Below are positions 1 through 37,145 of a stretch of DNA of 37,145 nucleotides, piece after piece. This DNA is from a virus, in IMG/VR virus record IMGVR_UViG_3300017779_000040, positions 1 through 37,145 of that record, one strand, 5' to 3'. The notes under the pieces were generated by a model. The model was not told where the DNA came from. It ran no database searches and saw only the letters and a list, made by a program, of their open reading frames with translations. Each line of letters opens with the position of its first letter. The stretch's first letter is position 1. A program made the translations under genes and the position numbers.

Positions 1-426
1 AATGGTCGTAGAATTAAAAGGTGGAAAATGGTAAAGAACTCCAACATGGAAGAAACTCTTTACAAGGCCGCAATGGTCAACCACCCGAGTGCGATATGGG
101 TCAGACAAAGTTCTAGACATTACAAATGGTTGTATCGTCTCTTCATGTGGTTATGTGTTGAGTATACTTATCGTTATGGTAAGATACATGCAACCGAAAG
201 ATTACTTGGAGACTTACTTGGATACACTCCAAAAGGATTAGAGGATAATGGTTTTACCGAACCACCACAATGTATGCCCGATTACTGTAAAGTAAAAGGA
301 GATACAATCGAAGCATACAAGAACTACTATATCAATGAGAAACAGTATTTCGCAAAGTGGACAAAACAACAAGAACCCGAATGGTACACCGAAGCTACGG
401 GAACATATAGTTCATATGCCAGTTAA
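1..426 (+). CDS. Conserved phage protein, 5'-truncated by the window edge
   Basis: The reading frame is open from base 1, so the ATG at 28 is probably an internal methionine and the true start lies outside the window. The visible part is 141 codons. It matches a family I recognise from T4-like phages by its conserved blocks: NHPSAIWVRQSS, then EYTYRYGKIHATERLL, then MPDYCK, then an AYKNYYINEKQYFAKW block ending in PEW. Family members usually carry about 40 more N-terminal residues, which fits the truncation. I know no experimentally established function. The aromatic-rich sequence has no signal peptide or membrane segment. The last 11 nt overlap the next gene, which suggests co-translation. 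Frame and family are fairly certain; function is unknown. Confidence 0.75.
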   Translation, partial: NGRRIKRWKMVKNSNMEETLYKAAMVNHPSAIWVRQSSRHYKWLYRLFMWLCVEYTYRYGKIHATERLLGDLLGYTPKGLEDNGFTEPPQCMPDYCKVKGDTIEAYKNYYINEKQYFAKWTKQQEPEWYTEATGTYSSYAS

Positions 427-694
427 GTTCTTAGAACTCGATAGAGTCGATGTAGTCCACAAACTTGTTGAAAACATAGTGGATATCGAGTTCATTAAAG
501 AAAAGGACATACAACTCAGGAAAATGCGTTGTACACTAATGGATACAGAAATACCTGATGATAAAATGCCTAAGTCAGAAATGTTATGGAATTATCAAGA
601 CACTGATAAAGTCATTAAAGTCTTTGATTTAGACCTTCAACAATGGAGAGCATTCCGTCTAGAGAATGTAACACGATTTGACATTTCTTGTTGA
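416..694 (+). CDS. WYL_2 / Sm-like SH3 beta-barrel phage protein
   Basis: A 92-residue protein starting MPVKFLEL. An upstream in-frame ATG at 335 lies inside the preceding gene and would add 27 low-complexity residues unlike the family, so I chose 416. The pattern is a hydrophobic start, VVDIEFIKEKD, then RKMRCTLMDTEIPDD, and a C-terminal VIKVFDLDLQQWRAFRLENV. It matches the short phage proteins grouped as WYL_2 (Sm-like SH3 beta-barrel), in which the WR-F strand is characteristic. Such domains are thought to bind ligands or nucleic acid, but no role is proven for this family in T4-like phages. It overlaps the gene upstream by 11 nt. A sigma70-type promoter for the next gene begins inside its last codons (678-706). 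Confidence 0.65.
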   Translation: MPVKFLELDRVDVVHKLVENIVDIEFIKEKDIQLRKMRCTLMDTEIPDDKMPKSEMLWNYQDTDKVIKVFDLDLQQWRAFRLENVTRFDISC

Positions 695-706
695 CTCGTG
701 TATAAT
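678..706 (+). promoter_or_regulatory. Consensus sigma70 promoter
   Basis: TTGACA at 678-683 and TATAAT at 701-706 are separated by exactly 17 nt, a perfect match to the bacterial housekeeping consensus. The start of transcription would be near 713. The -35 box lies inside the end of the upstream coding region. It is placed to express the gene at 742 and the gp33-like and oxygenase genes behind it early, before phage late transcription exists. Confidence 0.8.
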
Positions 707-741
707 GGCTAACATAAACTAGAAGAGGTGTATGTATAAAT

Positions 742-1134
742 ATGATTAGAGAACCATTTGTGAGAAAGAAAAAAGTATATAAGAAGAACCCCGAACCATT
801 TGAATGGGAACACGGTAGTTATAAAGCTGGGGAGATAATAGATAATGCATGGGTGTATTATGACTACTTTGGAGAAGAAGAAAATCCTGAGAAGAATAGA
901 TTTGAAGAAAACACTCAGAAGTTTAGTTACAAACTCATTGACGAAAAGTACAACGACTACAGAAGTCTTATCCTAACACCAAAGTATTTAAAGATACTCA
1001 TGAATGAAACGGGTCTATCTGACCAAGAAGTAAAAGAGTACATTTGTGATGTAATCATGAAAGAAGAGAATGACAAAATCCGAGAAAGAAACAATCAAAA
1101 AGCAAAAGAAAGAAGAGAACGTAACGGAAGATAA
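742..1134 (+). CDS. Hypothetical protein, charged C-terminus
   Basis: A 130-residue protein that I do not recognise. The start is supported by an AGAGGTG-type ribosome-binding site at about 724-730, 11 nt before the ATG. The N-terminus is basic (RKKKVYKK), the middle is acidic and aromatic (YYDYFGEEE), and residues 105-130 form a highly charged Lys/Glu/Arg helix. There is no signal peptide or membrane segment. The final 65 nt overlap the gp33-like gene in another frame. A TATAAATA at 735-742 runs into the ATG and cannot serve as its late promoter. Expression should come from the sigma70 promoter at 678-706. The small charged form and early position suggest an accessory host-interaction or replication protein, but that is a guess. 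Confidence 0.7.
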   Translation: MIREPFVRKKKVYKKNPEPFEWEHGSYKAGEIIDNAWVYYDYFGEEENPEKNRFEENTQKFSYKLIDEKYNDYRSLILTPKYLKILMNETGLSDQEVKEYICDVIMKEENDKIRERNNQKAKERRERNGR

Positions 1135-1345
1135 TTTTCTTACTCGTAAGAAGTTTACCGCAATGGTTCTTGAGTCTGTACAAAGAGACAACCATTCTTA
1201 TATAGATGCAATCGTACATCTATGTGAAAAGAATAACATTGAGATAGAAGATATTAAGAAGTATATCTCTCCCGCAATCAAAGACCATTTAGAAGCAGAG
1301 GGAATGAGTCTGAATTTACTACCCAAAGGTAATACCTTGTTTTGA
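1070..1345 (+). CDS. 33: gp33-like late-transcription co-activator
   Basis: A 91-residue protein. The core from NFLTRKKF (about residues 22-29) through SYIDAIVHLCEKNNIEIEDIKKYISPAIKDHLEAEGMSLNLLP resembles the small proteins that marine T4-like phages carry as gene 33 (late promoter transcription accessory protein). In T4, gp33 bridges host RNA polymerase (beta-flap) and the gp45 sliding clamp and works with the sigma-like gp55 at TATAAATA promoters. The C-terminal NTLF resembles a clamp-binding tail. The start at 1070 sits after a purine-rich stretch (GAAAGAAGAG) and overlaps the preceding gene by 65 nt. Its stop codon overlaps the TTG start of the next gene. The many TATAAATA boxes in this window fit a phage using this machinery. 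Confusion with another small helical regulator remains possible. Confidence 0.65.
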   Translation: MTKSEKETIKKQKKEENVTEDNFLTRKKFTAMVLESVQRDNHSYIDAIVHLCEKNNIEIEDIKKYISPAIKDHLEAEGMSLNLLPKGNTLF

Positions 1346-1809
1346 AAACGGGTAAGGTTATACAACAAGAAGATATTCAAGACATATTAGAGTTAACAAA
1401 AATATCTAATATATCTGAAGCTCCAACTGCGGGTTCAAACTTAAACAAGTGGAGAAATAGTTTAAAGTATCAAATTGATTATCAGTTGTTTCCCGAACTA
1501 TGTAAAACAATAGAAGACTTTATTAATGACGGAACAAAAGTAAATCAGTTGGATTTATTACTTTATAGAGAAGGTCATTACTATAAGAAACATAAAGATG
1601 TTATCGAAGAAAGAAAAAGAACTTGGACATCTATAACTATGATTGACAAAAAAGATTTGAAGGGTGGGGAAATAGTAGTTTATAATAAAGATAAAAACAT
1701 TATTGATTTAGACATTGGAGAAACTGTTATTTTTAAATCAAGTCTTTATCACAAAGCAAAAAAAGTTTTACACGGTACTCGTTTAGTTTTAGTTGCATGG
1801 TTAAATTAG
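1342..1809 (+). CDS. 2OG-Fe(II) oxygenase, prolyl-4-hydroxylase-like
   Basis: A 155-residue single-domain protein of the 2-oxoglutarate/Fe(II)-dependent dioxygenase fold. The iron-binding H-x-D motif is H84-K-D86 (YKKHKDV). A GGEI turn at 108-111 matches the usual GGEL. The distal ligand is probably H137 in LYHKAKKVLHGTR, and R147 in GTRLVLVAW is placed to hold the 2-oxoglutarate carboxylate. The arrangement matches small phage P4H-like enzymes, which hydroxylate protein side chains or nucleobases; the substrate is unknown. The only plausible start is TTG at 1342, overlapping the upstream stop codon (TTGA), so translation is probably coupled to the gp33-like gene. It is followed by the gp32 promoter region. 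The family is likely; the target cannot be read from sequence. Confidence 0.8.
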   Translation: MKTGKVIQQEDIQDILELTKISNISEAPTAGSNLNKWRNSLKYQIDYQLFPELCKTIEDFINDGTKVNQLDLLLYREGHYYKKHKDVIEERKRTWTSITMIDKKDLKGGEIVVYNKDKNIIDLDIGETVIFKSSLYHKAKKVLHGTRLVLVAWLN

Positions 1810-1812
1810 TAC

Positions 1813-1841
1813 TTGACAATACTTGTATAAATAAGTATAAT
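1813..1841 (+). promoter_or_regulatory. Consensus sigma70 promoter of gp32
   Basis: TTGACA at 1813-1818 and TATAAT at 1836-1841 have a 17-nt spacer, again a perfect consensus. Transcription would start near 1848, giving a leader of about 57 nt before the gp32 ATG. A late TATAAATA box lies inside the spacer, so the same 30 bp could serve two polymerase forms. Confidence 0.8.
1826..1833 (+). promoter_or_regulatory. Late promoter box TATAAATA (gp32)
   Basis: An exact match to the T4 late promoter element, located between the -35 and -10 hexamers of the sigma70 promoter at 1813-1841. With T4 geometry the late start site would be about 1840, inside the sigma70 -10 box. Binding of the two holoenzymes should be mutually exclusive. 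Confidence 0.65.
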
Positions 1842-1904
1842 ACACAACGATTTACATTATGAATAAAGTGGACAAACAGAAGACAAATAATACGGAGTAT
1901 ACAC

Positions 1905-2828
1905 ATGTCATTTGAAAACTTAAAGACCAATCGCACCGATGTCTCAAAACTAGTTTCTGCAGTGCAAGAAGCTACTGGTGCAACAACCCAAAAGAAATCT
2001 TACGAAGACGAAAGATTTTGGAAACCCACAGTAGACGAGTCTGGTAACGGTTATGCAGTTATTAGATTTCTACCAGCCGCAGAAGGTCAAGAATTACCAT
2101 GGGTTAGGTATTTCGACCATTTCTTTAAAGGCCCTACTGGACAGTGGTATGTAGAGAAGTCTCTTACATCTATTGGACAGAAAGACCCACTTGGAGAACT
2201 GAATTCCAGACTATGGAACTCAGGTATCGAAGAAGATAAAGAAACTGCAAGGAAACAAAAAAGAAGATTGCACCACGTTGCAAATATCATGATTGTTTCT
2301 GACCCCGCAAACCCTTCCAACAATGGTAAAGTATTCCTTTACGATTTCGGAAAGAAAATCATGGACAAAGTCATGGACGTAATGCAACCGCAATTTCCAG
2401 GCGAAGAACCCGTGAACCCTTTCGATTTTTGGAGTGGTGCGGACTTTGAACTTAAGATTACTAATGTCGCTGGTTATAGAAACTACGATAAATCTTCTTT
2501 CAAACCAGTGAGTGCATTGTACGATGCAGATGAAACTAAACTAGAAGCAACTTATAACTCTATGTTTGATGTTGCAGAGTTTGTTGACCCAACTAACTAT
2601 AAAACTTATGACGAGTTAAAACAGAGATTATCTGTTGTTCTTGGAGAAGCTGTTGGAGAAGGTTCAACTCAGAAAATGGAAGACTTAGGAAAGACTGCAG
2701 AAGCAGTAGAACCTAAAGGTGTAGAAACCCCAGTGGTTGCACCAAGTACTCCAGAACCAGAAGTTGCGTCAACTGAGTCTGACGATGAAACTTTGAGTTA
2801 TTTCGCTAAACTTGCGAATGACGAGTAA
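1905..2828 (+). CDS. 32: Single-stranded DNA-binding protein gp32
   Basis: A 307-residue homologue of T4 gp32 (T4 has 301), which coats ssDNA during replication, recombination and repair. The order is a short basic N-terminal cooperativity arm (MSFENLKTNRT), an OB-fold core from about residue 35 to 235 (ERFWKPTVDESGNGYAVIRFLPA, HHVANIMIVSDPANPSNNGKVFLYDFGKKIMDKV, NPFDFWSGADFELKITNVAGYRNYD), and an acidic tail ending ESDDETLSYFAKLANDE that in T4 recruits partner proteins. The region holding the T4 zinc ligands (one His, three Cys) reads FKGPTGQWYVEKSLTS here and has no cysteine, so no zinc finger is expected, as I recall for cyanophage gp32. It has its own sigma70 and late promoters and a strong terminator. 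Confidence 0.95.
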   Translation: MSFENLKTNRTDVSKLVSAVQEATGATTQKKSYEDERFWKPTVDESGNGYAVIRFLPAAEGQELPWVRYFDHFFKGPTGQWYVEKSLTSIGQKDPLGELNSRLWNSGIEEDKETARKQKRRLHHVANIMIVSDPANPSNNGKVFLYDFGKKIMDKVMDVMQPQFPGEEPVNPFDFWSGADFELKITNVAGYRNYDKSSFKPVSALYDADETKLEATYNSMFDVAEFVDPTNYKTYDELKQRLSVVLGEAVGEGSTQKMEDLGKTAEAVEPKGVETPVVAPSTPEPEVASTESDDETLSYFAKLANDE

Positions 2829-2857
2829 GTACTTAATTTAAAAACAAAATTTTTAGA

Positions 2858-2883
2858 CCCCACAGAAATGTGGGGTTTTTTTT
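2858..2883 (+). terminator. Intrinsic terminator of gp32, at a convergent junction
   Basis: CCCCACA (2858-2864), a GAAA tetraloop, then TGTGGGG (2869-2875) form a 7-bp GC-rich stem with a GNRA-type loop, followed by eight T residues (2876-2883). It ends plus-strand transcription after gp32. The minus-strand tape-measure gene ends at 2882, inside the T tract. Read from the minus strand, the same hairpin is followed by TCTAAAAATTTT, a weaker U-rich tail, so it may act in both directions. Confidence 0.9.
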
Positions 2884-4330
2884 AAAACCTTTTACCACGC
2901 ATTATTGCACTACCACCACGCATTCTTCTTCTATTGTTTATAGGTGGTTCAACCATAGAAGTCATAGATTGTGAGTTATCATTTGAAACATTATTATTAG
3001 TAGAAGTATCAATTATGGTTGGTGGTGGAGGCCCCATTTGTTCTAGTTTTGCAGCTTCATTTGCATCAATGTTTTCATTTATTGTAGTTGACGGTTTTGG
3101 TTTAACATCAATAAAATCTCTATCAGGTGGTTCTATTCCTTGTCTTTTTTGTATTATATCATCTACTCTTTTTAGTTCTTCGATTAGTTTATCCCTTTCA
3201 ACTCCTTCTTCTGTTTCTGCAATTTTTTTCTCTAATCGTTCTCTATTTTTTATTTGACCAGCATCTACTGCTTTTGATGCATTATCTGTATCAAAGTATT
3301 CCATGTCAGCCATGTTTGTTAAAAACTCTGGAACTTCAAAACCTAATGCTTTTGCAATAGTCCCACCTATCGCACCTAGTTTTTTTCCTATCATTATAAA
3401 AATATTTAAGAAATGATTTACTGCATCTTTTAAACCACCTATAACAATTCCAAAAACTGAACCCATATCTCCTATACCAAGATTTTCTAAGTTCTTTTTA
3501 ATCATAAAGAATATTCCAACTATTGCTCCTATTGCGGCTGCGACTACTACAATGATAGGTAAGAAAGGTGCAACTGCAGCCATAATGGTTGTTCCCATAG
3601 TCATGAGTGAAGTCAGAAGTGCGGGAATAACTGCACCCCTAATAAATATTGCAGTCATTTGAAGACTCTTTAACATCGTCTGAAATTTACCACCCAATGT
3701 AAGTGCAACTTTTTTGAATGATGTAGCCATGAATAGAGTTGCAACTTTAATAAGTCCAGCTAATTTTGCAATTACACTCCACACTTTTGCAACTTTTAAA
3801 GCGGCCGCAGTTGCCATAAAACCTAATTTTATTAAACCAGTAAGTGCAAGAATAGATAAACCTGCTATAACAATCTTATCAAAGTTATCTTTTAAAAATG
3901 GTAATACTTTATCTTTTAAAAAATCAAAAAAACTTTTTACTGCGGGAACAAACTTATCTTTAATAAATTCTTGAACACCTTCCATAGATAATAAACCTAT
4001 TAGTGTTGCACCTAAGATTGCTTTGAATGCTCCTGACTTCATAAATTTATCAGTACCAGCACCTATACCAGCAATTGCTTTAAGAAATGAACCTTCATCG
4101 ATTGGTTCTGGTTTAGGTTTTTCTTCTTCTTTTTTACTTTCTAAAGAATCTCCTTCTGCTTGTCTTTGTTGTGCAGTAAAGAAATCTCCAAAAGTTTTTG
4201 CAAGTCCACCTAATAATTGTTCTTGTACTCTTCTAGATTGTGCAATGTTTTGATTAAGATTAGAGTCTCTTTGTCTCTCTTCTTCGTTATTGGTTTTGAG
4301 TTGGTCTACAACTGCAGCTAAAGTGGTCAT
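2882..4330 (-). CDS. Tape-measure-like tail protein
   Basis: A 482-residue protein. Residues 1-80 are hydrophilic and helical (Q/N/E/K-rich, with KKEEEKPKPEPIDEG at 66-80). Residues about 100-335 form a long series of hydrophobic and amphipathic helices, with several stretches able to cross a membrane (105-115, 152-170, 225-280). Residues 360-400 are a charged coiled coil, and the tail is Pro/Asn-rich ending in RRRMRGGSAIMRGKRF. This architecture, plus a position directly behind the gp26/frameshift chaperone pair, fits the tail tape measure (the gp29 role in T4), which sets tail length and is ejected with the DNA. It is shorter than T4 gp29 (590 residues). A TATAAATA box ends 5 nt before the ATG. 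Role rests on architecture and synteny, not on a clear sequence match. Confidence 0.65.
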   Translation of the reverse strand: MTTLAAVVDQLKTNNEEERQRDSNLNQNIAQSRRVQEQLLGGLAKTFGDFFTAQQRQAEGDSLESKKEEEKPKPEPIDEGSFLKAIAGIGAGTDKFMKSGAFKAILGATLIGLLSMEGVQEFIKDKFVPAVKSFFDFLKDKVLPFLKDNFDKIVIAGLSILALTGLIKLGFMATAAALKVAKVWSVIAKLAGLIKVATLFMATSFKKVALTLGGKFQTMLKSLQMTAIFIRGAVIPALLTSLMTMGTTIMAAVAPFLPIIVVVAAAIGAIVGIFFMIKKNLENLGIGDMGSVFGIVIGGLKDAVNHFLNIFIMIGKKLGAIGGTIAKALGFEVPEFLTNMADMEYFDTDNASKAVDAGQIKNRERLEKKIAETEEGVERDKLIEELKRVDDIIQKRQGIEPPDRDFIDVKPKPSTTINENIDANEAAKLEQMGPPPPTIIDTSTNNNVSNDNSQSMTSMVEPPINNRRRMRGGSAIMRGKRF

Positions 4331-4334
4331 ACTA

Positions 4335-4529
4335 CTATTTATACTTACTCTCTAGTTTTTGACGTTCTTGTTCTTCTTTTTTTATCCATTCTGCTAATAA
4401 AGTTAAATATATTTCCCTTTCCCACGGCCACATGTTTTCTATTTCAGTCAAACTATACTTGTAATGTGTGACCAAGTTAAAGTTTGTCTGATAATAATTA
4501 TATAAACTATCATGAGAAAGGCTTAGGTA
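4335..4529 (-). CDS. Frameshift extension of gp26 (gp51/T-like chaperone segment)
   Basis: A 64-codon open frame in the -1 frame relative to gp26, continuing straight through gp26's end and stopping at 4337-4335. It contains the compact motif THYKYSLTEIENMWPWEREIYLTLLAEWIKKEEQER, which resembles small segments found between gp26-type and tape-measure genes of other marine myoviruses. There is no ATG before the core (the first in-frame ATG is at ENM, past much of the motif) and no ribosome-binding site. The zero frame crosses T_TTT_TTT at 4535-4529. I therefore infer expression as a 300-residue gp26 fusion by -1 frameshifting, like lambda G/GT tail chaperones. An alternative is weak independent initiation at TTG codons. 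Confidence 0.65.
   Translation of the reverse strand, partial: YLSLSHDSLYNYYQTNFNLVTHYKYSLTEIENMWPWEREIYLTLLAEWIKKEEQERQKLESKYK
4336..4343 (-). promoter_or_regulatory. Late promoter box TATAAATA (tape-measure gene)
   Basis: The minus strand reads TATAAATAGTAGTATG, with the box ending 5 nt before the ATG at 4330. With T4 late-promoter geometry the first transcribed base would be the A of the ATG, giving a leaderless mRNA. The box overlaps the final codons and stop (TAG at 4337-4335) of the small -1 frame ORF. Confidence 0.7.
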
Positions 4530-5236
4530 AAAAAATCCTGAATACCTTTTAACTTCAATTCATTATGATGTCCACAGTTAGAACAATCAAACTTGACATC
4601 TTTTTCCAGTGAGGGAATGGTGTCAACAAAATCTGTTATCGATTTAATTTGGTCACTAGTCATAGAGTCAATGAAATCATCAACTTCTTTTGCTGATACT
4701 TCACTTACATCTATTCTTTCATCATCACTAATAACTGCACTGAAACATTCTCTAATAACCATAAAACCAAATTGAGTTTCTTGAATACCTTCCTTAAAGT
4801 TATCAATAAAAGTTTTGAAAGGGGGATACTGTAATTCTACTGAAATAGTATCTGTTAGTTCTACAGTACTTTCTATATTTTTTGGAACATCTATTGTAAG
4901 TTCGGAAAGGTTTATGTTCATTTCGTTTTTTGTTTTGCATTCTTGACAAATTAGATTTACGTTTACAGACTCACCAACAGACTTACCACGAATTTGAGTA
5001 AACATATACTCAATGTCAAAAGTGGTAAGTTTAGATTTAACGTATTCTCCTTCAACACATGCATCTATTGTATCCAACATTGCTTGCATTGCAGTTTTTT
5101 CGTCTTTTGTTTCAAATGCCATAAGAAGAATTTTTTCTTCTTTTACTAAGTATGGTCGAAACATAACAGTCTTACCCGTTGAGGGTACTACCATTTCGTG
5201 TTTAGGGGTTGCATTTAGTTTAGGTAATGCACTCAT
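4523..5236 (-). CDS. 26: gp26-like baseplate hub / tail assembly chaperone
   Basis: A 237-residue protein of the T4 gp26 (T4_baseplate) type; T4 gp26 has 208 residues. Conserved features are the early KTVMFRPYLVKEEKILLMAFE block (22-42), the MLDTIDACV helix (53-61), and DIEYMFTQIRGKSVGESV (74-91). A zinc-ribbon-like set of two CxxC pairs follows: C97/C100 (CQEC) and C218/C221 (CSNC). In T4 the protein is needed for hub assembly. Its place just upstream of the tape measure matches the tail-assembly chaperones of other phages. The start has a strong AGGAGA site 5 nt upstream. The last codons contain a T7 slippery run that may extend the protein to 300 residues. It is the downstream partner of gp54 in a minus-strand operon. 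Confidence 0.88.
   Translation of the reverse strand: MSALPKLNATPKHEMVVPSTGKTVMFRPYLVKEEKILLMAFETKDEKTAMQAMLDTIDACVEGEYVKSKLTTFDIEYMFTQIRGKSVGESVNVNLICQECKTKNEMNINLSELTIDVPKNIESTVELTDTISVELQYPPFKTFIDNFKEGIQETQFGFMVIRECFSAVISDDERIDVSEVSAKEVDDFIDSMTSDQIKSITDFVDTIPSLEKDVKFDCSNCGHHNELKLKGIQDFFT
4529..4535 (-). promoter_or_regulatory. Putative -1 ribosomal frameshift site (T_TTT_TTT)
   Basis: The seven consecutive T residues on the minus strand are phased as X_XXY_YYZ in the gp26 frame: GAT-TTT-TTT-ACC-TAA. A slip of one base enters an open frame (TAC-CTA-AGC and on) of 64 codons. The site lies two codons before the gp26 stop, the usual position in phage tail chaperone genes. I do not see an obvious downstream pseudoknot. 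Confidence 0.65.
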
Positions 5237-5265
5237 AATATCTCCTATAATGTATTAATATATAT

Positions 5266-6060
5266 TTAAATTCCAAATAATGCTTTTCTCAATCCAGTTT
5301 TTACAGCTCTTGCACCTGCTTTCTTCACTGCAGATTTAGCTGCATCTTTCAATTTGTCTTTAACTCCAGTTGCTTCTAATAGTCTATCTTTAGTATTACC
5401 TTCAACTACTTCATATCGTTTGTAAGATAGTTGTACATTTACTTCTATCAATCCGTCAGGGTCATTATTTAATTCCATAGAGTTCATAGTAGTTGGAAAT
5501 GCGTTTAATAATCTAGTAGAATACGTCACTGCATCTGCAAGATACTTAGCGCCTGGTGCGATTAGGCCAGGGTCAAAATTACCATTTGCAATATCTAATG
5601 GGCCAATAGGTGGTATCAAGTCTTTGATTGCATCTGGTAAAGGATTATCAAATAGTTTCTTAGGTTTAATTAAAGGATTGATTGCACCCTTTCTAAGTGT
5701 TTGAATGACTACATCAAAAGTATAATCCTTATAATATCCAACTTCTTGGGTTTCTTGATTGACTGCAAGGTTTTGCCAGTTCTCGAAGTAGTCTCTTACA
5801 CGCATATCATTTAAACAATAAAAGGTTAAAGTAATATCTTCACTTGCATATCCATACGCAACCTTTTCATTGTTAAGTGCATATTGTCTTTCAGTTGTTA
5901 GTATTTGTCGGCCTGGAATACTTGCAACCTTACATAAGATATTTAAGTCTGTAGAGTTTACTCCACCAATCGGTGGTAAAAATACTCTCCATAAATTTGA
6001 AAATGCAAGACCGTCTCCAGCCTTTATGGTTGCAATCATGTCATCTACTTGATATCCCAT
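5266..6060 (-). CDS. 54: gp54-like baseplate tail-tube initiator
   Basis: A 264-residue protein with the tail-tube fold shared by gp19, gp48 and gp54: RVFLPP near the start (25-30), LCKVASIPGRQI (42-53), then YGYASEDITLTFYCLNDMRVRDYFENW (about 70-96) and YYKDYTFDVVIQTL. The MELNNDPDGLIEVNVQLSYKRYEVVE block is the usual final strand pair. The basic Ala/Lys-rich C-terminus (about 230-260) is an extension. In T4, gp54 binds the baseplate and nucleates the gp19 tube beneath gp48, which is encoded nearby on the opposite strand. The ATG overlaps the upstream stop (TAATG), and an AAGG site lies upstream, implying coupling. A gp19-like tube paralogue is the alternative, but the neighbourhood favours gp54. 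Confidence 0.75.
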   Translation of the reverse strand: MGYQVDDMIATIKAGDGLAFSNLWRVFLPPIGGVNSTDLNILCKVASIPGRQILTTERQYALNNEKVAYGYASEDITLTFYCLNDMRVRDYFENWQNLAVNQETQEVGYYKDYTFDVVIQTLRKGAINPLIKPKKLFDNPLPDAIKDLIPPIGPLDIANGNFDPGLIAPGAKYLADAVTYSTRLLNAFPTTMNSMELNNDPDGLIEVNVQLSYKRYEVVEGNTKDRLLEATGVKDKLKDAAKSAVKKAGARAVKTGLRKALFGI

Positions 6061-6644
6061 TACCTTATCATTCTCCTACTGTCGTTATATACTTTACGTT
6101 GGTCTGCCTTTTCAAACAATGCAGTTGGTAAGAAGGTTGCAATCTCCCACTCGGGTGCTTTTACTTCTGCAAAATTACTTCTTACATGTTCATTTAAATA
6201 ATGTTTGATGCATGGTTTGTAGTATTCTAAATCAGATGCAGATGCAAGAAGTTTAGTCGTTAGTTTAAATTTTGCATCTGGACTCTTTTTACTTGTCACA
6301 TTATCCATAAGTGCATCAAGAAACTTTGCACGAAGTATTGGTGGTAAGTAGTGTAAGTTCATTCCTAAAAACCCACCCTTTGCTGGTTTTACAACGATTG
6401 CAAGGGGAAACCTATCATAGTATGGTAAAGTTTCTTTATACTTTGGGTCATAAAAGAACATCTGCATAGAACCAATAATTCTACGAGCACCCCTATTCAA
6501 AGGTTCTTCTTTCATCAATGTTTCACGGTTTATACCCTTGATAACTTTTGCTTTTTTCATAAACCAATCTCTACTCTCTTTGGTTCTTGGAGTAATCTGA
6601 TTTCTAAAAGCTGCAAGTTCTAACTTCTGGAATATATTTGACAT
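6060..6644 (-). CDS. Conserved T4-like phage protein of unknown function
   Basis: A 194-residue protein. I recognise the type from marine T4-like genomes but cannot name a T4 counterpart with confidence. Notable blocks are NQITPRTKESRDWFMKKA (about 15-32), MQMFFYDPKYKETLPYYDRFPLAIV (60-84), GGFLGMNLHYLPPILRAKFLDALM (90-113), YYKPCIKHYLNEHVRSNFAEV, and EWEIATFLPTALFEKA near the end. The dense aromatic conservation suggests a compact structural or assembly protein rather than an enzyme. It lies between gp4 and gp54, and its stop overlaps the gp54 ATG. A late box ends exactly 5 nt before its ATG, so its mRNA may be leaderless. Late expression with baseplate and head-completion genes suggests a virion or assembly role. 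Confidence 0.75.
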   Translation of the reverse strand: MSNIFQKLELAAFRNQITPRTKESRDWFMKKAKVIKGINRETLMKEEPLNRGARRIIGSMQMFFYDPKYKETLPYYDRFPLAIVVKPAKGGFLGMNLHYLPPILRAKFLDALMDNVTSKKSPDAKFKLTTKLLASASDLEYYKPCIKHYLNEHVRSNFAEVKAPEWEIATFLPTALFEKADQRKVYNDSRRMIR

Positions 6645-6649
6645 ACTTC

Positions 6650-6657
6650 TATTTATA
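6650..6657 (-). promoter_or_regulatory. Late promoter box TATAAATA (minus strand)
   Basis: The minus strand reads TATAAATAGAAGTATG, ending 5 nt before the ATG at 6644. This is the same spacing as at 4336-4343, and again predicts transcription starting at the start codon. The box sits in the 14 nt between the gp4 stop and this gene. Confidence 0.7.
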
Positions 6658-6658
6658 C

Positions 6659-7141
6659 TTATTTTTTCCTATTTGTGAAAGGTTTTAGTGGTTTCATAGA
6701 TTTTGGTAGAATACCCATAGACTCTAAAGTTTTTTCTGTCCAGATTTGAAACTCATAACCATTGTCCTTTGCAAACTCATTAGCTGCGTCCCACTTATTC
6801 ATATTCTTTACATAGGTTGCAGCCTCATTAATAAATGTCTTGGTTCTTCTACTTCCCTTTCTGGGTGGTTTAGTTTGTGAGTCTGGTTTTATTTCTACCA
6901 GTATAGTCTTACCTTCTTTAAATGTTATTTTTAAATCAAGAAAATATCTATGATACCTTTTATCTACTTCATAGAAATATGGGACAACAACTTCTTCGGA
7001 ACTCCACGATTGTACCTTTGGATTATCATCACACCAACGAAAACAATTGCGTTCCCATAGAGAACGGAAGATGACATTCTGATAATCACCTTTATACTTT
7101 TTTGTATTTTTTACTTTATATCTTCCTTTGTATGTCTTCAT
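6659..7141 (-). CDS. 4: gp4-like head completion protein (nuclease fold)
   Basis: A 160-residue homologue of T4 gp4 (150 residues), which acts on filled heads before tail joining. The order matches: GRYKVKNTKKYKGDYQNVIFRSLWERNCFRWCDDNP (6-41), WSSEEVVVPYF (46-56), RYHRYFLDLKITF (62-74), ILVEIKPDSQTKPP (80-93), then WDAANEFAKDNGYEFQIWTEKTLESMGI. The residues fit a PD-(D/E)xK nuclease core, with E30, D69, E83 and K85 as likely catalytic positions. The role of any cleavage activity in T4 is not settled. There is no good ribosome-binding site. The late box at 7173-7166 would give a leader of about 20 nt. It heads the minus-strand operon, divergent from gp48. Confidence 0.85.
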   Translation of the reverse strand: MKTYKGRYKVKNTKKYKGDYQNVIFRSLWERNCFRWCDDNPKVQSWSSEEVVVPYFYEVDKRYHRYFLDLKITFKEGKTILVEIKPDSQTKPPRKGSRRTKTFINEAATYVKNMNKWDAANEFAKDNGYEFQIWTEKTLESMGILPKSMKPLKPFTNRKK

Positions 7142-7146
7142 TTGTG

Positions 7147-7154
7147 TATAAATA
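7147..7154 (+). promoter_or_regulatory. Late promoter box TATAAATA (gp48 operon)
   Basis: An exact late box on the plus strand. With T4 geometry, transcription would start near 7161, leaving a leader of about 23 nt with an AGGA at 7173-7176 before the gp48 ATG at 7184. It interlocks with a minus-strand box at 7166-7173. Confidence 0.8.
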
Positions 7155-7165
7155 GAACTATAAAG

Positions 7166-7173
7166 TATTTATA
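7166..7173 (-). promoter_or_regulatory. Late promoter box TATAAATA (gp4 operon)
   Basis: TATTTATA on the plus strand is TATAAATA on the minus strand. The predicted start is near 7160, one base from the predicted plus-strand start at 7161. Each transcript runs through the other promoter's box. Confidence 0.8.
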
Positions 7174-7183
7174 GGAAACATAG

Positions 7184-8320
7184 ATGGCAGACAAATCAAA
7201 GAACTTTGGAAACAAAGTCGCAAACTTCGGAAAGAAATTTATCGGTGGTCTATTATTTGATGACCTACCAGAAGCCGCAGAGGTATCAGAAGCAGACAGA
7301 CTTGAATATCCTTTACATGATACTCAAGATTATAAGTCTTGTATTGAGTTTGGAACAATACAAGAAGAAGGAGTTGATTTAGAAGGATTGATTGGTTTCG
7401 GTAGTCTATTTGGTAAGAACGAAACTATAGAAGATGAAAGTGACGAAGATAAAGCAAACCGAGAAAAGAAAGAAAGTGAAGCAAAACAAAAACAAGAAGA
7501 TGCAGCTAAAACAATACTAGAGAGTCAAGATAACATAGACTCTACACAAGGAAAAGATGATGCAGTACAAACTAGTTTTGGTATTGGTAATACTAGTGAT
7601 GTAAATCCACAAATATTAAAGAAGTGTAAATTATATTTACCAGCTGCAATTCCTTTTCGTGATACTGCATCATATGAGAATGCGGACTTAGGAACGGCTG
7701 GTGCTCTTGCAGAAGCAGGGGGTAATGCGTCACAAGGTTTAGTACAATCTTTACTTGGTGGTCTTGGTACTACTGCTTCAGCTGCATTTGAAGGTAGTGG
7801 TGCAGACGGTCTAAGTAGACTTGCAATGACTAAAGTAAGTGTAGGAAAATATTTAGGTGGTGAAGGAACTGCACTCGCAGTAAAACAAGCTGCGGGTGTC
7901 ACCCTAAATCCTAATACTAGGTCATTATTTAAATCAGTCGCACTTCGAGAGTTTGCATTTCAATTTAAATTTATCCCGTTATCAAAACAAGAACATGATA
8001 CAGTAGTAAAAATTATAGATTTTTTTAGGTCAGAATTATACCCAGAAGATATTACTGTTAAAGTAGGAGAACAAGATACATCGATTGGTTATAAGTTTCC
8101 AAAAAGATTTAAAATAAAAATATTATATGAAGATAAAGAAAATTCTAACATACCAAGAATATTACCTTGTTATCTGCGTGATGTAACAACTACTTTTAAT
8201 CCTTCAAATATGGGAATGCACCCTAATGGAGAATTTGGTGAAATAGATATGGGACTTGCGTTCTCAGAGACAAGAACACTATCAAAAAGAGATATTGGTA
8301 AACAAGGAGAAATGTTTTAA
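7184..8320 (+). CDS. 48: gp48-like baseplate tail-tube cap
   Basis: A 378-residue protein, close to T4 gp48 (364). The N-terminus is basic and Gly-rich (KNFGNKVANFGKKFIGGLLFDD). Residues about 70-125 are a Glu/Lys/Asp-rich linker. The C-terminal half holds the tube-like fold: CKLYLPAAIPFRDTASYENAD (about 148-168), NPNTRSLFKSVALREFAFQFKFIPLS (about 242-267), and IPRILPCYLRDVTTTFNPS followed by EIDMGLAFSETRTLSK. The LFK...REFAFQFKF strand is the signature shared with gp48 of marine myoviruses. gp48 caps the baseplate under the tail tube and works with gp54, encoded on the other strand. The start is supported by an upstream AGGA. The stop overlaps the gp53 ATG (TAATG). Confidence 0.85.
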   Translation: MADKSKNFGNKVANFGKKFIGGLLFDDLPEAAEVSEADRLEYPLHDTQDYKSCIEFGTIQEEGVDLEGLIGFGSLFGKNETIEDESDEDKANREKKESEAKQKQEDAAKTILESQDNIDSTQGKDDAVQTSFGIGNTSDVNPQILKKCKLYLPAAIPFRDTASYENADLGTAGALAEAGGNASQGLVQSLLGGLGTTASAAFEGSGADGLSRLAMTKVSVGKYLGGEGTALAVKQAAGVTLNPNTRSLFKSVALREFAFQFKFIPLSKQEHDTVVKIIDFFRSELYPEDITVKVGEQDTSIGYKFPKRFKIKILYEDKENSNIPRILPCYLRDVTTTFNPSNMGMHPNGEFGEIDMGLAFSETRTLSKRDIGKQGEMF

Positions 8321-9060
8321 TGAGTGGTACTAATTTTTTTAAAAACTTTGAATTTGTTCAATACTCTTTTGGTAATAGAGAAGACCCAGTCTTATTTAAT
8401 AACATAACTCAATATGTAGATATTATTGATAAAATAAAACAAGAGGTATCATTTCTAAACCGATATACAATTATTGGGGGAGATAGACCAGATAGTTTAT
8501 CACAGAAACTATATGGAACTACTGACCACTATTGGACATTCTATTTGATGAATGATGACCTAAGATATAGTGGTTGGCCTGTAGATACTAATGGTTTATT
8601 AGAAGCTGCACAATCCAAATATCCAAATAGAACGGTAGTCACTGGAGATGATATTGGTGCGTTGTTTCCAGTAGGACAAGTAGTAGAAGGTACAACTTCT
8701 GGTACAAGTGGTACGATAATTAAAAGAAATTTAGACTTAGGACAACTCGTTATCAAAACAACAAATGGAACTAAATTTACTGGTGGAGAACAACTTAGAT
8801 ATACAGATATAAATGGAGTATTTCAAGTATTAACAACTACTAGTGAAACCGAACAATACAATGCAGTTCATCATTACGAAAACACAGACGGTGTACAAGT
8901 AGATGTTGACCCACATAATTTAAATACCAGTGGACTTATTCCAATTACCTTCCGAGATAGAATGGAAGCTAAAAACGACTCTTTGAAACAAATAATTACA
9001 ATCAGACCAGACTCAATCGATACGGTTGTTTCTGAGTTTAACCGTATGTTGAAACGATAA
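8320..9060 (+). CDS. 53: gp53-like baseplate wedge protein
   Basis: A 246-residue protein; T4 gp53 has 196. It opens with the gp53-type hydrophobic YSFGN...NNITQYVDIIDKI segment. Next comes a LysM-like block (about 48-85): YTIIGGDRPDSLSQKLYGTTDHYWTFYLMNDDLRYSGWP. This matches T4's RPEELANAIYGNPQLYWVLLMCND region. An extra beta-rich segment of about 65 residues (110-178) with Gly/Thr repeats is inserted. The C-terminus (KQIITIRPDSIDTVVSEFNRMLKR) matches the T4 ending that packs on wedge proteins. gp53 joins neighbouring wedges into the baseplate ring. It overlaps the gp48 stop by one base, and the gp27-like gene follows 4 nt later. The extra segment may be decoration. Confidence 0.85.
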   Translation: MSGTNFFKNFEFVQYSFGNREDPVLFNNITQYVDIIDKIKQEVSFLNRYTIIGGDRPDSLSQKLYGTTDHYWTFYLMNDDLRYSGWPVDTNGLLEAAQSKYPNRTVVTGDDIGALFPVGQVVEGTTSGTSGTIIKRNLDLGQLVIKTTNGTKFTGGEQLRYTDINGVFQVLTTTSETEQYNAVHHYENTDGVQVDVDPHNLNTSGLIPITFRDRMEAKNDSLKQIITIRPDSIDTVVSEFNRMLKR

Positions 9061-9064
9061 TGTT

Positions 9065-10504
9065 ATGTCACAATCTTCGCAATTTTCTATAACTAAATGT
9101 CATATAACCGCAGATAGACTTGGTGGTTTTGATAAAAAGTTCTACGATGTTAAAAGTCAAATAATAGAACTTAATATCTATGAGAGTTTAGAGAACGCAT
9201 TCCTATCTGGAACTATTTCAATCATCGATGATAAAGGTTTATATGACATAATAAACTTTGACGGTACTGAAAGAATTAAAATTGAAATTGCGGGTATGGG
9301 TGAAAATGTTGACCCAGTATTTGAAAGAACCTTTATTATGACTGGTATTGATAACATGATTAAAGCAAAAGACAATGCAAGTGTTTTTGTCTTTGGATTG
9401 TTAGATGAACATGCATATGTCTCAGAAGTACAAAGACTTAGAAACTCTTATCGTGGTACATTGTCAGATATTATTGCAAAAATATCCGCACAATCACTTG
9501 ACAAAGATATAGATGTATCATATACTTTAGACGGAAATCAACAAATCATTGACTCGGTACAAACTGAAATGCGAGTCATTGTTCCTAACTTAGCACCACT
9601 AGAAGCGATGCAGTGGTTATTATCAAGAGCAACTACTAAGACGGGTTCTCCGTTTTATCTTTGGTCAACCGTTCATGATGACAATCTAAGACTTGGTAAT
9701 TTAGATGTCATGTTAAAACAACAAGCATTTAATAGTAAATTACCTTATAACTATAATAGTGCAAACATTAGTACTGCAGAACAACAAAATGATTTTGCAC
9801 AAGGATTTACAGTAAAGGCTATTGATGAAAGAGGTTCAGGTGATACTTTAACCCTTGCACAATCAGGTAGTATAAGTGCGGACTATTGTGTTACTAATTT
9901 AAATACTGGACAGATATTCATGAAAAAATATGATATCGATACTCTACTGACTAATTTAAATAATGAAGGTACAATCGACAAAAGGTTTCAGAATGTTTTT
10001 GACGATAAGTTTAAATTAAGAGATAAACCCATAAACGAATATCGTAGTGCTATCATACATAATATAGTATCAAGTGGAACGTATGGAGAATATAAATCAT
10101 ACCATGATGAATACGATAAACCATTGCATCTTAAAAAACTAGAAAGTAGTGCAATCAAAAATTTATTATTTAAAAATATGAGAACTGTTGTAGTTCCAGG
10201 CACCGCATTCTTTGTGGGTAAAGCTGCAGTGGGTGATATTGTTAATTTAAATATAAGAAACGATAATACTGAAAATCCAACGAATGAAGACAATACCATT
10301 GACCAGAATAAATCTGGACATCATTTAATACATGATTTAAGACATACCTTTAGAGAAACCGCACACGAAGTGACCATGACCGTATGTAAACTCGAAAGAA
10401 AAGGAACTAAAGAGTCTAAGTTCTCAGGTAGAGGTGCAAAACAAAGATTAGAAATTAGAAAGAATAGTAGAGACTTAACCTTAAGAAATAAAAGATTGAT
10501 ATGA
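9065..10504 (+). CDS. 27: gp27-like baseplate hub protein
   Basis: A 479-residue hub protein. Beta-rich blocks include DVKSQIIELNIYESLENAFLSGTISIIDD (about 28-56), IKIEIAGMG, and NLAPLEAMQWLLSRATTKTGSPFYLW (about 175-200). The C-terminal VVVPGTAFFVGKAAVGDIVNLNI and HHLIHDLRHTFRETAHEVTMTVCKLER resemble the tail-tube-like domains of gp27/gpD hub proteins, which form the trimeric torus above the spike. Direct T4 gp27 similarity is weak by eye, but the length and position immediately before gp5 are right. The gene ends by overlapping the gp5 ATG (ATATGAG). Membership of the gp27 class is likely; detailed domain limits are inferred. Confidence 0.75.
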   Translation: MSQSSQFSITKCHITADRLGGFDKKFYDVKSQIIELNIYESLENAFLSGTISIIDDKGLYDIINFDGTERIKIEIAGMGENVDPVFERTFIMTGIDNMIKAKDNASVFVFGLLDEHAYVSEVQRLRNSYRGTLSDIIAKISAQSLDKDIDVSYTLDGNQQIIDSVQTEMRVIVPNLAPLEAMQWLLSRATTKTGSPFYLWSTVHDDNLRLGNLDVMLKQQAFNSKLPYNYNSANISTAEQQNDFAQGFTVKAIDERGSGDTLTLAQSGSISADYCVTNLNTGQIFMKKYDIDTLLTNLNNEGTIDKRFQNVFDDKFKLRDKPINEYRSAIIHNIVSSGTYGEYKSYHDEYDKPLHLKKLESSAIKNLLFKNMRTVVVPGTAFFVGKAAVGDIVNLNIRNDNTENPTNEDNTIDQNKSGHHLIHDLRHTFRETAHEVTMTVCKLERKGTKESKFSGRGAKQRLEIRKNSRDLTLRNKRLI

Positions 10505-11388
10505 GTTATGATAATCCCATTCAAAGTGAGTTTTATGGAGATAATGTCCGTTGGTTTATTGCAACTGTCATAGATGCAAGTCCACCTTTTGGTTTTGAAG
10601 GACGAGTAAAGATAAGAGTACACGGACTACATTCTCCAGAAACATACTTATTACCACAACAAGATTTGCCTTGGGCTCAATGTGTTCTTCCTACTACAGA
10701 AGGTGGAATGTCTGGTATTGGTAAAGTACCTAAACTACAACCAAACGCACTAGTCTTTGGTTTCTTCATGGACGGAATGCAATCACAAACACCCGTTGTA
10801 GTCGGTTCATTACCACATATAGAGATACCTACATACTTACAAGACCAACAACAGAATGAAGATGTTGGAGACGATAGTAAACCTTCAAATGTATTTCAAA
10901 GTTTCGTGGGTTTCTTTGCACCTAAATTTAATGTTGATGATGAAAATAATACTTCTAATGCGAGACAACTTGCATTTGGTGGGACTCAGGATAGTCGAGT
11001 AAAATATGCAGTTCAGTTCTTCATAAATATAGGATACACAGAAAACCAAGCACTTGCATTGACTGCTGGTTTATTTATAAAATCTGGTATGGCCACTGGT
11101 GGTTTTGGTCTTTGTGATTGGGAAGCAACTAGATTTAGAAGATTAAAAATGTTTAGTGATTTGTTTCATAGGTTTACCGTGCAAATATTTTTTGTTGCAT
11201 TTGAATTGAGAAGTTTTAAGACAGATGCGAATATAAAATTACTTGCAACAGAAAAACTTGATGCAGATGACGGTGCATGTCAGATAGTTGCAAAAGATTA
11301 TCTTGATAGTAGAAGTATAGTAGAACGAGAAGAATTAATTGGTTTAATAGAAGATAAAGCAAGAGAGTTAAAAGAAGATAATGAGTAA
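10501..11388 (+). CDS. 5: gp5-like hub protein: OB fold plus degenerate lysozyme-like domain
   Basis: A 295-residue protein. Residues 1-110 are the gp5 N-terminal OB fold: FYGDNVRWFIATVIDASPPFGFEGRVKIRVHGLHS, then LPWAQCVLPTTEGG and a GVGK-like GIGKVPKLQPNALVFGFFMDG stretch ending PVVVGSLPH. A linker (111-165) follows. Residues about 166-270 resemble a phage tail lysozyme domain (Phage_lysozyme2 type). The stretch is YAVQFFINIGYTENQALALTAGLFIKSGM, then GGFGLCDWEATRFRRLKMF. The usual catalytic Glu of the Q-E-S-G motif appears to be K194 (I-K-S-G), so the domain may be structural only. T4 gp5 is 575 residues and continues into a beta-helix, which here is a separate gene. The stop overlaps the amidase gene by 8 nt. 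Confidence 0.8.
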   Translation: MSYDNPIQSEFYGDNVRWFIATVIDASPPFGFEGRVKIRVHGLHSPETYLLPQQDLPWAQCVLPTTEGGMSGIGKVPKLQPNALVFGFFMDGMQSQTPVVVGSLPHIEIPTYLQDQQQNEDVGDDSKPSNVFQSFVGFFAPKFNVDDENNTSNARQLAFGGTQDSRVKYAVQFFINIGYTENQALALTAGLFIKSGMATGGFGLCDWEATRFRRLKMFSDLFHRFTVQIFFVAFELRSFKTDANIKLLATEKLDADDGACQIVAKDYLDSRSIVEREELIGLIEDKARELKEDNE

Positions 11389-13240
11389 TGAAGCACAGAA
11401 AAGAAGAATTGCACAACGTCATATAAACTTTTACCTTCGAGGGTTCAACAAAGAAGATGCACAGGCTGCTCTGGAAAGAGGAGACTATGAAGAAGTTCAA
11501 GAAATAATACAGTTTAATAGAAATACCAGATTAAATCATAACTTCGATGATGTTGAAGGTTATGATACTCCAACAGAAGTTGAACCACTTGAGATTACGG
11601 AGTCTTATAAGAATGAGGTAAAAACTGGTGAGGGTACAATGCAAATTGTACCAGAAGAAGCATTCTCTACAGAAACTTTAGTAGACCCAAAGAAAGAATT
11701 ACTTACTGCGGGAACAGTAAACTTTACTAATAACTTTGCAACTATTACAGACGGTACTGGAACACCCACTGCAACAATTACTGGGGGAGATAGTAATCAA
11801 CCCATATCAGAATTAATCTCAAGTTTGACTGGACACCCTTCTTTGAAAACTGAAAAGAAAAAATTTGGTATGAACTTAGTAGGTTCATCAAGTCCAGAAG
11901 GTATCAAAGCCGCAATGGATAAAGGTCAAGATTTATTAGGTAAAACAAACGATGCAATTAAGGCAGTACATGATGAGGCTGGTGGACTTAAGTTTGTAAA
12001 AAATAATTTAGGAGATGATGCGAAAGACAAAGCACTATCTGCAATTAAAAGTAAAATAAGTGGTTTACCAGATATCAATAAAGCAATTCCTAACCCAGAA
12101 GATTTAGCAGCAGGTATTGAAAATCAAACTGGTAATAAACTATTAACTGCAAAGACCAAAGTTGCAAAAGCAAAACTAAAAAAGATTGCATCTGTAGTTG
12201 CACTAGTAGGAACTGTAGTTGCATTCAAAGATAAGTTATCAGGTTTTGTTGATAAAGCAAAAAGTTTTGTAAAAGATAATTTAGCTAAAGTTGCAACTGG
12301 ATTGATTGTGGGTGGTATTATACAAGATATTTCGGAAAAAGTCAATAGTGGTATTAAGAATAAAATAACTGAAAACTTAGGTGCAGAACTACCTGCTAAA
12401 GTACAAGAAAAGGTCAATGAAAAAGTTGCAAAGGGTGATAAGAAGGGTGCAGCTGAAGAGATTAAAAAAGCTACTGGTAAAGTAGATGCTGACGGTAAAA
12501 CTAGTCCAGAAACTAGTCAAGATGACTTAGACCGTATCGATGATTTAGCAAGTCAATTAAATCCAACTATATCGGGTTCATTAGTTAGAGATGCAAGTTT
12601 TTATGGAGAACCAGTGAAACTAGGAGATAATATACCTAAGTGGGCTGGAGAAAGAACTGGAGATGAAGCATTTACTTATGTCGCATCTGTAGAAGAACTC
12701 AACTCAGAAATGATGTCAATTTCAAGAAAGATATCAGAAGTAATAATTCATGCAACCGAAACTGCAGAAAATAAAAACATCGGTTCAATCGAAATAAACA
12801 ATATACATAAACAACTTAAACATGACGGTATTGTTTATCATTATGTAATACGTAGAGACGGTAGATTACAAAGAGGAAGACCCGCAGATGTAGTATCAAA
12901 CCATACTGCGAAGGAGAGTCATAATAACTTCTCTTTGAGTGTTGCATTAGTCGGTGGAATAAATCTTCCTACGGGGGACGTAAATCCCTTAGACAACCGT
13001 TCTGAGACTGCATTCACAAGAGAACAATATACCACACTTGAAAGATTTTTAGAAGCATTCTTTGTGAAGGTGCCTGGTGGACTAGTGTTTGGACATAATG
13101 ATATAGAGATTGATGAACTAGACCCATACTTTGATGTAAAAGATTATGTCGAAAAAAACTTTAGAAAGACTTATGATAGAGTAGGTAATACTTTTGAGTT
13201 TGAAGCACTAGACCCAGATGATACGGAGATAAATAGTTAG
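11381..13240 (+). CDS. Baseplate-associated N-acetylmuramoyl-L-alanine amidase (Amidase_2)
   Basis: A 619-residue protein. Residues 1-60 include a UBA-like helical start (GFNKEDAQAALERGDYEEV). Residues about 160-375 are Lys/Ala/Asp-rich and helical, with a hydrophobic hairpin near 268-283 and 302-315. Residues about 450-595 are an Amidase_2/T7-lysozyme-type domain: EVIIHATET with H457, GIVYHYVIRRDGRLQRGRP, SNHTAKESHNNFSLSVALVGG, then GHNDIEIDELDPYFD with H572 and D581. H457, H572 and D581 fit the zinc ligands, and Y486 the catalytic-site tyrosine. It should cut the amide bond between MurNAc and the stem peptide. It sits between the gp5-like and spike genes with 8-nt and 2-nt junctions, implying a hub-borne enzyme for penetration. 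Confidence 0.85.
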   Translation: MSNEAQKRRIAQRHINFYLRGFNKEDAQAALERGDYEEVQEIIQFNRNTRLNHNFDDVEGYDTPTEVEPLEITESYKNEVKTGEGTMQIVPEEAFSTETLVDPKKELLTAGTVNFTNNFATITDGTGTPTATITGGDSNQPISELISSLTGHPSLKTEKKKFGMNLVGSSSPEGIKAAMDKGQDLLGKTNDAIKAVHDEAGGLKFVKNNLGDDAKDKALSAIKSKISGLPDINKAIPNPEDLAAGIENQTGNKLLTAKTKVAKAKLKKIASVVALVGTVVAFKDKLSGFVDKAKSFVKDNLAKVATGLIVGGIIQDISEKVNSGIKNKITENLGAELPAKVQEKVNEKVAKGDKKGAAEEIKKATGKVDADGKTSPETSQDDLDRIDDLASQLNPTISGSLVRDASFYGEPVKLGDNIPKWAGERTGDEAFTYVASVEELNSEMMSISRKISEVIIHATETAENKNIGSIEINNIHKQLKHDGIVYHYVIRRDGRLQRGRPADVVSNHTAKESHNNFSLSVALVGGINLPTGDVNPLDNRSETAFTREQYTTLERFLEAFFVKVPGGLVFGHNDIEIDELDPYFDVKDYVEKNFRKTYDRVGNTFEFEALDPDDTEINS

Positions 13241-13242
13241 TC

Positions 13243-14718
13243 ATGACTACTAAGAAAGACAATCTAGAAAATAGACTCAAACAACTTGGAGAAGGACAAG
13301 AGGAGAGTATCGGAGTACCCGAGGACGGTTTTCAAGACCCAACTGGTGAGTATCCAAAAAGGGATTACAACTTTGGTTCGGGAATAAACAAAGCTGCAAG
13401 GGGTACAAAGATAAATGACCTTTATGTAAATGGTGGTGCAGAAGGTGTTCCACTAAACATTGAAGAACAAAGACCTTCTCGTTTTCCTTTCAATCAAGTA
13501 GATGAAACTCCTTCGGGACATGTCGTGGAGTATGATGACACGCCTGGTGGAGAACGTATACTAATTAAACACCGTAAAGGTGCGGGTGTAGAAATGCGAG
13601 CAGACGGTTCGGTAGTTATTTCTGCAGTTAATAATAAAGTAGAAGTGACTGGTGGAGACCAAACTCTGATTGTTGAAGGTCATGGTAATTTGGTATATAA
13701 AGGTAATTTAAATCTAACCGTGACTGGAGACTACAATGTTGATGTCGGGGGTAATTACAATGTACAAGTTGGGGGTAATCACATAGAAGGTATCTCAGAG
13801 AACCATAGAACCTATGTAACCAAGAATTCTGAATATGTGACCAAAGGTACTAAGTCAACCAAAACAATTGGTAAACACACCGATATTATGTTATCAGATA
13901 ATAATCAATACGTCAAGGGTAATCAAAGAAACTGGATAGAAGGAGACAATGAGATTGCAGTAGAGAAAGATATGTTTGTATCTGCGAAGACTTCTCTTGC
14001 AATGACCAGTGAAGTATTCAATGCAACGGGTATCAAACAAGTATCTATCTTTGGACTCAAGGGTTCAATAGGTGGTAAGAATGTAAACTTTACTGGAGAT
14101 GTCTTTATGGGTAATGCGGGTGCGAAACCGTTTACTAGTGGTGCATCATTCTATGGGTCTTTTCATGGACAAGCAACTGAGTCTATCTTTGGATTGTTTG
14201 CACATAACTCTCAGAATGCAGCTTTTGCTGAAGTGTCTGACCAAACAAACTCACAATCATATGCAGAAAATGCTACATCTGGTAGTACGACTGGAACTAC
14301 TGGTGGTGCTCCAGATATTGCAATAGACCAAGAAACAAATAAACCATTAGGGCCACCACCGATACCAGATATCGTTGCAGCTTATGGAACAGTCGGAGAG
14401 TTTGCAGTACGTGATGTATCAATTGATAATGAAGATAAACTTAAGAACGCACTTGACTTTAGTGATGACTATCTAGGGTTCTTTGACCGACACCCAACAA
14501 CTCAAGAGATTAGGTCAAAACTTAGAACAGATAGTAAAAGAGATGAACTTCTGGGACAAATGGTTGCAGAAGGTAGAGTAAGTAAAACATCATTTAGAAC
14601 AAAACCAAAACGTATTGGTAGAGTTAGTGGTATAGAACCAACATCTAGATTTGGTTATACTGCAATAGGTAATGCAACGGAGAATAGGGGTAAAAGATTT
14701 ACTCCGAAGAAACGATGA
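13243..14718 (+). CDS. gp5 C-terminal-like beta-helix spike protein
   Basis: A 491-residue protein. Residues about 85-126 contain DETPSGHVVEYDDTPGGERILIKHRKGAGVEMRADGSVVI, the transition that in gp5 and VgrG leads into the triple beta-helix. Residues 130-265 are short repeats typical of that helix (LTVTGDYNVDVGGNYNVQVGGNHIEG, and so on). Residues 265-320 are Gly/Phe-rich (SIFGLKGSIGGKNVNFTGDVFMGNAG). The C-terminal part after about 360 is Pro/charged and unrelated to the helix. The protein should form the needle-like trimer tipping the hub. It lacks an OB fold, which lies in the gp5-like gene two genes upstream, so the gp5 functions are split. Its stop overlaps the next ATG (ATGA). Confidence 0.85.
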   Translation: MTTKKDNLENRLKQLGEGQEESIGVPEDGFQDPTGEYPKRDYNFGSGINKAARGTKINDLYVNGGAEGVPLNIEEQRPSRFPFNQVDETPSGHVVEYDDTPGGERILIKHRKGAGVEMRADGSVVISAVNNKVEVTGGDQTLIVEGHGNLVYKGNLNLTVTGDYNVDVGGNYNVQVGGNHIEGISENHRTYVTKNSEYVTKGTKSTKTIGKHTDIMLSDNNQYVKGNQRNWIEGDNEIAVEKDMFVSAKTSLAMTSEVFNATGIKQVSIFGLKGSIGGKNVNFTGDVFMGNAGAKPFTSGASFYGSFHGQATESIFGLFAHNSQNAAFAEVSDQTNSQSYAENATSGSTTGTTGGAPDIAIDQETNKPLGPPPIPDIVAAYGTVGEFAVRDVSIDNEDKLKNALDFSDDYLGFFDRHPTTQEIRSKLRTDSKRDELLGQMVAEGRVSKTSFRTKPKRIGRVSGIEPTSRFGYTAIGNATENRGKRFTPKKR

Positions 14719-15782
14719 CTATATTAGTAGTAGACCCAGTATATAATCCTAATTTAGTTGCAACGATTACATCTGCAACAAAGTTAGGGCCTGGTATAAC
14801 CATTGCAAAGTTTCTTGGTGCGTATGGAAATAGAACATCTTTTAATCACATAGGTACTAAGAAGGAAAGAGAAGCAATCGCAAGACAATTATATCTACAA
14901 GCAGAAATGATGCGTATGATAAATGGTAATATAGATTTATTTAACAAAGTAAGATTAGTAGTAAGTGAAGGTATCTATCGTGCAGGCCCAAATGAAACTC
15001 TATCGGGGGATACTCTTGCAAAGAGTAAAGGAGAACTAGTATACTATCAAGTCATTGGTAATGACGGTATTGTTGATTTGGAAACAACATTTGATATTGC
15101 AGAATACTGGAAAGACTATGCAGACTATGGTGAGATACGATTAGACTACGACTCTTATAATCCAGACAATACTCTTACTGCACAGATTGGAGTGCAAATG
15201 CCTACTGTCGGAGAAGACTTTAATGTAAACTTTACCAGAATGATTAAGACTTTCTTTAATGGTCAACTGCAATCTGACGGTGAGTTTATTGAAATACTAG
15301 AATACTTTGATAGAAACGATAGAAGAGTATCAAGAAACTTATCCAGTAAGATTACTTACGATACATCTGGTCAAAGTTCACATGGAAGAACCTTACAGAA
15401 CCAACCAAGAAATTTAGAAAAACAATTAGAAGCAGAAGAGGTTATTAATGAACTTGCGGATACTCGTCCAGTAGGAAGTGGTCAAGAGTTAACTAAAGTC
15501 CCAGAAAACTTAGATGTGGTGCAAAGACATGTTCAAAATGAACCAGAAGATAGAAAAAGAGTAATAGAAAGAACTGATAAAATTACTATTAATGGTAGAG
15601 AAGTAGACCCAAATAGTGCAGAAGGTAAAGCACAACTTGAAAGAGGACAAAGACTCAGTCTTAAATTTGATAAAATCAAACGAGAAAAAGATGCAAAAGT
15701 GCTTCAAAGTAAAATTGATAGGGGAGAAATTTCTGGATATACTGGTGGTGGAAGTTCTGGAGATGATGAAGAAGATTTATAA
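14715..15782 (+). CDS. Hypothetical hub-associated protein
   Basis: A 355-residue protein that I cannot assign. Residues 1-215 appear folded: GAYGNRTSFNHIGTKKEREAIARQLYLQAEMMRMIN (about 35-70), YRAGPNETLSGDTLAKSKGELVYYQVIGNDG (88-118), FDIAEYWKDYADYGEIRLDYDSYNP (124-148) and EFIEILEYFDRNDRR. Residues 225-340 are charged and probably disordered or helical (ERTDKITINGREVDP, KREKDAKVLQSK). The end is an acidic Gly/Ser tail (GGGSSGDDEEDL). It is translationally coupled to the spike gene (ATGA) and lies before gp25, so a hub or spike accessory role is plausible. The pattern TLSGDTLAKSKGELVYYQV hints at a LysM-like or peptidoglycan contact, but that is weak. Confidence 0.7.
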   Translation: MTILVVDPVYNPNLVATITSATKLGPGITIAKFLGAYGNRTSFNHIGTKKEREAIARQLYLQAEMMRMINGNIDLFNKVRLVVSEGIYRAGPNETLSGDTLAKSKGELVYYQVIGNDGIVDLETTFDIAEYWKDYADYGEIRLDYDSYNPDNTLTAQIGVQMPTVGEDFNVNFTRMIKTFFNGQLQSDGEFIEILEYFDRNDRRVSRNLSSKITYDTSGQSSHGRTLQNQPRNLEKQLEAEEVINELADTRPVGSGQELTKVPENLDVVQRHVQNEPEDRKRVIERTDKITINGREVDPNSAEGKAQLERGQRLSLKFDKIKREKDAKVLQSKIDRGEISGYTGGGSSGDDEEDL

Positions 15783-15802
15783 CGATAAAATAATCAAACG
15801 AG

Positions 15803-15810
15803 TATAAATA
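15803..15810 (+). promoter_or_regulatory. Late promoter box TATAAATA (gp25-gp6 operon)
   Basis: The sequence AGTATAAATAGATACATG places the box exactly 5 nt before the gp25 ATG at 15816. With T4 geometry the first transcribed base would be the A of ATG. There is no Shine-Dalgarno motif between box and start. Confidence 0.75.
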
Positions 15811-15815
15811 GATAC

Positions 15816-16262
15816 ATGGGAAACGCATACGCAAAAGAAGACCAAGGCGACTTAAATGTTTTTAACATTTCTACTAGTCGTTCGTCTAATTATAAAGACA
15901 TTGACTTATTCTTCAAAGCGAAAGGAACAAGTGGTGATATATTTAAGAAAGAGAATGCAGCCGCAGTAAAACAAGCAATCAAAACTCTACTTCTAACAAA
16001 TAGATTAGAGAAACCTTTTAATAATGATTTTGGTGGAGATGTACAAGGTAGATTGTTTGGACTTGCAGTTGATAGTACCGCAAGTGAAATAAAAGACCAA
16101 ATACTATTTAGTATAGCGAAGTACGAACCCCGTGCAGAAGTATTGGATTTGATTGTCACACTTGACCCAGATAGAAATACATTACATGTAAATGTAGAAT
16201 TTAAAGTAGTTAACACTGGTCAAATTGTAGAGTTTTCTACAATAATCGAAAGGGTAAGGTAA
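15816..16262 (+). CDS. 25: gp25-like baseplate wedge protein
   Basis: A 148-residue wedge protein; T4 gp25 has 132. Signature elements are YKDIDLFFKAK early on, NAAAVKQAIKTLLLTNRLEKPFNNDFGG (about 49-76), an LFSIAKYEPRAEVLDLIVT stretch with the E-P-R motif (about 94-112), and LHVNVEFKVVNTGQIVEFSTIIERVR at the end. The E-P-R motif is diagnostic of gp25-like proteins across contractile tails and type VI secretion. It forms the inner wedge core with gp6 and gp53 and contacts the sheath. The start follows a late box by 5 nt with no ribosome-binding site. The gp6 ATG lies one base after its stop (TAATATG). Confidence 0.92.
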   Translation: MGNAYAKEDQGDLNVFNISTSRSSNYKDIDLFFKAKGTSGDIFKKENAAAVKQAIKTLLLTNRLEKPFNNDFGGDVQGRLFGLAVDSTASEIKDQILFSIAKYEPRAEVLDLIVTLDPDRNTLHVNVEFKVVNTGQIVEFSTIIERVR

Positions 16263-16263
16263 T

Positions 16264-18111
16264 ATGGGAACAACAACAATTAAATCAACCGCATTAGATT
16301 TTCAAGCAATCAAGAATAATCTAAAAACATTTCTTGCACAGACAGACGAGTTTAGTGATTATAACTTTGAAGCATCTGGTCTTTCTAACATACTAGATGT
16401 CCTTGCGTATAACACACACTTCAATGGATTGATTGCTAACTTTGCATTGAATGAGTCTTATCTTGGAAGTGCTCAGTTAAGAAGTTCTATAGTCTCACTT
16501 GCAGAAGGTATTGGTTATGTACCAGACTCTAAAAACTCTTCTCAGGGAGTTATTAATATGTCAATCAGTCTTGCGGGTGTTTCTGGTAGACCGAACAAAG
16601 TTACAATCCCAAGTGGTTTTAAATTCAACTCAACGGTAGATGATATTGTTTATGAATTCCAAACCCAAGAAGATATATCCGCAACCGATGACGGTGCGGG
16701 TGCATATAAATTTGCTACAGCAGACGGTAGTGAAAGTATTAAAGTATTTGAGGGGACTGCAACAACTAAAACCTTTTTAATTACTGGACAGACCGAAAAC
16801 TTTGCATATATTATTCCAGACGAAAATATGGATATTGATACTGCAGTTGTTAAGAACTTTGAGACTGCAAGTGGAACAACCTTCTCAACCTTTACCGATT
16901 TAAGAAACGCAACCAGTTTGACAGAACTATCAAGAATTTATATACTTAGAGAAAGTCCAAACGGAAACTTTGAATTAAGTTTTGGAAACAAGACTACTTT
17001 AGGTATATCACCAGTTGCGGGAAACAAGGTCACGGTTGACTATCTATCTGTAAAAGGTGGAGATGCTAATGGTGCAAAAATATTCGCACCACAACAACAA
17101 GTACAAGTAAATGGTGTTGGTTATACGGTATCTGTTGCAACAGTATCTAATTCTTCGGGTGGTTCTGAAAAAGAAACAGTAGAGTCTATCAGAACTACTG
17201 CACCATTCCAGTATGCAACTCAAAACAGAGCTGTGACTGCAGATGACTATGCAACCCTAACAAAAAGAAACTTTAGTTCTTTAATCAAAGATATAAAAGC
17301 ATTTGGTGGACAAGATGCACTTGAACCAGAATTCGGTGTAGTATTCTTATCATTACTATTCAACGATAGTATCGAAAATGATACTGTAAGTGGCGATGCA
17401 ACAAAACAAGAAACCAAAGACGCAATCGTAGATTTACTCAAAGATTTATCAGTTGCATCTTTTGATATTAAGTTTATTGACCCAATTAAGACTTTTATTG
17501 AAACTACTACATTCTTCCAGTTTAATCCTAACTTAACGAGTGAGAGTGAAGCATCTATTAAATCAAGTATAGACAATGAAATATCATCTTATTTTAGTAC
17601 TAAGACTGGTAAGTTTGGACAATCGTTTAGAAGGTCTAATCTATTAGCATTGATTGATGAAGTAAGTCCCGCAGTTTTATCTTCTCGAATGAATTTAAAA
17701 GTACAACAAAGATTTACTCCAACACTTACTGCAGTAGAAAATCATAGTTTAAAATATCCAATGCAAATTGCAGCTGCAGACGATGTGAATAGAATAGTTA
17801 CTTCTTCTGCATTTAACTTTAATAATCAAAGTTGTAGTATCCGAAATCGTTTGGGTTCTGCAACACTAGAAGTATTTTCAAATTTGACACAAGAAGTTGT
17901 TGTTGATAATGTTGGTTCTTTTAGTGAAGATACAGTTAGTATAACTGGATTACAAGTAGATAGTATTGTGACTGGAGATAGTTTTGTTAAGGTAAGTGTA
18001 GTTCCTTCTAACCAATCTTTTGTAACACCATTAAGAGAAAATGTAATTGAGTTTGATGCAATCCAATCTTCTGTCAGTCCAGTTGAAGTAGACTCAAGTA
18101 TAATAAACTAA
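16264..18111 (+). CDS. 6: gp6-like baseplate wedge protein
   Basis: A 615-residue wedge protein (T4 gp6 is 660). The N-terminal block, with TALDFQAIKNNLKTFLAQTDEFSDYNFEASGLSNILDVLAYNTHFNGLIANFALNESYL in about residues 10-69, is strongly characteristic of gp6/J-like proteins. A beta-rich middle follows. Then come IRTTAPFQYATQNRAVTADDYATLTKRNF (about 310-338) and IKFIDPIKTFIETTTFFQFNP (about 400-420), both matching the J-type domain that dimerises around the hub. It forms the iris of the baseplate together with gp25, gp7 and gp53. Translation is probably coupled to gp25, with AAGGTAA upstream of the ATG. The next gene begins one base after its stop. Confidence 0.92.
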   Translation: MGTTTIKSTALDFQAIKNNLKTFLAQTDEFSDYNFEASGLSNILDVLAYNTHFNGLIANFALNESYLGSAQLRSSIVSLAEGIGYVPDSKNSSQGVINMSISLAGVSGRPNKVTIPSGFKFNSTVDDIVYEFQTQEDISATDDGAGAYKFATADGSESIKVFEGTATTKTFLITGQTENFAYIIPDENMDIDTAVVKNFETASGTTFSTFTDLRNATSLTELSRIYILRESPNGNFELSFGNKTTLGISPVAGNKVTVDYLSVKGGDANGAKIFAPQQQVQVNGVGYTVSVATVSNSSGGSEKETVESIRTTAPFQYATQNRAVTADDYATLTKRNFSSLIKDIKAFGGQDALEPEFGVVFLSLLFNDSIENDTVSGDATKQETKDAIVDLLKDLSVASFDIKFIDPIKTFIETTTFFQFNPNLTSESEASIKSSIDNEISSYFSTKTGKFGQSFRRSNLLALIDEVSPAVLSSRMNLKVQQRFTPTLTAVENHSLKYPMQIAAADDVNRIVTSSAFNFNNQSCSIRNRLGSATLEVFSNLTQEVVVDNVGSFSEDTVSITGLQVDSIVTGDSFVKVSVVPSNQSFVTPLRENVIEFDAIQSSVSPVEVDSSIIN

Positions 18112-18112
18112 T

Positions 18113-19087
18113 ATGGGACACAAAGTAGACGATACTCTAAGAGATGATAATCGTAGAGAACTTGCGTTCGCTACGGGTCGTGATGTAGAGAAAGTTCTAC
18201 CAGACCATTTTAAAACTGAGTATCCGAAACTTGTCTCGTTTTTAAAAGAATATTTTCACTTCGAGGACAGTGACGGTTCTCCAAGTAGATTAGTAAATGA
18301 CTTATTCTATGCAAGAGATATTAATCAGGTAGACGAGTCTTTACTCTCTTATATAGAAGATGAATTATTATTAGGACAAGCATACTTTGAAGGATTTCTT
18401 GATAAAAGAACAGCTGCAAAATTCTCACATAATTTATACAGTACTAAAGGTACTAAGTTTTCAATACAACAATTTTTTAGAATGTTCTACGGTATTGATG
18501 TAGAAGTAGACTATCCTAAAAAAGATGTTTTTACTGTAGGTTCATCTGATATAGGTGCGGAGTCAATTAAGTTTTTAACAAATGATGAATTATATCAAAC
18601 CTTTGCAATACGAATAATTAGTGAACTATCACAAGCAACATGGGAGAGACCATATAAGTTATTTGTTCACCCTGCTGGAATGTTTGTTGGTTCAGAAGTA
18701 AGATTAGAAAATACTGGACTTCTTAATACATCTTCACCATTATCTGTTGTAGACTCTGCAGCTGGTGAGATTGATGTGGTAGGTTTCAATACTTCATTAT
18801 TTAGTCAAGTTAATCAATTTGCACCAGAAGTTACGGGTCTTCTAGATAGTGGTGGTACAACTCTGAGAGTTATCATCGATGATAATCTAATTAATTCACT
18901 TGCAACTGTAAGTATTTCAGATGTACAGAAACAATATGCAACAATGAGAGCTGCAGAATTAAGAACAAGTCCTACATTTGATGCGGACTCGAATGGTGCT
19001 GGTACTGCAACATCTAACTTTGAAATAGACTTTAGTAATGAATTTACAATAGAAACATTTGACCAAGACAAATTTGAAACTTTTTAG
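18113..19087 (+). CDS. Baseplate wedge-type virion protein
   Basis: A 324-residue protein with a conserved N-terminal half: LPDHFKTEYPKLVSFLKEYFHFEDSD (about 30-55), NDLFYARDINQVDESLLSYIEDELLL (64-89), KFSHNLYSTKGTKFSIQQFFRMFYGIDVEVDYPKKDVF (104-141). This KGT...S...FFR.FYG block is common in marine T4-like phages directly after gp6. The rest is beta-rich with Ser/Thr/Asn, ending FDQDKFETF. T4 has gp7 here, which is over three times larger; this could be a gp7 N-terminal equivalent, but I cannot prove it. It is co-transcribed with gp25 and gp6 and has a one-base gap from gp6. A new late box follows at 19107. A structural baseplate role is well supported; the exact name is not. Confidence 0.75.
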   Translation: MGHKVDDTLRDDNRRELAFATGRDVEKVLPDHFKTEYPKLVSFLKEYFHFEDSDGSPSRLVNDLFYARDINQVDESLLSYIEDELLLGQAYFEGFLDKRTAAKFSHNLYSTKGTKFSIQQFFRMFYGIDVEVDYPKKDVFTVGSSDIGAESIKFLTNDELYQTFAIRIISELSQATWERPYKLFVHPAGMFVGSEVRLENTGLLNTSSPLSVVDSAAGEIDVVGFNTSLFSQVNQFAPEVTGLLDSGGTTLRVIIDDNLINSLATVSISDVQKQYATMRAAELRTSPTFDADSNGAGTATSNFEIDFSNEFTIETFDQDKFETF

Positions 19088-19106
19088 GAATTAGGTTTAT
19101 AACTTG

Positions 19107-19114
19107 TATAAATA
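19107..19114 (+). promoter_or_regulatory. Late promoter box TATAAATA
   Basis: An exact box followed by GGACATAGGAAATAAAACATG. The predicted start is near 19121, so the leader would be about 12 nt with the AGGAAA ribosome-binding site right at its 5' end. It drives the gp9-like to fibre operon. Confidence 0.8.
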
Positions 19115-19132
19115 GGACATAGGAAATAAAAC

Positions 19133-20017
19133 ATGGGAAAATCAGTAATCAATAACGGAAGTAGTGCGAATGACGGAACGGGTGATACTCTCCGTGCAGC
19201 TGCAACCAAGATAAACAATAACTTTACAGAAATTTATGCTGTATTGGGTGGAAAAACCGCAACTGATTTGTCTGCAAGTGCAGCTACTTTAACTACTAAG
19301 ATTACTCTTAGTGACTCTGCAACTGGATTAATTAGATTTGAAGGTACAACTGCAGACGCACATGAAACCACTTTACAAGTTGTAGAACCAACTGGAGATA
19401 GACAGATAGTATTTCCAAATGCAAGTGGTAACGTAGTATTAGACTCAAGTACTAATACCCTAACAAACAAAACACTTACCAGTCCAACAGTCAATACACC
19501 TACAATAAATGCACCTAAGATTTCTGGTTTATCTGGGGGTGGAGTATTACAAGACTCTTCGGGTAATGAAGTATTAGAATTGACAAAGACTGCAAGTGCA
19601 GTTAACCACATTAACCTTACCAATAACGCAACCAGTAATAATCCAAAAATAACTGCAAAAGGTGGAGACACTAATGTTGGTTTAGAATTAGAAGCAAAAG
19701 GAACTGGTAAAATTATACTAAATAATTCACATGTTCTTAAACAAGAAACAGTAAACACGGGTTCTAATGAAGCATTGTCTTTATTACTTCCATTTACTGA
19801 AATAACAAAAGGAACTGCGGGTACATATAGTATTGCAGACGGAGTTGCTGGACAAGTTAAGTATGTAGTAAATAGTGGTGCTGGAAATGCAGTTATCACT
19901 CCCGCAAATTTTGGTGCGGGAACTACTTTAACATTACAACAGAATGAAACTGGAACATTAATTTTTGACGGAACTAACTGGCAAATACTTGCAACCTACG
20001 GTGGTGCAGTCGCATAA
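19133..20017 (+). CDS. gp9-like baseplate wedge / fibre connector protein
   Basis: A 294-residue protein. The N-terminus SVINNGSSANDGTGDTLRAAATKINNNFTEIYAVLG matches the start of T4 gp9 (NASTGDILFDGGNKINSDFNAIYNAFG) and of several phage fibre proteins. This element attaches fibres to the baseplate. The middle has TLTNKTLTSPTVNTPTINAPKISG, a repetitive fibre-shaft pattern. The C-terminal domain (about 215-294) is beta-rich and ends in GTLIFDGTNWQILATYGGAVA, a pattern seen at the tips of short phage fibres. I infer a connector or short fibre. It has its own late promoter and an AGGAAA ribosome-binding site, and is followed by gp8 after an AAGGAG-type site. Confidence 0.7.
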   Translation: MGKSVINNGSSANDGTGDTLRAAATKINNNFTEIYAVLGGKTATDLSASAATLTTKITLSDSATGLIRFEGTTADAHETTLQVVEPTGDRQIVFPNASGNVVLDSSTNTLTNKTLTSPTVNTPTINAPKISGLSGGGVLQDSSGNEVLELTKTASAVNHINLTNNATSNNPKITAKGGDTNVGLELEAKGTGKIILNNSHVLKQETVNTGSNEALSLLLPFTEITKGTAGTYSIADGVAGQVKYVVNSGAGNAVITPANFGAGTTLTLQQNETGTLIFDGTNWQILATYGGAVA

Positions 20018-20029
20018 GGAGAATAAGAA

Positions 20030-21457
20030 ATGACCGCAACAATAACTAGTCCTTTAAGAAGATTTATCTTAGACGAAATTAAAGGTAGAAAAGATAGTAA
20101 TGGAGATAAGTTCTATGCAGCTATTGGTCGTTCACAAGAGTGGAATGCGACAGATGTATCTCCTACACCAGACGGGTCTTATCACGAAGAGAGAGATTTT
20201 AGAAACAACATGCAATCGGTTAAATTAATAACTGATGCGTCTTTTGTAGTTCCAAGATATAACTGGTCATCTGGTACATTCTATGATGCATATGATGACC
20301 AATCAACTGGTAATACAAGTCCATACTATGTAATCAACTCAAACCAACAAGTATATATGGTATTAAGAAAATCTATTTCTAACACTGGAGTTGCAATTGC
20401 ATCAACAGTAGAACCGACTGGTAATACTACGGGTGCTCCTTTTAAAACATCTGACGGATATGTTTGGAAAATGATATACAGTGTTAGTTCCGCAACTGCA
20501 AACAAATTTCAATCTGCAAACTTTATGCCTGTAGAGTTTATTGATAAAGATAGTGCGGGTGGAGTATCAGGAACAAGATTAGCATCTTTTAGTTCAAACC
20601 AAACAGAACAACTTGCAATTCAAGAGGCCTCAATACTAGGTCAGGTTGTAGGATATGCAATTGACAATCCAGGCTCTGGATATGGTTCTGCACCAACCTT
20701 AACGATTACGGGAGACGGTAGTTCTGCGTCTGCAACTGCAACTATATCTGGTGGTGCAGTGGTTAAAGTAGAAGTGACTGACAGTTCTACGGGTGTATTT
20801 AAACCAAGTAACATGGGTTCGGGATATAACTTTGCATCTGTCACAGTAAGTGGTGGTTCACCAGACTCGGCTGCAATAATTAGACCTATTCTTTCAACTT
20901 CAAGACGTACTCTTGATAGTGGTGGTTTAGGAGATGACCCAGTAGCAGATTTAAGAAGTAATGCACTAATGTTTAATGCAAAACCTTCGGGTGCAGAAAG
21001 AGCAGACTTCTTTATAAGTCAACAATTTAGACAAGTAGGACTTCTTAAGAACCCTACAAAACCAGACGGAACTGCATTTGATAGTTCAACGGGTAACACA
21101 CTAACAGTTCTTAACTTTGCAAGTATAAATACTGCGTTTGAAAAAGACCAAGTAATAACTGGTGGAACATCTGGTGCAAAAGCAATTGTAGATTTTGACT
21201 CCACTGGTTCAACTGGTGTTGCTGGGGGTGCTTTGTTTATTCATCAAACTGACAGTAATGGGTTTACACCTTTTACTACGGGAGAAACAATTACTGCATC
21301 TGGTGGTTCTAATGGTGTACTTCTTGGTAGTAGTAGACATGATAGTTCTGCAGAAGTAGACCCAAATTCAGGTCAACTATTGTATGTCGATAATCGAAGT
21401 GCAATTACAAGAGCAAGTGGTCAAACCGAAGATTTAAAAATCGTAATACAAGTATAG
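20030..21457 (+). CDS. 8: gp8-like baseplate wedge protein, with an insertion
   Basis: A 475-residue protein. The N-terminus (FYAAIGRSQEWN, then YHEERDFRNNMQSVKLITDASFVVPRYNWSSGTFYDAYDD) matches T4 gp8's FYN..G, WGDTRYPDP region. TSDGYVWKMIYSV corresponds to GDGYVWEYLFEI. The C-terminal GQLLYVDNRSAITRASGQTEDLKIVIQV matches T4 GEMIYMENRPPIIMAMDQTEEINILF. Between them are extra Gly/Ser beta-rich segments (about 205-285 and 340-440; IDNPGSGYGSAPTLTITG is a typical repeat). So the protein is larger than T4 gp8 (334). In T4, gp8 is a dimer linking gp7, gp10 and gp53 in the outer wedge. It is preceded by an AAGGAG site. Confidence 0.88.
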   Translation: MTATITSPLRRFILDEIKGRKDSNGDKFYAAIGRSQEWNATDVSPTPDGSYHEERDFRNNMQSVKLITDASFVVPRYNWSSGTFYDAYDDQSTGNTSPYYVINSNQQVYMVLRKSISNTGVAIASTVEPTGNTTGAPFKTSDGYVWKMIYSVSSATANKFQSANFMPVEFIDKDSAGGVSGTRLASFSSNQTEQLAIQEASILGQVVGYAIDNPGSGYGSAPTLTITGDGSSASATATISGGAVVKVEVTDSSTGVFKPSNMGSGYNFASVTVSGGSPDSAAIIRPILSTSRRTLDSGGLGDDPVADLRSNALMFNAKPSGAERADFFISQQFRQVGLLKNPTKPDGTAFDSSTGNTLTVLNFASINTAFEKDQVITGGTSGAKAIVDFDSTGSTGVAGGALFIHQTDSNGFTPFTTGETITASGGSNGVLLGSSRHDSSAEVDPNSGQLLYVDNRSAITRASGQTEDLKIVIQV

Positions 21458-21466
21458 GAATAAAAA

Positions 21467-24400
21467 ATGTCAACAACTTTTAATAAGTCAACCTTTGCAA
21501 CAACATATAAAGACGACTTTGACAGTGCAGATAATTTTCATAGAATATTATTTAACTCAGGTCGTGCATTGCAAGCGAGAGAACTTACGCAAATGCAAAC
21601 TATCATTCAAGAAGAGATTGCAAGGTTTGGTAGAAATATATTTAAAGAAGGTGCGGCTGTAAATCCAGGCGGGCCTAGTGTTGACAGACATGCAGAATTT
21701 GTAAAATTAGATACAAGTGTAAATACTTTACCAGCAGATACTTCTACTTTACTTGGACTAGAATTTACGGGTGCAACTTCAAGTATTAAAGCAAGAGTTA
21801 TTAGAGTAGAAACTGCAAGTGGTTCTGACCCCGCAACTTTATACGTACAATATACTGATACAAACACAAGTGGATTAGCAGGTTCTGCACCAGTTAGATT
21901 TAGTGCGGGTGAAACTATAAACTCTGGTGGAACTGCATTATCAGTTCAAACAACAAATACTGTTGCAAACCCAGCAACTGGTCAAGGTACAATACTTCAC
22001 GTATCTGGGGGAGACTTCTTTGTAAGAGGACACTTTGTATTTGCATCTCAACAATCTTTAGTTATTTCAAAATACACTACAACTGGAACTGCAACTGTTG
22101 GTTTTACTATTACAGAAGATATTGTCACGTCAGGAGATGATACATCACTCTTTGATAATCAGGGTGCAACTCCAAATACTGCATCGCCTGGTGCAGACCG
22201 ATACAGAATTAGATTAACTCTTGTTAACAAAACAAGTGTTACTGCAAGTGATAACTTTGTATACTTTTGCGATATAGTAGACGGAGAAATAGAAGAAGTT
22301 GTTACTGGTACAGAAGATTATAACAAGATTAATGATGTTCTTGCACTTAGAACAAAAGAAGAGTCAGGTAATTATGTTGTCCGTCCATTTAGAGTGACTT
22401 TTGAAAATGACTCTGCAAGTGGTAGTACATCTAACCTAATCGCAAACATATCTGCGGGAACAGTATATCTAAACGGTTATCGTGTAAATAAAGAAAGACC
22501 AAGTAAATTAACTATTTCAAAACCCAGAACTACAGTCACAAATAACAACGAAGCAATTGGTGTGGACTATGGTGCATATCTTGTATTTGCATCTGACGGT
22601 GGTTCAGTTGTAGGGCCTGCAGCTGCACTTGGAAATTTTGAATTAGTTAATTTATTACAAGGTAGTACAGTTATTGGTACTGCAAGGGTTAAATCAATTC
22701 AAGAAGTAAACAATGAAGTTCGTCTATATTTAATGGACATTCAGTTAAAGGGGCCTGGTAGTTCTAATCGACAAATAACAGATGTCAATAAAGTAGAAAG
22801 ACACGGAGATTTCGATACTGCACCACACATATTTTCAGTTAAACAATCGGGTAGTAGTGCATTTTTACCAAGTACTGCATTATTTAGAAATGTAGGTGGT
22901 AATGACTTACTATTCCCGACTCAAAAACCAAGACCAAAAAGTATTTCAGATGTTTCATTCCAAGTAATAAGACAGATTGATGACTCTGCAAATGCTCCTT
23001 CTGCGGGTACACACCCGTCAATTAGTTTATCTTTATCTGCAACTGGAGAAACATTTACAGATGTAGGTAATTGGATTATTACGAGTGCGGTCACTGGAGC
23101 AAGAGTGACTAACTTTAGTGTTAGTGGAACTGGAACACAAAGTGCAACTATCAGTACAACTACAAACCATACCAATGGTGGTTTAGACTCTGGTGCAAAA
23201 CACAATATCTTTGCAAGAATAAACAAAGGAAATGCAACTCGAAGAACAAAAACCTTGACAGAAACTACAATTACTGGTACAATAGACTCGGACGGAGAGA
23301 ACCTAAGATTTGTTAAGATACCATATGCAGATGTCTATGAAGTAATATCAATCAAACAGACTGACTCTGACGGTGTAGATTTATCTCACAACTTTACTTT
23401 AGATAATGGACAAAGAAGAGACTTCTATCAACATGGTAGATTAGTACTTAAAAGAGATACCACTCCACCAAGTGGAACAATCTTTAGTAGATTAAAATAC
23501 TTTGCTCACGGTGCAAGTGGAGATTTCTTCTCAGTAAATTCATATGACGGTACTGTAGATTACGAAAATATACCAGACTTTCAAATTAGTGGAAGAAAGA
23601 ATATTAACCTTCGTGAAGTAATTGACTTAAGGTCAGTAAGAGACAGTGACGGTGTTGGTATCAGACATCAATACTTAAGTCCAGACTCTAATGGTTCTGA
23701 CTCTGCTGGTGGTGTTGCAGTTTTAGGTGTTGTAGGTGGTACTTATGCTAAAAAAGTTGAGATACCAGCTGCGGGTCAAACTGTCACTGCAGATATAGAA
23801 TACTATTTACCAAGAGCCGACAAAATTACAATTAACAATGAAGCAGAATTTAGTGTAGTATCTGGTAAAGACGGATTTGCATTACAACAACCACCTACAC
23901 CAGAAAACAACTTATTGTTATTTAATCTAGGAATAAACGGTTATGGTTTGAATGACTCAGACTTGACTTTGGGTGTATCTCAATATAAAAGATTTAGAAT
24001 GCAAGATATTGCAAGACTTGAGAGAAGACTTGATAACCTTGCAGAAACCACTGCATTATCACTTTTAGAACAATCTGCGGACGCAAGATTAATCTTAGAC
24101 TCGGACGGTGTGTCTAGAACTAAACTAGGTATTCTTGCGGATAACTTTAAAAATAGATTATTATCAGACCACGAAGACCCAATGTATCGTGCGTCAATAA
24201 ACCCAACAACAAGTACTTTACACCCTGCTTTTTCAAATAATCAAATACCTTTGATTTACGACTCTGCAAAATCAACAAACACAATTGTTAAAGGAGATAA
24301 CATTTATCTTCACTACACAGAAGACTCTGCAATATCACAAAGAATGATATCAGGTGTTGAGAATGTAAACCCATTTGCAGTTGTAAGTGGAGAAGGACAT

Positions 24401-26827
24401 TTAACTTTATCACCAACAAGTGATGTTTGGGTTGATACAGAAAGTAGAACTGTACCCGCAGTACCACAAGCAAGAAATGATTTTCCAGAACCAGTTCAAA
24501 TAGGAATACCAACATTTGGTAATACTTTAGGTTTGATGCCTCCAACTTTTGCACCTACTTTAAATCTTGGTGCGTTATGGAACTGGGAAGGAATAGATTT
24601 AAGTGGTGCAATTCCTAACTTTGGAAATAACCCAGGCATGACAGGCAACCAAACATTTGGTTTTGGTGCTGGTGTTTCTGGAACTGCAACTGGGGGTGGT
24701 GTTTCGTTTTTTGATAATTTCAACTTAGGTACTGGTGAAGCTGGTGCGGGTGGAGACTTCGGAGTAAGAGTTGTAAGTAATAGTACCATAAACGAAATAG
24801 TAGGAGATAGAGAAGTATCTTTGACTGCTATTCCATTTATGAGACCAAGACTTGTATTCTTCCGTGCGGAAGGTTTAAGACCACTTACTCGATATTTCGC
24901 ATTCTTTGACGGAGTTAAAGTAGATGACTATGTAAACACTACAGTTAGTTTTACAAATGTTGCGGGACAAACTTATGTTGGAAACCAATATAGAGGTACA
25001 ACAGTACACCCAAGTGGAAGTACAACTATTGTCACAGACGCAAATGGTAAAGTAGACGGTTCATTCTTATTACCAAATAATGACTCATTAAGATTTAGAG
25101 CAGGTGATAAAGAATTTAAATTACTAGATATTTCGATAGATGACCAATCGTCTGCAACTTCTCGTGCAAGTGCAATCTTTACAAGTAGAGGTACTTTAGA
25201 AACTACAACGGTCACACTTAGACCACCAGAACCAGTACCACAAGTTGATGTGAACTGGTTAGACCCACTTGCACAAACTTTTAGGGTTTCTGCACCAAGT
25301 GGTATGTTTGTGACTAAGATACAAACTTACTTCAAAGCAAAAGATACAACTGTACCAGTAAGACTTGAATTACGTCCAGTGGTAAATGGTGCTCCTAGTT
25401 CAGATGATATCATTCCAGGCTCAGTAGTAGTATTACCACCAAGTGCAGTGCAAACTGCAGTTAGTCAGACACAAGCATCTGCATTGTCTAGTCCTACTAC
25501 ATTTACTTTTGACGAACCAATATTCTTAGAGTATGATGAAGAATATGCAATCGTATTATTATCTGATTGTAATTCATACGAAGCATATGTAGGAGAAACT
25601 TATGAGTTCCAACTTGGTTCTACAGAAAAAAGAATTGACAGACAACCAAGTTTAGGTTCATTATTTAAATCACAAAACGGAACAACTTGGACACCAGACC
25701 AAACTAAAGACCTTGCATTTGATTTATTCAAAGCACAGTTTACCACTGCGGGTGGAACAGTAGTGTTTGAAAACGCAGTAGTTCCAGATATGTTACTATC
25801 AAGTAATCCAATATCAACTGACTCGGGTAGTAGAACTGTTTCAGTTCTTGCACCAGACCACGGCTTCATTGTAGGAGACACAGTAAGTATTACTGGATTT
25901 GACTCTGCGGGTACTGGTCTTTTAAATGGTATAGACTCTGCGGGTAGAGTAAATGACTTTACACACACGATTACTGCAGTAGACGGATTTGGTTATCAAG
26001 TAGAACTTACTGACTCTGCGACTGCAACTGGTTTTGTTGGTGGTGCAAGAGTTAAGTCTTCAAGACAAATACTCTTTGATACGGTAATACCACAGTTCGA
26101 TACTTTAGTTCCACAAGATACTAATGTCACAGTAGATGCGAAGTTTACTACTGGTAGGTCACTTGCGGGTGCAGAAACTAGAGGTACAAAAGATACTGCA
26201 TTCTCTGGAAACCTTGCGATAAAAGAAGCAAACAATTTCTCTACACCAAGAATAGTTGGAACTACTGCATTTGAAACTGCAAACATAGGGTCAGGAGAAA
26301 AATCAGTAACAATTCAAACTGCATTCTCTACAACTCGTGCAGATGTATCACCAGTAATTGATTTACAAAGAACTGGTATGATTACCATATCAAATAGAAT
26401 AGATAATCAAGTAGCATCTGGTGCAACTGCGGGAACAAGTAATACTCCTATTACATATATTGGAGAGGACAGTGACGGTTCAAGTTTAAGTAAACACATT
26501 ACTAAAGTAGTTAATCTTATCGAACCCGCACTAGGTCTAAGTATATTAGTAAATGCAAGAAAACCAAGTTCTGCTAATTTCCAAATTTGGACTAGAGTTG
26601 CAGACGCTGATGAAAATATATTTGAAAAGCCTTGGATACTTGGACTTCAAACAAATACTGTTTCTAGTAGTGAATTAACTTTCAAAGATTATGAATTTGT
26701 TCGTGAGTTTGTTGCAGACGGTAATGCAACTAGTTTTATGTCCTATCAAGTTAAGATAGTAATGACATCTACTAATTCATCAACACCACCATTATTTAGG
26801 GACTTGCGTGTTATCGCAACTGCATAG
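21467..26827 (+). CDS. Large DUF4815-type virion structural protein
   Basis: A 1786-residue protein, the largest complete gene in the window. The N-terminus FNKSTFATTYKDDFDSADNFHRILFNSGRALQARELTQMQTIIQEEIARFGRNIFKEGAAVNPGG (about 4-68) is the DUF4815 signature found in marine T4-like phages. Around residues 845-930 is a conserved helical segment (FRMQDIARLERRLDNLAETTALSLLEQSADARLIL) followed by MYRASINPTTSTLHPAFSNNQIPLIYDS. The rest is Gly/Ser/Thr/Asn-rich beta structure with carbohydrate-binding-like jelly-roll patterns. Its place between gp8 and the fibres suggests a baseplate rim or fibre-attachment protein, perhaps replacing T4 gp7/gp10. This is inference. An AGGAATAAAAAATG start and a 3-base gap to the next gene indicate an operon. 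Confidence 0.85.
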   Translation: MSTTFNKSTFATTYKDDFDSADNFHRILFNSGRALQARELTQMQTIIQEEIARFGRNIFKEGAAVNPGGPSVDRHAEFVKLDTSVNTLPADTSTLLGLEFTGATSSIKARVIRVETASGSDPATLYVQYTDTNTSGLAGSAPVRFSAGETINSGGTALSVQTTNTVANPATGQGTILHVSGGDFFVRGHFVFASQQSLVISKYTTTGTATVGFTITEDIVTSGDDTSLFDNQGATPNTASPGADRYRIRLTLVNKTSVTASDNFVYFCDIVDGEIEEVVTGTEDYNKINDVLALRTKEESGNYVVRPFRVTFENDSASGSTSNLIANISAGTVYLNGYRVNKERPSKLTISKPRTTVTNNNEAIGVDYGAYLVFASDGGSVVGPAAALGNFELVNLLQGSTVIGTARVKSIQEVNNEVRLYLMDIQLKGPGSSNRQITDVNKVERHGDFDTAPHIFSVKQSGSSAFLPSTALFRNVGGNDLLFPTQKPRPKSISDVSFQVIRQIDDSANAPSAGTHPSISLSLSATGETFTDVGNWIITSAVTGARVTNFSVSGTGTQSATISTTTNHTNGGLDSGAKHNIFARINKGNATRRTKTLTETTITGTIDSDGENLRFVKIPYADVYEVISIKQTDSDGVDLSHNFTLDNGQRRDFYQHGRLVLKRDTTPPSGTIFSRLKYFAHGASGDFFSVNSYDGTVDYENIPDFQISGRKNINLREVIDLRSVRDSDGVGIRHQYLSPDSNGSDSAGGVAVLGVVGGTYAKKVEIPAAGQTVTADIEYYLPRADKITINNEAEFSVVSGKDGFALQQPPTPENNLLLFNLGINGYGLNDSDLTLGVSQYKRFRMQDIARLERRLDNLAETTALSLLEQSADARLILDSDGVSRTKLGILADNFKNRLLSDHEDPMYRASINPTTSTLHPAFSNNQIPLIYDSAKSTNTIVKGDNIYLHYTEDSAISQRMISGVENVNPFAVVSGEGHLTLSPTSDVWVDTESRTVPAVPQARNDFPEPVQIGIPTFGNTLGLMPPTFAPTLNLGALWNWEGIDLSGAIPNFGNNPGMTGNQTFGFGAGVSGTATGGGVSFFDNFNLGTGEAGAGGDFGVRVVSNSTINEIVGDREVSLTAIPFMRPRLVFFRAEGLRPLTRYFAFFDGVKVDDYVNTTVSFTNVAGQTYVGNQYRGTTVHPSGSTTIVTDANGKVDGSFLLPNNDSLRFRAGDKEFKLLDISIDDQSSATSRASAIFTSRGTLETTTVTLRPPEPVPQVDVNWLDPLAQTFRVSAPSGMFVTKIQTYFKAKDTTVPVRLELRPVVNGAPSSDDIIPGSVVVLPPSAVQTAVSQTQASALSSPTTFTFDEPIFLEYDEEYAIVLLSDCNSYEAYVGETYEFQLGSTEKRIDRQPSLGSLFKSQNGTTWTPDQTKDLAFDLFKAQFTTAGGTVVFENAVVPDMLLSSNPISTDSGSRTVSVLAPDHGFIVGDTVSITGFDSAGTGLLNGIDSAGRVNDFTHTITAVDGFGYQVELTDSATATGFVGGARVKSSRQILFDTVIPQFDTLVPQDTNVTVDAKFTTGRSLAGAETRGTKDTAFSGNLAIKEANNFSTPRIVGTTAFETANIGSGEKSVTIQTAFSTTRADVSPVIDLQRTGMITISNRIDNQVASGATAGTSNTPITYIGEDSDGSSLSKHITKVVNLIEPALGLSILVNARKPSSANFQIWTRVADADENIFEKPWILGLQTNTVSSSELTFKDYEFVREFVADGNATSFMSYQVKIVMTSTNSSTPPLFRDLRVIATA

Positions 26828-26829
26828 TT

Positions 26830-27039
26830 ATGAGTTATATAAAAGTAGAAGGTAGACCTAATTTAGTAAGAGACACAGAAAGTGGTGCGATACTAAATAC
26901 TAATAGAACTGCAGTAGAGAACTACTATAAGATAAGAGAAAAACATAAGAACAAAGATAAACAGATTGTACAAATGCAATCTGATATCGATGAATTAAAA
27001 CAACTAGTAAAACAATTGGTAGAAAAAGAAAATGGCTAA
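26830..27039 (+). CDS. Small coiled-coil protein conserved in marine myoviruses
   Basis: A 69-residue protein. The N-terminal MSYIKVEGRPNLVRDTESGAILNTN is a motif I recognise from short proteins in cyanophage-type genomes. Residues about 25-66 form a heptad-like coiled coil (ENYYKIREKHKNKDKQIVQMQSDIDELKQLVKQLVEKEN). It follows the DUF4815 gene by 2 nt, and its last 8 bases overlap the ATG of the fibre gene (AAAATGGCTAA). It may be a fibre trimerisation or assembly helper, but no function is established. Confidence 0.75.
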   Translation: MSYIKVEGRPNLVRDTESGAILNTNRTAVENYYKIREKHKNKDKQIVQMQSDIDELKQLVKQLVEKENG

Positions 27040-28534
27040 TCAACATACTGTCACAGCAATAACAGATAATTTAAGTCAGTTAATTACTAATTTGAACCAA
27101 ACAGCAAAAGATGTTGGTGGTACGGATAGGTTGACAACTACTCAAGACTCTGATATAGTAGGTGCAATAAACGAACTAGATGCAGAAATAGGTTCTGTTA
27201 CTCTAACTACAACTGCACAAACACTTACGGGTGCAATCCAAGAAATATTTCAAGGTGGGTTTGAAGAATTAGATTTAACTTTAGACTCAGTAAAAAGTTC
27301 AACTGGACTTGCACTGGGTGGATTTAGTGACTCAGAAAGAAGTACTTTAGGTAAAGCACTTAACGCATTGTCAAGAGATATACAGATACTTGACTCTGAT
27401 ATGGTTGGTTTACTCGGAAGGGACTCTGGAGATAGTGGAAGAGCAATAAACCTTTTAACAACTACTGCAAAAACTATTGTCGGTGGTGTAAACGAACTAG
27501 ACGCAGAAATAGGAACTATAAGTGGTCTAACTACTGGAAACAAGTCAACTGTAGTTGCATCTATCAATGAACTCGACTCTGATATAGGTGCATTAACTAG
27601 TCTTAGTTCAGAAGTTAGAGACTCTAACATTGCAGCTACAATTAATGCATTAAATACAAAAGTAAATAATAGAAATAGATTTATAGAATTTTTTACTGAT
27701 AGTGCAGCTGGTGGAGATAGTGCGGGAAGTAGAATAGTTGCAGACAGTGCTAATGATTTTGTAAAATTCAGTGGTGGAACTAATCTAGAAGTAGTAGTCG
27801 AAGACTCAGATAATGCAAGAACAATTAAAGTTAATCACACTAGTGTTGGTGCAAGTTCTGTAGATAACTCTGGTAATACTGTTATTCAAGATTTAACAAT
27901 TGATGCAAACGGTCACGTCACTGGAACTGCATCTACAACTATAACTAGTGCAAATAACGCTCAACACGTAATGGGCGCACAAGGTGGTCTGTTAGTTAAT
28001 ACGCCTGGGGGAGTTAACTTTACTGCAAACGCTGGTACTAACATAACTACAAACTATTCACTTGACTCTGATTTAAGAGGTAATATTAAGTTTGCGGGTC
28101 AGACTGGGGAATACGTTCACTTCTCTGACTCTAATGGGGGACAGATAAACTTCCACAATAGTGGTACTCGAAGATTTGTCATGGAAGATGACGGAGACTT
28201 CCACGCAGCTAATGATATCATTGCATTTTCAACTACACCTTCTGACATGAGATTAAAGAGTGATATCGAACCAATTACCGATGCACTTGCAAAAGTAAAT
28301 GCACTAACTGGTTATACTTTTACTTATGACCATGCGGGTAGAAAGTCTGCGGGATTACTTGCACAAGAAGTAGAACAAGTTTTACCTTCTGCAGTAAGTA
28401 ATAAAAGATTACCATTAGGTGCAAACAATAATGAAGAATATAAAACACTACAGTATGACCAAACAATTGCATTACTAGTAGAGTCTGTTAAGGAGTTGAA
28501 GTCAGAAATAGATATTCTTAAGAGGGACAAGTAG
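27032..28534 (+). CDS. Tail fibre with C-terminal S74 chaperone domain
   Basis: A 500-residue fibre. Residues 1-230 are repeats ending in VGAINELDAEIG / VGGVNELDAEIG / VASINELDSDIG / AATINALNTKV, a shaft pattern of about 50 residues. A beta-rich section follows (240-400). From S404 the sequence is SDMRLKSDIEPITDALAKVNALTGYTFTY, GLLAQEVEQVLPSAVS, YDQTIALLVESVKELKSEID: the intramolecular chaperone (Peptidase_S74). In that family the S-D-x-R-L-K Ser and Lys form a catalytic pair, and the chaperone cuts itself off just before the Ser, after trimer folding. The resulting mature fibre would be about 403 residues. The start overlaps the upstream gene by 8 nt, and the end overlaps the next start codon. 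Confidence 0.88.
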   Translation: MANQHTVTAITDNLSQLITNLNQTAKDVGGTDRLTTTQDSDIVGAINELDAEIGSVTLTTTAQTLTGAIQEIFQGGFEELDLTLDSVKSSTGLALGGFSDSERSTLGKALNALSRDIQILDSDMVGLLGRDSGDSGRAINLLTTTAKTIVGGVNELDAEIGTISGLTTGNKSTVVASINELDSDIGALTSLSSEVRDSNIAATINALNTKVNNRNRFIEFFTDSAAGGDSAGSRIVADSANDFVKFSGGTNLEVVVEDSDNARTIKVNHTSVGASSVDNSGNTVIQDLTIDANGHVTGTASTTITSANNAQHVMGAQGGLLVNTPGGVNFTANAGTNITTNYSLDSDLRGNIKFAGQTGEYVHFSDSNGGQINFHNSGTRRFVMEDDGDFHAANDIIAFSTTPSDMRLKSDIEPITDALAKVNALTGYTFTYDHAGRKSAGLLAQEVEQVLPSAVSNKRLPLGANNNEEYKTLQYDQTIALLVESVKELKSEIDILKRDK

Positions 28535-30144
28535 TGTCTCAACAACTAAAATTCATTACCCAGTTTATTGGAAGAACTATTTCTTCTATTAGAACTGTCG
28601 CTAGAAATGTCATGCGGAACATTGTTACACGAGGGGTAGCAAATAATGTTCAACAAAATGTTAGTATTACTACATTAAAAGACGAAGCACAAATACTTGA
28701 AAGAACTAACCAAAAATTCGACTTCACAACGGGTGCAAGTCTTCTTTCAGATTTAAATCCAGACGCAGATATAGACCTTTCTAAGTATAGTATAAGTTCT
28801 ACAAACCCAAGAGGTTCAAACTATAATATGAATGCGTCTGAGTTTCGTGATATGGTTGGAAGGTCAGACGGTGCATCAAACCAAAGTATGAGTGGGTTTG
28901 TTGGTGCAAAAAACTCTTTTTCCGAAGGAGAAAATATACCTTTACCAGTAAAGTCGGGTGGGACTTTTACTCTATTTAATATGACCCCACCTTTGCGTGA
29001 CATTACTGAAAAAAGTTTAACTACTGGATATGCAAATCCAGCTACTACTGCAAAAGCACAGGCTTACTATAATGATGAATACATTGGAAGCGGTACTGTC
29101 TCGGAAACTGTAGGATTTGATTTTAAGTTTGTAAATGAAAGTGGTGGATTGAGATGTTTCATTAGACAAAACAATGGGCCAAGTACTTCTAATTTAGCAA
29201 ATAGAAATGTTATTCTTCACTTTGGTGGTGGAACTCCACCAGTACACGATTATAAATTTACAAAAGATAGATATTCATACGTGAGTGATTATACCGAAAG
29301 TAGTCAATTCTCTTCTAATGAAAGAAAAGTAAATACAACTTCTGGAACTTATTTACCATTTTACTTTTTACCACATTTAACAAATGGGGTAGATACTCTA
29401 AGACTTAAATCACTAACAAATGTGTCAACTAAACAATATCAAAGTTTTAGTCATAATTCGGGTATTGTACGAGGTGAACAAGTTAGTACTCGTCAGACAA
29501 CATCACATGCACCTTCAGCGGTGACTATACCAACACCAAGTTCTTCAAACAATGCGAGTGGTGTGACTTTTATTGGTATGGATACGCAACAAACTGGTAT
29601 GGGAGTTGGAGATAGTTTTGGATTTACACAAAAGATGACTGCAAGTACTAATGGTAAAAAAGGTATAAATCATAGAAGAGTTTTTCGAATGCAATTACAA
29701 GCAAGTAAAAGTAATGTAAGTAGAGGACAAGAAAGAACTATTTTAAACTTTTTCTTCGCTCTTGAAACACAGCTTAGTATATATGATGTGGGTGCTCCAC
29801 TATCTACATTTGCTTTCACATTAGATTTCTCGGGTATCGACATTACTGGTGGAGACGCTTTTGGGTGGGCAAACTCTTATGGATTTGCTATATCTGGTGG
29901 TTATGGTGGATACTCGGACTCTCGTCTAAAAGATAACATTAGATTTGTTCACAGACCACACGGACACAATGTTTATACATGGGATTGGAATGAGTTAGCA
30001 AAATCAATTGGTGCGGATAAACAACCTAACTATGGAGTTCTTGCAGATGAATTGGTTAGTACTAATCCAGAAGCATTAGAGAAAGATGAAAATGGTTATT
30101 GGAAAGTAAATTATTTCAAACTTAGACAAAACAAGAAAGAGTAA
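28534..30144 (+). CDS. Fibre-like virion protein with short S74-type C-terminus
   Basis: A 536-residue protein beginning at a GTG (28534) that overlaps the upstream TAG by one base, with AGAGGGA upstream. The N-terminus is basic (QFIGRTISSIRTVARNVMRNIVTRG). The body is beta-rich with Ser/Asn/Gly and contains LPVKSGGTFTLFNMTPPLRDITEKS. From S461 it reads SDSRLKDNIRFVHRPHGHNVYTWDWNELAKSIGADKQPNYGVLADELVSTNPEALEKDENGYWKVNYFKL. That is the S74-type chaperone start (S-D-S-R-L-K-D-N-I) but only 76 residues, without the usual C-terminal coiled coil. It may self-cleave weakly or serve only in folding. It probably decorates or caps the fibre of the preceding gene. Confidence 0.8.
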   Translation: MSQQLKFITQFIGRTISSIRTVARNVMRNIVTRGVANNVQQNVSITTLKDEAQILERTNQKFDFTTGASLLSDLNPDADIDLSKYSISSTNPRGSNYNMNASEFRDMVGRSDGASNQSMSGFVGAKNSFSEGENIPLPVKSGGTFTLFNMTPPLRDITEKSLTTGYANPATTAKAQAYYNDEYIGSGTVSETVGFDFKFVNESGGLRCFIRQNNGPSTSNLANRNVILHFGGGTPPVHDYKFTKDRYSYVSDYTESSQFSSNERKVNTTSGTYLPFYFLPHLTNGVDTLRLKSLTNVSTKQYQSFSHNSGIVRGEQVSTRQTTSHAPSAVTIPTPSSSNNASGVTFIGMDTQQTGMGVGDSFGFTQKMTASTNGKKGINHRRVFRMQLQASKSNVSRGQERTILNFFFALETQLSIYDVGAPLSTFAFTLDFSGIDITGGDAFGWANSYGFAISGGYGGYSDSRLKDNIRFVHRPHGHNVYTWDWNELAKSIGADKQPNYGVLADELVSTNPEALEKDENGYWKVNYFKLRQNKKE

Positions 30145-30145
30145 T

Positions 30146-30153
30146 TATAAATA
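30146..30153 (+). promoter_or_regulatory. Late promoter box TATAAATA
   Basis: The sequence ATTATAAATAGTACATTATG leaves 7 nt between box and the ATG at 30161, giving a 5' leader of about one or two bases under T4 geometry. There is no ribosome-binding site. Confidence 0.75.
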
Positions 30154-30160
30154 GTACATT

Positions 30161-31474
30161 ATGGCAACTCCACTTAAACTCGAAGGTACAAACGGTGACT
30201 TAAAAGAAATGACCACCGCAGAAGAGAACTATCTTGCGTATCAAGCTGGGGAACAATTAAAGGCATCTGCAAAGACCGAAGTCGGTGCAATCACTGATGC
30301 ATCAAGTGGGAATGAAACTGTCGGTGCATTTACTGATACTCGTTTTAATGAAGCACCAGGCTCTCACGGTTCAATCAACACAACTTCTACCGTCACAACT
30401 TTATATCAGACCGAAGGAACAGCCGCAGAAGACGGTGGAGACTTTAGAAATGCAGTACATCAACAATCTGGAGACGGAGATACGCACAATAGACAACTAC
30501 ATGAATTTACTTCTGCAGAAATGGATACTTTAACAGATAGGTTGGTTGCAACTATTTTTGCAAATGATTATTCAGGTACATATAAATTAGGTTCTTCTGC
30601 ACCAAGTTCAGATTACGACACGCATTTATCTGCAGTCTTTACAGACACCCGAACCGATGCAGGCCCAAGTACAGTCACAGTTGCAACTTATAACATTTAT
30701 CAAAGACAAACCTTTTCTGCACCTACAGCAGTCCGTCCAGTCTCACTCAAAAGAAGTTCTGGGGGTAGTGGTACATTTCAAGGTGTTCAAGAAATGTCAG
30801 ATGCAGAAATCAAATATACTTTTGGACAACGTGCAAAGACTCGTATAATGAACGGTGCAAAAGGTGTTGGAACTTATATCTTAAATAGTTCTGCAACTGG
30901 AGCTCCAAGTGAAACGGGTACATGGGTTGCAAAAGGAACTGCAACCGATACTAGACATACTACCACAGATACAGATTACACGCAAGACTTTGTAGGAACT
31001 TTTGAAACTACTTTTACTGGTACGTTTGTAGGAGAAGCAGGTGGTGTAGTAAACTATGCAGGGCCGACCAACTACGCAGGCCCGACCAATTATGCGGGCC
31101 CGACCAACTATGCAGGCCCAACCAATTATGCAGGCCCAACTAACTATGCGGGAAGAGATGCAAACAATCAAGCAAACAATGCAGGGCCTGGTATAAACAC
31201 TTACAATTCAGTTAACTATCTTGGAGAGGCAAGTGGTGCAGTAAACTATTTAGGAGAAGCGGCTGGTGCGGTTAACTATTTAGGAGAGGCATCGGGTGCA
31301 GTTAACTATCTTGGAGAAACGTCAGGTGCGGTAAACTATGGAGGGCCTGGTACGTATGAACAAGACTTTGTGGGTACTTTTGAAACAACCTTTACTGGAA
31401 ACTTTCTGGGTGCATTGATTAACAATGCAACCGCAACGATTGAAACTTATACACTGTATGTAAGGACTGCATAA
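30161..31474 (+). CDS. Repeat-rich virion structural protein
   Basis: A 437-residue protein typical of marine T4-like virions. The N-terminal half is compact: LKEMTTAEENYLAYQAGEQLKAS, then HEFTSAEMDTLTDRLVATIFANDYSGTYKLG and FQGVQEMSDAEIKYTFGQRAKTRI. The C-terminal half holds three repeat types. There are five NYAGPT units plus a partial (residues 298-333), four NYLGEASGAV-type units (352-391), and two copies of QDFVGTFETTFTG flanking them. The Gly/Tyr/Asn-rich stretch suggests a flexible rod or adhesion surface. It has its own late promoter, so is expressed as part of the fibre set. Synonymous variation between repeat copies indicates selection on the protein. Exact location on the virion is unknown. 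Confidence 0.82.
   Translation: MATPLKLEGTNGDLKEMTTAEENYLAYQAGEQLKASAKTEVGAITDASSGNETVGAFTDTRFNEAPGSHGSINTTSTVTTLYQTEGTAAEDGGDFRNAVHQQSGDGDTHNRQLHEFTSAEMDTLTDRLVATIFANDYSGTYKLGSSAPSSDYDTHLSAVFTDTRTDAGPSTVTVATYNIYQRQTFSAPTAVRPVSLKRSSGGSGTFQGVQEMSDAEIKYTFGQRAKTRIMNGAKGVGTYILNSSATGAPSETGTWVAKGTATDTRHTTTDTDYTQDFVGTFETTFTGTFVGEAGGVVNYAGPTNYAGPTNYAGPTNYAGPTNYAGPTNYAGRDANNQANNAGPGINTYNSVNYLGEASGAVNYLGEAAGAVNYLGEASGAVNYLGETSGAVNYGGPGTYEQDFVGTFETTFTGNFLGALINNATATIETYTLYVRTA
30981..31023 (+). repeat. Direct repeat copy A (QDFVGTFETTFTG)
   Basis: First of two copies of a 13-14 residue coding repeat that bracket the tandem arrays. The second is at about 31361-31403. The copies differ mainly at third codon positions, so the repeat is kept at protein level. 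Confidence 0.8.
31052..31159 (+). repeat. 18-bp tandem repeat array (NYAGPT)
   Basis: Five complete 18-bp units (starting at 31052, 31070, 31088, 31106 and 31124) and a partial sixth encode NYAGPT. The units differ at synonymous sites (AAC/AAT, TAT/TAC, GCA/GCG, GGG/GGC, CCG/CCA). Gly-Pro is always encoded with GGG or GGC. Confidence 0.9.
31214..31333 (+). repeat. 30-bp tandem repeat array (NYLGEASGAV)
   Basis: Four 30-bp units (starting at 31214, 31244, 31274 and 31304) encode NYLGEASGAV, NYLGEAAGAV, NYLGEASGAV and NYLGETSGAV, followed by NYGGPG. The copies vary at third positions. Confidence 0.9.
31361..31403 (+). repeat. Direct repeat copy B (QDFVGTFETTFTG)
   Basis: Second copy of the repeat at 30981-31023, lying after the tandem arrays and preceding the final 25 residues of the protein. 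The module has been duplicated around the repeat region. Confidence 0.8.
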
Positions 31475-31480
31475 CAAAAT

Positions 31481-31488
31481 TATATATA
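31481..31488 (+). promoter_or_regulatory. Variant late promoter box (TATATATA)
   Basis: TATATATA differs by one base from TATAAATA and lies exactly 5 nt before the ATG at 31494, the same spacing as the exact boxes at 15803, 6650 and 4336. The match to spacing is what supports it; the box alone could arise by chance in AT-rich DNA. Confidence 0.4.
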
Positions 31489-31493
31489 ATATT

Positions 31494-31949
31494 ATGGACG
31501 GACAAATCGAAGTGACTCCCCAAATTCCAATTAGAGTATGGGATAAAGATGCATTTTGGGATACTCCAAAGAAAAATGTATTAAATTGTATTTCCGAACA
31601 AGAAGAAGGAAATAAAAAGATAAGACAAGTTCACAAATTAATGGAAGCTGACCCACTGTTCAAAGAGTGTGTGGACGCACTCACTCCAGAACATATTGAC
31701 GAAAATACCAAACAAAGAATTGCACGAAAATTTGAAGAACAGAAAAAACAAAAAGAACAGAAAGAAGCAAAAGAAAAGGCAAAGAAAATGGAACAACTGT
31801 TTAATTACAAGTTGGAAACTTTTGAAGTAGAAGAAATAAAACTATCCCGAAACCGTGAATTGAAAAGTAAATTAAGAAGAGCAAAATCTATTCCAGAAGT
31901 AAACCTTTGGGCTCTAAAAATTCTGGACGATTATTTGAATAGTGAGTAA
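31494..31949 (+). CDS. Hypothetical protein with charged coiled coil
   Basis: A 151-residue protein. The N-terminus VTPQIPIRVWDKDAFWDTPKKNVLNCI is distinctive. Residues 65-115 are a Lys/Glu/Gln-rich coiled coil (RIARKFEEQKKQKEQKEAKEKAKKMEQL). The C-terminus returns to a compact helix (SIPEVNLWALKILDDYLNSE). I do not recognise a functional family. It is probably cotranslated with the glycosyltransferase, which begins 8 nt before its stop codon. Its location between a virion protein and the glycosyltransferase suggests an assembly or tailspike chaperone function, but this is speculative. Confidence 0.75.
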   Translation: MDGQIEVTPQIPIRVWDKDAFWDTPKKNVLNCISEQEEGNKKIRQVHKLMEADPLFKECVDALTPEHIDENTKQRIARKFEEQKKQKEQKEAKEKAKKMEQLFNYKLETFEVEEIKLSRNRELKSKLRRAKSIPEVNLWALKILDDYLNSE

Positions 31950-32622
31950 TGGTTATCTAGTAGTTGCATCAAGAAAAGAAAGTTTTTACAGACTTGCAAT
32001 TAATTGTTTAGAGTCTCTTAAAGATTATTATCCAGATGCAAAGTGTTGTCTTGTTACCGAAGAAAGATTTCTAGACGGTAGAGAATATGTTGCAGATGAT
32101 TTAATTTTTTGCGGTGATAATGTTCGTGAAAAGTTATGGGGTATGTCGCAAAGTCCTTACGACACTACCATGTACATAGATGCAGATTGTGAAATAGTTC
32201 ATGAAGATATTGCAACAGTCTTTGATGAATTAAATGGTAATGATGTAGTATTTAATACTCTACCAATAGAAGCAAAACCACTTTATGCAATCTATGATTT
32301 CACTTATAATGACAAACCAGAACACTTTACTTATTGTGGGGGTGTCTGTCTTTATACAAACAAACAGTTTATGACCGATTGGTATCACTTGTATTTAGAA
32401 CAACAAATGGGAATATTCAGACCAAATATGGAGCCTTGGGAAAAACTTAAAGATTTTGACCAAACAACTTTATGGTGGTTATTAAAAAAAGAAAAAGATA
32501 TAAAGATAGGAACATTTAAAGATAATCTTCGTTGGAATTATTATCATGCATATGAAAGATTAAATTTACTCCCAGAACGAAATTTTATTATAAAACATTA
32601 TTCTTACGCAGCTCCTAAGTAA
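31942..32622 (+). CDS. GT-A-type glycosyltransferase
   Basis: A 226-residue protein with the nucleotide-sugar transferase fold. It begins GYLVVASRKESFYRLAINCLESLKDYYPDAKCCLVTEE, the first Rossmann-like unit. A metal-binding D-x-D follows at D80-A-D82 (TMYIDADCEIV). YCGGVCLY (about 131-138) and KHYS near the C-terminus resemble GT8-like features, where a late His helps bind the metal. The start is GTG at 31942; no in-frame ATG retains the first strand. It overlaps the preceding gene by 8 nt and the next ATG follows directly. The acceptor is unknown; phage transferases near fibre genes may modify virion proteins, host surface or DNA. Confidence 0.75.
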   Translation: MSNGYLVVASRKESFYRLAINCLESLKDYYPDAKCCLVTEERFLDGREYVADDLIFCGDNVREKLWGMSQSPYDTTMYIDADCEIVHEDIATVFDELNGNDVVFNTLPIEAKPLYAIYDFTYNDKPEHFTYCGGVCLYTNKQFMTDWYHLYLEQQMGIFRPNMEPWEKLKDFDQTTLWWLLKKEKDIKIGTFKDNLRWNYYHAYERLNLLPERNFIIKHYSYAAPK

Positions 32623-33279
32623 ATGAAAGATATTCCCATAAACAACCCAGAAATTCTGGAAACTTTAGATAAGTTTCTTTGGTTTTATAATGAAAGAGAA
32701 GGAGAAGTTGCACAGTGTAGATTATGGTGTAATAACAAAGATAGAGACCATTTCACTGGAGATAAATATAGAGATAGGGTAATGTCTAGGGGTTCAATAC
32801 ATAATGGGTTTCCTGAGACGGGTTATTACTACAGTTTTAAAACCAATCATGAAGGTTCTGATATAAAACTTACTACAGAAGTCATGAGACATTATAACAC
32901 AATTAATGAAGAATTGCAAGTAAAATTATGTACTAAACATAATTCTCTATGTGCAATGTATCCACCAAAAGGTTTTATCTCATGGCATAACAATGCGAAT
33001 GCGTCTGCATACAATCTTATTTTTACTTGGTCGGAAACTGGAGACGGATACTTTAAATACATTGACGGTTATACTGGAGATGAAATAGTTATTCCAGACA
33101 AGAAAGGGTGGCAATGTAAGGCTGGTTATTTTGGTGCATATAATGAAGAACCCGAAAAATTAGTTTATCATACTGCGTCTACTGACTGTTGGAGAATGAC
33201 AGTTGCATATATGTTCAATCAAGAAGAAATGTCTATCGGTATACAAGAGGACGTAATCGAAGAGATAAAATCTAAATAA
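32623..33279 (+). CDS. 2OG-Fe(II) oxygenase-like protein with altered metal motif
   Basis: A 218-residue protein. The core GFISWHNNANASAYNLIFTWSETGDGYFKYID (about 117-148) and EKLVYHTASTDCWRMTVAYMF (179-199) resembles the double-stranded beta-helix of 2OG oxygenases or AspH-type hydroxylases. H122 and H183 would be the iron ligands and R191 the 2-oxoglutarate anchor. At the usual HxD acidic position there is Asn (H122-N-N124), so this is either a two-His enzyme or inactive. I recognise similar proteins near fibre genes of marine T4-like phages. It starts directly after the glycosyltransferase stop (TAAATG). A pairing of transferase and oxygenase in the fibre region suggests modification of fibre or surface. 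Function is inferred. Confidence 0.6.
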   Translation: MKDIPINNPEILETLDKFLWFYNEREGEVAQCRLWCNNKDRDHFTGDKYRDRVMSRGSIHNGFPETGYYYSFKTNHEGSDIKLTTEVMRHYNTINEELQVKLCTKHNSLCAMYPPKGFISWHNNANASAYNLIFTWSETGDGYFKYIDGYTGDEIVIPDKKGWQCKAGYFGAYNEEPEKLVYHTASTDCWRMTVAYMFNQEEMSIGIQEDVIEEIKSK

Positions 33280-33303
33280 ATACTCGTCTTAAAAGTTAAT
33301 TCA

Positions 33304-33311
33304 TATAAATA
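33304..33311 (+). promoter_or_regulatory. Late promoter box TATAAATA
   Basis: The box is followed by AAGAC and then an ATG at 33317, the 5-nt spacing of the leaderless group. The first conventional gene of the unit starts later, at 33347, behind an 8-codon ORF. Confidence 0.75.
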
Positions 33312-33316
33312 AAGAC

Positions 33317-33343
33317 ATGAAAGACTTTACTTATATGGGTTAA
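33317..33343 (+). CDS. Possible 8-residue leader peptide (MKDFTYMG)
   Basis: An ATG exactly 5 nt after a late box opens an 8-codon frame (MKDFTYMG, TAA at 33341-33343). It ends 3 nt before the ATG of the next gene. With the T4 spacing rule it would be translated from the 5' end of the transcript, and could feed ribosomes into the gene at 33347, which has no clear ribosome-binding site. The frame is too short for any statistical support; chance is a real alternative. Confidence 0.35.
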   Translation: MKDFTYMG

Positions 33344-33346
33344 CGC

Positions 33347-33712
33347 ATGGCAAACAACTACGAAGATATCACAATACACCAAGGAACAGACGTTGCAATA
33401 GAACTTCATTTAGTTAAGGAGTCAGACGGAACTGCGTTTGATTTAACAAATTATTCTGCAGCTGCAAAGATGAAACGTAGGTATGGTGACAGTGATAATG
33501 ACCCAGATACCAGAACCTTCAACGCAATTATTCCTACACCCGCAACTGCGGGTATTGTCACATTGAGTATGACAAATGACTCAAGTGCAACTCTTCAAAC
33601 TAGAGGAAGGTATGTGTATGACGTAGAAGTGTCTTTCGTAGACAGTGATAGTAAAACCATAGTACAAAGAGTTGCAGAAGGACAAATAGAAGTAACTCCG
33701 TCCGTGACATAA
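33347..33712 (+). CDS. Small phage beta-sandwich protein (BppU/fibre-associated type)
   Basis: A 121-residue protein. The pattern ITIHQGTDVAIELHL, then DLTNYSAAAKMKRRYGD, then GIVTLSMTNDSSATLQTRGRYVYDVEVSF and RVAEGQIEVTPSVT is familiar from small phage proteins encoded just before tail fibres (baseplate upper protein-like Ig fold). The G-R-Y-V-Y-D-V-E strand is the clearest marker. It lies between a late promoter and the large tail fibre gene, with an AAGGA site joining it to the fibre ATG. It probably forms an adaptor or decoration for the fibre. The exact partner cannot be read from the sequence. Confidence 0.75.
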   Translation: MANNYEDITIHQGTDVAIELHLVKESDGTAFDLTNYSAAAKMKRRYGDSDNDPDTRTFNAIIPTPATAGIVTLSMTNDSSATLQTRGRYVYDVEVSFVDSDSKTIVQRVAEGQIEVTPSVT

Positions 33713-33721
33713 GGATTTTAA

Positions 33722-36700
33722 ATGACAACAAGAAAAATTGTTTTAAAGAAAATTAAAGTCGGTACACCGATTAAAACCGTAACTGCGGGTAGTTTCGGTA
33801 TTAATAACTTAGGTGGAGTAAATACTAGTGGAAGACACACTGGTGCTCTTTTAGTATTTAACCAGTCATCTGGAAATTTTGAACCTGCTGTAATCACTGG
33901 AGACTCAAATCATTTTATTACTTTTGATAGTAGTAGTACTCCAGATACTTTACAAATAAACTTTACAAATGACTCCATATCTGGAAGTCTAATACCTAAA
34001 CTTGATAGTGCATTTGACTTAGGTTCATCTACTAAGAAATGGAGAGATTTATTTCTTAGTGGTTCAACCATAACTTTAGGAGACTTGACAATACAATCCA
34101 CTGGTGGTGGAATAGAAGTTAAAGACTCAGACGGAAATACTTTATTACAAAACATAAAATATATTACAGTAAATGGTGATACTGACATTCTTGCGTATGA
34201 TAGTAGTACTTCAACTTTCACCTTTAATGACTCAGACATTGCAAGAACTGACGAAACAGAAACTTTCCATAAAAATATAATAGTTGCAGATAGTGCTAAC
34301 ATTGCGGGTAATCTGACTGTAGGTGGTAATCTATCGGTCACTGGAGATTTACAATACGATGATGTATCTGCAGATAGTGCTGTATTCTCTGGAAGTGTTG
34401 CAATCGGAAATAATCTGACTGCAGATAGTGCTACGATTAATAAGATTGCAAATACAACTCTTACGGGTAAGAATGCAACTTTTGACTCTGCAACTATTGG
34501 TAATCTTGCAGCTACTAACTTAGTTATCTCTTCGGGAGATAGTGCATTCTTTAATAAAGTAGGAGTCGGAGATTTAGAAGTAGACTCTGCAAACATCGAT
34601 AGACTAACTTTAGACTCTGGACAAGTAAGACAATTATCTACTGGATTTATAAATGCAGACTCGGCCTTCATGGACTCTGCAACGATTTCTACAATTGCAA
34701 CTACTACAATAAATGCAGACCAACAGTTTACTGACTCCGCAACTATTACCAATATTGCGAACTCAGTATTGACTGCAAAAGTAATTACGAATACTACATT
34801 AACTAATGCTACATTAACAAGTGACAGTGCAACTATAGGTAATGTTGCAGTCACTACACAACTAACGGGTAATCAAGCAAACTTTGATAGTGTTGCAAGT
34901 AATACTTTACATGCGACTAATCTTTCTGTAGATAGTGGAGATATACGACAATTATCTGTAGATTTTATAAATGCTGATAGTGCGTTCTTTGATAGTGCAA
35001 CAATTACTAATCTATCTACAACACAAATAACATTCTCACAAGCAACACTTGACTCTGCAACAATTAATACTTTAAATGCAGATAGTTCTGATATCAGACA
35101 GTTTAGTACAGAATTTATAAACTTTGACTCCGCATTCGGAGACAGTGCAACTATAACGAATATTGCAAATACTCAGTTGACTGGAAGTCAAGCAACTTTA
35201 GATAGTGCAACCATAACAAAACTAAATGTCGATAGTTCTGACATAGACCACTTATCTACAGAAGCAATCAACTTTGACAGTGCAACTGGAGATAGTGCAA
35301 CGATAACAAGTATTGCAAACTCTACCTTTACGGGTAAAGTTATTACGGGTACAAATGTTGCGTTTGATAGTGCAACCATAACAAATGTTGCAATTGCAAC
35401 TCAACTGACTGGAGACCAAGCAAGTTTCGATAGTGTTGCGAGTAATACTTTACATGCAACAAATTTAAGTGTAGACAGTGGAGATATAAGACAACTATCA
35501 GTAGACTTTATAAATGCAGATAGTGCTTTCTTAGACTCTGCAACTATTACCACTCTTGCAGTAGGTACTTTAAATATTGATGCAATCAACATTGGTGATA
35601 GTGCAACCTTTACAAACATTGCGTCTAATTCAATAAACACAAATGCATTACAAGTAGATGACCTTACTGTAGACGGTTCTACTATATCTGGTACTGATAT
35701 AACATTCGATATGAGTGGAGATATAACACTTGATGTAGACGGTTCAGAAATATTCTTAAAAGACGGTGGTACACAATTCGGTGTAATTTATAGTCAAGAT
35801 AATAATTTAAACATTAAATCACACTTATCTGACCAAGACATTGTATTTAGAGGTAATGATAATAATAGTGAAATAGTTTCATTAACATTAGATATGTCTG
35901 ATGCTGGTACTGCGATATTTAATCATGACATTTCTCTCGCTGATGACGGTATTGCAAAGTTTGGTACTTCTGACGATTTACAGATTTATCATGATGCTTC
36001 TAATTCTTATTTAAGACATGTTGGTACTGGAAACTTAAATATATCAGGCGATGAAGTTCGTATTTTAAATCAAGCAAATGATGAACTTAAAGCATTATTT
36101 ACAACGAACGGTTCAGTAGAACTTTATTTTGATAATACTAAAAGACTTGAAACAAAAGATAGTGGAGTTGCAATCACTGGTACTTTATCTGTAGACAGTG
36201 CAACCCTAACTAACCTTACTGGAGATAGTGCGACTATCACAAACATTGCAAACTCAGTTCTAACTGCGAAAGCAATCACTGGTACTACAGTTACTACATC
36301 TGGAGATATAGTCTCAAGTGGTACAATAAGAGCTGGTAATCTAAACGTAGACTCTGCAGACATAGACACTATTGCAAAAGCATCTTTACTCGGTGGTACT
36401 GGTGTTACTTATGATAGTAGTTCAGGTGTTATTGCAATTGGACAACCAGTTGCAACAACTGACTCGGTAACTTTCTCTGGATTAACTATTGGTGGAAACC
36501 TAGTTGTCTCAGGAACTACAACGACTGTTGCAACTACTAACACAACTATGACTGACCAACTCTTTGAGTTAGGTAATGGTCGAACTGGAAGTCCAAGTGG
36601 AGATGCGGGTATTGTCATTGAAATGGGAGATGACTCAAATGCATTTATGGGATTTGACCAATCACTTGGTAAATTTATTGTTTCCAGAACAAATGCAACG

Positions 36701-37145
36701 GGTTCATCTACTGGTAATTTAGTACACACCACTGCACCACTAGTTGCAAATACAATAGAAGTAGACTCCGCAGATATAACTAAAGCAGACATAGACTCTG
36801 CAACCGTAGGTAATCTTGCAGTTACTAATTTAGTAGTTTCTAGTGGGGACTCCGCAACTATTACAAGTATTGCAAACTCAGTGTTGACTGCAAAAGTAAT
36901 TACTGCTGACAGTGCAACTATAGGTAATATTGCAGTATCTACTGGATTAAACACTAATTCATTAATAGTAGATGATATTACAATAGACGGTTTCACTATA
37001 TCTCAAGGTGGTGGAAACCTAAGATTAGATATAGGAGGCACATTATTCCTTGATGCAGATACCAAAATAGATTTAGAAGACGGTGGTTCGACTTACGGAA
37101 GATTTAGTATGAATAGTACTAGTTCTAAAGACTTTATTATTCAAT
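33722..37145 (+). CDS. Giant tail fibre protein, 3'-truncated by the window edge
   Basis: ATG at 33722 (AAGGA six bases upstream) opens a frame that I spot-checked at several points and found open to the right edge, about 1141 codons. The N-terminus is MTTRKIVLKKIKVGTPIKTVTAGSFGINNLGGVNTSGRHTGALLVFNQ. The LIPKLDSAFDLGSSTKKWRDLFLSG stretch is typical of marine fibres. Residues about 190-620 and 810-1090 are made of DSATI-x-NIA / TLTG-type short repeats. A 49-codon module is duplicated (34862-35008 and 35405-35551). A later domain (TTTTVATTNTTMTDQLFELGNGRTGSPSGDAGIVIEMGDD, about 930-970) is a signature of cyanophage-type tail fibres. The C-terminus lies outside, so a receptor-binding tip and chaperone cannot be judged. 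Confidence 0.85.
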   Translation, partial: MTTRKIVLKKIKVGTPIKTVTAGSFGINNLGGVNTSGRHTGALLVFNQSSGNFEPAVITGDSNHFITFDSSSTPDTLQINFTNDSISGSLIPKLDSAFDLGSSTKKWRDLFLSGSTITLGDLTIQSTGGGIEVKDSDGNTLLQNIKYITVNGDTDILAYDSSTSTFTFNDSDIARTDETETFHKNIIVADSANIAGNLTVGGNLSVTGDLQYDDVSADSAVFSGSVAIGNNLTADSATINKIANTTLTGKNATFDSATIGNLAATNLVISSGDSAFFNKVGVGDLEVDSANIDRLTLDSGQVRQLSTGFINADSAFMDSATISTIATTTINADQQFTDSATITNIANSVLTAKVITNTTLTNATLTSDSATIGNVAVTTQLTGNQANFDSVASNTLHATNLSVDSGDIRQLSVDFINADSAFFDSATITNLSTTQITFSQATLDSATINTLNADSSDIRQFSTEFINFDSAFGDSATITNIANTQLTGSQATLDSATITKLNVDSSDIDHLSTEAINFDSATGDSATITSIANSTFTGKVITGTNVAFDSATITNVAIATQLTGDQASFDSVASNTLHATNLSVDSGDIRQLSVDFINADSAFLDSATITTLAVGTLNIDAINIGDSATFTNIASNSINTNALQVDDLTVDGSTISGTDITFDMSGDITLDVDGSEIFLKDGGTQFGVIYSQDNNLNIKSHLSDQDIVFRGNDNNSEIVSLTLDMSDAGTAIFNHDISLADDGIAKFGTSDDLQIYHDASNSYLRHVGTGNLNISGDEVRILNQANDELKALFTTNGSVELYFDNTKRLETKDSGVAITGTLSVDSATLTNLTGDSATITNIANSVLTAKAITGTTVTTSGDIVSSGTIRAGNLNVDSADIDTIAKASLLGGTGVTYDSSSGVIAIGQPVATTDSVTFSGLTIGGNLVVSGTTTTVATTNTTMTDQLFELGNGRTGSPSGDAGIVIEMGDDSNAFMGFDQSLGKFIVSRTNATGSSTGNLVHTTAPLVANTIEVDSADITKADIDSATVGNLAVTNLVVSSGDSATITSIANSVLTAKVITADSATIGNIAVSTGLNTNSLIVDDITIDGFTISQGGGNLRLDIGGTLFLDADTKIDLEDGGSTYGRFSMNSTSSKDFIIQ
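34862..35008 (+). repeat. 147-bp fibre module, copy 1
   Basis: Encodes LTGNQANFDSVASNTLHATNLSV and then DSGDIRQLSVDFINADSAFFDSATIT. A second copy lies exactly 543 bp downstream at 35405-35551. The proteins are almost identical while the DNA differs at many third positions. Confidence 0.8.
35405..35551 (+). repeat. 147-bp fibre module, copy 2
   Basis: Second copy of the module at 34862-35008, with LTGDQASFDSVASN and a SAFLDSATIT ending. The third-position divergence shows the duplication is not recent and the protein sequence has been conserved. Confidence 0.8.

Follow-up and report, generated by a model that had tools for sequence, protein, structure and literature searches.

A phage gene cassette that joins a repetitive fibre to a GT8-fold glycosyltransferase and a predicted 2OG-oxygenase-like protein with a fixed HxN site

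INTRODUCTION

What might a phage gain from placing, in its fibre region, a glycosyltransferase gene next to a gene for a 2-oxoglutarate (2OG) oxygenase-like protein that has asparagine where the acidic iron ligand is expected? This pair occurs in a virus record of 37,145 bases (IMGVR_UViG_3300017779_000040; hereafter the window, meaning the whole stretch analysed), which carries T4-like genes for gp32, the baseplate hub, the tail tube, the DNA end protector, and head closure. A sequence-only reading had proposed that the pair decorates fibre or surface proteins by hydroxylation followed by glycosylation. Here, we arrive at the view, with a probability of roughly 0.55, that the two genes form a dedicated system that hydroxylates and glycosylates the repetitive fibre of the same phage.

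RESULTS

The locus is a cassette of four genes on the (+) strand, which encode, in order, a repetitive fibre protein of 437 aa (30161..31474), a helper-like protein of 151 aa (31494..31949), a glycosyltransferase of 226 aa with a GTG start (31942..32622), and an oxygenase-like protein of 218 aa (32623..33279). Since the last ORF begins at the first base past the transferase stop codon, the gapless order described from the sequence, with D80-A-D82 in the first enzyme and H122-N-N124 in the second, was borne out for both ORFs, as was their placement in the fibre region. Specifically, the ORFs upstream of the enzyme pair include a repeat-rich ORF and two S74 endosialidase-chaperone proteins (E = 5.9e-15 and E = 0.0012, the second under the model's cut-off), and the ORF downstream (33347..33712, [+] strand) encodes a fibre-assembly-like protein matching PHROG 1084 (E = 1.5e-20) and PHROG 3304 (L-shaped tail fibre assembly; E = 3.6e-12). 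The downstream gene is a less constant neighbour, present at 59 of 69 loci once those with <700 bases downstream or <5500 upstream, and oxygenase ORFs of <180 aa, are left out. Farther on, a long open frame rich in D-S-A-T-I-type repeats (33722-37144) runs off the window end and probably encodes another structural protein.

We explored the constancy of the cassette in three scans seeded with the oxygenase-like protein, the transferase, and the helper-like protein, keeping the best 80 of 495, 418, and 168 relatives, respectively, and counting identical proteins once; the scans share contigs and thus represent different seeds rather than independent samples. Among the best oxygenase relatives (ORFs of <170 aa left out), the transferase gene lies directly upstream at 69 of 76 distinct loci and directly downstream at one (L048), while two more loci also have it, with either a glutaredoxin-like ORF between (L125) or an overlapping start call (L143). 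It is absent beside the oxygenase gene at L034, L037, and L038, and L040 sits at a contig edge. A repeat fibre is found upstream at 64 of the 66 loci with at least 1.7 kb of upstream DNA, the misses being L034 and L037. The best transferase relatives gave 52 distinct loci, with the oxygenase gene directly downstream in 48, a repeat fibre between the two in 3, and a contig end in 1; all 50 with sufficient DNA have a repeat fibre upstream (at another 2 the DNA was too short). Finally, the best helper relatives gave 49 distinct loci, where both enzymes accompany the helper gene, itself defined by a family alignment, in all 47 with enough DNA (2 are cut by contig ends), and where a script found a repeat fibre upstream in 47 of the 48 with sufficient DNA; the exception, L308, does have one that the script missed. 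We can only guess that the helper-like protein is a fibre chaperone.

The linkage partly reflects shared ancestry of related phages, and at five loci (L048, L125, L204, L234, and L240) the parts stay together despite changed order or inserted genes. The ORF inserted at L125 (6780-6995) has 71 residues and was called glutaredoxin-like by eye. A second repeat-fibre gene lies between the transferase and oxygenase genes at L204 (4820-6955), L234 (4764-7250), and L240 (4131-6638), and these inserted fibres carry repeats of the N-F-L-G-x-T-P and N-Y-x-G-x-R types. A search of 50,697 phage records for the four proteins yielded matches in Phage C48C1 alone, where the order of all four is that seen here; the genome of this phage also contains an epimerase and a UDP-glucose dehydrogenase outside the cassette. 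A scan of bacterial genomes gave a single relative, whose contig also carries phage tail genes. The contig of L149, filed as a Sphingobacteriales MAG, has the cassette together with other phage-like genes and looks like a mis-binned phage contig.

The transferase was modelled with AlphaFold2 on its family alignment (pLDDT 94.1), and the model upholds the GT-A fold assigned from the sequence. Its closest match is glycogenin (Z 18.4 over 188 residues at 3.0 Å), followed by the Skp1 galactosyltransferase (Z 16.1) and LgtC (Z 15.0), the latter an LPS galactosyltransferase. D80 and D82 (D80-A81-D82 codons at 32179..32187, [+] strand), D173, and H219 are present in all 101 distinct transferases, the window included, and Q174 in 100 of them; from the motif roles of GT8 enzymes, we take these residues to be the DxD (D80/D82), the catalytic DQ (D173-Q174), and the C-terminal metal-binding His (H219). 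The GT-A fold and the DxD, DQ, and late His of GT8 are thus all present, while GT8 sequence models gave no match, the only hits being weak ones to GT2 (10/37, best E = 0.0068) and PF03407 (1/37), and searches of Pfam, PHROG, and NCBIfam returned nothing significant.

The AlphaFold2 model of the 218-aa protein, also built on its family alignment (pLDDT 92.3), is a double-stranded beta-helix with eight core strands. A different predicted fold would have spoken against the sequence-only reading, and the model instead upholds a 2OG-oxygenase-like fold, with PHD2 (Z 11.8 over 145 residues at 3.2 Å) and Pseudomonas putida P4H (Z 10.8) as structural matches and the lysine halogenases BesD and HalA at Z about 9.5. 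A Foldseek search against the PDB listed P4H (E = 3.4e-6) and human AspH (E = 4.4e-5), E-values consistent with this fold, at low TM-scores of 0.3-0.4, which weigh against it. When viral models were searched, one uncharacterised phage protein scored best (E = 1.7e-21, TM 0.83), and the next rows, from 3.2e-6, hold many annotated 2OG-Fe(II) oxygenases as well as some polyproteins and other names. By sequence, Pfam, PHROG, and NCBIfam held no significant match, leaving the HxN family undescribed in these libraries, and PDB sequence searches gave implausible short matches alone (best E = 0.043 and 0.4).

Next, we compared the putative active site across 107 distinct oxygenase-like proteins, the window's among them, pooled from the three scans, with ORFs of <180 aa, transferases of <200 aa, and sequences containing X left out of all motif counts. 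Their identity to the window's protein reaches down to 29% (median 45%). H122 and N124 (H122-N123-N124 codons at 32986..32994) and H183 (33169..33171) occur in 107 of 107, R191 in 106 with one gap, and T193 in 105 with one Ser and one gap (R191-x-T193 codons at 33193..33201; all on the [+] strand). The oxygenase-seeded scan used the pattern WH[NS]NANA, which favours Asn, while the other two started from other proteins. In 2OG oxygenases, the ligands of iron and 2OG sit at the end of strand II and the starts of strands VII and VIII; in the model, H122 is the last residue of strand II, and H183 and R191 are the first residues of strands VII and VIII, respectively, and because of these positions we read H122 and H183 as the proximal and candidate distal iron ligands and R191 with T193 as the putative 2OG carboxylate site. 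By the topology of the predicted fold, N124 is proposed to be the equivalent of the usual acid. The family is therefore best described as having an Fe/2OG-oxygenase-like predicted fold with a fixed H-x-N...H site: the distal His and the Arg with Ser/Thr are present, and HxN replaces the canonical HxD/E motif in every member, so we do not file it as a canonical Fe(II)/2OG oxygenase, and neither the HxG of AspH nor the HxA/G of halogenases is found in it. The fixed motifs across 101 transferases and 107 oxygenase-like proteins indicate that both ORFs are real genes.

Two other explanations of the asparagine were discarded. A degenerate pseudo-copy was rejected because Asn is invariant family-wide, including in two extra copies in Phage C48C1. 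D159, also invariant, was considered as a substitute for the acid and set aside, as it sits, in the model, in the turn between strands V and VI, which by the topology of the fold would be the closed end of the barrel. Literature searches (titles and abstract starts) found no HxN or two-His-one-Asn 2OG oxygenase and no invariant Asn as an iron ligand in this superfamily, which counts against the reading of the pair as fibre-modifying enzymes.

The fibre protein of the window resembles its relatives upstream of other enzyme pairs, which share an N-terminal domain, a zone of aromatic repeats, and an ETYTLYVRTA-like end. Selecting by this end, and including truncated ORFs, we collected 88 distinct fibre ORFs that contain 694 runs of four or more tetrapeptides, each beginning with Y or F (5711 tetrapeptides; longest run, 211). 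After the aromatic residue, G accounts for 60% and R for 17% of position 2, and N for 46% and D for 24% of position 3. The fibre of Phage C48C1 reaches 3347 residues. In the window, the N-Y-x-G repeats are spaced, their period having drifted to 6 and to 10 residues: Tandem Repeats Finder and translation revealed 5.4 copies of an 18-base repeat coding N-Y-A-G-P-T (31052..31149) and 4.4 copies of a 30-base repeat coding N-Y-L-G-E-A-S-G-A-V (31209..31339), both on the (+) strand. [ND][YF]xG occurs 15 times in this fibre, compared with 0.6 expected from composition. Among the 24 aromatics of the repeat zone, N/D precedes 62% and G lies two residues after 71%, versus 21% and 11%, respectively, of the 19 aromatics in the N-terminal part, an enrichment that points to [N/D]-[Y/F]-x-G as the shared unit.

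Two candidate target residues were rejected from these counts. Proline makes up 0-5% of the fibre ORFs scored, and the N-Y-A-G-P-T repeats of the window are not general, which speaks against a prolyl target. Tyrosine as the sole target was set aside because Phe, as common as Tyr, occupies 47% of the aromatic positions.

The HxN family also extends beyond the cassette. Phage C48C1 has two more HxN copies, one beside its tail tube gene and one (L161, 4131-4805) directly before a NifU-like Fe-S assembly gene. At L034 (6001-6624), L041 (6001-6621), and L160 (6268-6921), an HxN paralogue directly follows the tail-tube gene, near the major capsid gene, and no transferase was seen beside it at these three loci. 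One contig, 3300027672_000010, has both such a paralogue (L041) and a paired copy (L031). These capsid/tail-tube and NifU-like copies indicate that the family is not confined to the fibre, which counts against the fibre reading.

A second oxygenase with an intact H84-x-D86, noted near gp32 from the sequence, corresponds to the ORF at 1342-1809 (H84-K-D86), which matches PF13640 (E = 3.6e-11) and lies just upstream of gp32 (1905-2828). The viral-contig scan returned five relatives, all at least 91% identical. A profile comparison between the HxN family and this HxD oxygenase gave no relation, with the HxD profile being thin at five near-identical sequences; the two are separate genes, and nothing seen ties them to one pathway.

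DISCUSSION

We name the fibre as the likely substrate of the enzyme pair because of the linkage. In the reaction scheme that we envisage, D80, D82, and probably H219 of the GT8-fold enzyme would bind a divalent metal for the use of a nucleotide sugar, and the oxygenase-like enzyme would hold Fe(II) on H122 and H183 and 2-oxoglutarate on R191/T193. N124, in the place of the acid, could serve as a weak neutral ligand or hold a water, as in AspH. In the fibre, encoded two genes upstream, the [N/D]-[Y/F]-x-G units would be modified. Within this scheme, the favoured refinement, at well below even odds, is beta-hydroxylation of fibre Asn/Asp, the sugar then going onto the hydroxyl so formed or onto Tyr, Thr, or Ser of the same unit; Asn/Asp are favoured because N/D is the common polar position and because AspH, without an acid, acts on Asp/Asn. 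Catalysis, substrate, residue, and step order are what we infer here from predicted folds and from computed residues, linkage, and repeats. The idea of fibre decoration put forward from the sequence stands as the best reading of the four-gene cassette, which supports it better than the sequence alone could, while hydroxylation by an Asn-bearing enzyme, the hydroxylation-first order, and the choice of residue are proposals.

The transferase might instead glycosylate the fibre by itself, with the oxygenase-like protein serving as a non-catalytic chaperone or scaffold that has lost its acidic ligand. The complete absence of the usual acid from the family suits this idea, and the two-gene linkage fits a structural partner and an enzyme equally; against it, both His, the Arg, and the Thr remain almost fixed even in the most divergent members, which a scaffold would not need, and acid-less relatives are active, according to the accessible part of PMC10947486. 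We regard it as unlikely.

Another possibility is that the target of the pair is not the fibre but glycans on the host surface (LPS or capsule), modified, for example, to block superinfection. GT8 enzymes of pelagimyophage host-recognition clusters have been read as host LPS modifiers (PMC7029224) and cyanophage glycosyltransferase/2OG clusters as polysaccharide systems (PMC7824862), as far as the available parts of these sources go, and LgtC is a good fold match to the transferase. However, in every scan the cassette stayed linked to the fibre and to the 151-aa protein, and no other sugar-pathway gene was seen inside it; we consider a host-glycan target quite improbable. A halogenase-type site, by which the fibre would be chlorinated or brominated, is hardly credible: BesD and HalA are among the structural matches and a missing acid makes halide sites, but halogenases use HxA/G, leaving room for the halide (both per the accessible text of PMC10947486), a space that Asn would presumably fill, and AspH lacks the acid yet does not halogenate its substrate in the portion of PMC13168262 available.

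More broadly, and tentatively at somewhat under even odds, the cassette may represent a large undescribed family of phage Fe/2OG oxygenases with a fixed two-His-one-Asn site and a GT8-fold partner that modifies a tetrapeptide-repeat fibre by hydroxylation and glycosylation and is widespread in marine T4-like phages. If so, abundant uncultured marine phages would chemically finish their own fibres, and host recognition, stability, or defence could change. A naturally invariant HxN site would offer a way to ask how far the iron-ligand rule of 2OG oxygenases bends, searches for HxD/E or HxA/G would miss such enzymes, and it would hint that the virion, rather than host LPS, is the target of some glycosyltransferases in phage host-recognition clusters. 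Literature searches (titles and abstract starts) on this phage, on phage tail fibres with a 2OG or prolyl hydroxylase plus a glycosyltransferase, and on tetrapeptide-repeat fibres, returned none describing this system. The individual parts are variants of kinds already known; the novelty lies in the invariant HxN site and the tetrapeptide-repeat fibre.

Several known systems resemble the cassette in part. Phage glycosyltransferases acting on capsids and tail tubes have been reported (PMC10877033); they share with our pair a phage origin and the virion as target (as we infer for the cassette) and differ in modifying other virion proteins, with no oxygenase partner mentioned in the part of that source at hand. 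The transferase resembles glycogenin, of which mimivirus has a paralogue, R707 (PMC9614988, available part), in adopting the GT-A fold along almost its entire length and in its DxD, DQ, and late His, but it is shorter, lacks a Pfam GT8 match, and shows 14-17% identity in the glycogenin fold comparisons. PHD2 and P. putida P4H are the closest solved folds to the oxygenase-like protein, in which two His and the 2OG-type basic residue are kept, whereas they have HxD in place of HxN, share 8-11% identity, and act on Pro, a substrate not expected here. AspH belongs to the same fold class, likewise has no acidic iron ligand, and, in the available descriptions, acts on Asp/Asn in repeated domains; it differs by an HxG motif with a water in the acid's place and no detected sequence relation, and its single-His variants are still active (accessible parts of PMC10947486 and PMC13168262).

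The nearest parallel in design is mimivirus L230, a lysyl hydroxylase and glucosyltransferase acting on collagen-like virus proteins (PMC9614988, available part). Both systems comprise a virus-encoded 2OG-type hydroxylase and a glycosyltransferase with a repetitive structural substrate, as demonstrated for L230 and as would apply to the cassette, where hydroxylase-like and glycosyltransferase genes are linked, though not in one protein, beside a repetitive structural protein. L230 is a single bifunctional protein of an amoeba virus with a His/Asp iron site that acts on Lys in Gly-X-Y (same source), whereas the cassette has two proteins, an HxN site, and [N/D]-[Y/F]-x-G repeats, in a phage.
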